64,000 nucleotides of DNA from Phaeocystidibacter luteus (GTDB lineage Bacteria > Bacteroidota > Bacteroidia > Flavobacteriales > Schleiferiaceae), in contig NZ_WBVO01000003.1 in the NCBI RefSeq assembly GCF_008933115.1, positions 62,001-126,000 on the forward strand, read 5' to 3'. Of the stretch, positions 1 to 64,000 are shown piece by piece. A program made the position numbers and the translations under genes. Positions within the stretch are counted from its first letter, which is position 1, and every line of letters starts with the position of its first letter. The notes beneath the pieces are model-generated. The model searched no databases, was not told where the DNA came from, and saw only the letters and a program-made list of their open reading frames with translations.

Positions 1-1228
1 CCGCTTTCACCGCTCGTTGTATTTCTTCTGGATCTGCCCCTGGCTCCGTTGCCATGATGTCTACCTGATGCGAGGTGAGTCCCTTCATAAGTAGACCGAT
101 GGCCGTTGCATACTGCGGTGAGCTGAGGTCTTCATCCGAGCCGCTTGCCAAATGCTCATTTGGGAAGCCAATTCTGGTGTCCATACCCGTGATGTATTCC
201 ACCAATTGCTTTACGTGTCGCAATTGTGAACCTCCACCGGTTAGAACGATGCCGGCAATGAGCTTCTTGCGTTGCTCGTCGTATCCGTAATTTTTAATTT
301 CTTGAAAAACCGATTCAATGATTTCCACACATCGTGCATGGATAATCTTCGACAGCATTTTCAATGAGATTTCCTTCGGTTCTCTGCCTCGCAATCCAGG
401 GATAGAAACGATTTCATTCTCCTTGTTTTCGCCAGGCCATGCCGACCCAAACTTGATCTTTAATAGTTCGGCTTGCTTCTCGATAATCGAGCAGCCTTCC
501 TTGATGTCGCTAGTGACGATGTTGCCACCGTATGGAATCACGGCGGTATGACGGATTATACCATCCTTGAAAATGGCGATGTCCGAGGTGCCGCCTCCAA
601 TATCGACAAGAACAACCCCAGCTTCTTTTTCTTCCTGACTCAAGACAGCCTCTGCAGATGCCAATGGTTCCAATGTGATATTGGCAAGCTCGAGACCAGT
701 ATTTTTCACACAGCGACCAATGTTCTTGATGCTGGATATTTGTCCCACTACAATGTGGAAGTTGGCTTCTAGTCTGCCGCCGTACATGCCTCGTGGTTCG
801 TGGATTTCAGGCTGACCATCAACTTTGTATTCCTGAGGGAGTACATGGATGATTTCTTCACCTGGCATCATGACCAGCTTATGCACGTTTTGAATGAGGT
901 TGTCGATGTCGGCATCCTCAATCACACTTTCAGCGTCCTCACGCGTGATGTAATCGCTGTGTTGAAGGCTGCGGATATGCTGTCCAGCTATGCCTACAAC
1001 CACGCTTCTGATTTTGAGGCCAGAAGCCTCTTCGGCCATAGTAACGGCCTTTTCGATTGATTCGATGGTCTGCACGATGTTCGTGACCACACCGCGCTGA
1101 ACACCAAGGCTCTTCGCCTTGCCGATGCCGAGCACCTCAATTTTGCCATGCTCGTTCAGCTGACCCACTACTACCACAATTTTGGTAGTACCGATGTCTA
1201 ATCCGACTGCTATGCGTTTCCCTTCCAT
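1..1228 (-). CDS. ftsA: Cell division protein FtsA (3' end cut by window edge)
   Basis: This actin-like ATPase tethers FtsZ to the inner membrane in the divisome. I translated it directly; no stop is reached before base 1, so about 409 codons are visible. The N-terminus has the phosphate-1 motif (GLDIGTTK) followed by a VVVVGQ strand. Further on are the FtsA-specific 1C region, a phosphate-2 loop (VLVDIGGGTSDIAIF) and the adenosine motif (GIVLTGGGSQL). The ATG at 1226-1228 lies 7 bases after the ftsQ stop, so it is the last visible gene of the dcw operon. The C-terminal membrane-targeting helix and probably ftsZ lie beyond the window. Identification is secure. Confidence 0.95.
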   Translation of the reverse strand, partial: MEGKRIAVGLDIGTTKIVVVVGQLNEHGKIEVLGIGKAKSLGVQRGVVTNIVQTIESIEKAVTMAEEASGLKIRSVVVGIAGQHIRSLQHSDYITREDAESVIEDADIDNLIQNVHKLVMMPGEEIIHVLPQEYKVDGQPEIHEPRGMYGGRLEANFHIVVGQISSIKNIGRCVKNTGLELANITLEPLASAEAVLSQEEKEAGVVLVDIGGGTSDIAIFKDGIIRHTAVIPYGGNIVTSDIKEGCSIIEKQAELLKIKFGSAWPGENKENEIVSIPGLRGREPKEISLKMLSKIIHARCVEIIESVFQEIKNYGYDEQRKKLIAGIVLTGGGSQLRHVKQLVEYITGMDTRIGFPNEHLASGSDEDLSSPQYATAIGLLMKGLTSHQVDIMATEPGADPEEIQRAVKA

Positions 1229-1235
1229 ATCGTGG

Positions 1236-1967
1236 TCAAAACTTCGTACTTACTACTTGATCATTGAACCTGAGGTCAATGGTCTTTACTTCGTTCATCT
1301 GCCCTTCCTTCTCGAGGAATGAGTAGAAAACAGCCAACTTCTGGAGCTTAGATTCAGAATCTTCTAAATCACCCCAAATGATGTGATGCCTTCCGATTCG
1401 TGGATACACCGTGTAGTGCCCAGTTGAATCGCGCTGTAATGCTTCGAGATTTCCACCGAGCCAAGAAGAGTCGTCGAGCAGCTGGAGGAAGTGATATGCT
1501 TCCTGCCAATGACTGCTGTCGATGTGCCCGGTAATCATGGGTACGTTGGCTGAGTGGTTTTTACTTCGTGGAAATCGCTCTCCATATTCGTTCATGTAAA
1601 CATCTTCGCCTCCAGAACGCACTCGCGCTATGGCTCGATGCTGCACGACGTCTACAGATATACGACCGTCCAATGTGAAATATACCTCCGCTTCATTGAT
1701 AAGCGGGTGATTCTCAAGGCTTTCTTCTAACAATGCAGTGTTAATTAAATTCAATGCCTTGCCAACTATGCTATCTTCTTGATTATCAACTATTTTAGAT
1801 ATATTTTCTATTGTGAGGAAGTACTGGTTTTCAGGTTGTTCTAGGTTGATATTCAACTCAGTAACCACCGATTCATCTTCCTGCGATGACGCAAATCCCA
1901 TTGCAACCGCAAAAATTGCGATCCCTAAAAGCCAAGATGCGGCCTTCAATATCCGTTTCATTTTCAT
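1236..1967 (-). CDS. ftsQ: Cell division protein FtsQ-like
   Basis: 243 residues: a short cytoplasmic lysine-rich tail, one membrane segment (about residues 8-27), and a periplasmic part that fits a POTRA-like plus beta domain. FtsQ bridges cytoplasmic and periplasmic parts of the divisome. Sequence similarity in this family is weak in Bacteroidetes, so the call rests on topology, size and position between murC and ftsA, the usual place for ftsQ. The ATG overlaps the murC stop as ATGA, which suggests translational coupling. The visible motif ALLEESLENHPLINEAEV matches the FtsQ pattern in which a helix precedes a strand in the POTRA domain. Confidence 0.85.
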   Translation of the reverse strand: MKMKRILKAASWLLGIAIFAVAMGFASSQEDESVVTELNINLEQPENQYFLTIENISKIVDNQEDSIVGKALNLINTALLEESLENHPLINEAEVYFTLDGRISVDVVQHRAIARVRSGGEDVYMNEYGERFPRSKNHSANVPMITGHIDSSHWQEAYHFLQLLDDSSWLGGNLEALQRDSTGHYTVYPRIGRHHIIWGDLEDSESKLQKLAVFYSFLEKEGQMNEVKTIDLRFNDQVVSTKF

Positions 1968-3310
1968 GATTGGAGGGCGTTTACAATGGGTTCAACTAAT
2001 CTATCGATATCCCCGGCGCCAAGGATTAAGAGCAGCTCCGGATCTAAAGCGCAAATTTCGTCAACTGCCTCTTCACGAGAAAGTACCTTGCCACCTTCAA
2101 TCGTGCACTTTTTCAACAATGTCGAACTCGTGATTCCAGGGATAGGTTCCTCTCGTGCTGGGTATATTTCTAAGAGCCGCAATTCATCAACTTCGCTGAG
2201 CACCTTTGCAAATTCTACCAGAAAGTCTTTCGTCCTAGAGAACAGGTGTGGTTGGAACATCACCGTAAGTTTTCTGTCGGGGAAGAGCTCTCTGGCCGAC
2301 CCGATGATGGCTCTTAACTCCTCCGGATGGTGTGCATAGTCGTCTATAACAACACGATTGTCCTCGCGCAACACGAAATCAAACCTGCGCTTTACACCTT
2401 TAAAGGTTTCAATGCCGCTTGCAATGTCTTTTGCTCGTGATCCGGCCAAATAGGCCAAGGCCGCGGCTGCTACAGCATTTTCAACATTATGTCTACCCGG
2501 TAGCCCCGCCTTAACGCCCTGAATGGTCATGTGGGGGAATTTCAGGTCGAATACAAACCAGCCGTCTTCTACCCGAACGTTTTGCGCGGTGTAGTCCGCA
2601 TCAACCTCAACTCCATAACTCGGTCCTTCCAACGGCAGCCCATGGCGGTGTATAACCGTTCCACTTTGGCTAGCCTGACGAGCAAAATCGTTGTAGGTGG
2701 CTACCATTTGTTCCGGACTTCCATAGATGTCCATGTGGTCTGGGTCCATAGACGTGATAGCGGTATGCTTCGGATGGAGCCACATAAACGAACGGTCGTA
2801 TTCGTCGGCCTCAACAACTACTTGCTTAGCTCGGCCAATGACCAAATTGCTGCCGAAGTTGTTGGCGATACCACCTAAGAATGCGCTTGCGTTTATGCCT
2901 GCATGATGTAGGAGGTGTGCCGCCATACTACTCGTGGTCGTCTTTCCATGCGTTCCTGCAACCGCAATACCTTCGCCGGCGTTCACAATCTCCCCGAGCA
3001 CCTGGCTACGTTTTCGCATTTCGAATTTATTCTCAGCGAAATATTTGAAGAGGTTGGTGTTCTTTGGAACTGCCGGGGTGTAGACAATCAAGGTCTTCTC
3101 TATATCTCTAAAGTCACTTGGCAGATGACTCCAGTTGTCGTCCAAGGTGACCTCAATGCCTTCTTCTCTCAGTTTATTAATGAGGGGAGAATCGGTTTTG
3201 TCGTACCCAGCAACAAGCTTCCCCTTTGCATGGAAATACCGTGCAAGGGCGCTTACGCCAATCCCTCCGATACCGAGGAAGAAGATATGGTTGTACGAAC
3301 CTGTTGTCAT
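1964..3310 (-). CDS. murC: UDP-N-acetylmuramate--L-alanine ligase
   Basis: 448 residues, normal length for MurC, the cytoplasmic ATP-dependent ligase that adds L-alanine to UDP-MurNAc. The N-terminal Rossmann domain begins with FLGIGGIGVSALA. The Mur ligase P-loop GTHGKTTTSS is near residue 120, and the central-domain EADEYDRSF and C-terminal DDYAHHPEE motifs are intact. It overlaps murG upstream and ftsQ downstream, each by 4 bases (ATGA), so it is expressed with the whole cluster. Nothing unusual is visible. Confidence 0.97.
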   Translation of the reverse strand: MTTGSYNHIFFLGIGGIGVSALARYFHAKGKLVAGYDKTDSPLINKLREEGIEVTLDDNWSHLPSDFRDIEKTLIVYTPAVPKNTNLFKYFAENKFEMRKRSQVLGEIVNAGEGIAVAGTHGKTTTSSMAAHLLHHAGINASAFLGGIANNFGSNLVIGRAKQVVVEADEYDRSFMWLHPKHTAITSMDPDHMDIYGSPEQMVATYNDFARQASQSGTVIHRHGLPLEGPSYGVEVDADYTAQNVRVEDGWFVFDLKFPHMTIQGVKAGLPGRHNVENAVAAAALAYLAGSRAKDIASGIETFKGVKRRFDFVLREDNRVVIDDYAHHPEELRAIIGSARELFPDRKLTVMFQPHLFSRTKDFLVEFAKVLSEVDELRLLEIYPAREEPIPGITSSTLLKKCTIEGGKVLSREEAVDEICALDPELLLILGAGDIDRLVEPIVNALQS

Positions 3311-4407
3311 CCGATTAATGGCTCAATTAGGTCTACTATGCGTGTTGTGGCATCTGGAATTGCCATTTTTTTCAAATTCTCTGAAAGTTGCTTTCTCCGA
3401 GGTTCGTCGTTTAACAACCGCTCTAAGTCTGCCTCTAATCGCTCATCTATTTCACTTTCGCGGATGAGCAATGCCGCCTTTCTTTCCACCAGGGCCAAGG
3501 CGTTTTTAGTTTGATGATCTTCTGCCACATTAGGCGATGGGATCAATACCGTGGGTTTCCCCACTATAGCCAGCTCACTGATAGTTCCAGCTCCAGCTCT
3601 CGACATAATGATATCGCCTGCCGCGTAGGCCATTTCCATCTTGCTGATGAAGGCGTGCAAGTGAACATTTGGATTGTCTCCTATGCGCTGTTCAAGCTGC
3701 TTGTAGTAGAGCTTCCCACATTGCCACAGTATCTGAAGTCCCGCCTTTTCGGCCCAAGGCATAATTTGTTCAACGGCTTCATTAACCCTGCGAGCGCCAA
3801 GGCTACCGCCAAGTACTAGGAGGGTTTTCTTTTCTGGATTCAATCCGAAATAAACAAGCGCATCCGCTTTGCTGGCGTGGCTGTCTACAATAACTGGACG
3901 TACCGGATTGCCGGTGAGGTAGATGCTATCCTTCGGGAAGAAGCTCTCCATTCCTTCATAGGCCACACATATAGCTTTTGCCTTCGCGCCAAGTCGCTTA
4001 TTTGTAATGCCAGCGTAGCTGTTCTGTTCCTGAATGACCGTAGGAATCCCCATTCGTTGAGCCACGTAGAGCAATGGACCGCTTGCAAAACCGCCGGTTC
4101 CTATCACTACATCTGGACGAAATTCTTTGAGGATTTTTCGGCATTGGGCAACACTTCGAATGAGCTTCACTGGAAACTTCAAATTCGCTGCAATGCTCGA
4201 TCTGTTCAATCCTACTATGGGAAGACCATGGATTTTGTAACCTTCTTTTGGAACACGGTCCATTTCCATTCGCCCTTCCGCACCCACAAATTCAATGGCC
4301 GCGTCTGGATAGCGACTCTTCAATTCGTTGGCAATAGAAAGTGCCGGGAAGATGTGGCCTCCGGTGCCGCCACCACTCACCATAAATCTCTTCTTAGGCA
4401 TAGGCAT
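3307..4407 (-). CDS. murG: UDP-GlcNAc:lipid I N-acetylglucosaminyltransferase MurG
   Basis: 366 residues. MurG converts lipid I to lipid II at the inner face of the membrane. The N-terminal glycine loop GGGTGGHIFPALSIA (residues 12-26) and the second loop LGGSLGARRVN are present, as is the donor-binding region SRAGAGTISELAIVGKP. The gene overlaps ftsW by 14 bases upstream and murC by 4 bases downstream. The first codons (MPMPKKRFM) offer two methionines, so the exact start is open by two residues. Confidence 0.97.
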   Translation of the reverse strand: MPMPKKRFMVSGGGTGGHIFPALSIANELKSRYPDAAIEFVGAEGRMEMDRVPKEGYKIHGLPIVGLNRSSIAANLKFPVKLIRSVAQCRKILKEFRPDVVIGTGGFASGPLLYVAQRMGIPTVIQEQNSYAGITNKRLGAKAKAICVAYEGMESFFPKDSIYLTGNPVRPVIVDSHASKADALVYFGLNPEKKTLLVLGGSLGARRVNEAVEQIMPWAEKAGLQILWQCGKLYYKQLEQRIGDNPNVHLHAFISKMEMAYAAGDIIMSRAGAGTISELAIVGKPTVLIPSPNVAEDHQTKNALALVERKAALLIRESEIDERLEADLERLLNDEPRRKQLSENLKKMAIPDATTRIVDLIEPLIG

Positions 4408-5581
4408 CTTGAGGAATACTTTCGTTAAACATTTCCGTGTCGTTCACAATCTCTGGGGAGGCATTTAAGCCTCGCGCCACACTTTGAACCATTCCGAGAG
4501 CGATACATGTCATCCACAAGGATGATCCACCCGATGATATGAACGGAAGTGGTTGTCCCGTTGTGGGCAAAAGGTTCACCGCAACGCCCATGTTGATGAA
4601 GGCCTGGAAGGCTACGCCTAATCCAACCCCAAAGGCGAGTAATCGGCCAAACTTATCTTGGGCTTTCATGGATATTCGAATCACCCTTAAGGTGAGCCAT
4701 ACGTACGCCATGAGTATGAATAGCCCGCCAATCAATCCAAATTCTTCATTCACAATGGCGTAAATGAAGTCGGATTCGCTTTGAGATAAAAAGTTCTTTT
4801 GAGCGCTTTTGCCGGGACCTGTTCCAAATACGTTTCCACGGGCTATGGCCATCTTGGCGTGCTCAACTTGGTAGTTGGCTTCTTCATCTCCTGAAATGAA
4901 GCTTTCTATCCTCGTTTTAGCCGTGTCAATCCGGTTGCTCATGTTTGGGAATGCCATCACAAGGAGCACGAATAGGCCGAGTCCCGCGATGCCGAGTCCG
5001 AAAATGCGCATCATATACTTCAATGGGAATCCACCCACAAAGAGAACGATCATGCTCAAAGCAAAGACTATGGCGGCTGTACTGAAGTTTGCAGGAAGAA
5101 TCAATCCGCAAACAACCGCTATGGGTAGCAATCCGCGCATGATGGTCTGGCCAAAGTTTTCTATGGATTCTCTATACTTCGCCATATATCTTGCGAGGTA
5201 GGTGAGGAGTACAATTGAGGCTAGTGCTGATGGTTGAAAAGTGACATTAACGATAGGAATCTTTATCCATCGACTAGCATTGGCAACTTCATGTCCGCTC
5301 ACCAATGTAACGGCCAATAGAATCGCGATCAAAGGCAGAATCAAAAGGCTTAGCGGGGCGAAATATTTGTACTGAACTCTGTGAACCAAATACATCAATC
5401 CCAAACCAAGCCCCATGTAAACCGCGTGCTTAATGAGCATGCTCATCACATGTCCGTCACCAAAGCGGAATGCAATGTTGCTGCTTGCACTATACACCGG
5501 TAAGAAGGAGAATAGTCCGAGCGCGAAGACAATCACCCACAGGGTTCTGTCGCCATCGAAGTATTTGAGCGTTCTGTTCAT
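4394..5581 (-). CDS. ftsW: Lipid II polymerase FtsW (SEDS family)
   Basis: 395 residues with about ten hydrophobic segments, as expected for the septal peptidoglycan glycosyltransferase FtsW. The C-terminal SEDS signature LPTTGQPLPFISSGGSS is present, as are HEVANASRWIKI and the large periplasmic loop near ESFISGDEEANYQVEHAKMA. It works with the class B PBP encoded upstream in this operon. The start codon shares one base with the murD stop (TAATG). It could be read as RodA, but the position between murD and murG makes FtsW much more likely. Confidence 0.95.
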   Translation of the reverse strand: MNRTLKYFDGDRTLWVIVFALGLFSFLPVYSASSNIAFRFGDGHVMSMLIKHAVYMGLGLGLMYLVHRVQYKYFAPLSLLILPLIAILLAVTLVSGHEVANASRWIKIPIVNVTFQPSALASIVLLTYLARYMAKYRESIENFGQTIMRGLLPIAVVCGLILPANFSTAAIVFALSMIVLFVGGFPLKYMMRIFGLGIAGLGLFVLLVMAFPNMSNRIDTAKTRIESFISGDEEANYQVEHAKMAIARGNVFGTGPGKSAQKNFLSQSESDFIYAIVNEEFGLIGGLFILMAYVWLTLRVIRISMKAQDKFGRLLAFGVGLGVAFQAFINMGVAVNLLPTTGQPLPFISSGGSSLWMTCIALGMVQSVARGLNASPEIVNDTEMFNESIPQDAYA

Positions 5582-6927
5582 TAAAGTGCGCGCACTTCGT
5601 CTTTAAATTGTCGACCTCTATCCTCGTAATTCTCGAACAAGTCGAAGCTCGCACAAGCTGGAGAAAGAAGCACTACATCGCCTTTGTCGGCAAAGCGGTA
5701 GGCTGCTTGAACCGCGTCTTGCATGCTCTTCACGTCTGTGATGAGCTCTACTTCGCTTTCAAATTCGTCGTGAATTTTCTGAACGTTCTCACCGAGACAC
5801 ACTATGGCCTTTACATGCTCTGAAACAAGCGGTGTAAGCTGACTGTAGTCGTTTCCTTTATCCACACCACCTACAATCCATACCACCTGTTTCTTCATGC
5901 TTTCGAGGGCGTAGTAGGTGGAGTTTACGTTGGTAGCTTTTGAATCGTTGATGAATTCAATCCCGTGAATTTCCATTACAGGCTCGAGACGGTGCTCAAG
6001 GGCGTCAAAGTCGGAAAGGCTTTCGCGTATAGTCTCCTTGCGGATTTGAAGGAGTCGGCTTGCCATTCCGGCAGCCATGCTGTTGTAGGTGTTGTGTTTG
6101 CCTTGTAGGGCTAGTTCGTCAATGTTCATTGATTCCAAGTCTATCGTTAGTACTATTTGTTCTTTTTCAGTGTCGTAGTATGCTCCGTCATCCACCTTAT
6201 GTTCAAGGCTGAAGGCGTGCGCATGTGGTTTGATTTTGAATCGACCAAGACCTTTGATCGTTTCCATGTCATCACCGCAGTAGATGAAGTGATTGTCTCT
6301 TTTTTGAGCTTGAATGATTCTGAACTTCGAGGCCACATAGTTCTCCATCTTGTTGTCATACCGGTCCAAATGATCTGGAGTAATATTGGTGATGATGGAT
6401 ATGTGCGGAGCGAATTTGTAGCAGTCGTCTAGCTGAAAGCTGCTTACCTCAAGCACGTAGTATTCATGAGGATCTTCGGCCACCATCCGGGCAAAGCTCT
6501 TCCCGATGTTTCCTCCTAATCCGACATCTAAACCGGCATTTTTGAGGATGTGATGGGTCAGGCTAGTGACTGTGGTTTTTCCATTCGATCCTGTAATGGC
6601 AACGATGGTTCCGCTTTGGTGCAGGAAACCAAATTCAATCTCAGAGATGATTTCTTTTTCCCTCTCGCGAAGCTTTTTAATCAGTGGAGCTGTCTCCGGT
6701 ATCCCGGGACTCTTCACTACGAGTTTCGATTTGAGAATGCGCGCTTCGTCGTGCTGCCCACTTTCAAATTCAATACCTCGCTTTTTAAGCTCTTCGGCAT
6801 AGTGCTCGGCAATAGCTCCCTTGTCGCTCACAAACACACGATACCCGAGCTTTTTCGCCAGAATAGCTGCGCCAACGCCGCTTTCGCCAGCGCCCAGAAT
6901 GGTGATATTTCCTTTCTTCGAGCTCAA
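5581..6927 (-). CDS. murD: UDP-N-acetylmuramoylalanine--D-glutamate ligase
   Basis: 448 residues. MurD adds D-glutamate to UDP-MurNAc-L-alanine in the cytoplasm. Visible motifs are the N-terminal Rossmann loop (ILGAGESGVGAAILAKK), the P-loop ITGSNGKTTVTSL near residue 115, the central NITPDHLDRY, the FINDSKATN signature and the C-terminal LLSPACASFDLFENYEDRG. One base separates it from mraY upstream and its stop touches ftsW. Confidence 0.97.
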   Translation of the reverse strand: MSSKKGNITILGAGESGVGAAILAKKLGYRVFVSDKGAIAEHYAEELKKRGIEFESGQHDEARILKSKLVVKSPGIPETAPLIKKLREREKEIISEIEFGFLHQSGTIVAITGSNGKTTVTSLTHHILKNAGLDVGLGGNIGKSFARMVAEDPHEYYVLEVSSFQLDDCYKFAPHISIITNITPDHLDRYDNKMENYVASKFRIIQAQKRDNHFIYCGDDMETIKGLGRFKIKPHAHAFSLEHKVDDGAYYDTEKEQIVLTIDLESMNIDELALQGKHNTYNSMAAGMASRLLQIRKETIRESLSDFDALEHRLEPVMEIHGIEFINDSKATNVNSTYYALESMKKQVVWIVGGVDKGNDYSQLTPLVSEHVKAIVCLGENVQKIHDEFESEVELITDVKSMQDAVQAAYRFADKGDVVLLSPACASFDLFENYEDRGRQFKDEVRAL

Positions 6928-6928
6928 C

Positions 6929-8173
6929 TTATCTCAGTTTCAAAGTGATGATGGCGAATACCGCGAGCATGATGCTCACGATCCAGAATCGGTTTACAAT
7001 CTTGGCTTCGTGGTATCCTTTCTTTTGGTAGTGGTGATGGAGTGGTGACATCAAGAAGATGCGCTTACCTGTGCCCGTGCGCTTCTTTGTGTATTTGAAG
7101 TAGCTCACCTGCATAATCACGCTGAGGTTCTCAATCAAGAATACCCCGCAGAGGATTGGGATAAGAAGTTCCTTTCTAACTGCTATGGCAAAAACTGCGA
7201 TGATTGCGCCAATGGCCAAGCTGCCCGTATCTCCCATAAATACCTGGGCAGGGTAGCTGTTGTACCACAAGAATCCGATACATGCTCCGATGAATGCGGC
7301 AGCGAAGATTACCATCTCGCCCGAGAACGGGATGTACATGATGTCAAAGTAATCTGCGAATATGACCGAGCCGGAAACGTAAGCCAGTACAGCTAATGCC
7401 GTGGCGACAATAGCCGAGGTTCCCGTGGCTAATCCGTCGAGGCCATCCGTTAAGTTCGCGCCGTTCGATACCGCCGTGATTATAAAGATGATAATCGGGA
7501 TGAAGATGATCCACGTATATCCTTCGAGGTCCTCATCAATCCATGTAATTAAGCGGTTGTAGTCAAATTCGTTGTTCTTGAAGAACGGAATGGTAGTCTT
7601 AGTCGACTTCTCAGCATCCATAAATACGGGAATCGACTGCACATTGTCGCCGTATAATTCAGAAGTTGATTGTTGATCGGCACCACGTGCTTCTTCCTTA
7701 ATCGTAACATCCGGATGGAAGTAGAGCATAGAGCCTATGATGATGCCAAGCCCGACCTGGCCTATCACCTTGAACTTGCCACGTAGTCCTTCCTTATTCT
7801 TCTTAAATACCTTGATGTAGTCATCAATGAAACCAATTGTTCCCATCCATAGGGTTGTGATTACGAGCATCTGGATGTAGACGTTCTCTAGGCGGGCAAA
7901 GAGCAGAACTGGAATTAGAATGGCTGCCAAGATGATGATTCCCCCCATGGTCGGCGTTCCCTTCTTCAAGTCTTCGCCTTGAAGGCCAAGCTGACGCACC
8001 GTTTCGCCGATTTGTTTGATTTGAAGGAAGCGAATGATACGCTTGCCAATGATCATGGAAACAATCAACGAGGTAACTACTGCCATGGCAGCACGGAATG
8101 AGATGTATTGGAACAGTCCGGCTCCTGGGAAGTCGAAGTTCTGCTGCAAGTATTCGAAGAGGTATGTCAGCAT
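6929..8173 (-). CDS. mraY: Phospho-N-acetylmuramoyl-pentapeptide transferase
   Basis: 414 residues with about ten membrane segments. MraY transfers phospho-MurNAc-pentapeptide to undecaprenyl phosphate, giving lipid I. Signature motifs are GTPTMGG near residue 75, the catalytic [30 protein letters not shown], and the histidine-rich [12 protein letters not shown]. About 80 residues longer than many proteobacterial MraY proteins, owing to a hydrophilic insertion between [10 protein letters not shown] and the segment before the NLTDGLDG loop; from memory such an insertion is usual in Bacteroidetes. Start overlaps the murE stop by one base. Confidence 0.96.
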
Positions 8174-9636
8174 TATTTCTTGAATTCAGTAAAGGCGTTG
8201 TTCAGTTCGGCTAGATCGTCAAATGGGTGTTTTACCCCGTTTACGTCTTGGTATTTCTCATGACCTTTCCCGGCCACAAGAATGATGTCTCCTTCGGATG
8301 CGAGTGAACATGCTGTTCTAATCGCTTCACGACGGTCAGTTATAGTGAGTCGTTTTCCGCTGTTTTGAGCTTCCACGCCTTTCTCCATATCACGTAGAAT
8401 TGCCTCCGGATCTTCCGTCCTCGGATTGTCCGAAGTCAGTATGGCCTTGTCTGCCAATTGGGTGGCTATCTTGGCCATAACCGGACGTTTGGAGGCGTCG
8501 CGGTCGCCGCCACACCCTACGAGACAGTAGACCGTTTCATTGCCCGTGCGAATTCCGTTGATGGTTTCTAGCACGTTCTTCAATGCATCGGGAGTGTGGG
8601 CGTAATCCACAATGCCAATAAGGCCTTTGGGAGAGCGCACATATTGGAATCTTCCCTCTACTGCGTTGAGTGTGCTTAGGGCGGTTAGTGTTTGTAACTC
8701 GTCAAAGCCCAGCTCCATAGCTACGCCAAATACAGCGGCCATGTTGTACGCATTGAAGTCTCCAATCAGCTTGGTCCAGAACTCTTTCTCGTTGATGCGG
8801 ATAAGCGTACCATTGAGCTGTTGCTCCATGATGCGCGCTTTGTAGTCCGACGGTTTTTTTAGTGCGAAGCTTTTCTTTTCGGCCTTCGTGTGATGGAGCA
8901 TGGTGTCGCCATGTCGGTCATCAATATTCACAAGGGCAAAGGCATCCTGCGGAAGGATGTCGAACAAAATCTTCTTGGCTAGAATGTAATCGTCAAATGT
9001 CTTGTGATAGTCAAGGTGGTCGTGGGTGATGTTCGTGAATACTCCGCCCGAGAATTTCAATGCATGAACTCTCTTCTGGTGCAAGCCGTGTGAGCTAACT
9101 TCCATGAAGGCATACTTGCAGCCATGATCCACCATGTCGCGCAAAATGCGATTGATGGTTACAGGGTCGGGGGTCGTATGTGTCGCTGGAATTTCGTGCT
9201 TTCCAATCTTGATTCTTACCGTGCTGATGAGTCCGGCCTTCTTGTCAAGCGCCGTGCACAGATCGTACATCAAAGTAGTGGTGGTGGTCTTTCCGTTCGT
9301 GCCCGTTACGCCTACCAGCTTAAGGTCCTTGGAAGGTTCGTCGTAGAAGTTGCTTGCAGCTTGTGCTAAAGCCTCGGCGGTATTCTTCACCAATACAAAG
9401 GTCACCCCGTCTTTCAGGTTCTCCGGTGTCTCTTCGCAAATAATAGCGCGAGCTCCGAGTTCAATGGCCTTGGCGATGTACTTGTGTCCGTCTACCTGAG
9501 TACCTCGCATAGCCACAAATAGGCTGTCCTTCTTAACGGCGCGAGAATCGAATACGATGTTTTGGATAGCCACATTCGTGCTGCCCTCAACATGAACAAT
9601 CCCAGTTTTGTACAGTATGTCCTTTAGTATTTTCAT
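8173..9636 (-). CDS. murE: UDP-MurNAc-tripeptide ligase (meso-diaminopimelate type)
   Basis: 487 residues from the ATG at 9634-9636. I chose this start because it forms an ATGA overlap with the stop of the PBP gene and begins at MKILKDILY, the usual MurE N-terminus; an in-frame start at 9693 would add 19 residues unlike the family. The P-loop [15 protein letters not shown] and the central [10 protein letters not shown] are present. The DNPRTEDP motif is the signature of enzymes that add meso-diaminopimelate, so the wall is predicted to be DAP-type, as usual for Gram-negatives. Confidence 0.96.
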
Positions 9637-11621
9637 CCCAATCGTAATCGAATCATTTGTGACTTCGGATGTGCCGTTCCTGCGCGTGGCCATTGCGACT
9701 GAACGCGTCCGGCTCCTTCAATTTCCACACGGTATCCCATGTTTTCTAGCGTGCTGATAACGTCCATTCCATTGAGCCCCTTGAGGTTTGGAATAACTCC
9801 TTCTTCTACCTGGTTTTGCCAGTTAGTTTCCACGTTGTCAGCTAGCTGAGGTTCTTCAATTACCTCTAGTTCCGTTTCCTGCGGTGTGCTTCGGTACACT
9901 TCGTCAGCAATCTCCCTGAATACCGGTGCTGCTACAGTAGAGCCGTAATATCCCTTGAGAGGGTTGGGCTGGTTTACTACCACAATGCAGCTGTACTGCG
10001 GATTATCCGCAGGGAAGTAACCCGCGAATGAAGCCTGGTAATCATGTGTGCCAGCAATCCAATAATTCTGTTGACAAGTCCCTGTCTTTCCAGCCATGCT
10101 GAAGGTTTCAGAGCGGATGTTAGTAGCCGTTCCTCGCTCAACGACCCCCGCGAGAAGTGTCTGGAGTTGTCGGAGAGTAGACTCGCTACAAATTGATGGA
10201 TTGAGAATTTCTGTCGGGAATTCCTGAACCGTTCTGCCGTGCTGGCGAATCTCGCTTACAAGCTTTGGTTGAACCATCTCGCCATCGTTGGCAATGGCAT
10301 TGTAAAATGCCAGTACCTGTAATGGCGTCATTCTCACTTCATACCCAAATGCAATCCACGGTAGGCTGGTGCCAGACCATGATGCATCACTTGGGGTGGG
10401 GATGCGTGGTTGAGATTCACCTTGAATTTGGATTCCCGTTTTTTCCTGTAGACCTATCTGATAAAGGCGATCGATGAAAGCCTGTGGATTGTCTCGATAC
10501 TGCGGGTAAATGGCCTTGACAATTCCTGTGTTCGAAGATTTTCTGAAAGCTTCGGCAAGAGAGATTTCACCATAGCCGCCGCGACCCCATTTCACATTGG
10601 AGTCCTTCACCTTTCGATTGTAAATCTGGTAGATTCCATTCTCTGTGTCAATGATATCCGCAGTGTCGACAACCCCGTCTTCGAGTGCAACCATCAAGGA
10701 GGCAAGTTTGAAGGTGGAGCCAGGTTCCGTACTTTCCCAAACCGCGTAGTTCCGCGCTTCATAGTAGTTCCCGTCTTCGGTTCTTCCGAGATTGACAATC
10801 GCCTTGATTTCACCAGTGCTGACTTCCATCACAACAGCGCAGCCATGGTCCGCTTCGTAATTCACGAGTGCCGTGAGCAAGCTGCGGTGAGCCACATCCT
10901 GAATTCGGGTGTCTATTGTGGTTACCACATCCTGACCATTTCTCGGTGCGATGGCATTTGCGTCGTCAAGCGGCTTCCAGTTTCCATTGGCGATTTTCTG
11001 CATAAGACGATGACCATCTCGTCCCGATAGATAGCTTGAAAAGGACCCTTCAACTCCCGCTTGATCTGTTTCGCGCTCGTAGCCAATGGTTCTCTCCGCA
11101 ATGCGGCCAAGTGGCATCATGCGGTAGTGTTGTTGCTCGGAAATCAGTCCGCCTCTATACTTCCCGAGTTTGAAGAGTGGGAAGCTGCGCACCTGCTGAA
11201 GCTGACTAAACGTGAGGTCTTCGCCGAGCCTTACATATCGATCTCCGTTGTCTCGTTTCGACTTCAAGTAAGAAGCCCATTGAGATGCGTTTTTTGATGG
11301 AAAAATGCGGCCTAGCTCTTGACTAAGTGCATTGATGTTTTCGTAGAAGTCGTCGTCCGATGGAGCCCCTGGGTCCATGAAGATGTCATACACCGGCATG
11401 CTCGTCGCCAGGAGTTTACCGTCTGCAGAGTAGATGTTTCCACGCTTGGCTTCCAGCACCATGTCGCGTGTAGCAAGTCGGTCTGCTCTTTCTCGAAGAG
11501 CTGGACCTTCTGCAAAAAGCACGAGGGAGAGTTTGACAACTATCGAGATCGCAAACACTCCCATGAGCACGCCAATTACAAGCGTTCTTTTGGTGATGAT
11601 ATTTGATTTCTGTTCAGTCAT
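9633..11621 (-). CDS. ftsI: Class B penicillin-binding protein with PASTA domain (FtsI)
   Basis: 662 residues: N-terminal membrane anchor (about 12-36), PBP dimerisation domain (about 50-210), transpeptidase domain and one C-terminal PASTA domain (about 600-662). Active-site motifs are S302-T-F-K305 in EPGSTFKL, SSN at 362-364 and KTG near 515 in AGKTGTCQQ. It cross-links septal peptidoglycan alongside FtsW. A PASTA tail makes it resemble SpoVD/PBP2x in layout more than E. coli FtsI; family members in Bacteroidetes dcw clusters have the same layout. It overlaps the ftsL-like gene by 8 bases. Confidence 0.95.
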   Translation of the reverse strand: MTEQKSNIITKRTLVIGVLMGVFAISIVVKLSLVLFAEGPALRERADRLATRDMVLEAKRGNIYSADGKLLATSMPVYDIFMDPGAPSDDDFYENINALSQELGRIFPSKNASQWASYLKSKRDNGDRYVRLGEDLTFSQLQQVRSFPLFKLGKYRGGLISEQQHYRMMPLGRIAERTIGYERETDQAGVEGSFSSYLSGRDGHRLMQKIANGNWKPLDDANAIAPRNGQDVVTTIDTRIQDVAHRSLLTALVNYEADHGCAVVMEVSTGEIKAIVNLGRTEDGNYYEARNYAVWESTEPGSTFKLASLMVALEDGVVDTADIIDTENGIYQIYNRKVKDSNVKWGRGGYGEISLAEAFRKSSNTGIVKAIYPQYRDNPQAFIDRLYQIGLQEKTGIQIQGESQPRIPTPSDASWSGTSLPWIAFGYEVRMTPLQVLAFYNAIANDGEMVQPKLVSEIRQHGRTVQEFPTEILNPSICSESTLRQLQTLLAGVVERGTATNIRSETFSMAGKTGTCQQNYWIAGTHDYQASFAGYFPADNPQYSCIVVVNQPNPLKGYYGSTVAAPVFREIADEVYRSTPQETELEVIEEPQLADNVETNWQNQVEEGVIPNLKGLNGMDVISTLENMGYRVEIEGAGRVQSQWPRAGTAHPKSQMIRLRLG

Positions 11622-11937
11622 CCGATGCTCTGAGCTTTACCGGTGGGTGTTCAGGTGTTTCTAGTCCGAGAGGAGCTACCCGCTCTTCTACTTTTGATTC
11701 AAGTCCCAACTGCATGAGTCGAGACTTGGTGTCGTGGTGTTCCGACTCTAGCTCGTCTACTTGAGTCTGTAGTTTTTGAATTCGGTGAACTTTGCGATCT
11801 GCGCTATGGGCACTGTAGATAGCTACTAGGGAGAGGAGTAGGATATAGACCATTAGCGGGAAATGCCGTGTTACTCGCTCATTGGCGAGAAAACTTCCGC
11901 GGAGAAATGCGCCTATGTTATCTCCTATTTTGCTCAT
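11614..11937 (-). CDS. FtsL-like cell division protein
   Basis: 107 residues: a cytoplasmic head, one membrane segment (about residues 25-43, PLMVYILLLSLVAIYSAHS), then a heptad-like periplasmic coiled coil (VHRIQKLQTQVDELESEHHDTKSRLMQL). This is the build of FtsL, which with FtsB and FtsQ controls FtsWI. The gene sits in the ftsL place between rsmH and the PBP, with a 4-base overlap with rsmH. Sequence alone would not identify it; topology and position do. Confidence 0.8.
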   Translation of the reverse strand: MSKIGDNIGAFLRGSFLANERVTRHFPLMVYILLLSLVAIYSAHSADRKVHRIQKLQTQVDELESEHHDTKSRLMQLGLESKVEERVAPLGLETPEHPPVKLRASDD

Positions 11938-12848
11938 TCTACTTTTAGGTCGGTTCGTTCTGCAATTCTCAATCGAGCGCTTCTAGCGCGCGAGTTTGAT
12001 TCTATTTCTTCTTCGTTGGCTACGATTGCTTTTCTAACCACGGGGTTAAAAGGCACGAATCGATTGCCGTACATATCTCTTTCTGCTTCGCCTTTGAATA
12101 CACCTTCGCGGATGAATTGCTTCACCATTCGATCTTCCAGCGAGTGGTAGCTCATAACCACCAATCGGCCGCCTTCCTTTAGCACCTTTGGGGTGGCTTG
12201 GAGCATTTGCTCTAGCACTTCTAACTCTTTGTTCACCTCAATTCGAAGAGCTTGAAAGACCTGAGCTTGAAACTTGTGTCCTTTGAACTTGGGTGTCCAT
12301 TTTTGAATCACCGAAAGCAGGTCATTCACGCGTACGATTGGCTCTTCTTCTCTTCGCTGTACGATTGCTCGCGCAATGGGACGTGAAGCTTTCACTTCGC
12401 CATATCGGTACAGGATGTTGGCAATGTCTGCTTCGTCGTACTCAGCGAGAACCTCTGCAGCAGTTTGCCCGGCCGTTGGATTCATTCGCATGTCGAGATC
12501 CGCGTCGCCACGAATGGAAAATCCACGCTCGATTTCATCGAATTGATGTGAGCTGACGCCTAGGTCGGCCAAGATTCCATCTACGGGAATGGCCTTGTAA
12601 AAGCGAAGGAACTTTTCGAGCAGTGCGAAATTCTGAGCGATTAGTGTGAACCTAGGGTCGTTCGGAACATTCGCCTGTGCGTCTGGGTCTTGATCGAAAG
12701 CGAAAAGCCTTCCATTGGGGCCTAGTTTCTCGAGAATAGCACGGCTGTGGCCGCCGCCACCAAAGGTGAGGTCGACATACGTACCGTCAGGATTGATGTT
12801 CAATCCATCGATGCATTCTTTGAGTAATACGGGATTATGATAGCTCAT
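11934..12848 (-). CDS. rsmH: 16S rRNA (cytosine1402-N4)-methyltransferase
   Basis: 304 residues from the ATG at 12846-12848 (MSYHNPVLLKECIDGL), the usual start for RsmH; a GTG at 12866 would add six residues without family support. The SAM-binding motif YVDLTFGGGGHSRAIL is near residue 30, DGILADLGVSSHQFD near 100, and VMSYHSLEDRMVK marks the C-terminal end of the catalytic domain. It methylates the ribosomal P site. The gene overlaps the end of mraZ by 14 bases. Confidence 0.96.
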   Translation of the reverse strand: MSYHNPVLLKECIDGLNINPDGTYVDLTFGGGGHSRAILEKLGPNGRLFAFDQDPDAQANVPNDPRFTLIAQNFALLEKFLRFYKAIPVDGILADLGVSSHQFDEIERGFSIRGDADLDMRMNPTAGQTAAEVLAEYDEADIANILYRYGEVKASRPIARAIVQRREEEPIVRVNDLLSVIQKWTPKFKGHKFQAQVFQALRIEVNKELEVLEQMLQATPKVLKEGGRLVVMSYHSLEDRMVKQFIREGVFKGEAERDMYGNRFVPFNPVVRKAIVANEEEIESNSRARSARLRIAERTDLKVE

Positions 12849-13305
12849 GGTCGGCACTATTAGCACCGCCCATCACATCCTCGGCCAAGGACGCGAAATC
12901 AACTTCAGGATCGTCCAGCACGGCTTCGTAAGCCGTTTTGTCCCAGATCTCAATCATATCTACCGAGGCGGAAAGGACGAGGTGTCCTGACAATCCGGCG
13001 AAATTCAAGAGGTCTTTTGGAACGAGGATTCTTCCTGAGCCATCAATCTCGATAACCTTGACTCCAGCAGTGAACATGCGGATGAAGTCATTATTCTTCT
13101 TGACGAATCGATTGAGTTTATTCACTCGACCCATCACAGTTTCCCATTCAGTCATTGGGTACAGCTCAAGGCATTTTTGAAAAACGCTACGCTTGAGCAC
13201 GAATCCGCGATCCAAAACCGGCAAAAGCTGCTTTTTCAGCCCTGCTGGCAGGAGTAAACGCCCTTTGGCGTCCATCTTACATTCATGTACTCCTATGAGG
13301 TTCAA
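12835..13305 (-). CDS. mraZ: Transcriptional regulator MraZ
   Basis: 156 residues made of two SpoVT/AbrB-like halves, each with the MraZ DXXXR core: MDAKGRLLLPAGL and EIDGSGRILVPKDL. MraZ is a ring-forming DNA-binding protein that regulates its own dcw operon through TGGG repeats. The predicted start is a TTG at 13303-13305, directly preceded in frame by TAA, so no upstream start exists; the next ATG would remove the conserved IGVHECK segment. A rare start codon may keep repressor levels low. First gene of the dcw operon. Confidence 0.94.
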   Translation of the reverse strand: MNLIGVHECKMDAKGRLLLPAGLKKQLLPVLDRGFVLKRSVFQKCLELYPMTEWETVMGRVNKLNRFVKKNNDFIRMFTAGVKVIEIDGSGRILVPKDLLNFAGLSGHLVLSASVDMIEIWDKTAYEAVLDDPEVDFASLAEDVMGGANSADHELS

Positions 13306-13333
13306 TTAGTTGGATTTTGGATTCGCTTTGACT

Positions 13334-13370
13334 CAAAAGTAGAAATACATTCCCACTTTTTCCCACCAAA
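13334..13370 (-). promoter_or_regulatory. mraZ/dcw operon promoter
   Basis: On the minus strand a perfect Bacteroidetes -7 element TACTTTTG lies at 13341-13334, with a TTTG at 13370-13367 as a possible -33 element. The spacer of 25 bases is longer than the usual 19-21. Predicted transcription starts about 20-25 bases before the TTG start of mraZ. The spacer contains the TGGG boxes listed separately. Confidence 0.6.
13351..13365 (-). promoter_or_regulatory. MraZ-type operator, two TGGGA boxes inside the promoter
   Basis: Minus-strand sequence GTGGGAAAAAGTGGGA holds two TGGGA boxes whose starts are exactly 10 bases apart, matching the known MraZ site pattern of TGGG repeats separated by about 5 bases. 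They fall between the -33 and -7 elements of the mraZ promoter, so bound MraZ would block polymerase. Confidence 0.65.
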
Positions 13371-13380
13371 TAGTCTACTG

Positions 13381-13480
13381 TTGATAACTTTCTGTTTATC
13401 GAGATATTGTTACCACTCCAAAAGTCCTACAAATACTGGAAATATGCAAGTGGGGAAATGTGGGAAGCAGTTGATAACTT
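13381..13480 (+). repeat. 11-bp direct repeat GTTGATAACTT, two copies 90 bp apart
   Basis: The identical string GTTGATAACTT occurs at 13380-13390 and 13470-13480 in the mraZ-engB divergent gap. Each copy follows one of the two TGGG box pairs by 5-15 bases. No function is known to me; it may be a regulator site or chance in an AT-rich gap. Confidence 0.5.
13451..13465 (+). promoter_or_regulatory. Second MraZ-type box pair, opposite orientation
   Basis: Plus-strand GTGGGGAAATGTGGGA gives TGGG boxes at 13451 and 13461, again exactly 10 bases apart but facing the other way from the promoter pair about 100 bp away. It could be an auxiliary operator for mraZ or an input on engB. Confidence 0.5.
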
Positions 13481-13554
13481 GATAGACGGGGGTAGGGTGT
13501 TCATCGCGCACGTATGAACCCAAGGGGTATCATCTGTGGTTCACTTACATACCC

Positions 13555-13562
13555 TACCTTTG
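13555..13562 (+). promoter_or_regulatory. engB -7 promoter element
   Basis: TACCTTTG is a perfect TAnnTTTG element ending only 4 bases before the engB ATG, which predicts a leaderless or nearly leaderless transcript. No clear -33 TTTG is seen at the expected distance. Confidence 0.5.
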
Positions 13563-13566
13563 CGGC

Positions 13567-14211
13567 ATGTCAAAAGAACTCTTTCCAATACACAGCGCAG
13601 ACTTCGTAATAAGTAGTCCTCGCGCGGATAAATGTCCCGAGCCAGATATGCCCGAATTCGCGTTCATCGGAAGATCGAACGTGGGTAAGAGTAGCTTGAT
13701 TAATATGCTCGTGAACCGGAAGGATTTGGCTAAGACTTCCGGAAGGCCTGGGAAGACCCAGCTCATCAATCACTTCCTTGTGAATGAGCAGTGGTACCTC
13801 GTCGATTTGCCTGGGTATGGCTACGCCAAGGTGAGTAAGGAAGACCGCAAGAAGTTTATGGGGATGATCAATCACTACGTGAAGGAGCGCCCGAATCTCA
13901 TCAACCTTTTTGTGCTGATCGATTCGCGCCATACCCCACAGAAAAACGACCTCGAGTTCATGGCCATGCTAGGTCGCGAAGGGATACCATTCAGCATTGT
14001 ATTTACCAAAATCGACAAGCTGAGCAGTAACCAAGTTCGCAAGAACATAGCTGCATATGGAAAGGAAATGCTGAAACAATGGGAGGAGTTGCCACCTCAA
14101 TTCAAGACGTCGGCAAGCTCCAAAATTGGACGCATGGAAATTATGGCGTACATCGACAACCTCGTGGATGCCACCAAGGAGCATTTCAACAAAGGGCCGA
14201 AGCCCCTGTAA
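13567..14211 (+). CDS. engB: Ribosome biogenesis GTPase EngB/YsxC
   Basis: 214 residues. EngB is a small TRAFAC GTPase needed for large ribosomal subunit assembly. G1 GRSNVGKSS is at residues 35-43, G3 DLPGYGYAKV near 80, G4 TKIDKL near 140, and G5 (SASS-like, TSASSKIG) near 185. The ATG gives the usual short lead-in (IHSADFVISS). It is divergent from the dcw operon, and its 3' end is one base from that of convergent gldC. Confidence 0.96.
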   Translation: MSKELFPIHSADFVISSPRADKCPEPDMPEFAFIGRSNVGKSSLINMLVNRKDLAKTSGRPGKTQLINHFLVNEQWYLVDLPGYGYAKVSKEDRKKFMGMINHYVKERPNLINLFVLIDSRHTPQKNDLEFMAMLGREGIPFSIVFTKIDKLSSNQVRKNIAAYGKEMLKQWEELPPQFKTSASSKIGRMEIMAYIDNLVDATKEHFNKGPKPL

Positions 14212-14212
14212 G

Positions 14213-14551
14213 TTACTTTTTGATCAAGTCGAGCTTGTCGGCAAAGTGCGCTGCGAAGTCACGCATATCGGCCGCCATATTTTTCTCGTCTGTTGCACGC
14301 TCAAAGCTATCTGCTAAACTCAAGATGGTTTGATGGTAGAATTGCTTCATTTCGTCCATCAACATATCCTTGGTCCACAAGTCGATGCGCAACGTATTCT
14401 TCGTTTTCTCGTCCCAAACACCAAGCATAATGGCTTTCGCTGCTTCGTTGGAAATACCACCATCTGTTGCATTCCAGTTGATCTTCTCTGGAACTCGATT
14501 TACGTCGAGTTCTACATCGATGGTAATCTGTGATTTATGACTATTGCTCAT
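14213..14551 (-). CDS. gldC: Gliding motility protein GldC
   Basis: 112 residues, soluble and without signal peptide. It begins with QITIDVELDVNRVPEKINWNATDGG and contains KAIMLGVWDEKTKNTLRIDLWTKDM, the recognisable GldC core. GldC is a small cytoplasmic accessory protein of Bacteroidetes gliding whose molecular role is unknown. It follows gldB by 3 bases, the arrangement found in Flavobacterium, and converges with engB. Confidence 0.9.
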   Translation of the reverse strand: MSNSHKSQITIDVELDVNRVPEKINWNATDGGISNEAAKAIMLGVWDEKTKNTLRIDLWTKDMLMDEMKQFYHQTILSLADSFERATDEKNMAADMRDFAAHFADKLDLIKK

Positions 14552-14554
14552 GTC

Positions 14555-15541
14555 TTAAGGCTTGTAGTTTGAATCTCTAAATAGTTTGCGGAAATCCGAT
14601 GTGCTGAGTAATTCCTGTAGCGTCACATCATCGTGTTTGCGCATGTATGAATCAACAATATTCCAACCTATCCATTCGGCAATCCTGCCAGGGGTTTGAT
14701 TGTCGATGTCTGTATAAAATTTTGAAAATGGCGCCTCCATCACAAAACGTCTCTTGAGGTCGATGTCACTTTCAAAGAGCATCATTCCCTCTACAAAGTA
14801 GCGCCATATGTTGAGCTCGTATTCGCGACAAAAGGCCAACTGCTCAGGTGTGTAGCCGAAAATGACTTCGTGCGGAGTGTTGCGCAATACGGCTGTCTGA
14901 AAGTACCGCACAATGCCCATCTGAACCATGTCTTCAATTAATCCCTCTTCTGAAGGTTGTGCCATGTGCGACTTCGCAATTTCTTCGAAGACATCTGCCG
15001 CAATGTGGCTTGGGTTAAGCCTGCGGGATATGTAGCTCGGGATATTCACATACGCTGGGTGATCGCTGCCGAGGTAGGTGTCTTTGGCGATAAATACCGA
15101 GTTCAGACTGTCGACGTATAGAACCGGGAAGTCGAACTGCAAGTTGCTAAGGTAGGTGTACACATCGTGCGACTCAGCCTCAGGGAAGTGGTAATAGTAG
15201 TGTTTAAACCCGTTTTCAATCTCGGATTTTACACTCGCTTCTACACCTGCAGTGAATGCGATTTTTGAATCTTGCCAAAGTTGGTTGAGCTGGCGGTCGA
15301 AACGCTGGTCAACCCAAATCATACTATCAGAGCCACGAAAGAAGTGTGGATATTCTTCCACCATCTGAGGCAAACGGGCAAAGAACGTAGCAGAGTCATT
15401 CTCGTAGTACATCTCCGCAAAAGCGTGGAATGTAGTTTCCTGCGGCACTTTGGAAACATCAACATCCCAGCGGTCTTCGCTGCATCCGCCTATGAGTAAA
15501 GCGGCTGAAAAAAGAAGGATGAACCGTATTGAATTTCGCAT
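14555..15541 (-). CDS. gldB: Gliding motility lipoprotein GldB
   Basis: 328 residues from the ATG at 15539-15541. The N-terminus MRNSIRFILLFSAALLIGGC is a lipoprotein signal with the lipobox cysteine at 20. I reject an upstream in-frame start at 15619 because it precedes a -7 promoter element and hides the signal. GldB is essential for gliding and T9SS-related functions, and probably sits in the outer or cytoplasmic membrane facing the periplasm. The body contains the family region around FGYTPEQLAFCREYELNIWRYFVEG. Divergent from nadE with overlapping control regions. Confidence 0.9.
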   Translation of the reverse strand: MRNSIRFILLFSAALLIGGCSEDRWDVDVSKVPQETTFHAFAEMYYENDSATFFARLPQMVEEYPHFFRGSDSMIWVDQRFDRQLNQLWQDSKIAFTAGVEASVKSEIENGFKHYYYHFPEAESHDVYTYLSNLQFDFPVLYVDSLNSVFIAKDTYLGSDHPAYVNIPSYISRRLNPSHIAADVFEEIAKSHMAQPSEEGLIEDMVQMGIVRYFQTAVLRNTPHEVIFGYTPEQLAFCREYELNIWRYFVEGMMLFESDIDLKRRFVMEAPFSKFYTDIDNQTPGRIAEWIGWNIVDSYMRKHDDVTLQELLSTSDFRKLFRDSNYKP

Positions 15542-15571
15542 TGTTCTCTTTTGGTAGTCGTATTTTCGCTG

Positions 15572-15579
15572 CAAATGTA
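15572..15579 (-). promoter_or_regulatory. gldB -7 promoter element
   Basis: Minus-strand TACATTTG is a perfect TAnnTTTG element 30 bases before the chosen gldB ATG. It decides the start, since the longer ORF would begin upstream of it. Confidence 0.5.
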
Positions 15580-15596
15580 GCCACAAAGGTCGAGTC

Positions 15597-16382
15597 ATGA
15601 ATACAGAAGGAGTTATCAATCACATTGTAAATTGGATGAAGTCATACGCCGCGCAATCTGGCACAAAAGGATTCGTGGTTGGTGTGAGCGGTGGTATTGA
15701 TTCAGCCGTAACCTCTTCACTTTGTGCCCTTACTGGATTACCCACTCTTTGCGTTGAAATGCCTATTCATCAGGCTGAATCGCAAGTAACAAGAGCCCAA
15801 GAGCATATCGCCCAACTACGAAGACGCTTCCCTAATGTGGAGGAACAACGCCTCGACCTAACGGGTATATTCGACGCTTTCGTATCAGCGCTTCCTGAGC
15901 CAGATAGCGATATGCACGACCATAGCCTGGTGAATACCCGAGCTCGTTTCAGAATGACCACACTCTATTACTTTGCTGGCCTGCGCAGTGCCCTAGTTGC
16001 CGGTACGGGGAATAAGGTGGAAGACTTTGGGGTAGGTTTCTACACAAAGTACGGCGATGGCGGAGTAGATTTATCGCCTATTGCAGATTTGGTAAAAACA
16101 GAGGTGTTTGCTTTGGCCAAAGATCTCGGAGTGCCAGAAGCGATTCAGGTTGCACCTCCTACAGATGGCCTATGGGGAGATGATAGAACGGATGAAGATC
16201 AGATTGGTGCGTCATATCCCGAGTTAGAATGGGCTATGGCGGAAGCCGACAAAGGTGCCAAAATTGATGATTTTGAGGGCAGAAAGCGAGAGGTGTATGA
16301 AATCTATACCCGCCTCAACAGATCCAACAAACACAAGATGGAGCCCATTCCAGTTTGTGAAATCCCAGATGAGCTTCGTTAA
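15597..16382 (+). CDS. nadE: NH3-dependent NAD+ synthetase
   Basis: 261 residues. NadE amidates deamido-NAD to NAD in the cytoplasm. The PP-loop SGGIDS is at residues 31-36. Also seen are RFRMTTLYYFAG, GTGNKVEDFGVGFYTKYGDGGVD and the K-T-E-V-F-A-L-A helix typical of the family. There is no glutaminase domain, so ammonia is the expected donor. The 3' end overlaps the convergent kinase gene by 4 bases. Confidence 0.96.
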   Translation: MNTEGVINHIVNWMKSYAAQSGTKGFVVGVSGGIDSAVTSSLCALTGLPTLCVEMPIHQAESQVTRAQEHIAQLRRRFPNVEEQRLDLTGIFDAFVSALPEPDSDMHDHSLVNTRARFRMTTLYYFAGLRSALVAGTGNKVEDFGVGFYTKYGDGGVDLSPIADLVKTEVFALAKDLGVPEAIQVAPPTDGLWGDDRTDEDQIGASYPELEWAMAEADKGAKIDDFEGRKREVYEIYTRLNRSNKHKMEPIPVCEIPDELR

Positions 16383-17284
16383 GCAACTACCGCCGGTTCT
16401 TCCTGTAAAGGGAACGAGAGCTCTACGGTTGTCCCTTTTTCTGGTCGGGATCTGAAGGCAATACTACCGCCATGGAGCGACACTAGGTCTTGAATAATCA
16501 ATAAACCTATACCATTGCCCTTTTCGTTGTTCGTTCCCGGACGTGTATAGTGGTCGTTAATGTCGAAGATTCGTTCAATTTCCCCTTTGCTCATTCCCAC
16601 GCCTTCATCTTCTACAAGCACGCTACAGGTATCACCATTGCGCTTCGCCTTGATTCGAATCGTTCCTCCGTCTTTCGAGAATTTGATGGCGTTGCTGAAG
16701 ACATTTTGTAGCATCAGTCGCAGAAGGTGGCGGTCGGCAATTAGTTCAAAGCCTTCATCAACGAGATTCTTCACTTTTAACTCCTTGGTTGCAAAGAGCG
16801 GGGACTGAATCTTGATTTCTTCGTCGATTAACGACGTTACTGTAAACCTTTCCGGATTGAACTGGATTTCGGCATTTTGTTGCTTCGACCATTTCAGGAC
16901 ATTATCGACCAAATCGTAAAGCGATTGGGAGGTGTCGAGGATGGCCATTGAGGAATGTCGCAGCTCTTCGTCGCTAAGGTTATCCCAGTTTTTATCTAGG
17001 AAGTTGGATACATAGTGTAGGTACTTAAGCGGCCCTTTTACATTGTGGGAGATGATTGACATAATCTTCGCCCTGGTGTAATTTGTGGTGCGCAGTAAGT
17101 TCTCGGCGGCCTTTAAATCGTCGATATGGGACGCGAGGTCCTCCTTCTCTTTTAGGAGAATTTCGACACGATCTTCTAGGCTGCCAATGACGGTTGCAGA
17201 CTTCTTTAATCGCTGTACTAGCCATACTACGGCTATCAATAGGAACGCAGAAGTCGCAATTAAAATTAGGTCAATAATTGACAT
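16379..17284 (-). CDS. Sensor histidine kinase, membrane-anchored
   Basis: 301 residues: one membrane segment (about 3-23), a coiled coil (28-70), a HisKA-type dimerisation helix with phospho-acceptor H80 in ISHNVKGPLKYL, and an HATPase domain with N box (NVFSNAIKFS), G1 (VEDEGVGMS) and G2 (GNGIGLLII). No periplasmic sensor domain is visible, so it may sense a membrane or intracellular cue or partner. The H-box departs from the common SHELRTPL. It is divergent from a NarL-type response regulator, its likely partner. The signal is unknown. Confidence 0.9.
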   Translation of the reverse strand: MSIIDLILIATSAFLLIAVVWLVQRLKKSATVIGSLEDRVEILLKEKEDLASHIDDLKAAENLLRTTNYTRAKIMSIISHNVKGPLKYLHYVSNFLDKNWDNLSDEELRHSSMAILDTSQSLYDLVDNVLKWSKQQNAEIQFNPERFTVTSLIDEEIKIQSPLFATKELKVKNLVDEGFELIADRHLLRLMLQNVFSNAIKFSKDGGTIRIKAKRNGDTCSVLVEDEGVGMSKGEIERIFDINDHYTRPGTNNEKGNGIGLLIIQDLVSLHGGSIAFRSRPEKGTTVELSFPLQEEPAVVA

Positions 17285-17400
17285 TCTGGTGGTCTAGTTC
17301 AATAAGGTGTTCTCTTGCTCTCTTCTCAAAAGTCGCAAAAATTTTCCGATGTATAACATCCCACACATAATCCTTACATTAGCTTCAAAGCATTAAAAAA

Positions 17401-18018
17401 ATGATCCACGTAGGAATCGCTGATGACCATGCAGTAATCCGGAGAGGAATACAGCTTTTCATTTCGCAAGAGTCGGAAATGACTCTAGTCATGGAGGCTA
17501 CAGATGGAGAGGATCTTCACGCCAAATTAGCCGAAAAAGATGTAGATGTCTTGCTTCTAGACATCGATATGCCACGCATGAATGGCATCACTGCTATACG
17601 CGACATTCGCGACAATTATCCGGAGCTTAGGGTAGTTATTTTAAGCATGCACCCAGAAGAAATTTACGGTGTAACTGCCAGAAAACTAGGGGCTAGCGGA
17701 TACGTGTCTAAAGATGTTGATCCCGCCGAAGTTATCAAGGCCATCAAGCTTGTAATGCGCGGTGATGAGTACTTCAATGAGAACCTCTACCGCAAGAATC
17801 GCCGTGGCGAAGTAAGCGCCATGAAGTTGTCTAAACGCGAGAGCGAAGTATTGAAACTTTTGAGCAACGGACTCACCAATAAAGAGATCTCAAATCAACT
17901 TGATATCTCCGAAAAAACGGTGAGCACATACAAGATTAGATTGATGAATAAGCTAGGTGCCAAGAGTGTGGTTGACCTAGTGAATTTTGGCCATCGCTTC
18001 ATGGAAATGGAGGACTAA
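17401..18018 (+). CDS. NarL/LuxR-family response regulator
   Basis: 205 residues: receiver domain (1-120) with acidic pair D8/D9, phospho-acceptor D54 in LLLDIDMP, and conserved S/T and K positions (ILSMH, YVSKD); then a LuxR-type HTH (about 140-200) with SKRESEVLKLLSNGLTNKEISNQLDISEKTV split across the helix pair. It is likely paired with the divergent kinase at 16379-17284, 116 bases away. Targets are unknown. A strong terminator follows. Confidence 0.92.
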   Translation: MIHVGIADDHAVIRRGIQLFISQESEMTLVMEATDGEDLHAKLAEKDVDVLLLDIDMPRMNGITAIRDIRDNYPELRVVILSMHPEEIYGVTARKLGASGYVSKDVDPAEVIKAIKLVMRGDEYFNENLYRKNRRGEVSAMKLSKRESEVLKLLSNGLTNKEISNQLDISEKTVSTYKIRLMNKLGAKSVVDLVNFGHRFMEMED

Positions 18019-18090
18019 GCCAATTTTTTTTGTCTCTTTTTTCTGACCGATTCAGGATCAATTTGTCAGACTAATCTGATGAAAATGAGA

Positions 18091-18140
18091 CTTCAAAGCA
18101 CAAAAAAGCACGAGATATCCTCGTGCTTTTTTTGTGAAGT
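18091..18140. terminator. Bidirectional rho-independent terminator
   Basis: AGCACGAG (18107-18114) pairs with CTCGTGCT (18120-18127) around a 5-base loop. The stem is extended on both sides by A-run/T-run pairing and an outer CACAA/TTGTG. It serves both the response regulator (+) and the beta-solenoid gene (-). Confidence 0.85.
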
Positions 18141-18156
18141 TATGTTGAGTTACGCT

Positions 18157-20973
18157 TTAGTTACCTCCGCCCGAATTTCCACCCTGGTTTGCGTTGTTTC
18201 CCCCGTTGCCATTTCCATTGTTTGGAAGGGTGACACTCTTGGCTTTAGAAGTAAAGATGGTCGCTCGGTCTTTGGCAGTCACCTCTCCATCCATATCCAC
18301 ATCAGCAGGGTCATATCCAGAGCTATTGCGCGCATTCCATGCGTTGTTGTAGCTGTTGTTGTCTACCTCAAAGCTAGTGCCGTCTGCTGTAGATTGACCT
18401 GACGAGGACATGATCGTACCATCGTCGCTCAATTCGGCGCTATTTCCATCAAACCATGACGACGGGTCACCCGCAAAATCGATTTTGTAGCGCAAGTTTC
18501 CGTCCAATGTCAACGTATCACTACTCACAATTGGCAGGTGATTTCGAGTGTATAGAATGGCAATGAATGAACCCGGATTATCGAACTGAATTTCTGGGAA
18601 ACTCGTTCCATCCAAGGCTACAATTTGTCCGTTTTCTTTTAGGAACAAGGCACCGCGATAGGCGATTGTATTTTCATCTGCACTGTTGGTTGACGTAGCT
18701 CTTCTCAATTCCAACAGGCACCAATCGGCGATATCGTTAGCCGGGATACTCACCACACTTTCAGTTCCCACATGATTCCATGGGGCACTGCCAAAAGGAT
18801 GGGAAGTAGGTAGTAGTCCTTTTTCTGCAAGCTGACTCACCATTCGGTTAGAGTCTGGATCGTAAACCCCGCCGAGGATAACTTTCATGTCCAGCTCAAA
18901 CGGCGTGCGCAACGAATCAATTGAAATCGTGTATGAATCAAATTCGGCGTTGTCCAACGTGCCTAGGTATCCAACCGCTTGGACGTAGTAGTTTCTATTT
19001 GGACGCAGATTGCCAAGGGCTAGTGAGTCATTTTGACCTGTGTGTATGAGGCGACTTCCGTCGGACAAGGTGTCTCCTACATTTACTTGAGAACTGATGT
19101 CGGACGGGTTAAGAACTGGTTTGGTACCACTCCTCAATAGCACTACCGCACCGTCGGTTGATTCAACATTCACCTTAATGGCTGATTGCGTAGGAGTGAT
19201 AGGTGTTTTTGCCTTTCCCACCGCTACTTTCGACATAGCTGCCTTCGCGTAGAGGTATCTTTTCGTGTGATTCGAACTGATACTCAAGTTGTTCACCGTC
19301 CCAATGAGGTTGTTGAACACGAAGCGATATTCGTCGAGGTTGTGGTTCAAGCTGTCTTGAAGCGTGAGGAAAATGAGTCGGCTATTCGGATTAGAAGCTA
19401 CCGATACTACGCTATTGTTGTTATTTACCGAATAGTTGGAGACGTTCAAGACGGATGCCTGAGTGATTGGCTCGCTCATCTCAAATCGTACAACGAATGG
19501 AGATACAGAGGATACGCGGCGAACGAAAGGTGCTTCAGATGATATTTCATAAGCTCGGTCAGTGAGCACGCCCTGAATCTCTACGGTGCGCTGCATGGTC
19601 AAATCGAAACTCGAACCCGCACCCATCGTGCAAGAATTGAGGATTTGAACGTTGCTTACACTTGACTGTAAAGTGGTGTTGCCGTCCACAACCACATTGT
19701 AGAAGCTGACGTCTCCAGTAATGCTCTGCGAGGTTCCGCCGATGAAGTTTACGACTGAACTGTCTGCTGCAAAATCGGATTTTGTCCACAAACTCATGTC
19801 GCCATGAAGGTTGATAGAAGTCTTTCCAGCTGTAAACTGGGGATCGCCTTCTCGGATATTAAGCAGACCGTGAACATTGAGTGTTCCAGTGGTGCCCGTG
19901 AAGGTTCCGCTCTGTTCAAATTTGGCCTCCGAAGAAAGTGTAACAGTCCCTCCATTCAGGTTTATACCCCCACTTTGCTTTGCATTGTAATCTCCTCCTA
20001 TGGCAAGTGATCCAGTACCTACATTGATGAATCCAGACTGCTTTGTCTCGGTCTTTCCAGAGATAGAAACGGTTCCTGCGCCAACATTCAAAACACCATT
20101 GTGGCTGAGTTTACATTCATCGTAAACGTTGAGTGAACCGGTGCCTAGAATACTTAGTGACGCTGTGTGTTTGAGTTCTAGCTTTTCTGATACCTCTAGG
20201 CTTCCGTCTTGTATGGTAATGGTTGCAGAGCTTTCAGCTTTCAGTTCATCGCTAATGTCAAAGTTTGAATTTTCAACGTGAAGTGTTGCGTTACTACTGA
20301 AGTCAAACTTGTCCAGAGCTCTAATTTGACCGGTTCCAGCATAGAGGACACCACCAGATTTAATCTTTAGGTCATCCTCAAAATCCACATCGGCTCCGTC
20401 AATATCCATAGTGCCCTCTATCTCACATTTATCCTTAAACGTGATGGAGCCACTTCCAGCAATAAAGCTCTTATTGCTTGAAACTTTTACATCTTCTTCA
20501 AAAGTGACAGTAGCATTTCCGGCATCGAATGTACCGTTGATGTCCATCTTCAGATGTGAAATGAACGTGCCCGACACTAGGTTGATGCGTGCATTCGTAT
20601 AGGCAAATTCGAATGTGGCTTTGTTCTTTGTTTTGGTGAAGGATATGCTTCCGGAAAGCATTTTCAACTCGGCGTTGTTTACCAGGTTGACGTCTTCCTT
20701 CACGGTTAGAGAACCCCCGTCTACAGTGAGAATTGTGTTGTTATTCCAATCGCCAATAGTAAGGTTCTTTATCTCCACAGTGCCCGTGATTACTGGACTG
20801 TGAGGCGTGTTTCCAGGGATTGTAACAGTCGAATTAGAGCTAGGAACATTACCGCTCCAGTTGGATGAGTTCGACCAGTCTGAGGAGGACGTGCCGGTCC
20901 AAGTCTGCGCGTGGCCAAGTAGGCCAACACAGACACTCATTAAGAGGATGATGTGTTTTGCTATCGGTTTCAA
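18157..20973 (-). CDS. Secreted beta-solenoid repeat protein with dockerin-like C-terminus (paralogue 1)
   Basis: 938 residues starting at a TTG (20971-20973): no earlier start is in frame and a -7 element lies 28 bases upstream. Signal peptide to about residue 22 (LLGHAQ). Then QTWTG and a long run of about 20-residue repeats (patterns such as GSLEVSEKLELKHTASLSI), consistent with a beta-solenoid to about residue 480. Next come an SbsA/Ig-like domain (VVRFEMSEPITQASVLNVSNY), an FnIII-like stretch and a C-terminal calcium loop DVDMDGEVTAKDRATIF like half a dockerin. It ends in a glycine/asparagine-rich tail of about 25 residues. No T9SS type A tail is recognised. Likely cell-surface or matrix protein. 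Close relative of its upstream neighbour. Confidence 0.8.
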   Translation of the reverse strand: MKPIAKHIILLMSVCVGLLGHAQTWTGTSSSDWSNSSNWSGNVPSSNSTVTIPGNTPHSPVITGTVEIKNLTIGDWNNNTILTVDGGSLTVKEDVNLVNNAELKMLSGSISFTKTKNKATFEFAYTNARINLVSGTFISHLKMDINGTFDAGNATVTFEEDVKVSSNKSFIAGSGSITFKDKCEIEGTMDIDGADVDFEDDLKIKSGGVLYAGTGQIRALDKFDFSSNATLHVENSNFDISDELKAESSATITIQDGSLEVSEKLELKHTASLSILGTGSLNVYDECKLSHNGVLNVGAGTVSISGKTETKQSGFINVGTGSLAIGGDYNAKQSGGINLNGGTVTLSSEAKFEQSGTFTGTTGTLNVHGLLNIREGDPQFTAGKTSINLHGDMSLWTKSDFAADSSVVNFIGGTSQSITGDVSFYNVVVDGNTTLQSSVSNVQILNSCTMGAGSSFDLTMQRTVEIQGVLTDRAYEISSEAPFVRRVSSVSPFVVRFEMSEPITQASVLNVSNYSVNNNNSVVSVASNPNSRLIFLTLQDSLNHNLDEYRFVFNNLIGTVNNLSISSNHTKRYLYAKAAMSKVAVGKAKTPITPTQSAIKVNVESTDGAVVLLRSGTKPVLNPSDISSQVNVGDTLSDGSRLIHTGQNDSLALGNLRPNRNYYVQAVGYLGTLDNAEFDSYTISIDSLRTPFELDMKVILGGVYDPDSNRMVSQLAEKGLLPTSHPFGSAPWNHVGTESVVSIPANDIADWCLLELRRATSTNSADENTIAYRGALFLKENGQIVALDGTSFPEIQFDNPGSFIAILYTRNHLPIVSSDTLTLDGNLRYKIDFAGDPSSWFDGNSAELSDDGTIMSSSGQSTADGTSFEVDNNSYNNAWNARNSSGYDPADVDMDGEVTAKDRATIFTSKAKSVTLPNNGNGNGGNNANQGGNSGGGN

Positions 20974-21000
20974 TTCTGTTGAATTGTAGGTCTTGTCCTA

Positions 21001-21008
21001 CAAAAATA
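21001..21008 (-). promoter_or_regulatory. -7 promoter element of beta-solenoid paralogue 1
   Basis: Minus-strand TATTTTTG fits TAnnTTTG and lies 28 bases before the TTG start. The predicted leader includes a small inverted repeat GTAGG/CCTAC at 20986-21001. Confidence 0.45.
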
Positions 21009-21113
21009 CAGAAAATCAACTGCTTAGATGGGCAATTCGTCCTATTTCGATGGTTACACAGCAGGTTCTACGAACGGTAGCATTTCCTCGATGAATGGCA
21101 GAGTTATTCCGAT

Positions 21114-23909
21114 TTATGGATTTTTCTTGCCGGGAATATTGGCGGTATTACCTTGCGAGTTGTATAGTTTCGCACGGTCGGCAGCAGTAACTTCACCATC
21201 GAGGTTAACGTCATATTCTGAGTATCCACTGCCATTTCTATTGTTCCATGCCTCCTGGTAATCGTCAGATTCTGGAACAAAACCTTGGTCTACAGCACGG
21301 CTGCTAGACATGAATTTTCCATCTCCACTCACTTGCGCCGCATTCGAATCAAACCAAGCGCTGAAGTTCGATGAGAAATCAAGCTCATACACCAAACTTC
21401 CATTGAGTTGAAGTGTGTCGGAGCTCATTGCAGGAAGGTGGTTGCGGTGATAAACAATGGCTACCAGCGGGTGGGCCGTGTTTAGTTTGAATTCAGGAAG
21501 TGAAGTTCCATCTACAGATACAATTCGTCCACTTTCGAGAATGAAACATGCCTTTCTAGCTACAATTGTGGTATCAAAGGCCTGGCTCGCTACGGTAGCT
21601 GATCTAAGCTCTACTAATATCCAATCAACGATAGTGTCGCCCGGTAAGCTAGTTACACTTTCTGAACCGCCATAGTTGAAAGGCGCCACATTGAAGGGTT
21701 GAGACAATGGCAGTAGATTTTGCTCAGCTAAATCGCTGTGCATTTTGCCTGTAGTTTCATCATAGGCTCCTGCCAAAACGTTTTTCAAGTCGAGCTGAAA
21801 GGCAGTACACTCCGTAAGTGTGCGCACATCCGTCACATTGTAAACTGCAGAAAGCAAACCAGATCCGTTGAAGGCATATGCTTTAAAGAAGTAGTTCTTA
21901 TTCGGCTTTAGACCTTGGATGGTTACAGATGTTCCCGAGCCTGAGTAGACAGCGAACGAACCATCCGTCAAGCTTGTGCTCTGTCCATATGTGGAAGACA
22001 CCTCCAGAAGTGAAAGGTTCGTTGGCACGAAACTCGGCATAGAGTTTTCCTTGGCTATAATCAGCACACCACCCGCTCCATTTAGGTTCCAATCAAGGTC
22101 TAATGAGGTCGTTTGCGTATTAACTACTCGGAAATTGATAACTCCATCACCTGGATTTGGAGTTGCAGGCTCGTACGTGTATCGGCGTGTGTGATTCACG
22201 CTCACGAGTTGTCCGTTGATAACTCCCGCTAAATTGTTAAATACAAAGGAATATTCTGTTCCTACAGTCATATTCCCAGAAAGGGTAACATGAATGATAG
22301 AAGCATCCGATTGTTGCGCTACCGCCGTTACTGTCAATCCTTGGTTCACGCTGTAATTGCCAACAACACCTGCAGTGGCCGTCGTGATATCCTCACTAAA
22401 ATCTACTTCAATTTGATTCGGCGCAAGAGCTGTGATTGTACGCACATATGGACCGGTAGATACGGCTTGCTCATTCGGGTCAGTCAAGTTTCCTTGCACT
22501 TCCAAAGTGTTACCACTACCAACATTTAATGTCGCGGACGTATCAATTTTAGCATCGTTCAGTACGGTAACATCACCATTTGTGGTAAGTGTTCCCTCCG
22601 TTTCGAAGTTTACATTATAGAATGTTACATCCCCATTAATCGTCTGGGAACTTTGACCTGAGAAGTTAACTGTCGATGAATCGGGGTTAAATGTCCCATT
22701 GTTCGTGAAAGTTCCCCCTTCGAGGTTGATTGTGGAGCCACCAGCGTTGAAGACAGAACCGTTGCTTCCAAGAGTGAGGTTACCAGAAATATTAATGGTC
22801 GCGCTGTCTGCGTTAACAGTGCCGCTCTGATCGAAATTGGCATCTCCCGTAATATTGATTTCACCAGAACCAACATTCAAAGTACCAGACTGGCTGAATG
22901 TAGCGTTTCCGGAAATGCTCACAGTACCGTCGTCGATGTCCAATGTGCCACCTTGTTGGAAGTCTACATCACCAGAAATACTCAGATTACCACCACCAAT
23001 ATCTAGATTACCGTTCTGCTTGAATTCACCATTACCAGTGATAAGCACGTCACCTGATCCGTCTACTCTCAAGGTTGCACTCTGAAAGAGGTCAACATCA
23101 CCTTGAAATTCGATCGAACCGTCATTTACAGTAATTAAAGCTGAATTCTTTGCTGAGATACTATTTGCAATTACAGTAGTCGCATCTTCACCGTTGTATG
23201 TACCATTGCTACCTACATCGAACGTACCGTAGATGTTGATATCACCAGAGCCAGCGTTCAACACACCGCCGCTTCCAATATCCAGTGTTCCATAAACGTT
23301 TAAGTCACTCGAACCTAAGTCAACAGTACCGTTTACAATGAAGTTCTGATTCATTGTCCAAGTACCACCATTCCCAGACGTAGCCACTTTGCCGGAAGCG
23401 ATTGTAAGGTCTCTGTTCATCACAATGTCGGCCGTTCCAGTCGTCATTGTGCCGTTCACCTGAATCGCAAGATCGGATGTAAAGGTCCCTCCGAGCAGTG
23501 TCAATTTCGCATCTGTGTAAGCGAATGAGAACGACGCGTTGTTCTTGGTGCGGTCCAATAGAATCGAACCAGAAAGCATCTTGAGCTCACCGTAATTCAC
23601 GATGTTCACATCTTCTTTCACAGTAAGCGAACCACCATCAACCGTTAGCGTAACTGGATTGTTCCAATCACCAATTTGGATATCCTTAACCGTTACCGAA
23701 GAAGTAATTACGGGTTGATTCGGACGATTTCCAGGGATGGTAGGAGTAGAGTTCGAACCTGGTACGCCACCACTCCAGTTTCCAGAGTTGGTCCAGTCGC
23801 TATTCACGTTACCGGTCCATGTTTGACCAAATGACGTTACCGTTCCGAGCATCATCATGCCCAGAACTAAAAAGTTCAAAATAGTATGTCTACTTCTCTT
23901 TGCGCTCAT
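21114..23909 (-). CDS. Secreted beta-solenoid repeat protein with dockerin-like C-terminus (paralogue 2)
   Basis: 931 residues. Signal peptide to about residue 28 (GTVTSFGQ). The first 150 residues match paralogue 1 closely (QTWTG, DWNNP, LTVDGGSLTVKEDVN, ELKMLSGSI), then come about 18 imperfect 20-21 residue repeats such as GSGEINITGDANFDQSGTVN. An Ig-like domain (NQIEVDFSEDITTATAGVVG), an FnIII-like domain and a C-terminal calcium loop DVNLDGEVTAADRAKLYNS follow, ending at PGKKNP. The aspartate/asparagine-rich repeats may bind calcium. The product is probably secreted or surface-bound; an adhesin or matrix role is inference from architecture. It is transcribed toward paralogue 1, which has its own promoter. 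Confidence 0.8.
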   Translation of the reverse strand: MSAKRSRHTILNFLVLGMMMLGTVTSFGQTWTGNVNSDWTNSGNWSGGVPGSNSTPTIPGNRPNQPVITSSVTVKDIQIGDWNNPVTLTVDGGSLTVKEDVNIVNYGELKMLSGSILLDRTKNNASFSFAYTDAKLTLLGGTFTSDLAIQVNGTMTTGTADIVMNRDLTIASGKVATSGNGGTWTMNQNFIVNGTVDLGSSDLNVYGTLDIGSGGVLNAGSGDINIYGTFDVGSNGTYNGEDATTVIANSISAKNSALITVNDGSIEFQGDVDLFQSATLRVDGSGDVLITGNGEFKQNGNLDIGGGNLSISGDVDFQQGGTLDIDDGTVSISGNATFSQSGTLNVGSGEINITGDANFDQSGTVNADSATINISGNLTLGSNGSVFNAGGSTINLEGGTFTNNGTFNPDSSTVNFSGQSSQTINGDVTFYNVNFETEGTLTTNGDVTVLNDAKIDTSATLNVGSGNTLEVQGNLTDPNEQAVSTGPYVRTITALAPNQIEVDFSEDITTATAGVVGNYSVNQGLTVTAVAQQSDASIIHVTLSGNMTVGTEYSFVFNNLAGVINGQLVSVNHTRRYTYEPATPNPGDGVINFRVVNTQTTSLDLDWNLNGAGGVLIIAKENSMPSFVPTNLSLLEVSSTYGQSTSLTDGSFAVYSGSGTSVTIQGLKPNKNYFFKAYAFNGSGLLSAVYNVTDVRTLTECTAFQLDLKNVLAGAYDETTGKMHSDLAEQNLLPLSQPFNVAPFNYGGSESVTSLPGDTIVDWILVELRSATVASQAFDTTIVARKACFILESGRIVSVDGTSLPEFKLNTAHPLVAIVYHRNHLPAMSSDTLQLNGSLVYELDFSSNFSAWFDSNAAQVSGDGKFMSSSRAVDQGFVPESDDYQEAWNNRNGSGYSEYDVNLDGEVTAADRAKLYNSQGNTANIPGKKNP

Positions 23910-24010
23910 AAATGGAGGTGGTCACAAGTGTATACGCGACGTTTTCACCTTATGTACGCGAATGTAGAAGTCTTGGTTTTTTAAATTTTGAACTTTTCGA
24001 TGTTATGCTG

Positions 24011-25645
24011 TCAATACTCGATGAATGGTAATGCCTCTTCGAGAACCTCGCCAAAAGCAGCGTGAGGTAGAGCGGTTCCAAGCATCAACGAGAGGGTGGG
24101 AGCGAGATCAACAACATGTACTTTGCGGTATACATTCCCAGCTGGAATCGACGGCCCCATCAGTAGCATTGGTACGTGAGTATCATACGTGTAACCCGAT
24201 CCATGGGATGCACCCACACTGCTGTAAATGTAATTTCCGTCCCTCCATTCAATGAAGAGGCCGGCCGATCTTTCGTCCACAAGGTTCCTTCTCAATTTGG
24301 CTTGATACGAATCCGTAGAATTGATTTCTTCTAGGGTCCAAATTTTCTTAAATGCATCTACCTGAGAAAGCCCTAGCGCCAATTTCTCGCGAATTGCCGA
24401 CTGTTCAATTCCTAACGAAACTACCTGACTTTCATCTAAATAGAGTGAGTTGTTATAGAATTTCTCAATGACATTTACGCCGAAGATATCCTCCGAGATT
24501 TCGACCATTTCCACCATTAAATCTGCACTAGAATGGTTGGTGGCATTCATCCTGAGCTCCTCACCAAAATGATTCGGGTTTTCCGCAACGCCATGGTCAG
24601 CCGAAAGAAAAACAACCCAGTTCCCTTCGCCATATTTGGCATCCATGGCATCAAAAAGTCGCTTTAATTCCAAGTCCAACCTCAGGTATGTGTCCATCAC
24701 CTCTCTCGAACGCGGACCATACGCATGGCCGATGTAATCTGGAGATGAATAGCTAACAGAGATGAAGTCGACGTATTGATCATCTGCAATCTCGGCAGGA
24801 ATGTTATCAATCATCGCTGTGGCAAAGTCGGTGAGGTATTGGTTCCCATAGGGGGAGGCTAGCATCGCCTTTGGACCTCTGGTTTTCACCCATTCAGACA
24901 CATCGTGCGGAAAGGCTGAGCTGGAATTGCCAAAGGTCGATTCGTACGGGTTGTCATCGGGTAAGCAAGCCGAATATGCCTCTTCTTCAATCATGTAGTC
25001 CCAAATTCCGGTGTAATCGGCCAGACTGGCGTTCTTCGCATGAAAGCTTTGAACCCACTCTGGGGTTTCATCCGTATAGTATGTGCTCGTTACAAATTGG
25101 CCGGAGCTACCAAACCAATAGGCCTCATCCGCGGCGTGACCTCCAGGAAGGATGGCGCCTCTGTCTTTTATTGAAACCGCGCCGATGTACGATTGTCCGC
25201 CCGTCGATAAATGAAGCTCGTCCGTAACCGTCGTCGTACGTAGGTTTCGCGGTGACTTCATTCCATCACCTTCAGAAGTGGAAATACCTATGGTCGATTC
25301 AAGGGTATCCTCCACACAGTAGTGCTCCGTTTTGGTGATGGGGTCGTACCAATCGTTTCCAATTATACCGTGGTCTCTAGGCTGTGCTCCGGTAAAAATG
25401 GTGGCGTGACCAGGAGCTGTGTACGTTGGAATGTGGGAATAATGACAATTGCGGTAAATAAGTCCGCTAGATAAGAACTGCTGAAAACCACCTGTGAAGT
25501 GCGGTGCGAACCGCTCGAGATACTCTGCTCTCATTTGGTCGACAGTAATGCCGACAACAGCTTTGATCTCGTTTTGAGCAAGTGCAATTGTGCTAAAGAA
25601 ACTAATTAAGACAAGGACTCCAGCTTTTCGTGTGTTTCTTCCCAT
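24011..25645 (-). CDS. PafA-like alkaline phosphatase
   Basis: 544 residues with a signal peptide (to about A23-Q24). The alkaline phosphatase superfamily core is intact: metal ligand D36 (TVDQ), nucleophile T76 in PTYTAPGH, N97 in IIGNDWYD, a KDR pair (SIKDRGAILPGGH) matching the K/R substrate-binding pair of Flavobacterium PafA, and metal ligands in SADHGVAENP and GASHGSGYTYDTHVP. PafA is a periplasmic or exported phosphomonoesterase that releases phosphate from organic esters, not repressed by phosphate in described cases. Its start overlaps the ABC-F gene end by 40 bases, so it may be co-transcribed with it. Nucleotide-pyrophosphatase activity is less likely. Confidence 0.88.
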   Translation of the reverse strand: MGRNTRKAGVLVLISFFSTIALAQNEIKAVVGITVDQMRAEYLERFAPHFTGGFQQFLSSGLIYRNCHYSHIPTYTAPGHATIFTGAQPRDHGIIGNDWYDPITKTEHYCVEDTLESTIGISTSEGDGMKSPRNLRTTTVTDELHLSTGGQSYIGAVSIKDRGAILPGGHAADEAYWFGSSGQFVTSTYYTDETPEWVQSFHAKNASLADYTGIWDYMIEEEAYSACLPDDNPYESTFGNSSSAFPHDVSEWVKTRGPKAMLASPYGNQYLTDFATAMIDNIPAEIADDQYVDFISVSYSSPDYIGHAYGPRSREVMDTYLRLDLELKRLFDAMDAKYGEGNWVVFLSADHGVAENPNHFGEELRMNATNHSSADLMVEMVEISEDIFGVNVIEKFYNNSLYLDESQVVSLGIEQSAIREKLALGLSQVDAFKKIWTLEEINSTDSYQAKLRRNLVDERSAGLFIEWRDGNYIYSSVGASHGSGYTYDTHVPMLLMGPSIPAGNVYRKVHVVDLAPTLSLMLGTALPHAAFGEVLEEALPFIEY

Positions 25646-27537
25646 GATTCCATTTTGGCGTGAAGATCGGACTTGGTCTTTTCGTAAGTGTTAAAGAAGC
25701 CATCTTCTTCACTGAGTTTCTTGTAGGTCTCCGGATCTTGAAGCTGTTCGTCCCATTCTGCCACCTGAGCTTCTAACTCTTCGATTTCCTTTTCGATGTT
25801 GGCAAGCTGACGTTCGTATTTTTTCCGCTCCTTTTCCGCTTCTCTAGCCGCTCTTTGGTCTTCTCGTGGATCTTTCTTCTTTTCCTTCTTCGCCTTCTCT
25901 TCCGAGCGTTTTTCAAGCAAGCGCATGTCTTCTACTTTTCGCTGTTCCAAGAAGAACTCAATGCCGCCAAGGTATTGCTTGATTTTCCCTTCGCGGAATT
26001 CGTAGGTTTTGTTTACCAATCCACTTAAGAAATCACGGTCGTGTGACACGAGAATTAGCGTGCCATCGTATTGTGCAAGCGCCGCTTTCAACACGTCCTT
26101 CGCACGCATGTCAAGGTGGTTCGTCGGTTCATCAAGCACGAGTACATTGGCTGGTTCAAGCATCATTTTACAAAGCGCCAACCTTCCTCGTTCACCACCT
26201 GAAAGCACTTTTACTTTCTTGTCCACATCCTCTCCAGAGAACATGAAGCTGCCCAGAATATTCCGTGCTCGCTTTCTTGTTTCATCATCAGCCGCATCTT
26301 CGATGGTTCTCAGAACGGTCTTATCACCATCCAGTGCATCGGCCTGATTTTGGGCATAGTATCCAACCTTTACCTGGTGTCCTTGGGTTACCTTACCACT
26401 GTATTCTACTTGCTCCAGAAGTACTTTTACCAGTGTGGTTTTACCCTGGCCGTTTTGTCCAACAAAGGCAAGCTTGTCACCACGCTCGATTTCAATGTCC
26501 ACATTGGTAAGCACTTGCTTCTCACCATAGGATTTATGGATGCCCTCGCCCTTCAATGCGACCTTTCCTGAATGAGGTGCAGGAGGGAAGCGGAAGTGCA
26601 TTTCGCGATCGTCGACTTCGTCAACTTCAATGACGTCCATCTTGTCCAATCGCTTGATCAAACTCTGTGCAAAGCTGGCTTTACTGGCTTTCGCACGGAA
26701 TTTATCAATCAGTTCCTGGGTTTGCTTTATCTCTTTCTCCTGATTCTTCTTGGCGGCAATTTGCTTTTCGCGGATGTCTTTTCTCAACTCCACGAATTTG
26801 TGGTAGGGCACCGGGAAGTCATAGCTACGTCCGAGCGATATCTCAATGGTCCGGTTCGTTGCATTGTTGAGGAAGGCCCTATCGTGTGACACAATAATGG
26901 CGGCTTGCTGATTCTCTTTCAGGAATTCCTCCAACCACATGATAGATTCGATATCCAAGTGGTTCGTCGGCTCATCCAGGAGGAGAAGGTCATTGCTTTG
27001 CAGTAGAATCTTTGCAAGTTCTACGCGCATCTGCCATCCTCCAGAGAAGGTTTCGATGTTTCGTTTGAAATCTTCTTGGGTAAATCCCAAACCTAGAAGT
27101 ACGCGCTCCATATCGGCTTGATACGTGTACCCGCCGAGTAGCTGATAGCGCTCTTGAAATTCGGTCAAGTCGTGGACGAGATCCATGTACGACTGGCTCT
27201 CGTAATCTTGGCGCTCGGCCAACGCGGTGTTGAGCTCTTCGAGTTTGCGTTCTAAAGATTGTATCTCCTCAAAACTGGTCGCCGTTTCCTCCCAAATGGT
27301 AATACCTTTTTTATGTTGAATATCCTGGGTTAGGAATCCAATCTTGTATCCGTTCGGTCGGGCAATCTCACCTCCGTCTTGACTAATCTTACCAGCGATG
27401 ATTTTTAATAGGGTAGACTTGCCAGCCCCATTGCGACCAATAAGGCCGATTCTATCGCCAGGATTGATGAGGAAAGAAATGTCCTGAAACAAAGTCTCAC
27501 CCCCAAAGTGTAATTCTATCTTGTTTATGCTCAACAT
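25606..27537 (-). CDS. ABC-F family ATPase (ribosome-associated)
   Basis: 643 residues from the ATG at 27535-27537 (MLSINKIELHFGG). An in-frame start at 27570 is rejected because the -7 element lies between the two. Two ABC domains without membrane segments: Walker A GRNGAGKST and GQNGQGKTT, signatures FSGGWQMRV and LSGGERGRL, Walker B LLLDEPTNHLD and LVLDEPTNHLD, a linker of about 80 residues, and a charged C-terminal coiled coil (about 540-643). This is the Uup/YheS-like layout of ABC-F translation factors. Resistance function cannot be inferred. Confidence 0.93.
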   Translation of the reverse strand: MLSINKIELHFGGETLFQDISFLINPGDRIGLIGRNGAGKSTLLKIIAGKISQDGGEIARPNGYKIGFLTQDIQHKKGITIWEETATSFEEIQSLERKLEELNTALAERQDYESQSYMDLVHDLTEFQERYQLLGGYTYQADMERVLLGLGFTQEDFKRNIETFSGGWQMRVELAKILLQSNDLLLLDEPTNHLDIESIMWLEEFLKENQQAAIIVSHDRAFLNNATNRTIEISLGRSYDFPVPYHKFVELRKDIREKQIAAKKNQEKEIKQTQELIDKFRAKASKASFAQSLIKRLDKMDVIEVDEVDDREMHFRFPPAPHSGKVALKGEGIHKSYGEKQVLTNVDIEIERGDKLAFVGQNGQGKTTLVKVLLEQVEYSGKVTQGHQVKVGYYAQNQADALDGDKTVLRTIEDAADDETRKRARNILGSFMFSGEDVDKKVKVLSGGERGRLALCKMMLEPANVLVLDEPTNHLDMRAKDVLKAALAQYDGTLILVSHDRDFLSGLVNKTYEFREGKIKQYLGGIEFFLEQRKVEDMRLLEKRSEEKAKKEKKKDPREDQRAAREAEKERKKYERQLANIEKEIEELEAQVAEWDEQLQDPETYKKLSEEDGFFNTYEKTKSDLHAKMESWEETHEKLESLS

Positions 27538-27543
27538 CGGTGA

Positions 27544-27551
27544 CAAAAGTA
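27544..27551 (-). promoter_or_regulatory. ABC-F gene -7 promoter element
   Basis: Minus-strand TACTTTTG is a perfect TAnnTTTG element ending 6 bases before the ATG at 27537. This predicts a leaderless or very short-leader transcript. Confidence 0.5.
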
Positions 27552-27574
27552 ACACAGCGATTGTGCTCATGCAT

Positions 27575-27582
27575 TACCTTTG
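27575..27582 (+). promoter_or_regulatory. DUF983 gene -7 promoter element
   Basis: TACCTTTG, 17 bases before the ATG at 27600, fits TAnnTTTG. It is divergent from the ABC-F promoter about 25 bases away, so the two may interfere. Confidence 0.5.
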
Positions 27583-27599
27583 CTTGAAAATCCAGACCC

Positions 27600-27989
27600 A
27601 TGCTCGGAAAAGGGACGAAAGTCTACGGTATTCTGAAGAATAAATGCCCTCGTTGTCATGAGGGAGACGTGTTTCCAAACAAGAATCCTTATCAATTAAG
27701 CAAGCTCACTAAGGTGAATGACCACTGTGATGTGTGCGGGCAAAGTTTTGAGCCGGAGCCTAATTTCTATTACGGAGCGATGTACGTCAGCTACGGATTC
27801 AATGTGGCGCTTTTCGTAGCCTCATTTGTGATAGGCAAGTACATTCTTGGCTTAGAAACAGCCGGGGTAATTGCGCTCTTGGTGGGCGTAGTTCTGATTC
27901 TGACTCCTTATATCTTTCGCTTGAGTCGTATTACTTGGCTTCACATCAACGTGAAGTACAAGAAAGATGAGCTCACGAAAAACGACTGA
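27600..27989 (+). CDS. DUF983 family membrane protein
   Basis: 129 residues. An N-terminal zinc-ribbon-like part has two CxxC pairs (CPRCHEGD near residue 16 and CDVCGQSF near 45), then two membrane segments (about 64-84 and 88-108). Function is unknown for DUF983. The family is common as a single gene in Bacteroidetes and Alphaproteobacteria. Its 3' end overlaps the convergent FAD oxidoreductase by 17 bases. Confidence 0.85.
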   Translation: MLGKGTKVYGILKNKCPRCHEGDVFPNKNPYQLSKLTKVNDHCDVCGQSFEPEPNFYYGAMYVSYGFNVALFVASFVIGKYILGLETAGVIALLVGVVLILTPYIFRLSRITWLHINVKYKKDELTKND

Positions 27990-29001
27990 TGTTTACTTCC
28001 GGCGGTAGGTTCGTACCATCGGTAAGGTAGTTTACCATGTGGTTTGCGAGCCAGGGTGCCATGAGTATGCCGCGCGATCCTAGGCCGTTGAATATATATG
28101 AGTTCGGAATTTCATCCGAACGGCCAAGTAATGGTTTGCGATCCTTCACATTTGGCCGCACGCCAGCCTCGTGTTTCACAATCTCAAAGGGGCAGTCTAC
28201 AAGTTTGGACCAAGCTTCTACAAGTTGCTCTTCTCCCTTGGTCGTGGGTTCCGTATCCAGCTGATCCCAAGAGTAAGTAGCCCCAACCTTGTACAGGTCA
28301 CCTCCCCATGGCATGATAAACATGTTTCCATGCAAGATGTGATCGAGTTTTAGCTCGGGAGCTTTTACAATGAGAACCTCACCTTTAGTTGGACTAAAGG
28401 GTAAGTGAGGGAAATGGGCGTTTGCAGAGACAAAACCGTTACACCAGATAATATTACTGTATTGATTGCCATTCCATGTCCACACATGCTTGTAGTCAAG
28501 GTCTGCCATTTTCACTTGGTCCTCAATAAAGCTGTCTTGAGAGCTTAGAAACGCCTTCCAGGCCTCTATCATTCCTTCAACGTTCACTCGTCCGCTGCCA
28601 CTTACTTCGCCTAGCTTGTGGGCGCGAATGCGTGGGTTGGGGTTAGGAATGATTTCGCCGATGAGTTCTTCGAACTTGGGCTTTTCGCTGAGCGCATCCC
28701 AATCATTTTCAGTACCAGGGTCTGGCAGAATCTCCCAAACGGGTTTGTGCTGCAGAAAGTTGGAATTAGTTAGCCGTTCCATTTCACGGTAGAAGGGAAG
28801 AAGGGCATTCAGCATGGCATGCGCTTGCCAAACTACTCTGCGTCGTTTTAATACAAGTGGATTGTACAAGCCGCTAGCCACTTTAGATGCCGTGCTTGGT
28901 TTGACATGGTCGACGACGTCGAAGCTCAACCCGCGCTTGTAAAGTTCGAAGCTGAGGGTTGTTCCGGCTATGCCTTGACCGATGATGAGATAGTCCTTCA
29001 T
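27973..29001 (-). CDS. FAD-dependent oxidoreductase, DAO family
   Basis: 342 residues. The N-terminal dinucleotide loop IIGQGIAGTTLSFEL (residues 6-20) and a C-terminal GLGSRGILMAPWLA motif are typical of D-amino acid oxidase-like flavoenzymes (the MnmC C-terminal domain and ThiO are in the same family). Substrate unknown. From memory a gene of this family lies next to gldK-N in Flavobacterium too; no link to gliding is proven. The ATG sits 10 bases after the terminator that ends the gld operon. Confidence 0.85.
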   Translation of the reverse strand: MKDYLIIGQGIAGTTLSFELYKRGLSFDVVDHVKPSTASKVASGLYNPLVLKRRRVVWQAHAMLNALLPFYREMERLTNSNFLQHKPVWEILPDPGTENDWDALSEKPKFEELIGEIIPNPNPRIRAHKLGEVSGSGRVNVEGMIEAWKAFLSSQDSFIEDQVKMADLDYKHVWTWNGNQYSNIIWCNGFVSANAHFPHLPFSPTKGEVLIVKAPELKLDHILHGNMFIMPWGGDLYKVGATYSWDQLDTEPTTKGEEQLVEAWSKLVDCPFEIVKHEAGVRPNVKDRKPLLGRSDEIPNSYIFNGLGSRGILMAPWLANHMVNYLTDGTNLPPEVNISRFS

Positions 29002-29011
29002 GTGAAAACAA

Positions 29012-29038
29012 AAAAGGCCGCCCTAAGGGCGACCTTTT
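29012..29038 (-). terminator. Terminator of the sprF-gldKLMN operon
   Basis: A 12-pair stem with one mismatch (C18/A32 of the 29000 block) and a 3-base loop is flanked by A and T runs on each side. On the minus strand it reads AAAAGGTCGCCC, TTA, GGGCGGCCTTTT. It lies between gldN and the downstream oxidoreductase gene. Confidence 0.85.
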
Positions 29039-29053
29039 AAAATATCTGTTTGC

Positions 29054-29911
29054 TTAGAATTCCCACAAGTCGTGCTCGTAATTGCGCAATCTTTCTTTGA
29101 TGCGTTGTGCCTCTAGGAGCTGATCCATTGCGGAAGCTCGTTTGTAGTCGGCTACGGTACGATCATATGTATTGTCTTCTTTGTAGATGACAGAGTTGAA
29201 CATACGAAGGTGGAAAATCTGATCGAAAGTCAAACGCTGCTGATTGTTGTACGGGTTGTACGCTACGTGAGTAGCGAGAACCTGACGAGCATCTGGGAAC
29301 CAAATCCAGAAGAGTGGATAGGTTACAGACTCGTTTTCGAGGTCACGTACAACAGGAGCAATTCCGATGATTCTGTTCTTCATCTCTCCACGCTGCTTGT
29401 CGAAGTACCAATCCGACTTAATCTGCCAGTAAACAACACTGTTAGATTTAATCTGTAGGGTATCTGTCGTCAAGGTGTCCATCGGGTTATCTGGATCCGT
29501 AATCGCGTTGATTTTGAATACAGACTGCTCGATTTCGCTTGGAGAAAGAGGAAGTGTGAACTTGTCATCACGGAAAACCTCAGTGATTTGGCCTTCTTCA
29601 ACGATTCCATCGATAAGAGCTGAAAAGAGGCTCTTACGATCTGGAAGTGGCTGAATAGGATAATACAGCGGGTGATTAATCTTCTCACGGACGTCGATTC
29701 TCTCCCAGTGACGGGTTGACCAGAAGATATCGTCCTGACGCAAGAATGGGTAAGGAATCACACGGCTGTTCTGATAGTGCAACCCAAGGTCTCCCTCGCG
29801 AGGAACGATACCATCGTCCTCCGGAGTTAGTGCTTGTGCATGGGCTGCCAGTCCGAAGCCGATAAAGGCCAGACTGAGAATCCACTTATGTGAGCTGATT
29901 AATCGATTCAT
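29054..29911 (-). CDS. gldN: T9SS/gliding protein GldN (PorN)
   Basis: 285 residues with a signal peptide (to about A25-Q26). GldN forms the periplasmic ring of the type IX secretion system with lipoprotein GldK under the outer membrane. Family features include the DDIFWSTRHWERIDVREKINHPLYYP segment (split here across residues about 62-90) and FWIWFPDARQVLA near 205. It is the last gene of sprF-gldK-gldL-gldM-gldN, followed by a strong terminator. Confidence 0.95.
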   Translation of the reverse strand: MNRLISSHKWILSLAFIGFGLAAHAQALTPEDDGIVPREGDLGLHYQNSRVIPYPFLRQDDIFWSTRHWERIDVREKINHPLYYPIQPLPDRKSLFSALIDGIVEEGQITEVFRDDKFTLPLSPSEIEQSVFKINAITDPDNPMDTLTTDTLQIKSNSVVYWQIKSDWYFDKQRGEMKNRIIGIAPVVRDLENESVTYPLFWIWFPDARQVLATHVAYNPYNNQQRLTFDQIFHLRMFNSVIYKEDNTYDRTVADYKRASAMDQLLEAQRIKERLRNYEHDLWEF

Positions 29912-29928
29912 AATCGTTTCTTTTTCTC

Positions 29929-31470
29929 TTAGTTAAGGTCTAGAGGTAACGAAGCAACGTTCGTAACCTTGTTGTTAGTGCCCTTAATAACTGCCTCTAC
30001 GTTTCTAATGATGATTGTAGAACCAGTTCTTGCAGCTTCGATGGCAGCACGAGCGTTAGACGTCATGCGGTTACCGTTGATGCGGAAAGGAGCGCTACCA
30101 GGTACGATAACTTCGAACTTAGTTACTTCCAATTCGAGGTCAAACGCGAAGTCTGGATAAGCAGCTTCGATTGGTGCACTTGCAATTGCAGATGCAGAGT
30201 ATGGACCAGGAGTGCTACGACGGTAGATGCGTGCTTCCGCTTTCGGGAGACCCTTGATACGGAATGGACGTGAACCTACGCTACGAACAGTACCATCATC
30301 TTCACGAACACCTACTGAGATAGTAATCTCACGTTGGTTCAAAGTAGTAACGTCTGCTTCGTACACACCAGGTGACTTTTGACGTACACCAGGGCCATTT
30401 ACTACGAGATTCTCTGGTTGTACACCTGGTACAGAAATCTCCAATGGGTTCTTCACCTGACGGTAAAGTACGTTCATCTTAGTTGGAGAGATTACTGCAG
30501 TTGGTGGAGCAACGATGTAAGATCCTTCGAAAGTAATCGCTGAATCAGCACCTGGAAGTAGAATAGAGCCTGAGAAGGTCTTTTCTCCAACACCAGTTCC
30601 TGGAAGTACAACTCGTGCACGACCTGCTTCGATATCTTCAGCAGCAATTTCCTGACCGTTCAATGTGAACGTAGGGTTTTGTGAATCGTCGTAAGCAGCA
30701 AGGAAGATTTCAGCTTCAAACTGGTCACCTTGGGTGATGTAGTTCGATTTAGCATCGATGAATGGACGAACCGTAGTAAACTTAACAGTTCCCATGTCGA
30801 TACCTTGCATGAACTCTTCGAGCATGTCTGATTCCGCACGACGAACGTTGGATTGAATCTCGGTCAAGTTCGTGATCACACCTGCAAGTGGAAGTTCGGC
30901 AAACTTGCGCTCTTCCCATTGCTTCGGAGTGTCTTCGCCTTCAACCTTAACTGGATCGAAGTTGAACTTTTGCTCGATGCTTGCAATCATCGCAGCATCG
31001 TTACCAGCGTTTTCAAGTAGGAATGCTTTGTAACGCTCAAGTGCTTCGCGAATTTCTTTTGCTTTACCACCACCACCGATGTCTTTTGAATTCAACATTA
31101 CGTTGGTTGGGGTGTCGCGGTCGTCAGAACCTTTGAACATCCCGTCCTCAGCTCTACCACCGGTTTTCTCAATCATTTCGCGTTTAACGTCCTCGATGAG
31201 CTGCCAGGTGCTTTGAGCAATTGGCTTCAACTGCTGAGCTCTCTCATTCCACTCTTCGGCACGCTTATTTTCTTTAGCCTCATTTGCTAATGAGGTATAG
31301 AGGACTTCGTTACCTCTGTCCACAGTGCTCACCGTTGCCTCCATACTGTCGTTAATCTCAGTAAGAGCTCGGAGAATCTCCTGTGATACGTTCAACGCCA
31401 GCATCGCTGTCAACACGAGATACATCATGTTGATCATCTTCTGACGTGGTGTTAATTTACCTCCTGCCAT
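29929..31470 (-). CDS. gldM: T9SS/gliding motor protein GldM (PorM)
   Basis: 513 residues. One N-terminal membrane helix (about 13-32, MINMMYLVLTAMLALNVS) is followed by a helical and then three beta periplasmic domains. GldM with GldL makes the proton-driven rotary motor of T9SS and gliding. N-terminus MAGGKLTPRQKMINMMYLVL is diagnostic. It lies 46 bases after gldL. Length matches Flavobacterium GldM (about 513). Confidence 0.96.
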   Translation of the reverse strand: MAGGKLTPRQKMINMMYLVLTAMLALNVSQEILRALTEINDSMEATVSTVDRGNEVLYTSLANEAKENKRAEEWNERAQQLKPIAQSTWQLIEDVKREMIEKTGGRAEDGMFKGSDDRDTPTNVMLNSKDIGGGGKAKEIREALERYKAFLLENAGNDAAMIASIEQKFNFDPVKVEGEDTPKQWEERKFAELPLAGVITNLTEIQSNVRRAESDMLEEFMQGIDMGTVKFTTVRPFIDAKSNYITQGDQFEAEIFLAAYDDSQNPTFTLNGQEIAAEDIEAGRARVVLPGTGVGEKTFSGSILLPGADSAITFEGSYIVAPPTAVISPTKMNVLYRQVKNPLEISVPGVQPENLVVNGPGVRQKSPGVYEADVTTLNQREITISVGVREDDGTVRSVGSRPFRIKGLPKAEARIYRRSTPGPYSASAIASAPIEAAYPDFAFDLELEVTKFEVIVPGSAPFRINGNRMTSNARAAIEAARTGSTIIIRNVEAVIKGTNNKVTNVASLPLDLN

Positions 31471-31516
31471 TTTTATTTACTTCAGTAGTGTTTACGTTCA
31501 GTTTAATGACAGGTGA

Positions 31517-32188
31517 TTATGAGCGGTTTCCGCCCATAGCGCTCAACATGTTTCCGTATACGTTGTTGAGGTTGCTGATATTCTGGACCAATGAAGAAAC
31601 TTCAGTAGCGAGTTTCTCAGAGTCGTTCATAGAAGTACCAAGCTTTTCCATAAGGTTGTTTTGCATCTCAACCTGGCTAGAAGTGTTTTCGAGTTGAACA
31701 GCGTAAAGTGCGTTCAAAGACTCCATGTTCTTGCTAGCTTCTAGAAGTTGAGTGCTGTATTCTTGAGTTGCACCGGCCGCATCAACAGCTGTGTTGAGGC
31801 TCGAGGCAGTGTCACCCAATCGACGCATTCCGTCTCCAAGGCTTTGAATCAATTCTGGACCAATCTTAGCGTCTTCGAGCATTTTGTCAAGCTCTTGAGT
31901 AGCGCTGAGTGCAGGAGTGTTACCTCTGCGATCGTCCATGTCTGGATCCTCCATTCCAGCTAGTTCAGGGTAAACCAATGCCCAATCGTACTCTTCGTGT
32001 GGCTTCTCAAATGCAGAGAAGAAGAAGATTACTGATTCCGTTCCAAGACCTACAATCAACATGTAGTTTGCACCTGGAAGGTGAAGAATTTTGAAGAGTG
32101 CACCTAGGATTACTACCGCTGCACCGATACCGTAGAGCTTCGCCATGAAGTTCTTGAAGCCCTTACCATTTACATCAATTAATGCCAT
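31517..32188 (-). CDS. gldL: T9SS/gliding motor protein GldL (PorL)
   Basis: 223 residues: two membrane helices (about 15-35 and 41-57) with conserved E49-type acid in the second (GLGTESVIFFFSAFE), then a long cytoplasmic alpha-helical tail (80-223). It forms the inner-membrane pentamer around the GldM dimer and conducts protons. N-terminal NFMAKLYGIGAAVVILGALFK matches the family. Confidence 0.95.
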   Translation of the reverse strand: MALIDVNGKGFKNFMAKLYGIGAAVVILGALFKILHLPGANYMLIVGLGTESVIFFFSAFEKPHEEYDWALVYPELAGMEDPDMDDRRGNTPALSATQELDKMLEDAKIGPELIQSLGDGMRRLGDTASSLNTAVDAAGATQEYSTQLLEASKNMESLNALYAVQLENTSSQVEMQNNLMEKLGTSMNDSEKLATEVSSLVQNISNLNNVYGNMLSAMGGNRS

Positions 32189-32241
32189 TTTTCCAACAGA
32201 TATTTAAGGGTTAGCAAATTTTTGGGGTACTTGGGAGAGAT

Positions 32242-33690
32242 TTAGAAATCACCCGGATCTCTACCCAAGAAGTTTTGGACAGTACGGAAGCCGATGTAGC
32301 TCTTCGCGGTGTCCTGGAACTCGTATGCTCTAGAACCATTCTGCATGAAGTAAGCGATGTCTTTCCAAGATCCACCGCGAATTACTTTACGCTTCATAGT
32401 TTCAGATTCATAGTCGTATGCGTTGTATTTAAAATCAGGGTTGAAGTCGTTTACATAGTAGTAAGACGCTTCCTCATAAGCTGTGCTTGTCCACTCTGCT
32501 ACGTTACCACCCATACAGTATAGGTTGTAGCCATTTGGTGAGTAAGAAGTAGCCTTCACTGGATAGAATCCTCCATCAGCAGTGAGGTTACCGCGCATCG
32601 GCTTAAAGTTGGCCAAGAAGCAACCAGAGCTGTTCGTAGCATATGGTCCACCCCAAGGGTACATAGTCAATTCTGATCCTCCACGAGCAGCGTACTCCCA
32701 TTCAGCCTCAGTAGGAAGACGGAATTCGTGCTCTTGCATCATTTGGTTACGTGCAAGGAAGTCGTGACGATACTTTGAACGCCAGTTACAGAATGCATTT
32801 GCTTGCTTCCAAGTCACACCAACAACCGGATAGTCATCGTATGCTGGGTGCCAGAAGTACTTATCGTGCATAGGCTCGTTGAACGAGTATGAGAAGTCAG
32901 CAATCCATACCAAGGTATCTGGATAGATATTGATCACCTCTTTTTCGAAGAAGCTCGAACGGTCAGAGATTTCCTGGTTATCCTTGATATAATCCTGGTA
33001 GTTCCAAGTTCTTTCGTGGAAATCGTTGTCGTCAGACGGCTCTGGATCCATCGTGTAGTCAAACTCGGCACGGTTAGACTTACGCGCTGCCTTCACTTTA
33101 TCGATCCAGAAGTATACGTAGTTCAACTGACGCGCATCAATCATCTTTCCTCCGAGGAAGCGCTCCTCAAATGGCAAGTACATTGACTCGATTACTTCGG
33201 TGTACTCAGGGCTGAGGTAGTTATCCTCTTCCCACTCTAGGTAAGGCTCCCAATTGAGGTGCTTTACCAATGAATCGTTACGAACACCTGCGAGGTACTC
33301 TTCGTAGAATGATTGTTCCCCGCCATCGCGTGGTCCATCCGCAGGGTTGATCCACTCAAATCCTTCAATTTCTTCCTCAGCGAGGCGGAAACGAGCGATT
33401 GAATCTCGAACCCATTGTACGAACTGACGGTACTCGTTATTCGTGATTTCAGTTTGATCCATGTAGAATCCACTGATTGATACCGTCTTTGATGGTGCGG
33501 CAAAGGCAGCCGGAACATCTGGGTCAGAATGGCCCATGTTGAACGATCCGGTGCGAACATACACCATACCATAAGGCTCCGTCGGGTACCACTCCGGGCG
33601 GTTTTGAACACCCACTAGTTCTCCGTGATCCGAGCTGGAACACGACGCCAACAAGGCGACTGAGATGATCGATAGTCCTAATTTATTCAT
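32242..33690 (-). CDS. gldK: T9SS/gliding lipoprotein GldK (PorK)
   Basis: 482 residues. Lipoprotein signal MNKLGLSIISVALLASC with lipobox cysteine 17, then a formylglycine-generating-enzyme/sulfatase-modifying fold: MVYVRTGSFNMG near residue 43, FYMDQTEITNNEYRQFV near 75, RLPTEAEWEYAARGG near 340 and KVIRGGSWKD near 445. GldK is the outer-membrane-anchored part of the T9SS ring with GldN. Enzymatic activity is not expected. Confidence 0.95.
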   Translation of the reverse strand: MNKLGLSIISVALLASCSSSDHGELVGVQNRPEWYPTEPYGMVYVRTGSFNMGHSDPDVPAAFAAPSKTVSISGFYMDQTEITNNEYRQFVQWVRDSIARFRLAEEEIEGFEWINPADGPRDGGEQSFYEEYLAGVRNDSLVKHLNWEPYLEWEEDNYLSPEYTEVIESMYLPFEERFLGGKMIDARQLNYVYFWIDKVKAARKSNRAEFDYTMDPEPSDDNDFHERTWNYQDYIKDNQEISDRSSFFEKEVINIYPDTLVWIADFSYSFNEPMHDKYFWHPAYDDYPVVGVTWKQANAFCNWRSKYRHDFLARNQMMQEHEFRLPTEAEWEYAARGGSELTMYPWGGPYATNSSGCFLANFKPMRGNLTADGGFYPVKATSYSPNGYNLYCMGGNVAEWTSTAYEEASYYYVNDFNPDFKYNAYDYESETMKRKVIRGGSWKDIAYFMQNGSRAYEFQDTAKSYIGFRTVQNFLGRDPGDF

Positions 33691-33766
33691 AGCGAAACGG
33701 TGTTTCCTGTCTTTGTCTGATTCTCCTTCGAGTACAGCCTGCTATATTACATTAACTGATTGATAG

Positions 33767-34720
33767 TTACAATAACCAAGTTGGATTAGCGTAACGACCC
33801 GGCTTGCGCTCCGGAATAGCAATCTTAAAGCAATAGTTTACAGAGATCTCGTGACTACCACTACTCGAAGAGTTAAGGTCACTGGTAGTCAAGTCGTAAG
33901 AGTAGGCGAGTTGCAATTCTGGCAAAATTCGATACCCCGCCATAAGGGAAATCGCATCCTGCACACGATATGTAACGCCACCCCAAATTTGATTATTGTA
34001 CATGGCCGATAGATTGATATCAGCCTGTGGATTCAATGCGCTTTCGTCAAACTTCACCATAGCCGCCGGCGTAAGAACGATGTTCGTGCCCGACAATGGG
34101 ATGTCATATCCACCCATGAGGAAGTAGTGACGTGTATGCTGAAGCTCAGTTACGCTTCCAGCTTGTGAGTCGAATTCGGTTGTCGCACCAATCAATCGAC
34201 GTGTACTAGCACCAAACCACATTGGTCCACCCTGGTAGTAGATACCAAAAGTTCCATCAATTGCAGTTCCAGAAGTTCCCTGGTTAATGATGCTTGGGTC
34301 AAGTCCCGCACCCGGATCAGGTACGATATACGATTCCCCAGACTTAATTTGGTTCGTGTATATGTCTACCGCTACACCAATGCCCAATGTTCCTTCACCC
34401 ATTTCCATCTGGTAAGCATACCCCAATCCAGCGTAAACATTTTGGAAGAATCCAATCTGATCATTTACAATGTTTAGGTAAACCCCACCGTGCAAGAGCT
34501 TAATCGGAACATCTACATTCAAGTTTTGCGTAACAGGAGCATTTTCAAAACCCACCCACTGTGAGCGGTGCATACCTGTTATACAAATACTGCCGGAGCT
34601 ACCCGCAACCCCAGGATTGTAGTACAAACGGTTATTCATAAACTGAGTAAACTGGATGTCCTGCTGTGCGAAAACGGGAACACCAGCACCCACTAGAAGT
34701 AGGAATAGTAGTTTCTTCAT
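33767..34720 (-). CDS. PorP/SprF family outer membrane protein
   Basis: 317 residues from the ATG at 34718-34720 (MKKLLFLLLVGAGVPVFAQQ), a clean signal peptide; the longer in-frame ORF from 34795 lacks one. The mature start DIQFTQFMNNRLYYNPGVAGS is the hallmark of PorP/SprF proteins, 14- to 16-strand outer membrane barrels that attach T9SS cargo with type B tails or link the ring to the outer membrane. Gene order PorP-K-L-M-N equals that of Porphyromonas porPKLMN. Confidence 0.93.
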   Translation of the reverse strand: MKKLLFLLLVGAGVPVFAQQDIQFTQFMNNRLYYNPGVAGSSGSICITGMHRSQWVGFENAPVTQNLNVDVPIKLLHGGVYLNIVNDQIGFFQNVYAGLGYAYQMEMGEGTLGIGVAVDIYTNQIKSGESYIVPDPGAGLDPSIINQGTSGTAIDGTFGIYYQGGPMWFGASTRRLIGATTEFDSQAGSVTELQHTRHYFLMGGYDIPLSGTNIVLTPAAMVKFDESALNPQADINLSAMYNNQIWGGVTYRVQDAISLMAGYRILPELQLAYSYDLTTSDLNSSSSGSHEISVNYCFKIAIPERKPGRYANPTWLL

Positions 34721-34828
34721 ATGAGCGTGCTCTGAGCTAAATTCAGCCTTGTAGCCGCCTAAGATATCAATATTATTTCTCTTAGAAGGTTTCACGACGG
34801 CAATTTAAGTTGAAGAATTCTCACACAT

Positions 34829-34846
34829 TGTGCGTTGTTTCGCACA
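34829..34846. repeat. Inverted repeat TGTGCG/CGCACA
   Basis: TGTGCG and CGCACA flank a 6-base spacer in the gap between the ureohydrolase-like gene and sprF/porP. No T run follows on the minus strand, so an operator is as likely as a terminator. Confidence 0.4.
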
Positions 34847-34891
34847 TAGTATCTTTTTTCAACCCCGAAAATCCCTACAAATCAGCAGTTT

Positions 34892-36055
34892 CTAAAGACC
34901 CTTTTGTTGGGCTTTCCACCACCTGTCTGGGATTTCGCCTTCCATCGCCGCTTCGTAGTCTTTTGCATTACATGGGATTAATGCGTGTCGCATGTGTTGC
35001 GCCTGACGAATCGGAACCTCGATCCACCACCTTTCACTAAGTGGACTTTTATAGAAGATAAGTTCAAGTTCACCTTCATCAATTAGAACGGTGAATTTCG
35101 TGTAGTCTTTCTTACTCGCAAAAGGATAGTCTCCTCGCCTTTGCTGTACCCCTTCAATAAAGTACCACGCCATCTGCGCCATCAAATGTGCGCTCATGCC
35201 CTGGAAGTCCAGGGCCGGATTAAACTCAAAAATCCCAAAACAAGAGACCTTATCACTCAATCCTACATATCTTGATATGGCACAGGCCTCCTCTCCCGAG
35301 AAGCCGTTCGGAGATGGCATTCCATGCGCCGGCGAGTCACCCTGGCGAACAGCGCTCATGTCGAACGTCACCATATCCGCATCGCGAACCACCGGTTCAA
35401 CTTCGCTCATATCAGCACGGAGCTTCCCTATCCTGTGGGTTTCAAAGTGCATGCGCTCCATCAAGTCGATTTCTTCCGGTGGGATGAAATACGATTGGTA
35501 ACCGAGGTTCGAAAAGTTAAAGAGGTTGTACGGCTTGTTCAGTACAATGTGGCTCAAATAATTGTGCGAGCCAAAACCGTCTTGATGCTGGCCTAGGTCA
35601 AACCGACTGTCAATAGAAACAAGGTTTACCGTTTGCTCCAACTTATCATATGCACGGTACATGGCATAGGTCAAATCTTGACTTCCGCCTATAACTAGTG
35701 GTATGACGTCTTGTTTGCGAAGCTCCTCGACAACAATGCGCAAACCCGCAATGCTGTCTTCAAGCGTTTCACCTTTATATATGTTACCGAGGTCGGCTAT
35801 TTCGAACCCCCAGTGACCTAGCATGAGTTGGTAAAGGTACTGACGAACCTTATCGGGACCATCCGCAGAGCCTCTATTGAAATGGCTTCCGCGATCTTCC
35901 TGAACGCCAATAATGCCAATTTTCACTTGCTCGAGATCCGGCAGGCCAGAAACCTCAGCATGAATCTGAAGCTTTCTTCCAAGCGTGCCCGGATGCAAGT
36001 CCTCCGCTGCAGAAAGTATATGTCCAGGTACCGGAGAGAGGATGTCAGTTAGCAT
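34892..36055 (-). CDS. Ureohydrolase-fold protein with degraded metal site
   Basis: 387 residues of the arginase/agmatinase/formimidoylglutamase fold. The manganese motifs are damaged: GGDHS is GGSQD (VIGGSQDLTYA), DAHxD is DSRFD (VSIDSRFDLG), and the SxDxDxxDP motif is TFDMSAVRQGD. At least three of six classic ligands (two His, one Asp) are replaced, while PSPNGFSGEEA around the last motif is kept. Catalysis of guanidino or formimino hydrolysis is therefore doubtful. Similar proteins next to topA occur in other Bacteroidetes, as I recall, so this is a conserved lineage and not decay. Function unknown. It lies 6 bases after topA and is probably co-transcribed. Confidence 0.8.
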   Translation of the reverse strand: MLTDILSPVPGHILSAAEDLHPGTLGRKLQIHAEVSGLPDLEQVKIGIIGVQEDRGSHFNRGSADGPDKVRQYLYQLMLGHWGFEIADLGNIYKGETLEDSIAGLRIVVEELRKQDVIPLVIGGSQDLTYAMYRAYDKLEQTVNLVSIDSRFDLGQHQDGFGSHNYLSHIVLNKPYNLFNFSNLGYQSYFIPPEEIDLMERMHFETHRIGKLRADMSEVEPVVRDADMVTFDMSAVRQGDSPAHGMPSPNGFSGEEACAISRYVGLSDKVSCFGIFEFNPALDFQGMSAHLMAQMAWYFIEGVQQRRGDYPFASKKDYTKFTVLIDEGELELIFYKSPLSERWWIEVPIRQAQHMRHALIPCNAKDYEAAMEGEIPDRWWKAQQKGL

Positions 36056-36061
36056 ACCCTA

Positions 36062-38377
36062 CTATTTCTTAGCCTTGCGAGGAGCGCGCTTTGGCTTTTT
36101 CTCTCCCGCTTCGGAAATGATTTTTTGAGCTTCTTCCAATGTCAATTCCTTCGGCTCAGTGTCCTTCGGAATTTTAAAGTTGCGTCGACCTTGCTTGAGA
36201 TATGGGCCATAGCGACCGTTCAATACTTCAATGATTGGGTCAACATCTTCAAATACCTTGATGTTTCTATTGGCTACCTGCTCACGCTTTTCCTCAATCA
36301 GTTGAATTGCCGTTTCAAGGTCAATTGTAAGCGGACTCAATTCTCCCTTAAGTGAAGCAAAGATTTTCTCATGCTGAACATATGGTCCAAATCTACCGAT
36401 AGCGGCCTTCACTGGTTTGTCTTTGTATTCCCCAACCACTCTTGGAAGCTTGAAGAGCTCAAGTGCGTCTTCCAATTTAATGGTGTCGATGTGCATTTCT
36501 TTCGGGATGGATGCAAACTGTGGCTTTTCTTCATCTTCCACATGTCCCATCTGAACCATCGGTCCGTAGCGACCCACTTTCGCGAAGATTGGCTTACCTG
36601 TATCCGGATGGTCGCCAAGGTGTCTTTCACCTGAGGCGCGTTCCGCATCTTCGGCATCCTCAATTTTCGGGTGGAATTGCTTGTAGAACTCATCAATCAT
36701 ATCAACCCAACCTTCGCTTCCGTCAGCGATACGGTCAAATTCAGATTCTACCTTCGCCGTGAAGTTATAGTCCAAGATTTGTTCAAAGTGTTCTACCAAG
36801 AAGTCGTTCACTACCATGCCGATGTCTGTAGGCATCATTTTGCCTTTGTCCGCACCTGTGCGCTCTTCCAGCGTATTCACTTCAACATTTCCCGCTTCCA
36901 AGACGAGTTGCTGGTACTTTCTCAATTCACCTTCGAGGTCCGATTTCTCTACGTACCCTCTTTTTTGAATGGTAGAAATGGTTGGGGCATAGGTAGATGG
37001 TCTACCAATGCCTAACTCTTCGAGCTTCTTCACGAGACTTGCCTCGGTGAAACGCGGAGGGTGCTTTGTGAATCTCTCGGTTGCAGAAATGCTCGTGTAT
37101 TCGAGGACTTCATCGACGTGAAGTTTCGGCAGGATGTTTTTCTCTTCAACTTCTTCATCGTCCGTACCTTCTAAATACGCGCGAAGGAAACCGTCGAATT
37201 GGATAACCTCTCCTTTAGCCACGAACTTGTATGGGTTGCCATCGATTTCAATATGGACCGTCGTTCTTTCGAGCTTGGCGTCTGACATTTGAGAAGCGAT
37301 GGTTCGTTTCCAAATGAGATCGTAAAGTCTTTTTTGCTGGCGATCGGCACCTGCGGCATGACTCGCCATGTTGGTAGGTCGAATCGCTTCGTGAGCTTCC
37401 TGCGCACCCTTGTTCTTTGTCGAATATCTGCGAGGGTTGCTGTACTCTTCACCGTAGTAGCTGCTGATCTCTCCCTTGGCTGCTTCAATGGCGTCATTCG
37501 AAAGATTGACGCTGTCCGTTCTCATGTAAGTGATAAGTCCACCTTCGTAGAGCTTCTGGGCAACCGACATGGTTTGAGAAACTGAGAAACTCAATTTTCT
37601 GGAAGCTTCCTGTTGAAGTGTAGATGTCGTGAACGGTGCCGCAGGTGAGCGCTTCGCCGGTTTAGTTTCTAGGTCGGCAATAGACAACTTCGAGTTCTTG
37701 CATTGCTCCAAGAACTTGAGAGCGTCTTCCTCTTTCTCAAACCTGTGGTTGAGCTCGGCTTGAAGTGTGTCGCCTTTGCTGTTGGTAAGCTGGGCAACCA
37801 CTCTAAAGCTGCTAGAAGATTCGAAGTTTCTGATCTCGCGTTCACGTTCAACGATGAGACGAACGCTCACACTTTGGACACGTCCGGCGCTAAGACCGCG
37901 ACGAACCTTCTTCCAGAGAACAGGCGACAACTCGAATCCAACTAAGCGGTCGAGCACGCGACGTGCTTGTTGTGCGTTTACGAGGTTTTGATCGATTCGA
38001 CGAGGAGTTTGAACGGCGTTTTGAATGGCCGTCTTGGTGATCTCGTGGAATACGATGCGGTTGGTCGTAGCTGGATTGAGATTGAGAGCCTCGGCTAGGT
38101 GCCAGGCAATCGCCTCTCCTTCGCGGTCTTCATCGGAAGCGAGCCATACAGTTTCTGCTTCTTTGGCTAGCTTCTTCAGCTTTTTAACTACATCCTTTTT
38201 CTCTTTCGAGACTTCATATATGGGCTTGAAGCCATTGTCGATTTCAACACCCATTCCTTTTGAAACAAGGTCACGGATATGTCCGAAGCTAGATTCTACC
38301 ACAAACTCATTTCCGAGAATTTTCTCGATGGTTTTGGCTTTAGCAGGGGACTCGACAATTACTAAGTTCTTCGACAT
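36062..38377 (-). CDS. topA: DNA topoisomerase I
   Basis: 771 residues. Type IA topoisomerase relaxing negative supercoils: N-terminal Toprim (VIVESPAKAKTIEKIL, DEDREGEAIAWHL), catalytic tyrosine in GLITYMRTDSVNLS near residue 290, and HEAIRPT. In place of the CxxC zinc fingers of E. coli it has three C-terminal repeats with GRYGPMVQ, GRFGPYVQ and GRYGPYLK cores, then a lysine-rich end, as usual in Bacteroidetes. Divergent from miaB. Confidence 0.97.
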   Translation of the reverse strand: MSKNLVIVESPAKAKTIEKILGNEFVVESSFGHIRDLVSKGMGVEIDNGFKPIYEVSKEKKDVVKKLKKLAKEAETVWLASDEDREGEAIAWHLAEALNLNPATTNRIVFHEITKTAIQNAVQTPRRIDQNLVNAQQARRVLDRLVGFELSPVLWKKVRRGLSAGRVQSVSVRLIVEREREIRNFESSSSFRVVAQLTNSKGDTLQAELNHRFEKEEDALKFLEQCKNSKLSIADLETKPAKRSPAAPFTTSTLQQEASRKLSFSVSQTMSVAQKLYEGGLITYMRTDSVNLSNDAIEAAKGEISSYYGEEYSNPRRYSTKNKGAQEAHEAIRPTNMASHAAGADRQQKRLYDLIWKRTIASQMSDAKLERTTVHIEIDGNPYKFVAKGEVIQFDGFLRAYLEGTDDEEVEEKNILPKLHVDEVLEYTSISATERFTKHPPRFTEASLVKKLEELGIGRPSTYAPTISTIQKRGYVEKSDLEGELRKYQQLVLEAGNVEVNTLEERTGADKGKMMPTDIGMVVNDFLVEHFEQILDYNFTAKVESEFDRIADGSEGWVDMIDEFYKQFHPKIEDAEDAERASGERHLGDHPDTGKPIFAKVGRYGPMVQMGHVEDEEKPQFASIPKEMHIDTIKLEDALELFKLPRVVGEYKDKPVKAAIGRFGPYVQHEKIFASLKGELSPLTIDLETAIQLIEEKREQVANRNIKVFEDVDPIIEVLNGRYGPYLKQGRRNFKIPKDTEPKELTLEEAQKIISEAGEKKPKRAPRKAKK

Positions 38378-38538
38378 TCGGTACTGATTTGGTCTTTAGC
38401 TCTCCTACGCGTACGTATGTGTGCGCAAAGTAAAGGACAATTTTTTTGAGGTTATGTTTCTCAAAAGTTAGGATTGTCTCCTACACCATATATATACGTA
38501 CAGGTTCAAATTACGGTTCCATTATGATTTGCTGTCAA

Positions 38539-38572
38539 TTTGACAGACCACACTTCATATTTCCTACATTTG
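38539..38572 (+). promoter_or_regulatory. miaB operon promoter
   Basis: -33 TTTG at 38539-38542 and -7 TACATTTG at 38565-38572, spacer 22 bases (consensus about 19-21). Transcription should start near 38578, downstream of a TTG start at 38540 and upstream of the ATG at 38600. Confidence 0.65.
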
Positions 38573-38599
38573 CAATCTTCAACGAAAACGGAGTGCGTA

Positions 38600-40060
38600 A
38601 TGCAGCAGGATAAGCTCGAAGAAAAAGTGATGGATGAGTCTCGCCAGGGCGAGGCATTGGTTATTGAGGGACAGCTCACTGGCAAAAAGAAGCTGTACAT
38701 AGAATCGTACGGTTGCCAGATGAACTTCTCCGATTCTGAGATCGTGGCATCGATCCTACACAAGGACGGTTACGAGACCACGAGGAATATGGAAGAGGCT
38801 GACCTCGTTTTGTTGAACACTTGCTCTATTCGCGATAAGGCCGAACAAACGGTTCGCAATCGTCTCGCGAATTTCAATACCATTAAAAAGGAGAACCCCG
38901 ATATGAAAATCGGCGTGTTGGGCTGCATGGCCGAGCGCGTGAAGAGTAAGCTTCTCGACGAAGAAAAGCTTGTTGACCTGGTGGTTGGTCCTGATGCCTA
39001 TCGCGATCTTCCAAACCTCCTCGAAGAATTGGACGAAGGAAGAAAGGCTGTGAACGTCATTCTTTCAAAAGAAGAGACTTACGACAATATCGCGCCGGTG
39101 CGCCTTGGTGGGAATGGAATTACTGCCTTCATTTCAATCATGCGTGGATGCGACAACATGTGTACGTTCTGTGTGGTGCCATTTACTCGCGGACGTGAAC
39201 GAAGCAGAGATCCCCAAACAATTCTGGAAGAGGCCATCGATCTTCGCGATCGTGGGTACAAAGAAATTACGTTGCTAGGTCAGAACGTTGACTCTTATTT
39301 ATGGTATGGAGGCGGTTTGAAGAAGGATTTCGATAAGGCTTCTGACATGGCTAAGGCCACCGCGGTAAGCTTCGCCGGATTGCTAGAGAAAGTCGCAGAA
39401 GCTGTTCCTGAGATGAGAATACGTTTTTCGACAAGCAATCCGCAGGATATGACAGACGATGTGCTTCATGCCATCGCCAAGCACGACAATATTTGCAACT
39501 ACATTCACTTGCCGTTCCAATCTGGAAGTACTCGCGTTCTTGAATTGATGAACAGAGGACACACGCGTGAGCAGTACCTCGATTTAATTCAACGTGTACG
39601 CCGAATCATTCCAGATTGCGGGATTTCTCATGATATAATCGCTGGATTCCCAACGGAAACGGAAGAAGATCACGAAGATACACTGAGCTTGATGCGCGAA
39701 GTAGAGTTTGACTTTGGATACATGTTCTTCTACAGTGAGCGTCCGAATACCTTCGCGGCCAGAAAGCTCGAAGATGATATTCCGCTGGAGGTGAAAAAGC
39801 GCCGACTGCAAGAAATTATCAAAACACAAAACGAGTGCGGTCAGCGCAGACTTCAGCGATTCGTTGGCACTGATCAAATTGTCTTGGTGGAGGGCACTTC
39901 GAAGAAATCCGACGACGATTTGTTTGGCAGGAACGACCAGAACAGTGTGGTAGTTTTCCCACGTGAAGACTATCAGCCTGGAGATCTCGTTAAAGTATCC
40001 GTAAAATCATGTACATCGGCCACGCTACTTGGTGAGGCCAAAGAACTCATTCGTCGATGA
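38600..40060 (+). CDS. miaB: tRNA-2-methylthio-N6-dimethylallyladenosine synthase
   Basis: 486 residues from the ATG at 38600, chosen because the longer TTG-start ORF (38540) begins inside the promoter. MiaB methylthiolates i6A37 in tRNAs. UPF0004 domain with its three cluster cysteines ([24 protein letters not shown]), radical SAM CxxxCxxC at 184-191 (CDNMCTFC), and a C-terminal TRAM domain (about 420-486). First gene of a tightly packed operon; the next ATG overlaps its stop. Confidence 0.96.
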
Positions 40061-40461
40061 GAATTATACTCTGTATTTCATTTTTGATTGCCTCTCTTTC
40101 CTCCATTGCCCAAGTACAACGTGAAGACGGAACATGGTATGATGAGAACCTAGCCATCCGTGTGATGGAAGAGGATATTCGAAATGAAGGTACCCTCGAA
40201 ATTTGCATTTACAGTACTACGAACGACCGCTGTATTCACAATCTCAAAACACCCTACGAAGTACTCGTTTACAACGAAGATGGGGAGCAGATTTGGAATT
40301 CAGCCTGGACGGGTCAGAAGATGAGCATCAAATTCAGCACTCCGCTGAGAGGCGCCGCTTACATTGTGGTGAATGCGAAGAATGACTACGTAGTAAATAC
40401 CCTAACAGGCGAACGCATTTTTACAAATGGCGTTATGTCTGTTGAATATGAAATAGAATGA
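40057..40461 (+). CDS. Small secreted protein of unknown function
   Basis: 134 residues with a signal peptide ([19 protein letters not shown]). The mature part looks like a single beta-sandwich ([39 protein letters not shown]). I do not recognise a family. It overlaps miaB and the sigma-54 activator by 4 bases on both sides (ATGA), so it is translated with them. The periplasm is its likely place. Confidence 0.75.
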
Positions 40462-41714
40462 CCGCTCAAGAGGTTAAGCAAAGATTTGGATTGATTGGTA
40501 CTTCTGCGGGTTTAGACCGAGCAGTTGCGAAGGCTATTCAGGTGGCTAATACCGACATTTCTGTCCTCGTCACTGGGGAAAGTGGTGTAGGTAAGGAGTC
40601 CATTCCAAAGATTATCCACCACCTCAGTCATAGAAAACACGCTCCATACATCGCTGTGAACTGTGGTGCTATCCCAGAAGGCACGATAGATTCAGAACTC
40701 TTCGGACACGAGAAAGGCGCTTTCACAGGTGCAACATCTTCTCGCAAAGGCTACTTTGAAGAGGCTGATGGAGGTACGATTTTCCTCGATGAAGTAGGAG
40801 AACTTCCATTGCCTACCCAAGTGAGGCTGCTCCGTGTATTGGAGACGGGCGAATTCATCCGTGTTGGTTCATCGAAAATCCAAAAGACCAATGTTCGTGT
40901 GGTTGGCGCTACAAACGTTGGGATGATTGAAGCGATCCAGCGAAACAAGTTTAGAGAAGACCTTTACTACCGATTGAACACGGTGGAAATTCACTTACCG
41001 CCACTTCGTGAGCGTGTGGAAGACATTCATTTGTTGTTCCGAAAGTTCGCGATGGATTTTGGTGACAAGTACCATACGCCAACGGTTCGTTTGAGTGACG
41101 AAGCAGTTAAGGTTCTTGAAGATTATAGATGGCCGGGTAACATTCGTCAGCTACGCAACTTGGTAGAGCAAATCTCTGTTGTTGAAGGCGATCGCGAATT
41201 GGATGCCTCTACTCTGAAAGAGTATATCCCGGACATTACAGCTACGCGACTCCCTATGAGATTGGACGCTGCGGGAGGTGCTGCGGCATCTGCCAGTGGT
41301 GGCGATTTCGGTTCCGAAAGAGAAATCTTGTACAAGGTTCTTTTCGACATGCGTCAGGATATCACCAACTTGAAACAGCTCGTCTCAAAGTTGATCGACA
41401 AGGGGGATATTTCGAACGTTCAGGAGGAACACCCGCAGTTGGTGCGCGAGATCATTGGGAATTCGGGTGACGATACATTTAGAGACTTTGGCGAAAGCTA
41501 CGTTCCAGTTATTGAGAAGCCGGGTGAAATCAGCAGGCAAGAGTTTGAAGAAACCGAGACTGTTGAAGATGAAAACCTCTCGCTTCAGGATAAGGAAGTT
41601 GAACTCATTCGCAAGGCCTTGGAGCGCAATCGTGGAAGAAGAAAAGACGCTGCAGAGGAGCTAGGAATCAGTGAGCGTACGTTGTATAGAAAAATCAAGC
41701 AGTACAATTTATGA
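40458..41714 (+). CDS. Sigma-54-dependent transcriptional activator without receiver domain
   Basis: 418 residues. The AAA+ domain starts almost at the N-terminus: Walker A GESGVGKE at 41-47, the sigma-54 contact loop GAFTGA at 88-93, Walker B GGTIFLDEVGE near 110, arginine fingers in FREDLYYRLN. It ends with a Fis-type HTH (RKDAAEELGISERTLYRKIKQ). There is no receiver, GAF or PAS domain, so control must be by level, by a partner or through the 100-residue linker (about 265-370). Implies an RpoN in this organism. It sits between miaB and lptE, a context I associate with Bacteroidetes generally. Confidence 0.93.
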   Translation: MTAQEVKQRFGLIGTSAGLDRAVAKAIQVANTDISVLVTGESGVGKESIPKIIHHLSHRKHAPYIAVNCGAIPEGTIDSELFGHEKGAFTGATSSRKGYFEEADGGTIFLDEVGELPLPTQVRLLRVLETGEFIRVGSSKIQKTNVRVVGATNVGMIEAIQRNKFREDLYYRLNTVEIHLPPLRERVEDIHLLFRKFAMDFGDKYHTPTVRLSDEAVKVLEDYRWPGNIRQLRNLVEQISVVEGDRELDASTLKEYIPDITATRLPMRLDAAGGAAASASGGDFGSEREILYKVLFDMRQDITNLKQLVSKLIDKGDISNVQEEHPQLVREIIGNSGDDTFRDFGESYVPVIEKPGEISRQEFEETETVEDENLSLQDKEVELIRKALERNRGRRKDAAEELGISERTLYRKIKQYNL

Positions 41715-42217
41715 TGACTAGGTTCCTGACTTTCGTTGGAGTAGTTAGTCTCCTTATGTTCACGGGTTGCACAGGTGGATATTCATTCACGGGTGGAGAT
41801 GTGGGTAAAGCCGAGACTATTTCGGTTGACATCTTTCCAAACTATGCGGATTACGTCAATCCCCAATTGAGTCAGGCCTTTACCGAAGAGCTACGTCAGA
41901 TTTTTGTCCAGCAGACGCCACTTTCGCTGGTTAGTTCTGGAGGTGATTTGACCTTTGAGGGGTCGATTATTGGCTATCAGATTTCTGCAAAAGCGACAAC
42001 GACTTCAGAAACTACGGCTCAAAACCGACTTACCATTAGCGTGAACGTTATATTTACGAATGAACTTGAGCCCGATAAAAGCTTCGAGCAAGTGTTCTCT
42101 CGCTTCCGTGATTTTCCGGCTGACCAAGACTTCAGTGCTGTAGAGGCTGATTTGGTGAGTCAGATTAACCGAGAATTGGCGGAGAACATTTTCAACCGGG
42201 CACTCGTGAATTGGTAA
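41711..42217 (+). CDS. lptE: LPS assembly lipoprotein LptE
   Basis: 168 residues. Lipoprotein signal MMTRFLTFVGVVSLLMFTGC with lipobox cysteine near 20, then GYSFTGGDVGKAETISVDIF, which fits the Bacteroidetes LptE pattern (GYSFTG...A.T.SV..F.N.A). LptE plugs and assembles the LptD barrel that inserts lipopolysaccharide in the outer membrane. Start overlaps the sigma-54 activator stop by 4 bases. Confidence 0.88.
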   Translation: MMTRFLTFVGVVSLLMFTGCTGGYSFTGGDVGKAETISVDIFPNYADYVNPQLSQAFTEELRQIFVQQTPLSLVSSGGDLTFEGSIIGYQISAKATTTSETTAQNRLTISVNVIFTNELEPDKSFEQVFSRFRDFPADQDFSAVEADLVSQINRELAENIFNRALVNW

Positions 42218-42220
42218 AAC

Positions 42221-43594
42221 GTGAGGAAACAGGATCTGCATCAATGGTTGAATAATCCGGAGTCTATCGATGAAAAGGCGACGGAGAGTTTGGAAGGCGC
42301 GCTGCGTGATTTTCCTTATTCGTCCGTGCTTCAGCAGCTCTATTTACGCGGACTTGAAAATCAGAAAAGTTACTTGGCCACAGCTCAGCTCAAGAAAGCT
42401 GCTATGTGGTCTCCCAATCGTTTCAAGCTAAAGGAGTGGTTGGAGATTGATGAAGATTTGAGTGGCAAACTGGGAGATATTCCTGAGCCACCTAAACGTC
42501 AGCCTCAACCAAAACCAACACCGCCGCCGCAAGTCACATCACCCAAGCCTCAAGAGAAGAAAGTTGAAAATCCTTCCGTTGAGGTTCGCAAAGAGCAGCC
42601 AGCTCCTAAGCCAATTGAAGTACCTAAACCCACTCCGCCTCCAGCTCCGAAGAAGAGTGAATCGACTGTTGAGGCGCACCGCACTCAGTTAGGGGATGAT
42701 TTGAGTCATCTACCGCCAAAAGTGAGGGAGATTGTAGAGAAGAGTAGGCGTTTAAAAAATCAATACGGAGGAACCGGAGTTCCCATTCCGGAAGAAGCGC
42801 CGGAGAAAGTGGAGCGGCCCGAGATTCCTCCAGTTGAACAAGTTCGAGAGGAGGCCCCTTCCGAGCCAGAAACTTTAGAAGAAGTAATAAAGGAGGTCGC
42901 CGAAGAGCAGGCGGAAATCGCACCGACATTTGATGAGCAGGTAGATACTACGGAGACGGAACCTATCGAAATAGATATGTCTGGGGTGACATTACCTCCA
43001 TTGATTGACGTAGATCTAGTAGAGGAAGATGAGGAGGTTGAAGAGCGCACTTTTGCCAGACCTATTATCTTGGATGAATTAACGGAGGTTTCGAGACAGG
43101 AGGAGGCGGTTGAATTGGACTTCACTGCATGGTTGAGGATGAAGGCGGGCCGTTCTGAAGAACCTGTTGAAGAGGAAAAGCTGGAAGAAGTATCAACCGA
43201 TATTCAATGGTCTGAAGTTGCAGAAAGTGCTACGGAAAAGGAGCCTGTTGAAGAGGTGGAAGAGGAGAAGAAGGCAGATTCGAAGTTGAAGAAGATGCAG
43301 TTGATCGATAAATTTATTGAAGATCAGCCAAAAATTTCTCCGATGAAGAAATCGGAAAACGTCAGCATCAATCAGCATGAAAAGCCCAAGCGCATTGATG
43401 TTTCGGCTATGGGAAGTGAGGTAGGCGATGACTTTATTACGGAAACTCTGGCTCAGGTATACAAGCAACAAGGAGCGCTCGATAAAGCATTGAGCGCCTA
43501 TGAGATATTACGTTTGAAATATCCTGAGAAAAGTAGTTTCTTTGCAGACCAAATTTCTGAGATACGCCGATTGCTGCGTAAATCTGGGAATTGA
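42221..43594 (+). CDS. Acidic/proline-rich protein with TPR-like ends
   Basis: 457 residues from a GTG at 42221. Conserved-looking N-terminal helical part (QWLNNPESIDEKATESLEGALRDFPYSSVLQQLYLRGL split over about 1-85), a low-complexity middle rich in Pro, Lys and Glu (about 85-370), and a C-terminal TPR-like helix pair (ETLAQVYKQQGALDKALSAYEILRLKYP). No signal peptide, so it is probably cytoplasmic. Function unknown. It lies between lptE and secG, both envelope biogenesis genes; a scaffold role is only a guess. Confidence 0.8.
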   Translation: MRKQDLHQWLNNPESIDEKATESLEGALRDFPYSSVLQQLYLRGLENQKSYLATAQLKKAAMWSPNRFKLKEWLEIDEDLSGKLGDIPEPPKRQPQPKPTPPPQVTSPKPQEKKVENPSVEVRKEQPAPKPIEVPKPTPPPAPKKSESTVEAHRTQLGDDLSHLPPKVREIVEKSRRLKNQYGGTGVPIPEEAPEKVERPEIPPVEQVREEAPSEPETLEEVIKEVAEEQAEIAPTFDEQVDTTETEPIEIDMSGVTLPPLIDVDLVEEDEEVEERTFARPIILDELTEVSRQEEAVELDFTAWLRMKAGRSEEPVEEEKLEEVSTDIQWSEVAESATEKEPVEEVEEEKKADSKLKKMQLIDKFIEDQPKISPMKKSENVSINQHEKPKRIDVSAMGSEVGDDFITETLAQVYKQQGALDKALSAYEILRLKYPEKSSFFADQISEIRRLLRKSGN

Positions 43595-43620
43595 AAATTG
43601 ACTACGATAAGACGATAGAT

Positions 43621-44001
43621 ATGTTATTAGTTGTTAGTATTCTGATTGCGCTTGTATGCGTACTCCTCGTTTTGATCATTTTGGTTCAGAAGCCAAAAGG
43701 TGGAGGACTTGGATCATCATTTGGTGGTTCTGCGAACATGTTAGGTGGCGTTCAGAAGACGAATCAGTTTTTGGATAAAGCTACTTGGGGATTGGCTATT
43801 GCTCTTCTCGTTTTGGTGCTTACCACAAACTTGGGTGCGGTTGGTGATTCAGTACAGGGCCAGGAAGCTGGTACTTCTGTAATCCAGAGTGAAGATGTTC
43901 AAAACCAGGGACAGAGCTTTAGCCCTGTTGACGGTGCGGGAACAATCAATACCCAAATCAATACGGAAGATCAACAGGAGCCAATGGAGCCTGCAGAATA
44001 A
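43621..44001 (+). CDS. secG: Preprotein translocase subunit SecG
   Basis: 126 residues from the ATG at 43621. With this start the first membrane helix leads to QKPKGGGLGSSFGGS at residue 23, the same spacing as in E. coli SecG; a TTG at 43591 would add ten residues. Two membrane helices (about 2-22 and 57-76) frame the GGG loop, then a hydrophilic, Gln-rich tail of about 45 residues. Part of SecYEG. Followed by a strong terminator. Confidence 0.92.
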   Translation: MLLVVSILIALVCVLLVLIILVQKPKGGGLGSSFGGSANMLGGVQKTNQFLDKATWGLAIALLVLVLTTNLGAVGDSVQGQEAGTSVIQSEDVQNQGQSFSPVDGAGTINTQINTEDQQEPMEPAE

Positions 44002-44028
44002 TATTTGACAGTTTTTTGTCAGACTCAG

Positions 44029-44060
44029 AATGCCACCCCTGTCAGGGTGGCATTTTTTAT
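44029..44060 (+). terminator. Terminator of the miaB-secG operon
   Basis: AATGCCACCC (44029-44038) pairs with GGGTGGCATT (44045-44054), followed by a T run. A second small hairpin TGACA/TGTCA lies just upstream (44007-44021). Confidence 0.9.
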
Positions 44061-44169
44061 TTCCCCATTTCTGCCAAATGGCATCTTTACAGGTGTTGGC
44101 ACATTTTCTGACTAATGGTCTGCATCTAATTAGTAAGTAATAATTGGTCTAACCAAAACACTAGATTCC

Positions 44170-44457
44170 ATGGCAGACATTAACATCCGCCCAATTGCAG
44201 GAACGAAGAACAGAGTAGTAGTTGAACCTGCGGAAGCTGAAACTAAGACGGCTTCGGGAATCATTATCCCAGACACAGCTAAAGAGAAGCCACAGCAAGG
44301 GTTTGTACGTGCGGTAAGCGACGACGCTGAAGACGGCAAGCCTTCTGTGAAAGTAGGTGACCGCGTTTTGTATGGCAAGTACTCTGGAACGGAGTTCAAG
44401 TACGAAGGTGGAGATTACCTCATCATGCGAGAGTCTGATATCCTCGCGATTATCTAA
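44170..44457 (+). CDS. groES: Co-chaperonin GroES
   Basis: 95 residues. The heptameric lid of the GroEL cage. [36 protein letters not shown] spans the domain start and mobile loop in pieces, and [33 protein letters not shown] gives the typical end. It is 39 bases before groEL. No CIRCE operator (TTAGCACTC-N9-GAGTGCTAA) is visible upstream, so HrcA control is unlikely. Confidence 0.97.
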
Positions 44458-44490
44458 ACGAACACGAACGAAGTATAACATTTAACCTAA

Positions 44491-46134
<1,644 letters not shown>

Positions 46135-46155
46135 TCCTCACCACTTGAGAATAGG

Positions 46156-46187
46156 AAGCCCCGCATTTTGCGGGGCTTTTTGTTTTA
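46156..46187 (+). terminator. groESL terminator
   Basis: AAGCCCCGC (46156-46164) pairs with GCGGGGCTT (46170-46178) around ATTTT, followed by TTTTGTTTT. Confidence 0.93.
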
Positions 46188-46218
46188 GTAAGAACCGCAA
46201 ATTCGGTTTTCCATTAAT

Positions 46219-46710
46219 TCAAAGGAACATCTTTGGGTTGAGGTCGACGATAGCTGAAGTCTTTAGATGTCTTTCTGGACAAATGCTAAGACCGATGTTA
46301 TCTGGGTTGATGAGTCGGGGTGAACAGTCGACTGTGCACGCTGCGCTTGATTGGAACTCAAAAATGGAGGGTGATAGAACAAGTTTGTCTCCATCTATTT
46401 TTAAGAAGGAAATCAATTGGTGAGTGGTATTGTTATAGGTGGATTCACCCCGAACCAACAGGATGTCTGGAACTGAGCATGATTCAATTCTAATGTTCTC
46501 AATATCCGACTGAATTTGAAAGTTGTACTTCCAGAAGTTAACGACCTCCCTCTTTGAAAGTAGGATGAATTCATTTTGATAGAAGTAACCCGTCTTTAAC
46601 AAAAAGGCTGGCTCTTCTTTTTTTGAATCAGCATTGGATATATCGTTAGCGCTAGTGCAGCTCATCGCGAGAATTGAGCAAAAAATGAATGAAAGAATAA
46701 GTCGGATCAT
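46219..46710 (-). CDS. Hypothetical lipoprotein
   Basis: 163 residues from the ATG at 46708-46710. MIRLILSFIFCSILAMSC is a lipoprotein signal with the cysteine at 18. A GTG at 46731 would add seven residues and form a GTGA overlap with the upstream T9SS cargo gene, so it is an open alternative. Four further cysteines are seen in the mature protein. No family is recognised. Probably co-transcribed with 46728-48287. Confidence 0.7.
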   Translation of the reverse strand: MIRLILSFIFCSILAMSCTSANDISNADSKKEEPAFLLKTGYFYQNEFILLSKREVVNFWKYNFQIQSDIENIRIESCSVPDILLVRGESTYNNTTHQLISFLKIDGDKLVLSPSIFEFQSSAACTVDCSPRLINPDNIGLSICPERHLKTSAIVDLNPKMFL

Positions 46711-46727
46711 AATATGTTTTATTTGTT

Positions 46728-48287
46728 TCACGGTTGTTTGATGACCAGTGAGTTTATGAGTTCTGGTCCTAGTTCGGTTTTGATTTTCACGACATACTTC
46801 CCGGGAGGGAGATCATGTATGGGGATATGTTTACCACTAGAAGCCTTACCGCTATGGAGACACCGTCCGTTCAGGTCGAGAATCGAGAACTCAGCGCTCG
46901 TCACGGCATGTGGTAAGTTGATTGAAAAGTAGTCAGAAGCGGGATTTGGATAAACATCGACTTCTGCTTCTCGCACGAATGCTCTTTCAGATAAGATTGA
47001 ACCCTGATTGTCCAGAATCATCACGTGCACGCTAGTGTTTGGACTGGAGTAATTGGTCCAATCGTATTCATTTAGGACTAGGACGTAACGGTTTCCCGGG
47101 AGGATGTCGGTTGAAATTTGATTCCCAGTAGAATGCCGAGTGTAGATTCGACTCCAGTTTAGGGTATTTGTGTTCGTGTTGAGGTTGTACAGATAGACTT
47201 CATTGAGGGGTTTGATTTCAAAATGAGAACCGAACACTTCTTGTCCGGCGATGGCAATGAAGCAGCTATCTGTGTTGTTCATGGAGATAGCGTCGTTTCG
47301 AGGTTTGACACCCATTGTATTGAGGGTTCCGTCCAAGTGAGTATTGGCACCAGAGAATGCAAATGTGTCGATGGATTGAACTTGAAATTGACTCGTCAAA
47401 TTGACTACACCTAAGTTGTAGTAAAAGTCAGCATATACGGGAGGAGGAAGGTTGTGGCTGAAGTGATTTACCGTTGTAATGAGTCTTGTGGTACTGTCAT
47501 TGGATCGGACGAAATATCCTTCGTTATACGTTCCAAACTCGGGTTTAATGGGGTCTTGGATCTTTATGGTTGAAATGACATTCATATTGGTGTCTAGAAA
47601 TGTCAACGGTCGATAGTAATCATAAGCAGAGATCATGGAGATGGCAAAGACACTGTCATTGTACATGGTTAAATCAGCAAAATGAACTGGGTAAGACTTG
47701 TCTCCTGCAATGTCAACAGATTCGAATCTTTCAATCGAACTGTCAAAAGATTGTTGGATTATAAGACTTCTTTGATTAGCATATGCGGTATCCCATATTG
47801 CACCTGTATAGAAAATTTTGCCGTTTGCGATGGAGATATCGGCTAGGGATATATTCAGGGAATCACTTCCGAGAATAATCGTATCAAGAATATTTAAAAA
47901 GGAGTCAACTTTGAGGATTACCGCCTCGTACCTGGGGTACGAGTTTCCTACATAATAGAACGAGGTGAGCAACACATGTAGCTGCCCATTTATACTCTCA
48001 ATTTTCTCAACGTATAGCGACTCATTATTACGGTGATGATTCAAGCCTGAAATATCCACGCTGTCAATAACCTCGAGTGAGTCATTCAGCTTGATGATTG
48101 CCTGACCATGTGCATCCCAATTAAAGTATCCGTGATTTCCAACATTCAAGTACAAGTGATTGCCAAGGACAGCACAACTTGTAGAATAGGTGAAGGTGTG
48201 TGGGTTTAGGTAGCGCTCTGTCTCTTGACCAAAAGAGATACTGGAGATAAATGAGGCTATCAACGTAAGCATGAAAATCTTCTTCAT
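46728..48287 (-). CDS. Secreted protein with T9SS type A sorting domain
   Basis: 519 residues: signal peptide (MKKIFMLTLIASFISSISFGQ), a body with repeated WD/Kelch-like beta strands (about 22-435) and a C-terminal T9SS type A sorting domain of about 75 residues (VDVYPNPASDYFSINLP ... LPPGKYVVKI ... LVIKQP). It should be exported by the T9SS whose core is encoded at 29054-34720, then released or anchored on the surface. Body function unknown. Start is an ATG. Confidence 0.88.
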   Translation of the reverse strand: MKKIFMLTLIASFISSISFGQETERYLNPHTFTYSTSCAVLGNHLYLNVGNHGYFNWDAHGQAIIKLNDSLEVIDSVDISGLNHHRNNESLYVEKIESINGQLHVLLTSFYYVGNSYPRYEAVILKVDSFLNILDTIILGSDSLNISLADISIANGKIFYTGAIWDTAYANQRSLIIQQSFDSSIERFESVDIAGDKSYPVHFADLTMYNDSVFAISMISAYDYYRPLTFLDTNMNVISTIKIQDPIKPEFGTYNEGYFVRSNDSTTRLITTVNHFSHNLPPPVYADFYYNLGVVNLTSQFQVQSIDTFAFSGANTHLDGTLNTMGVKPRNDAISMNNTDSCFIAIAGQEVFGSHFEIKPLNEVYLYNLNTNTNTLNWSRIYTRHSTGNQISTDILPGNRYVLVLNEYDWTNYSSPNTSVHVMILDNQGSILSERAFVREAEVDVYPNPASDYFSINLPHAVTSAEFSILDLNGRCLHSGKASSGKHIPIHDLPPGKYVVKIKTELGPELINSLVIKQP

Positions 48288-48305
48288 AACAATGAGAGTT
48301 GAGGA

Positions 48306-48342
48306 GCAAAGGGAGTACGTATTTGATTAGCACTCCCTTTGC
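48306..48342. repeat. Inverted repeat with 11-bp arms
   Basis: GCAAAGGGAGT (48306-48316) and ACTCCCTTTGC (48332-48342) are perfect arms with a 15-base spacer, between the ends of 48356-49477 and the start of 46728-48287. No T run follows, so a terminator is not clear; an operator or mRNA hairpin in the T9SS cargo leader is possible. Confidence 0.55.
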
Positions 48343-48355
48343 CAATTGATCTATT

Positions 48356-49477
48356 TTAGAACAGATTATGAGGTTCCATTCTTTGATGATTATTTGGAAT
48401 TGAATACCACTTTAGAAGTTTGCATTTATAACCGTAATTGACTGAAGTGTTTCGGACGTTACCATTGTCGACTATCAGGTCCTTAACACCTTCATAGTTA
48501 GGTATGCCAGGTTTTCCAATAATGGTAGATAGTTGATTGACAATCTGCTGTGTATAGTCGTCATTTTGTGAAGCCGTCATGCATTCCGTTACATGGCAAA
48601 CCGGCCTGTGGTTTAAGTGAATAGAATTCACGTGTCCTGGCAAATATGTTGGGTCAACTTTTCTCGAATTGGTTGCATCATAAGCTGCCGTCACCGTAAA
48701 CACATTCGTCACCGACTTTAATCCATTTGGGAAGAGCAAAGTTCCATATTTCGAAGGTGGCATTGCCGCAAGGGCGTTGTTTCCCATTTCTTTCCATACC
48801 CCGATGTTGTTGAGGCCAGTGCCGCCGCATGCTGTTCGCTGACCTACCATGCCGTCAAACGTGGCCGGAGGAACTGGACCTGTGCCACCTAAATAAGGCG
48901 TTGTTCTTGGAGTTTGGAAGAAAACAGATACCACCTTTAATTTTGCAAGACCATCTGTAATACCCCAAAACTGCACATCTGTAATGCTGTGATTCAATCC
49001 CGCGGCTTCCTTCAAGATGACCAGATCGGAAGTGCTTTCTATTGCAGTTCTTAATGCATCGTTGGAGACATTTCCATTGTCTAGGGCAAGCTCAAACTCT
49101 ACTGATTCCTCTATTCGCTTGTCATATTCGCTTACGAACACATTCGAAGAAGCAGTTACCTCGTCGATATGCAAGTAGTTAATCCCAGTTTCCCACGTCC
49201 AAATGGCCTTAGTGAGATCGGTATTTCCATTTTCAGCAGCTTCTGAGAAAAGGAAACGAAGCTCCGTCTCTAGCGCCTCATAAGGATGCTCTGTTCCCCA
49301 ATTGTAATACTCGTATTCCGGATTCAGTTCGTGATCAGAATAGTTATTGTGACCAGATTCCGCTTGTAGTCCAGAGAGTCCCTCTGGAGTGTCAAATCGT
49401 TGAGTTTCCTCAATTTCTGGTGTGCATGCAATGAGTCCCGAGAGAAGTAGGACTCCTGTAATTTTGTTGTTTAACAT
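48356..49477 (-). CDS. Hypothetical lipoprotein
   Basis: 373 residues. N-terminus MLNNKITGVLLLSGLIAC is a lipoprotein signal with cysteine 18. The mature protein has a helical, acidic first half and a second half with paired cysteines (CHVTEC, YKCKL) and histidines (NSIHLNHRPVCHVTEC). I do not recognise a family. The H/C-rich stretch might bind metal or form disulfides. Divergent from an XRE regulator across a 235-base gap with two inverted repeats. Confidence 0.7.
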   Translation of the reverse strand: MLNNKITGVLLLSGLIACTPEIEETQRFDTPEGLSGLQAESGHNNYSDHELNPEYEYYNWGTEHPYEALETELRFLFSEAAENGNTDLTKAIWTWETGINYLHIDEVTASSNVFVSEYDKRIEESVEFELALDNGNVSNDALRTAIESTSDLVILKEAAGLNHSITDVQFWGITDGLAKLKVVSVFFQTPRTTPYLGGTGPVPPATFDGMVGQRTACGGTGLNNIGVWKEMGNNALAAMPPSKYGTLLFPNGLKSVTNVFTVTAAYDATNSRKVDPTYLPGHVNSIHLNHRPVCHVTECMTASQNDDYTQQIVNQLSTIIGKPGIPNYEGVKDLIVDNGNVRNTSVNYGYKCKLLKWYSIPNNHQRMEPHNLF

Positions 49478-49576
49478 GAAGTTTCGTTTGGTGTGCCTAC
49501 TCTTATGGCTTTTCAGCTGCCGCCAATCTCAACCTTTGAGATTAGTGTAAAGCACAGAAGAAAATGCAGGCAGACG

Positions 49577-49613
49577 GTGCGCTAAAAGTTCAATGATTGA
49601 ACTTCTAGCGCAC
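49577..49613. repeat. Long inverted repeat, 17-bp arms with 3-base loop
   Basis: Arms at 49577-49593 and 49597-49613 match at 16 of 17 positions around TGA; the inner AAGTTCAA/TTGAACTT is perfect. It lies in the divergent gap between the lipoprotein (-) and XRE (+) genes. No T run follows in either direction, so an operator is more likely than a terminator. Confidence 0.7.
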
Positions 49614-49676
49614 AATTTTCATGTTTGAAATGGGCACTTATCCCGATTTGATTTCGTATCATCGGGTTACTACTAA

Positions 49677-49709
49677 CTACACAGTTGATAATCTCTCATC
49701 AAAGTGTAG
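49677..49709. repeat. Inverted repeat just before the XRE start
   Basis: CTACACAGTTGAT at 49677-49689 and ATCAAAGTGTAG at 49698-49709 form an imperfect inverted repeat ending 3 bases before the ATG at 49713. It could be an autoregulatory operator or a hairpin limiting translation. Confidence 0.5.
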
Positions 49710-49712
49710 ATC

Positions 49713-50057
49713 ATGGAATATTCTCTCGTCGGAAATAGAATCCGACAAATCCGGGAACTGAAAAACATCAAACAGTCCTACCTCGCCATCCAACTCGAAA
49801 TCTCAACTCGAGCATATTCGAAAATCGAAAGTGGTGAAAGTCATCTTACCGTCAGCCGATTGTATCGAATCGCACAGGTTCTGAATGTTGACGTTGCCGA
49901 TGTCGTAAGTGCGCGCCCTATTAATACCGAATTCATCTCTGGCTCTCGGTACCAAGAATCCATTGTACATCAGCTCAATACTATCTCGCAAGAGCTATCA
50001 TGGATCAGAAAACGTCTAGAATGTGATCAGGATTCAGAAGCCGAAGGTTCAACCTGA
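49713..50057 (+). CDS. XRE-family HTH transcriptional regulator
   Basis: 114 residues. Helix-turn-helix of the lambda Cro/XRE type at about 5-60 (GNRIRQIRELKNIKQSYLA, ISTRAYSKIESGESHLT), followed by a helical tail, perhaps for dimerisation. Regulates unknown targets; the inverted repeats just upstream are candidate operators. The 3' end overlaps the convergent M23 peptidase by 31 bases. Confidence 0.88.
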   Translation: MEYSLVGNRIRQIRELKNIKQSYLAIQLEISTRAYSKIESGESHLTVSRLYRIAQVLNVDVADVVSARPINTEFISGSRYQESIVHQLNTISQELSWIRKRLECDQDSEAEGST

Positions 50058-51325
50058 GTGTCAAGGATAGGAAGAGCATCCAATTCCGATTTAATCGGTC
50101 GCATGAATTCTAAATAGGTCGGACGTAGCTCCTCAGCAATCGGTTCAGCATCCGGTAGCTTTTGTCGAAGTGGATCAACCTGAACGCCATTCTTCCAGAA
50201 GCGATAACAAACATGCGGACCCGTAGCCAGCCCGGTAGACCCTACATACCCAATAACCTCACCTTGTTTCACGCGAACGCCTGCCTTAATTCCCTTAGCA
50301 AAGGCACGCATATGCAAATACTGGGTGCTGTAGACCGAGTTGTGACGAACCTTCACGTAATTGCCATTTCCACTTGTATAGCCAGCTCTTTCAACCACAC
50401 CATCCGCTGTTGATAGAATTGGAGTTCCCGCCGGCGCCGCATAGTCCGTGCCCAAATGTGGTTTCCACCTTTTTTGAACCGGATGAAATCTCCTTCGCGT
50501 ATATCGAGATGAAATTCTTCCGAATTGAAGCGGAGCTCTCAAGAATGCCTTTCTCAAACTCTGTCCTTCGTCGTCATAGTATTCCATGGTCCCATAGGTG
50601 GTATCCATGAACGCAAATGCATACTCTTCCTCCCCCATATGTGTAAGAGAGCTCGCAATGATTCTTCCCGTACCGACGAAGATGGTGTCATCAATGTATT
50701 CTTCCTCGAAAATTACCCGATACGTATCTCCCTCTTGAATGCGGAAGAAGTCGATTGTCCAGGCGTAAATCTCACTGAGTTTAACGGCCAAAACTGGACT
50801 TACATCCTGCTCCTGAAGCGATAGATATAAGCTTCCTCTAATGACCCCAGCGGCTTCACGTCTTTTGATGGTGATTTCACGCTGACCTGTTTCAACCCAA
50901 ATAGAATCTGTCAAATGAAAGACTACATATTCTGTTAACGACTCTTCGTAAACAAGGTATTCCGCGGTGTTGAGAGAGTCGCGCTTTTGGAAGACTTTGT
51001 AAGGTTTGCCAAGCTGAACGTAACGGATGTCGAATACTGTGTCGAACTGACTCAGCGCGTAAACCGTACTGGAAGGAACACCATATCGGTCAAGAATTGC
51101 TCCGAAAGTCTCTCCCGATCCAATCGTCGCATCCGTGATATCGTACTCATCGATATCGATACCATATAGAGTGCGCGCCTCGATGGAGTCTTGAACGGCC
51201 GGTGCATTTGGGGTCTTGCTAATGACCGTGTCTTCCGGTAAGAATTGAGAAATCGCCGCAATAGCTACAATGGCCAACAATCCGCTTATTACTGCAAAGC
51301 GAATGGTGTTCTTCTTCCACTTCAT
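50027..51325 (-). CDS. M23 family metallopeptidase with altered zinc motif
   Basis: 432 residues: one N-terminal membrane anchor (about 9-26), a long LysM/OapA-like periplasmic part, and a C-terminal M23 domain. The first motif HLGTDYAAPAGTP is intact and YLHM is present, but the usual final HxH is HVC (GPHVCYRFWKNG), replacing a zinc ligand with cysteine. Family members cut or hold peptidoglycan; this one could be an active endopeptidase, since cysteine can bind zinc, or an inactive scaffold of the EnvC/NlpD kind. It touches the TDO gene by one base. Confidence 0.9.
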   Translation of the reverse strand: MKWKKNTIRFAVISGLLAIVAIAAISQFLPEDTVISKTPNAPAVQDSIEARTLYGIDIDEYDITDATIGSGETFGAILDRYGVPSSTVYALSQFDTVFDIRYVQLGKPYKVFQKRDSLNTAEYLVYEESLTEYVVFHLTDSIWVETGQREITIKRREAAGVIRGSLYLSLQEQDVSPVLAVKLSEIYAWTIDFFRIQEGDTYRVIFEEEYIDDTIFVGTGRIIASSLTHMGEEEYAFAFMDTTYGTMEYYDDEGQSLRKAFLRAPLQFGRISSRYTRRRFHPVQKRWKPHLGTDYAAPAGTPILSTADGVVERAGYTSGNGNYVKVRHNSVYSTQYLHMRAFAKGIKAGVRVKQGEVIGYVGSTGLATGPHVCYRFWKNGVQVDPLRQKLPDAEPIAEELRPTYLEFMRPIKSELDALPILDTQVEPSASES

Positions 51326-52293
51326 TACTTGTCTGACTTCAAGTCATTCAATACATCATTCACCCAACCGCGGCCCCATTCAGCCTTCTCTGCATCTGTC
51401 CAAATCTCAGGATAGAAGATTCGCTTTTGAAAGCGTGGTGGCAAGTATTTCTGCCAGTTTGTACCCCCTGTGGCTCTCACGTCTTCATCCCTGCGGGCAA
51501 GATAGCGTACAGCTGAGCGGTAATGTTCAAGCGGCCAATTGATGTTTACGTTTACATCTAGCTGCTTGAGCTCTTTGATTAGGCCTTCATTCTGTTGGTC
51601 TTCTGCGCTCAGTTGTTTGAACTTTTGCCAAAGTGTTGAACCTCTCCATGCATCTGCCATTCGGATGAGTTCGTCGCTGTACTTTTCTTCGAACTGCTTT
51701 AGCGTAAGTGTCTTTTCCCCACTTGCAGCAATGGTAGCGCCATCCTGCCAATAAATCTCTTTGTACATCTCTGCGATGCTAGAGTCATTGTTGAATTCGG
51801 CTCGCTTTTCAGGCTTCACCAATTGGAAAAAGTCAGTAGAAGCGATTTCTATTTTGCGGTATTGTACGCTTTGAAAACCGCTGGCTGGAATGAGTGCCAT
51901 TCTAAATTTTAAGAACTGCTCGCGGTCCATTCCATCTACCATTACGTTGAAAGAGTGTGTAAGAGCACCGAAGTAGCGGTTCATTCGGCGCACTTTCTCG
52001 CGCAGAAATTCTGCTGTAGGAGATGGATTGTTTCTCACTTGTTTCAGCTCATGTAAGGTGAGCTTGAAGTAGAGTTCCGTGATCTGGTGATACATGATGA
52101 AGATCTCCTCATCTGGAATTGGAGTCCTCGGTGTTTGCAGACTCAGGAGGGTGTCCAAGTGGATGTAATCCCAATAAGTAATGTAGTCTGCGTAAAGGAG
52201 TCCATCGAGAAAGGCAAGTAGTTCTTGGCCAGATGCCTGGTACTTTTCCGAGAGCTTCTCGATGCGGTCTTTAAGATCTTCGCTGAATTCCAT
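51325..52293 (-). CDS. Tryptophan 2,3-dioxygenase
   Basis: 322 residues. Heme enzyme that opens the indole ring of tryptophan to N-formylkynurenine. The family core YADYITYWDYIHLDTLLSLQ is split across about 33-52, followed by FIMYHQITELYFKLTLHEL with the proximal-side conserved histidine, and FLKFRMALIPASGFQSVQYRKIE. Bacteroidetes members form their own branch of TDO. The downstream M23 gene overlaps by one base. Kynurenine pathway genes are not otherwise visible here. Confidence 0.93.
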   Translation of the reverse strand: MEFSEDLKDRIEKLSEKYQASGQELLAFLDGLLYADYITYWDYIHLDTLLSLQTPRTPIPDEEIFIMYHQITELYFKLTLHELKQVRNNPSPTAEFLREKVRRMNRYFGALTHSFNVMVDGMDREQFLKFRMALIPASGFQSVQYRKIEIASTDFFQLVKPEKRAEFNNDSSIAEMYKEIYWQDGATIAASGEKTLTLKQFEEKYSDELIRMADAWRGSTLWQKFKQLSAEDQQNEGLIKELKQLDVNVNINWPLEHYRSAVRYLARRDEDVRATGGTNWQKYLPPRFQKRIFYPEIWTDAEKAEWGRGWVNDVLNDLKSDK

Positions 52294-52331
52294 GGAATGC
52301 TCAAGTGATTTCGGCGAATGTACAAACTTTT

Positions 52332-52362
52332 ACGCCCTTCTACCTTGTCGATAGAAGGGCGT
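52332..52362 (-). terminator. Terminator after the DUF3108 gene
   Basis: ACGCCCTTCTA (52332-52342) and TAGAAGGGCGT (52352-52362) are perfect 11-bp arms. On the minus strand the stem is followed by AAAAGTTTG, with a T-rich tail only on the plus side, so it is moderate as a terminator. Confidence 0.65.
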
Positions 52363-52381
52363 TTTAAGTGGTGGTCGGCAT

Positions 52382-53200
52382 TTAGTTCCGACGTCTATTC
52401 AATGGATGAGCTAAGTTTTGGTAGCTCGACAAATCAACCTTGATGCTGCCAACAGCGAGTTCGGTTTGAAGGCGAACAGGTATTCTATTCTTGTCATTCG
52501 AAACCCAAATGGTCATCGTTTCACTTTCCTTGAATACTCGTCCTTCCTGTACTACCGGAAGAAATTTCATGCACGAGATGGTGAAATCTTCGAGCTCTAC
52601 GTTCTCAACGCCCAAGTACTTCAACTTGAAGGGGAAGTTTTCGTGGTCTAAGAACACATCAATCACAATTTCATCTCCAATTTGAATCTCATCAACATCC
52701 ATACTTCGCGCATAGTAGAAGGCGGAAAAGATGTCTTGCATGTTCTTTTCAAAACTGAATACCGTGTCTGTGCGATAGACGTCACGTGCACTCTTTTCGG
52801 CATGATTGAAGATAATGTGACGCTTAATTTCGAATCCTCCTTCGTCGATATCCCGGATGAACTCTACCGGGGCAAGGGAAGAGGTGTCTATGTAGGTTTC
52901 GTAACGATCTCGAGTGCGAAAGAACCAGTCCGTCATTCCAGTAGTTCTCCCGGTACCTACCATATGATAGGAAGGTTTGCTTCTTCTATTGGTAAATCTC
53001 TTTACTTCCAGAGTGGCTTCGCCAGCTTTTACAAGTCCGTAGCGAATGTTATAATCGAGTTTCTCTCCCACTTTAAACGGGAGGTCTTTGTTGGCTACTG
53101 GCTCAAACGTACTAACACCACCTGCGCGGACGCCGGCAGAGTTTGAGAAGGCCAATAATTGAAAAGCCAGTAAGCCGATGATGATGTTTAATCGTTTCAT
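52382..53200 (-). CDS. DUF3108 domain secreted protein
   Basis: 272 residues with a signal peptide (MKRLNIIIGLLAFQLLAFSNSAG). The domain begins DLPFKVGEKLDYNIRYGLVKAGEATLEV, the DUF3108 opening, and continues as an antiparallel beta structure resembling LolA-like folds to about residue 255. Function unknown; periplasmic or outer membrane associated. It is divergent from the glycosyltransferase across a 44-base gap and is next to tryptophan dioxygenase. Confidence 0.87.
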   Translation of the reverse strand: MKRLNIIIGLLAFQLLAFSNSAGVRAGGVSTFEPVANKDLPFKVGEKLDYNIRYGLVKAGEATLEVKRFTNRRSKPSYHMVGTGRTTGMTDWFFRTRDRYETYIDTSSLAPVEFIRDIDEGGFEIKRHIIFNHAEKSARDVYRTDTVFSFEKNMQDIFSAFYYARSMDVDEIQIGDEIVIDVFLDHENFPFKLKYLGVENVELEDFTISCMKFLPVVQEGRVFKESETMTIWVSNDKNRIPVRLQTELAVGSIKVDLSSYQNLAHPLNRRRN

Positions 53201-53215
53201 GATGTTGATATTTGT

Positions 53216-53229
53216 GCTAATCGATTAGC
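53216..53229. repeat. Perfect 14-bp palindrome GCTAATCGATTAGC
   Basis: The palindrome fills the centre of the 44-base gap between divergent DUF3108 (-) and glycosyltransferase (+) genes. Its placement fits a dimeric-repressor operator acting on both genes. Confidence 0.55.
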
Positions 53230-53244
53230 GTAAATCCAATTCTC

Positions 53245-54303
53245 GTGCCAGATTCTCATAATTTAGAACGCAAGCGGATTCTTTTCCTTGTCCTCAATTG
53301 GGGATTAGGACACGCTACACGTTCTGAGGTGTTAATCAACGAACTACTCCATAGAGGATTTGAGGTTCACATTGCCAGTGATGGTGACGCGCTACACGTT
53401 CTTCAAAAGAGCTTTCCCGAGCTCACTTTTCACGAGCTGCCGGGTTACGGTATTAAGTACGGCACGGGGGCTACCAATCTTCTCAAGTTGCTTTTGCAAG
53501 CACCTACAGCAATGGGGGTCATGAAGCGAGAACGAAAGCTTATTCAATCCCTACACGCTGAATTCGATTATGATGGATTGATTTCAGATAATCGCCCTGG
53601 GGTTGCTATTGAAAGTATTCCTTCGGTATATATCACGCATCAACTTAACATTAAAGCGGGATTGATGTCGAAGCAGGTGAGTGCCGCACACGCTAGATTT
53701 TATCGCTCCTTTGATGAGGTTTGGGTTCCTGATGATCCTGTGAGGAGCATGTCAGGGGATCTTTCAGAATCGGAGTCAAGTCTTCGCGTGAAGTACATTG
53801 GAACACTTTCCAGGTTGCGAAAACTGCCGATTCAAAAGCGTATTCCGTGGGCCGCAATTTTAAGTGGTCCTGAGCCAGCACGATCGGAGTGGGAGAGTGA
53901 GTTGAGGGCTGTTCGGAATTCCTTACCAGAGGGTGGAATCATTGTAAGAGGCAAACCGGGTGAAGGGATAGTAGAGGAAGGGGTGGTAGATTATATGAAC
54001 AGCGAGGAGTTGTCACAGCTCTATGCCGATGCTGAGGTTATCATTACCCGATCTGGATACTCGTCATTGATGGATTTAGTCACATTGGGAAAGAAGGCAC
54101 TTTTGATTCCAACACCTGGGCAAACGGAGCAAGAATACTTGGCGGTTCATCAATCGATGGTGGGGTGGAGCGCTTCGAAACAAGGAAGCTGTGATTACCT
54201 GAAGGAAATTGAAAAGCTACGCGACGAAACCGCCCCGAAACCTATTTCATCTGCCTTGCCGGCTGATTTATTTGGCCTTTTTGAGCGTGAAAGAGAAGGT
54301 TGA
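53245..54303 (+). CDS. MurG-like (GT28-type) glycosyltransferase
   Basis: 352 residues from a GTG at 53245. The N-terminal GT-B half opens with RILFLVLNWGLGHATRSEVL (residues about 10-29), and the C-terminal half has the MurG-like donor site ITRSGYSSLMDLVTLGKKALLIPTPGQTEQEYLA. Substrate unknown; a lipid or sugar-nucleotide acceptor is usual in the family. It has no membrane segment. The 3' end overlaps the convergent phoR-like gene by 36 bases. Confidence 0.88.
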   Translation: MPDSHNLERKRILFLVLNWGLGHATRSEVLINELLHRGFEVHIASDGDALHVLQKSFPELTFHELPGYGIKYGTGATNLLKLLLQAPTAMGVMKRERKLIQSLHAEFDYDGLISDNRPGVAIESIPSVYITHQLNIKAGLMSKQVSAAHARFYRSFDEVWVPDDPVRSMSGDLSESESSLRVKYIGTLSRLRKLPIQKRIPWAAILSGPEPARSEWESELRAVRNSLPEGGIIVRGKPGEGIVEEGVVDYMNSEELSQLYADAEVIITRSGYSSLMDLVTLGKKALLIPTPGQTEQEYLAVHQSMVGWSASKQGSCDYLKEIEKLRDETAPKPISSALPADLFGLFEREREG

Positions 54304-55314
54304 TCCTACGCCTGAGGTACTGCGCACATTGATGGTTTGCTTGTGCGCATCTACGATGTGCTTCACAATGGCGAGACCTAATCCTGAGCCACCAACATCG
54401 CGGGAGCGGCTTTTGTCTACACGATAGAATCTTTCGAAAATTCTAGGGATATCAGTTTCCGGAATCCCCATTCCGTTATCCGCTACTTCGATGAGGAATT
54501 TGTCATCCATGTCGAAAATTCCCACTTCAACATATCCTTTTTCCTTTCCGTATTTCACGGCGTTCACAACCAGGTTGGCGAGAACTTGCTCGATGCGATG
54601 TGGGTCGCCTTCAACCTTCATCGGTCTGTCGTAATCCTTTTTAAGCTTGAGCTTGATGGACTTCTCTTCGGCCTTGTCTTCGAGCATTTCGAAAACGTCT
54701 CGGATGGTCTTGAGCACATCGAACTGTTGCTTGCGAACGTCCATTACGCCGGATTCGAGCTTGTTGAGAACGTCCATGTCTTGAACAAGAGCAATCATGC
54801 GATCTACGCTTCGGTTGGCACGATTTAAATACTTCTTGTTGATTTTCGGATCGTCAAGAGCGCCATCCAGAAGGGTGAGGATATACCCTTGAATATTGAA
54901 GATTGGGGTTTTCAATTCGTGACTTACGTTGCCGATAAACTCACGTCTGAATGCTTCACGTTCTTTCAGTTCGCGTATTTCGGTATTGCGTTCTTCGGCC
55001 CATTCCGAAACTTCGCGTTCGACCATTCGCAAGTCGGAAGTTCGAGCGATGAGGTCTTCTTCTTCATCGCTACCTAATTTCAATTCGTGAATGTTCTTGT
55101 AAATCAGTTTCACCTTGGCATAGATGAACTGTTGAATCACAAAACGAACGAAGATGAAAGTTAGGCTGGTAACGCCAATGAGTAAGGCTAACGCGAGGAC
55201 ATAATTGAACTCGATGCTCAAAATTGCCGTACCGAGCCAATATCCACCAGAAGTGAGCAATCCAAGTGCGATGGCAACAAGGGTGGCCAGTACTTCCGGC
55301 TTTTCGATGCGCAT
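54268..55314 (-). CDS. PhoR-like sensor histidine kinase
   Basis: 348 residues: two membrane helices (about 10-28 and 38-60) with almost no periplasmic loop, HAMP/coiled segment, HisKA with H132 in FIGNVSHELKTPIF, and HATPase motifs (NLVVNAVKYG, VADNGMGIPE, GGSGLGLAIVKHIV). The short topology matches phosphate sensor PhoR, which reads the Pst transporter state through PhoU and not an external ligand; no pst or phoU gene is in the window. It lies 9 bases after the response regulator. Gene name is by similarity only. Confidence 0.88.
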   Translation of the reverse strand: MRIEKPEVLATLVAIALGLLTSGGYWLGTAILSIEFNYVLALALLIGVTSLTFIFVRFVIQQFIYAKVKLIYKNIHELKLGSDEEEDLIARTSDLRMVEREVSEWAEERNTEIRELKEREAFRREFIGNVSHELKTPIFNIQGYILTLLDGALDDPKINKKYLNRANRSVDRMIALVQDMDVLNKLESGVMDVRKQQFDVLKTIRDVFEMLEDKAEEKSIKLKLKKDYDRPMKVEGDPHRIEQVLANLVVNAVKYGKEKGYVEVGIFDMDDKFLIEVADNGMGIPETDIPRIFERFYRVDKSRSRDVGGSGLGLAIVKHIVDAHKQTINVRSTSGVGSTFSFTLKKAK

Positions 55315-55323
55315 GGGTAAGAT

Positions 55324-56010
55324 TTAGTCCTCGAATTTGTATCCCACACCTTTAATGGTGCGAATCTTTTCATCTCCAATTTTCTCTCTGAGCTTGCGGA
55401 TGTGCACGTCGATGGTACGACCACCTACGATGACATCTGTGCCCCAGATTTTGTCCATGATTTCTTCACGGGAGAAAACTTTGCCTGGACGAGAGGAGAG
55501 GAGAGATAGCAATTCAAACTCCTTTCTTGGGAGGTCGAGTTTGTTTCCTTTGAGGCGAACTTGATACTTTTCTTGATCGATGACGAGGTCGCCGAATTCG
55601 AGCTTTGTTGAGCGTTCTTCTTCGCCGTTGTTGATGCGGCGCATGAGCGCGCGAATGCGGCTGATGAGAACTTTTGGTTTGATGGGCTTGGTGATGTAGT
55701 CATCAGCTCCTGCTTCAAAACCTGCAACTTGGCTGTAATCTTCACCTCTCGCGGTTAAGAAAGCGATGAGAGTGCCGTCGAGTTCAGGAATCTTTCTGAG
55801 CACATCACATGTTTCGATGCCGTCCATTCCTGGCATCATCACATCTAGAAGGATGAGGTGCGGTTTGTGCTTCTTCGCTTTTTCAACGGCTTGTTCGCCA
55901 TTGTTTGCGGTTTTGATTTTGAAACCTTCTTTCTCGAGGTTGTATCCCACGAATTCTAGGATATCTGGTTCATCATCAACCAGTAGAATTTTCATGTCGC
56001 TCGTCTCCAT
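55324..56010 (-). CDS. PhoB-like OmpR-family response regulator
   Basis: 228 residues from the ATG at 56008-56010 (METSDMKILLVDDEPD); an ATG 15 bases on is possible. The longer ORF from 56103 would begin upstream of the -7 element. Receiver with D56 as phospho-acceptor (LLDVMMPGMDG), T/K positions (FLTARGED, YITKPIKP), and a winged-helix trans_reg_C domain (VDIRK-like end VGGRTIDVHIRKLREKIGDEK). Partner of the PhoR-like kinase. Its target set likely includes the divergent lipoprotein promoter with 11-bp direct repeats. Confidence 0.9.
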   Translation of the reverse strand: METSDMKILLVDDEPDILEFVGYNLEKEGFKIKTANNGEQAVEKAKKHKPHLILLDVMMPGMDGIETCDVLRKIPELDGTLIAFLTARGEDYSQVAGFEAGADDYITKPIKPKVLISRIRALMRRINNGEEERSTKLEFGDLVIDQEKYQVRLKGNKLDLPRKEFELLSLLSSRPGKVFSREEIMDKIWGTDVIVGGRTIDVHIRKLREKIGDEKIRTIKGVGYKFED

Positions 56011-56062
56011 ACTATAGGATGAGTGTAGGTATAAATGTAGGCAAAAGCCTGAATAGACAGCC

Positions 56063-56070
56063 CAAAAGTA
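56063..56070 (-). promoter_or_regulatory. -7 promoter element of the phoB-phoR operon
   Basis: Minus-strand TACTTTTG fits TAnnTTTG and lies 52 bases before the chosen ATG. No -33 TTTG is at the proper distance; direct repeats at 56097-56124 lie upstream. Confidence 0.5.
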
Positions 56071-56096
56071 GACAATAATCCAACTAAGCCCTTGTG

Positions 56097-56124
56097 TTAA
56101 CAATTACATAACCAAAGATTACAT
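56097..56124 (+). promoter_or_regulatory. Possible response-regulator boxes upstream of phoB
   Basis: Hexamers TTAACA (56097), ATAACC (56108) and TTACAT (56119) are spaced exactly 11 bases apart with 5-base spacers. They sit 27-54 bases upstream of the phoB -7 element, a fit for autoregulation. An overlapping alternative is the exact heptamer ATTACAT repeated at 56103 and 56118. Confidence 0.4.
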
Positions 56125-56180
56125 ACAGTTCAAAAATGACGGGGTTTGTGGTGTGGAAGCTGTGAATGGATAGCACAAGT

Positions 56181-56208
56181 TTCAATCTGAGTTAACGAGG
56201 GCTTAACG
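56181..56208 (+). promoter_or_regulatory. Direct-repeat operator TTCAAT-N5-TTAACG-N5-TTAACG
   Basis: TTAACG occurs at 56192-56197 and 56203-56208, with TTCAAT at 56181-56186, all 11 bases apart. This is the period used by PhoB/PhoP (OmpR-family) dimers; the hexamer with N5 spacer resembles the Bacillus PhoP box TT(A/C/T)A(C/T)A. The last copy ends 9 bases before a -7-like element, the place of a -33/-35 box. Confidence 0.6.
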
Positions 56209-56217
56209 TTCTAACTG

Positions 56218-56225
56218 AACCTTTG
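56218..56225 (+). promoter_or_regulatory. -7-like element of the beta-helix lipoprotein gene
   Basis: AACCTTTG matches TAnnTTTG in 7 of 8 positions, 29 bases before the ATG at 56255. It lacks a -33 TTTG, and the TTAACG repeats occupy that site, consistent with activator dependence. Confidence 0.5.
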
Positions 56226-56254
56226 CACCGTTCGAAACACAAACAATTCTTGAA

Positions 56255-57526
56255 ATGAACACAATCAAAAAATTCGGAAAGTACGCAGCTATGGCAGCTG
56301 TTGCTCTCACTTTTGCTTCTTGTGGTGAAGACGAGCCACCAGTAGTTAAAAAACCAGACAACGAAACACTTGCTGGACTTATCGCTGAAGATATGACTTT
56401 GACTAGCGACCGCGTATGGGAGCTTGCAGGTCGTGTTGTAGTTGACAACGGTGTTACTTTGACTATCGAGCCAGGAACACTTATTAAAGGTCAAACTGCT
56501 ACAGGTTCTTTGGCTTCTGTATTGATCGTTGCACGTGGTGGTAAGATCATGGCTGAAGGAACTGCTGCTGATCCAATCATCTTTACTTCTTTGGCTGACA
56601 ACATCGAAATTGGTCAGAAAGTAGGAACAAACCTAGAGCGCACAAACAACGAGCTTTGGGGTGGATTGATCATTTTGGGTGATGCTCCAACTTCTGCTGA
56701 GAACGGAGACACGGAAACAAACATCGAAGGTATTCCAGCTAACGAGACTTACGGTCTTTATGGTGGAGCAAATGCTTCTGATAACTCAGGTGTATTGAAG
56801 TACGTTTCTGTACGTCACGGTGGTACTCTTATCGGTGAAGGTAACGAGATCAACGGTATCACTTTCGGTGGTGTTGGTAACGGTACTGTAGTTGACCACG
56901 TAGAGGTTTACGCTACTTTGGACGACGGTATTGAGTGCTTCGGTGGTACAGTAAACATCTCTAACGCATTGGTATACTACCAAGGTGACGACGGTGTTGA
57001 CCTTGACATGAACTACTCTGGTACATTCGACAACTTCGCTGTAATTCACGGTGACGGAATCGGAACTGACGAAGGTCTTGAAATCGACGGACCTGAGAAC
57101 TCTACTTACACTGACGGTCTTTTCACTTTGATCAACGGTACTGTTATGACAGAAGGAGAAGGTTCTGCAGCTGACCTTAAGTCTAAGGCTCAAGGTACTT
57201 TGAACAACATCAAGTTCTCTGGATACTCAAATGGTGCTACTTTGAAGATCCGTGCTTCTTACCAGAACGATTGCGCTGACGCTAAGGAAGACGCTTTCAC
57301 TCACTTGACAGACGCTACTCCAACTTTGATTGTTACTGGTTCTGAGTTCAACGCAGTTAGCGTTTACACAGGATCTACTGACAGCAACGACGACGATTGT
57401 ACTGTACCTGCGGCTGACCAAACTGCTGCTGAAGCGTTGGTAGTTTCTACTACTGCTACAGGTGCTGACTTGAGCGTATTCGCTGGATGGACTGCTGCTG
57501 ACAACAAAGGTCAACTTCCTCAGTAA
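56255..57526 (+). CDS. Beta-helix surface lipoprotein, highly expressed type
   Basis: 423 residues. MNTIKKFGKYAAMAAVALTFASC is a lipoprotein signal with the lipobox cysteine at about 23. The body reads as a right-handed beta-helix (VSVRHGGTLIGEGNEINGI, VDHVEVYATLDDGIECFGG, DDGVDLDMNYSGTFDN), rich in Asp and Gly with putative calcium-binding turns. The end FAGWTAADNKGQLPQ recurs, in my memory, in similar Bacteroidetes proteins paired with TonB receptors, often misnamed multidrug transporter. Codon use is extremely biased (ACT, GGT, TCT, GTA, GAC), implying abundant expression. Probably acts with the TonB receptor at the outer membrane. Ligand unknown. Confidence 0.8.
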   Translation: MNTIKKFGKYAAMAAVALTFASCGEDEPPVVKKPDNETLAGLIAEDMTLTSDRVWELAGRVVVDNGVTLTIEPGTLIKGQTATGSLASVLIVARGGKIMAEGTAADPIIFTSLADNIEIGQKVGTNLERTNNELWGGLIILGDAPTSAENGDTETNIEGIPANETYGLYGGANASDNSGVLKYVSVRHGGTLIGEGNEINGITFGGVGNGTVVDHVEVYATLDDGIECFGGTVNISNALVYYQGDDGVDLDMNYSGTFDNFAVIHGDGIGTDEGLEIDGPENSTYTDGLFTLINGTVMTEGEGSAADLKSKAQGTLNNIKFSGYSNGATLKIRASYQNDCADAKEDAFTHLTDATPTLIVTGSEFNAVSVYTGSTDSNDDDCTVPAADQTAAEALVVSTTATGADLSVFAGWTAADNKGQLPQ

Positions 57527-57564
57527 TTATAATCCTCTTCGGATTTAACAGAAGATAAATAAAA

Positions 57565-57600
57565 GCCTATCGCGGACTCGTGCCGCGGTAGGTCTTTTTC
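57565..57600 (+). terminator. Terminator/attenuator between lipoprotein and TonB receptor genes
   Basis: CCTATCGCGG (57566-57575) pairs with CCGCGGTAGG (57583-57592; one G-U pair) around a 7-base loop, then TCTTTTT. It sits 14 bases before the receptor ATG and so would lower receptor expression relative to the lipoprotein. Confidence 0.9.
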
Positions 57601-57613
57601 AATTAGAAAAGGA

Positions 57614-60424
57614 ATGAAGAAGGCAATTTTCACCCTCACTCTAGTTCTCACCGCGCTACTTGGAAACGCACAGGACGGTTTCCTTCGCGGAACAGTTGTA
57701 GATCAAGATTATGGCGAGCCAGCCGTAAACGCAACCGTTGAGATTGAGGGAACAGCTATCAAAGGCCTGACAGACTTTGACGGCAACTATTCAATCACTC
57801 TTCCAGCCGGTACGTACAATGTGCGCTATACCATGTTCGGTATGCAACCCGTTGTAGCCAACGTTACCATTTTGGAAGGTGAAGTAACTATTCAGGACGC
57901 GGTTCTACAATCCGGATCACAAGTGATTGGTGACGTAGACATCGTTGTTCAAGCTACTCGCAACAGCGAAGTAGGACTCGTTCTTGAAAGAAAGAACACG
58001 TCTAATGTGATGGACGGTCTATCATCACAAACCTTTAGAAAAATCGGCGATAGTAACCTTAGTGGTGCGATTGGCCGTGTAACCGGTGTTTCTGTACAAG
58101 ACGGAAAGTACGTTTATGTACGTGGTCTTGGCGACCGTTACACCAAAACAACTTTGAATGGAATGACGATTCCGGGTCTCGACCCAGATAAGAACTCTGT
58201 TCAAATTGACATCTTCCCTACGAAAACACTCGAGAACGTAATGATTTACAAGACGTTCTCAGCCAACCTATACGGTGACTTCACAGGTGGTTTGGTGAAT
58301 GTTGAAACCAAGTCGTTCCCTGAAGTTCCAACTACTCAGATCAGTGTTGGTGCAACCTATTTCCCAGCGATGCACTTCAACAGTGATTTCATCCTTTATG
58401 ATGGTGGTAATTTTGACTGGGCCGGGTTCGACGACGGTACCCGTGCATTCCCACTTTCTCAATATGAAGACGTTCCGGCTAACCCAACGTACCCACGTTC
58501 TACCGACCTTACCAATAGCTTTGGTAAGACTATGGCCGCGGAAAGTGCGCTTGCGCTTCCGAACTTCAGCTTGAGTTTCAATACGGGTGACCAAATCAAT
58601 ACGGAGAATGTAACCTACGGGTACAACTTCGTAATGAACTACCAGATTCAGAATACATACTACGACGAGTATGTTTCAAATGTGTTCTTGAAGCCAGTTG
58701 GTAGCGAGAACTACGAGCTCTTCCAAGACGAAGGTCGTGAGGGTAACCTCGGACAACGCTCTGTACTTTGGAGTGCGCTCGGTTCCGGTGCCATGAAATG
58801 GGGAACAAACTCACTCGAGGTTCTTCTACTTCACAGCCAAGGTGGTGAGTCTTCAGCATCACAGCGTTGGTCTCAGAACTACAACCAAACAGGTGCACTT
58901 CTTCGCGAAGAAATCCTCACGTATACTCAGCGTTCATTGACCAACAACATGTTGATCGGTAAGCACCAGCTTGATGACAACTGGAAGCTTGAGTGGAGAA
59001 ACTCATTTACAGTTTCTAGAGTATACGACCCTGATTTTCGCACCACATCGATTTCTTACACTAGCGGCTCACCAACACTCAGCGTGGGTGATGGAGCAGG
59101 TATCAACCGTTTCTGGAGAGATTTGAACGAATGGAACGAGAGCTTTAGAGCTGACGTTAGCCGCAATTACGGCGAAGGAGGAAAAGTTAGCTTCGGTGGT
59201 GTAGTTGATTTCAAATCACGTGACTTCGTGATTTACAACGCAAACTTCCGCCGTCGCGAGACTTCAAACATCAGCGAGGATCCAAACTGGTTCTTTGAAG
59301 AAGAGAACATCTTCTCTGATGTGAATCCAGATGGCACCTACGTTCGCTATAACTTCGAACCTTCGAATGCCTTCACATCATCACAAAACATCTTCTCTGC
59401 ATACGTATTGAATGAGCACTATCTCTCAACTCGTATCAAGGCGATTTACGGATTGCGTGTGGAGCAAGGCTTGATGTACTACACAGGAGAAACACAGCCT
59501 GGTCCGAGCTACGAGCAGTTCAACAATGCGAATACGCTCAATGAGTTGAACTTCTTGCCAAGTGCTGCTTTAGTATACGATTTGAACGAGAGCATGAAGC
59601 TTCGTGCATCTTACTCGATGACTTTGGCGCGTCCTTCATTTAAGGAGAAGTCTGCAGCTCAGATTTTCGACCCGCTTACGAAGCGTACCTTCATCGGTAA
59701 CCTCGATCTAGAGCAAACGAACGTTAACAACTTCGACTTGCGTTACGAATGGTTCTTCGAAGGAGCTGACCTCTTTGCGGTATCAGGTTTCTACAAGACT
59801 TTTGAGAACCACATCGAGCTTGTGTCGTTCCAAACCGCTCCGGATAACATTACTCCTCGAAATGCAGGAAGCTCAACCGTGTTTGGAGCTGAGGTTGAAA
59901 TCAGCAAATCACTTGAATTCCTTGCGGAGTCTCTGAAGAACTTCAAGTTGGGTGGTAACTTCTCGTATGTTGAATCACGCGTTGACCTTCACAGTGTAAT
60001 TGTTGACGCAAATGGTCAAACTGAATTCGAACTTCGTCAGGCTAACTTGCGCGACGGTGAAGAATTGAAAGAATACCGTCCGATGGCTGGTCAGGCTCCG
60101 TACACCTTGAACTTGAATTTGAACTATGCTCACCCTGAATCGGGATTGAATTTGAGCGCAGCTTATAACGTTCAGGGAACTTTCCTAGCGATTGTAGGAT
60201 CTGGTCGTGTTCCAGATGTGTACACGGTTCCTTTCCACAGCTTGAACTTCAACGCGTTCATGGACTTTGGTGAAGAATCAAGACACAGAATCACCTTGGG
60301 TGTTAACAACGCATTAAACGGTGAGCGTCACAACGTATATCGTTCGTTCCGCGCACAAGATGAAACGTACTCCCGCTTCCTTCCAGGAGTTGGAATTAGC
60401 TTGAAATACGGCTACCGTTTCTAG
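57614..60424 (+). CDS. TonB-dependent outer membrane receptor
   Basis: 936 residues: signal peptide (to about A19-Q20), carboxypeptidase-regulatory-like domain (about 24-105; GFLRGTVVDQDYGEPAVNATVEIEG region), plug domain (about 125-235; GVSVQDGKYVYVRGLGDRY and NVETKSF), and a 22-strand type barrel ending ISLKYGYRF with terminal Phe. It should import a nutrient across the outer membrane using TonB energy. It is not a SusC, since no SusD gene follows; the partner looks to be the beta-helix lipoprotein. Substrate unknown; with PhoB-like control a phosphorus compound is a reasonable guess. Confidence 0.9.
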   Translation: MKKAIFTLTLVLTALLGNAQDGFLRGTVVDQDYGEPAVNATVEIEGTAIKGLTDFDGNYSITLPAGTYNVRYTMFGMQPVVANVTILEGEVTIQDAVLQSGSQVIGDVDIVVQATRNSEVGLVLERKNTSNVMDGLSSQTFRKIGDSNLSGAIGRVTGVSVQDGKYVYVRGLGDRYTKTTLNGMTIPGLDPDKNSVQIDIFPTKTLENVMIYKTFSANLYGDFTGGLVNVETKSFPEVPTTQISVGATYFPAMHFNSDFILYDGGNFDWAGFDDGTRAFPLSQYEDVPANPTYPRSTDLTNSFGKTMAAESALALPNFSLSFNTGDQINTENVTYGYNFVMNYQIQNTYYDEYVSNVFLKPVGSENYELFQDEGREGNLGQRSVLWSALGSGAMKWGTNSLEVLLLHSQGGESSASQRWSQNYNQTGALLREEILTYTQRSLTNNMLIGKHQLDDNWKLEWRNSFTVSRVYDPDFRTTSISYTSGSPTLSVGDGAGINRFWRDLNEWNESFRADVSRNYGEGGKVSFGGVVDFKSRDFVIYNANFRRRETSNISEDPNWFFEEENIFSDVNPDGTYVRYNFEPSNAFTSSQNIFSAYVLNEHYLSTRIKAIYGLRVEQGLMYYTGETQPGPSYEQFNNANTLNELNFLPSAALVYDLNESMKLRASYSMTLARPSFKEKSAAQIFDPLTKRTFIGNLDLEQTNVNNFDLRYEWFFEGADLFAVSGFYKTFENHIELVSFQTAPDNITPRNAGSSTVFGAEVEISKSLEFLAESLKNFKLGGNFSYVESRVDLHSVIVDANGQTEFELRQANLRDGEELKEYRPMAGQAPYTLNLNLNYAHPESGLNLSAAYNVQGTFLAIVGSGRVPDVYTVPFHSLNFNAFMDFGEESRHRITLGVNNALNGERHNVYRSFRAQDETYSRFLPGVGISLKYGYRF

Positions 60425-60454
60425 ACAACACAAAACCTAAGCACACTAATGAGT

Positions 60455-60487
60455 AAGTCCCGCATTTAACGCGGGACTTTCTTTTTT
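60455..60487 (+). terminator. Terminator of the TonB receptor gene
   Basis: AAGTCCCGC (60455-60463) pairs with GCGGGACTT (60471-60479), followed by a TTCTTTTTT tail. Confidence 0.92.
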
Positions 60488-60544
60488 GTGAACTTTTAAA
60501 CTTCACGTAACAGTAAGTAAGTGGTTTCCGACGATTCTGTCTCG

Positions 60545-60552
60545 TATATTTG
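60545..60552 (+). promoter_or_regulatory. -7 promoter element of the cupredoxin-fusion gene
   Basis: TATATTTG fits TAnnTTTG and is 22 bases before the ATG at 60575. Upstream hexamers TTAAAC (60496) and GTAACA (60507) are 11 bases apart and could be weak copies of the repeats at 56181-56208, but this is uncertain. Confidence 0.55.
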
Positions 60553-60574
60553 GGGGCATTATAAAATCCAACTG

Positions 60575-63500
60575 ATGAGGAAGTTATACACACTACTTTT
60601 GACCAGCCTAAGCATCTTTGCCTTGGCACAGACAGGTCACACTGTGTTGGTAGGCTCTGGCGGCAACAACTTTAGTCCGTCGGCACTTACTATTAACCAG
60701 GGTGATACTGTTTATTTTGATTGCGTTTCCGGATTCCACAATGTGGACGGAACCACCAGTTCATATCCTAACAACCCAGTAGGGTTTGGAAACGGAGCGG
60801 CAGCTTCGGCTCCTTGGATGTACCAATTTGTATTTAATACACCGGGTACCTACGACTACGATTGCACACCACACGTAGGTTTGGGTATGGTAGGCACCAT
60901 CACAGTAAACGCGGTAACTCCGCCACTTTCTGGAATGGTAAGTCAGAGTTTTGAAGGTTCTGATACATGGACTTACACCAACACTCCGGCGACATACAAT
61001 ACTTCAGGCGATATCTGGGATATTGTTTCTAGCTTGTCTTCTATCTCTCCTAGCGACGGATCTATGTTCTGGGGAATGCAAGACCTCAATAACGGAAACG
61101 GCGGTGGAGCATTCGACCACATCTTGGAGTTTGATCCTGTAGATGTGAGCGGTGTAACCAACGGATATGTTGAGTTCGACTACTACACAATCGGTTTCGA
61201 CAGCTCGGATTCACTTCGTTATATCCTCGAATTCGACAACGGTACTACTTGGGGTCCAGCCACTCAATTGACCAAAGACTCTCAAGGTTGGATTACTGAA
61301 TCTGTACAGATCCCGGCTAGCGCGCAGTACGTTCGCCTTCAGATTATCGGCTACCAAAATGGCGGTACCGATTACGCAGGTATCGATAATGTTAGAATCG
61401 CTCAGGGACCTCCAGTTCCACTTGAGCCGATTTCAGCTATCACTCCTAACGATATGAACAATGTGCCAACGCGTGACGGCGATACCGTTTATGTTGGAGG
61501 AACGGTCTTCACTATCGATTACGACGGAAGCGCAGGATACTCGTTCTACATTCAAGATGGAACTGACGGTATCAACATTTTCAATTTCAATGACCTTCCA
61601 AACTACACCAACCCACAAATTGGGGATAGCATCGAAGTATTTGGTCGCGTAGACTTCTTCAACGGTCTTACTGAAATCTTTGCAGATTCAATCAACCTAG
61701 TTTCTACCGGTAATAGCGTAGGAATGCCAATGGTTGTTACAACGCTTGACGAGACTACGGAAAGCAGCTTCATTCGCATGAACAACATGATGATTGCGAA
61801 CCCATCCCAATGGTCTACTTCAGGTGGATCATTCAACGTAGATATTACGGACGGTACGAATACGTTCACTATGCGTATCGACAGCGACTGCGAAATTGCA
61901 GGAACTCCGGTACCAACAGGTATGTTCGATGTGATTGGTGTTGGCGGTCAGTTTGATGGCAGCAGCCCTTACACTTCAGGATATCAAATCTTCCCTAGAA
62001 TTGCGGAAGACATCGCCTACCACTATGTTTCTCTCGACACAATCAATGCGGTAGACGCTAACGGTGTTGCTTCGCACGATGGTGATACGGTTCTTGCAAC
62101 AGGTACTGTATTTACGGTTGACTACGACGGAAACACGGGTTATTCCTTCTTTATGCAGGATGCTACCGGTGGAATCAACATCTTCAACTTCAACGATGTT
62201 TCTGGTTACCAGGTGAACCTCGGCGACTCTATCCGAGTATGGGGTAGAGTTGATCAGTTCAACGGTCTTACTGAAATCGTTCCTGATAGCATTCAGTTGA
62301 TCGCTTCAGGCAAGAATGTCGGAGCGCCGTTGGTTGTAACGACTTTGGACGAATCTACAGAGAGCGAATTCATCCGTATGAACGGCATGACACTCGCAAC
62401 ACCTTCACAATGGTCTACTTCTGGTGGGTCATTCAACGTGGACATCACTGACGGAACGAACACATTCACAATGCGTATCGACAGCGACGTGAACATTCAC
62501 GGTACACCTGCTCCAACAGGTACGTTTGACGTGATTGGTGTTGGTAGTCAGTTCGACAGCAGCAACCCTTACACTTCAGGTTATCAGATTCTTCCTCGCT
62601 TTACAGCGGATATTATTCCTGCTGGTGCGGTTCGCTCTATTGATCCAATTGTTACTGTTGATCCAGCAGACGCAAACGGATTGGCTCTGCGTGACGGCGA
62701 TACCGTAGCTATTCGCGGTGTTGTATTTACAGACGACTTTGACGGAAATACTGGCTATAGCTTCTTTATTCAAGATGCTACAGGTGGCGTAAACGTTTGG
62801 GACTTCGCTGATCAGCCAAACTACTTGACTCCAATGCGTGGAGACAGTTTGGAAATCATCGGTACTGTTACTCAGTTCAACGGTCTCATCGAAGTTCAAC
62901 CAGATACTATCATTACACTCGGTACAGGAACGATTAATGGTCCAACTGTAGTTACCACACTTGGTGAAATGACAGAAGGTGAGTTTATCAGAATGAACAA
63001 TGTTTCATTGGTTAACCCATCGCAATGGCAGACTTCTGGTTCATTCAATGTGGACATCACAGACGGTACGAATACGTACACGATGCGTATTGATTCTGAT
63101 GCCAACTTCGGTACGTTCCCTGCTCCATCTGGTGCGTTCGACGTAATCGGTGCGGGAAGCCAGTTCGATAACAGCAATCCGTACACAAGCGGATACCAGA
63201 TTCTTCCGCGTGATACGAATGATATCATTCTAGTTGCGCCTACTACGCCAACTGTGAACTTCGTATCCTCTTTGGTGAGCGTTTCAGAAAGCGCGGGTAC
63301 GGTTGACGTTGATCTTTACATCAACCCAACCGTAGGTACTGCTGAAACGGTTGATCTTCAAGTTACACTCGGACCTGGCGTTACAATTCCAGGCGATGGT
63401 AGCATCACTCCTATGCCAAATATCACTACGGGTATCTTCACATTGAACGTACCAGCTAACGGTGATACAGTGAGCTTCCAAGTGAGCATCGTGGATGACA

Positions 63501-64000
63501 TCATCACAGAAAGCAACGAGTACATCGATATCACGATCAACTCCGTTTCTTCTGGATTGACAGCTGGTATTATCGACAGCATGCGTTTCGAGGTAATCGA
63601 CAACGACATCTTCATTCCAACTTACACAATCGATCAGATTGACGGTAGAGATGCTGACTGTGCTATCGACTCACTCCTTTCTTATGTTAGATTGAATGCA
63701 GTAGTAGTTGGGGTTGACCTTCAGGGTGCAGCTTCTTCGAACAGTGCATTTACCATTTGGGACGGTGAAGGCTTCGGTGTATTTGCCGGAGGTTTGAACT
63801 TCACAGTGAACGAAGGTGATTCAATCACACTTGTGGGTGAGCTTGATGAGTTCAACGGCCTTGCCCAAATCTACCCAGATTCAATTCGTGTATTGAAGAG
63901 CGGGTCTACATTGCCAACTCCGGTAGTTATCACTTCTTTGGATGAGACTACAGAATCTGAATTGGTTCGATTTAACAACGCCGAATTGGTTGACCCATCA
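60575..64000 (+). CDS. Large secreted protein: cupredoxin, jelly-roll, tandem OB-like units and Calx-beta (3' cut)
   Basis: At least 1142 residues, open to the window edge. Signal peptide to about A18-Q19. A cupredoxin domain (about 20-112) has all type 1 copper ligands: H55 (GFHN), C97, H100 and M105 (CTPHVGLGM). Next is an adhesin-type jelly-roll (about 115-280). Then come three ~195-residue tandem units (about 285-480, 480-680, 685-885), each with GDTV...G.VFT.DYDGN.GYSFF.QDATGG..., FNGLTEI.PDSI and VTTLDE.TE..FIRMNN; these resemble OB-fold modules found in secreted nucleases. A Calx-beta domain (about 890-1015) and a fourth partial unit follow. The C-terminal domain, perhaps an enzyme and a T9SS tail, is out of view. 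Its own promoter follows the receptor terminator. Confidence 0.8.
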   Translation, partial: MRKLYTLLLTSLSIFALAQTGHTVLVGSGGNNFSPSALTINQGDTVYFDCVSGFHNVDGTTSSYPNNPVGFGNGAAASAPWMYQFVFNTPGTYDYDCTPHVGLGMVGTITVNAVTPPLSGMVSQSFEGSDTWTYTNTPATYNTSGDIWDIVSSLSSISPSDGSMFWGMQDLNNGNGGGAFDHILEFDPVDVSGVTNGYVEFDYYTIGFDSSDSLRYILEFDNGTTWGPATQLTKDSQGWITESVQIPASAQYVRLQIIGYQNGGTDYAGIDNVRIAQGPPVPLEPISAITPNDMNNVPTRDGDTVYVGGTVFTIDYDGSAGYSFYIQDGTDGINIFNFNDLPNYTNPQIGDSIEVFGRVDFFNGLTEIFADSINLVSTGNSVGMPMVVTTLDETTESSFIRMNNMMIANPSQWSTSGGSFNVDITDGTNTFTMRIDSDCEIAGTPVPTGMFDVIGVGGQFDGSSPYTSGYQIFPRIAEDIAYHYVSLDTINAVDANGVASHDGDTVLATGTVFTVDYDGNTGYSFFMQDATGGINIFNFNDVSGYQVNLGDSIRVWGRVDQFNGLTEIVPDSIQLIASGKNVGAPLVVTTLDESTESEFIRMNGMTLATPSQWSTSGGSFNVDITDGTNTFTMRIDSDVNIHGTPAPTGTFDVIGVGSQFDSSNPYTSGYQILPRFTADIIPAGAVRSIDPIVTVDPADANGLALRDGDTVAIRGVVFTDDFDGNTGYSFFIQDATGGVNVWDFADQPNYLTPMRGDSLEIIGTVTQFNGLIEVQPDTIITLGTGTINGPTVVTTLGEMTEGEFIRMNNVSLVNPSQWQTSGSFNVDITDGTNTYTMRIDSDANFGTFPAPSGAFDVIGAGSQFDNSNPYTSGYQILPRDTNDIILVAPTTPTVNFVSSLVSVSESAGTVDVDLYINPTVGTAETVDLQVTLGPGVTIPGDGSITPMPNITTGIFTLNVPANGDTVSFQVSIVDDIITESNEYIDITINSVSSGLTAGIIDSMRFEVIDNDIFIPTYTIDQIDGRDADCAIDSLLSYVRLNAVVVGVDLQGAASSNSAFTIWDGEGFGVFAGGLNFTVNEGDSITLVGELDEFNGLAQIYPDSIRVLKSGSTLPTPVVITSLDETTESELVRFNNAELVDPS

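Follow-up and report, generated by a model that had tools for sequence, protein, structure and literature searches.

The window analysed here, 64,000 nucleotides of the Phaeocystidibacter luteus contig NZ_WBVO01000003.1, contains a gene for a PhoB-type response regulator and, divergent from it, a gene for a beta-helix lipoprotein, with two arrays of 11-bp-period repeats in the gap between them (Table 1). The regulator belongs to the OmpR/PhoB family, with PF00072 and PF00486 (Trans_reg_C) both above cut-off. Its best NCBIfam model is PhoB, below cut-off (223.5 vs 296.2 and 220.9 vs 270), so that it does not qualify as a PhoB equivalog by TIGR02154 / NF053854 and is therefore called PhoB-type. 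For the kinase, PnpS/PhoR are the best NCBIfam models, also below their cut-offs (247.7 vs 334.2). The beta-helix protein has no match in Pfam or NCBIfam; its predicted structure (pLDDT 81) is rich in beta-strand, and its closest PDB folds in a fold search are parallel beta-helices, as weak matches. The TonB-dependent receptor gene that follows is probably co-transcribed with it. Elsewhere in the window, a DUF805b RNA motif (RF02914) lies at 49494-49526 on the minus strand, above its gathering score.

Table 1. Features of the phoB/beta-helix locus and the PafA-like gene, in window coordinates.
Feature	Position	Strand	Remarks
PafA-like phosphodiesterase/phosphatase	about 24029-25612	-	
Glycosyltransferase Glyco_trans_1_3, adjoining phoR	53245..54303	+	PF13528/PF04101; compare Fjoh_0541
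phoR-type histidine kinase	54268..55314	-	HisKA + HATPase_c
phoB-type response regulator	55324..55995	-	receiver + winged helix, PF00072 + PF00486
phoB -7 element TACTTTTG	56063..56070	-	perfect TAnnTTTG
Second box, TTAACA-N5-ATAACC-N5-TTACAT	56097..56124	+	half-sites at 56097, 56108 and 56119; opposite to phoB transcription
Half-site 1, TTCAAT	56181..56186	+	about -49 to -44; second T and A invariant across 25 aligned promoters
Half-site 2, TTAACG	56192..56197	+	about -38 to -33, on the -33 element position; TTAA essentially invariant
Half-site 3, TTAACG	56203..56208	+	about -27 to -22; spacer to the -7 element exactly 9 nt wherever conserved
-7 element AACCTTTG, beta-helix gene promoter	56218..56225	+	TTTG invariant in 25 promoters
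Predicted 5' leader, 25 nt	56230..56254	+	start inferred from -7 spacing (PMC6847099)
Beta-helix lipoprotein, presumed target	56255..57526	+	F. johnsoniae FII counterpart (PMC8115612)
TonB-dependent receptor	57614..60424	+	Pfam; same gene order in most related loci

Two repeat arrays between phoB and the beta-helix gene

A preliminary description of this DNA had placed hexamers at 56181, 56192 and 56203, in 11-base steps and followed after 9 nt by AACCTTTG, and these coordinates are all exact. The pattern TTAAC-N6-TTAAC occurs once in the window against 0.07 expected, and a 51-column weight matrix whose training set included this site scores it at 37.7, with a runner-up in the window at 9.1. 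No Rfam match was found at the main box.

In the convention used for Flavobacterium johnsoniae, the -7 element spans -12 to -5 and transcription starts 4-5 nt downstream of it (PMC6847099), and with this spacing the beta-helix gene is predicted to start near 56230. The Bacteroidota -7 consensus is TAnnTTTG, of which the TA is nearly invariant among F. johnsoniae promoters (PMC6847099). In AACCTTTG the first base is off consensus, the A at the second position being kept and the preceding T missing; across the beta-helix promoters that second position is A in only 4/25 and T in most. A TTTG -33 element is absent from the window promoter, where half-site 2 takes its place, and the repeats cover about -49 to -22, in agreement with the earlier proposal that they replace the -33 box. 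Judged as a sigma-ABfr promoter (-7 TAnnTTTG, -33 TTTG), the site thus has the TTTG of the -7 element, an incomplete TA and no -33, the pattern expected if it were activator-dependent. The departure from a near-invariant TA points to a weak core promoter that would need an activator.

The second three-copy 11-bp repeat in the gap had been overlooked in the preliminary description. Its distance to the phoB -7 element is 26-27 nt in all nine loci where that element can be recognised, whereas its distance to the main box ranges over 84-228 nt in the same loci, and it is therefore assigned to phoB. It probably serves phoB autoregulation, though it is inverted relative to that gene; in phosphate-depleted F. 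johnsoniae, phoB rises by log2 3.06 (PMC8115612).

Conservation in the family and reach across the class

Of 88 genomes of the family, 81 encode an ortholog of the regulator and 71 the beta-helix protein. In nearly all fetched loci the beta-helix gene is divergent from phoB, with a TonB receptor 3' of it in most loci for which enough downstream DNA was fetched. Conservation of the repeats at the same gene pair in relatives, on which the preliminary description had staked its reading, was found in 25 of 27 gaps, each with three half-sites at an 11-bp period, exactly 9 nt and TTTG; the main box is missing from the other two (L025, L026). Across the conserved gaps, identity in the beta-helix protein ranges over about 45-81%. 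Every one of these gaps agrees with the template at 14 or more of its 17 positions, with p values of about 0.01 or below relative to dinucleotide-shuffled sequence. The half-site and TTTG columns hardly vary, and most of the flanking columns are not conserved. When periods of 8-14 were scanned against spacers of 4-16 (91 combinations), period 11 with spacer 9 was the single sharp optimum, at 11.2 with a runner-up at 8.0. The same combination was again the best, though weakly, among some 50 phoB promoters that a separate protein search had retrieved, 11/50 of which have the geometry against 1 expected; in phoB promoters of Bacteroidales (Draconibacterium, Lentimicrobium) the box faces phoB.

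A sequence-only model, R1, was trained solely on the phoB-adjacent beta-helix promoters. Its top genome-wide match is the beta-helix promoter in most family genomes that carry the gene, many of them outside the training set, and weaker matches lie before genes for a PHO4/PiT transporter, plcP with a glycosyltransferase, and PhoX. A pattern search, in which loci were chosen by eye from a list rich in chance matches, added further promoters of PHO4 and plcP genes, together with a small number of sites before genes for PafA-like proteins, metallophosphatase, PhoX and phosphate porins. Overall, matches to a loose pattern of two half-sites exceed the control only mildly (207 vs 153); single loose matches therefore carry little meaning, and full models with a column-reversed control were used.

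The reading of the repeats as a Pho box gains support from the same box before phosphate genes in the P. luteus genome itself and across Bacteroidia. The plcP promoter of this genome reads TTCATT-N5-TTAACC-N5-GTAAGA-N9-TACTTTTG and is kept in both congeners. Before the PHO4/PiT gene (L225-L227; C21:219136 in P. luteus) the two best half-sites lie one 11-bp register upstream in all three genomes, 20 nt from a near-consensus -7 element (TATTTTTG, or TACTTTCG in one congener). A site before a Glu/Leu dehydrogenase gene (L205, L206) was dropped, as it has no half-site 1 and no phosphate link. Boxes were also looked for before the glycosyltransferase gene next to phoR and the PafA-like gene of the window, and none was found at either. 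PafA has been reported to be phosphate-insensitive, with which the lack of a box at the latter gene agrees; a box does precede the PafA-like gene in two genomes of another genus (L207, L208).

A broader model, R2, whose training took in some phosphate-gene sites, has hits in 117 of the 296 genomes scanned at order level. Among 40 inspected out-of-family sites, 29 precede pstS, phosphate-porin, PhoU-like/PHO4, Na/Pi cotransporter, MauG, beta-helix or TonB-receptor genes, about seven are of a MORN type described below and four have no gene assignment. At class level a site is present in 80/296 genomes, against 5 with the column-reversed control model. Phosphate, phoB, beta-helix or TonB-receptor genes are found at 52 of the 89 class-level sites, or at 44 when TonB receptors, a large family, are left out; downstream genes were identified from the first ORF by Pfam or by blastp against a limited reference set, and some of the sites left unassigned may therefore be phosphate genes. 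The class-level counts for PHO4, plcP, PhoX and porin are not fully independent of R2 training, whereas the pstS, phoB, PhoU-like and Na/Pi sites were in no training set. At nine class-level sites the gene is phoB itself, with the box facing it. A clear box also precedes a gene for a CCP_MauG di-haem peroxidase (L264, L266, L268). In F. johnsoniae the MauG-like Fjoh_2477 is strongly induced by phosphate depletion, and plcP and TonB-receptor genes are induced as well (PMC8115612).

A strongly conserved box of sequence TTTACACTGAGTTAACATTGGGTTAACAT lies 5' of a small MORN-like secreted-protein gene adjoining yaaA and points against that gene (L122, at G000:C25:146506-146584; L155-L159, L162-L164, L169, L290-L293, L300, L353 and L397). 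At L306 and L328 a box faces an operon with a MORN_2 gene instead. The TTTACACTGAGTTAACATTGGGTTAACAT look-alike is kept outside the Pho-box claim, since its promoter geometry differs and the MORN-like gene has no known phosphate role.

A candidate Pho box and its alternatives

The main repeats are very probably a Pho box for the adjacent PhoB-type regulator, through which the beta-helix gene would be activated under phosphate shortage. Three features by which a Pho box is recognised are found here: tandem direct repeats with an 11-bp period, overlap with the -35/-33 region at a fixed distance from the core promoter (relative to a predicted start site), and occurrence ahead of genes for phosphate acquisition, both in this genome and in relatives. 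From the sequence, its geometry, conservation and gene context we infer the binding protein, the need for its phosphorylation and the activating effect. In cells short of phosphate, the adjacent PhoB-type OmpR-family regulator would be phosphorylated by the PhoR-type kinase, and its dimers, arranged head to tail, would occupy the row of TTAACA-like half-sites at about -49 to -22 along a single face of the helix. The bound dimers may then stand in for the weak -33 element and recruit the sigma-ABfr polymerase to the non-consensus -7, which would switch on the beta-helix lipoprotein and TonB-receptor genes.

The balance tips slightly towards a wider proposal, that Bacteroidia share a class of activator-dependent promoters with three Pho half-sites wholly in place of the -33 element, at a set distance of 9 nt from a non-consensus -7. 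Such promoters would form one regulon of beta-helix/TonB, lipid-remodelling and phosphate-transport genes, possibly with the MORN-like gene and, via an inverted box, phoB.

It is very improbable that the box is bound by another OmpR-family regulator (RprY- or ArcA-like, for example) that also controls phosphate genes. The sites of OmpR-family members do resemble one another: ArcA too uses three or more 11-bp repeats (PMC3798270), the motif of Riemerella anatipestifer PhoP resembles that of ArcA (PMC9603813), and a look-alike box is conserved by the MORN-like gene, which has no known phosphate role. Yet the box occurs class-wide in the promoters of phoB itself and also in the gap that separates phoB from its divergent neighbour, the genes it targets are phosphate genes, and in Riemerella a Pho-type regulator was shown to bind TTTAACA (PMC9603813).

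Repression by the regulator through the main box is very improbable. Its position directly 5' of the -7 element is that of an activator site, a promoter with a non-consensus -7 and no visible -33 should need help, and the counterpart lipoprotein gene of F. johnsoniae rises about 1000-fold (log2 9.9) under phosphate depletion (PMC8115612). The observations in favour of repression come from Riemerella, where pstS is up about 8-fold in a phoPR mutant, a rise that does not fit simple activation (PMC5399024), and where, among the direct targets of PhoP, those with raised expression in a phoP mutant (34) outnumber those with lowered expression (16) (PMC9603813).

That the repeats are functionless, arising by chance or from common ancestry of the intergenic DNA, is effectively refuted by the reversed control: TTAAC is AT-rich and frequent and a loose pattern has many chance matches, but the near-invariant columns stand among mostly variable flanks, the identical layout precedes unrelated phosphate genes, and 80 genomes have a site against 5 for the control.

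Activation through a Pho box would bear on more than this locus. Organic phosphorus is recycled to a large extent by Bacteroidota, whose response to phosphate has become known chiefly through transcriptomics and proteomics. A defined operator would make the regulon predictable in any genome and would link uncharacterised beta-helix lipoproteins and TonB receptors to phosphate. The divergent sigma-ABfr polymerase has a weak -33 element, and the box would give a concrete case in which its cooperation with an activator can be studied.

Comparison with known Pho systems

The closest likeness in gene content is the PhoBR cluster PUSIV of F. johnsoniae (Fjoh_0541-0549), in which a glycosyltransferase, phoR, phoB, a TonB receptor and a beta-helix-type lipoprotein lie together; the lipoprotein and TonB receptor are strongly induced on phosphate depletion, and the glycosyltransferase Fjoh_0541 is a phosphate-induced member (PMC8115612). 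Unlike the present locus, PUSIV comes with no described operator or promoter, and its OprP and extra genes are absent from the window (PMC8115612).

The closest likeness in the motif is PhoP of Riemerella anatipestifer, also of the Flavobacteriales, an OmpR-family Pho regulator with TTTAACA as its top conserved bases. It binds its own promoter and that of a TonB receptor (DAP-seq and EMSA, 2022), its link to phosphate is weak or inverse, and its DAP-seq targets were interpreted as aerotolerance and membrane genes (PMC9603813). The motif was compared there with that of ArcA, and in the available passages promoter geometry and a phosphate regulon are not described (PMC9603813). A TTAACA-binding Pho regulator in Bacteroidota is thus not new, and the preliminary remark that a Pho box in Bacteroidetes is not well described needs qualifying by the TTTAACA motif published in 2022 (PMC9603813). 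Besides Riemerella PhoP, a search of the openly licensed literature found no Bacteroidota Pho box and no description of the geometry of three half-sites, 9 nt and -7 or of a class-wide phosphate regulon. NCBIfam holds Bacteroides PhoB/PhoR models, and further work on Bacteroidota Pho systems therefore exists.

Like the array described here, the Pho box or PhoB operator of E. coli consists of head-to-tail 11-bp repeats over the -35 region of activated promoters (PMC4415409, PMC3348028). Its half-site is CTGTCAT, in contrast to TTAACA here. The PhoP box of Bacillus subtilis is built of tandem TTAACA-like repeats with an 11-bp period, but it works with another sigma factor and other promoter elements. 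Unlike the E. coli box, the one described here is tied to a sigma-ABfr -7 element at exactly 9 nt and usually comprises three half-sites.
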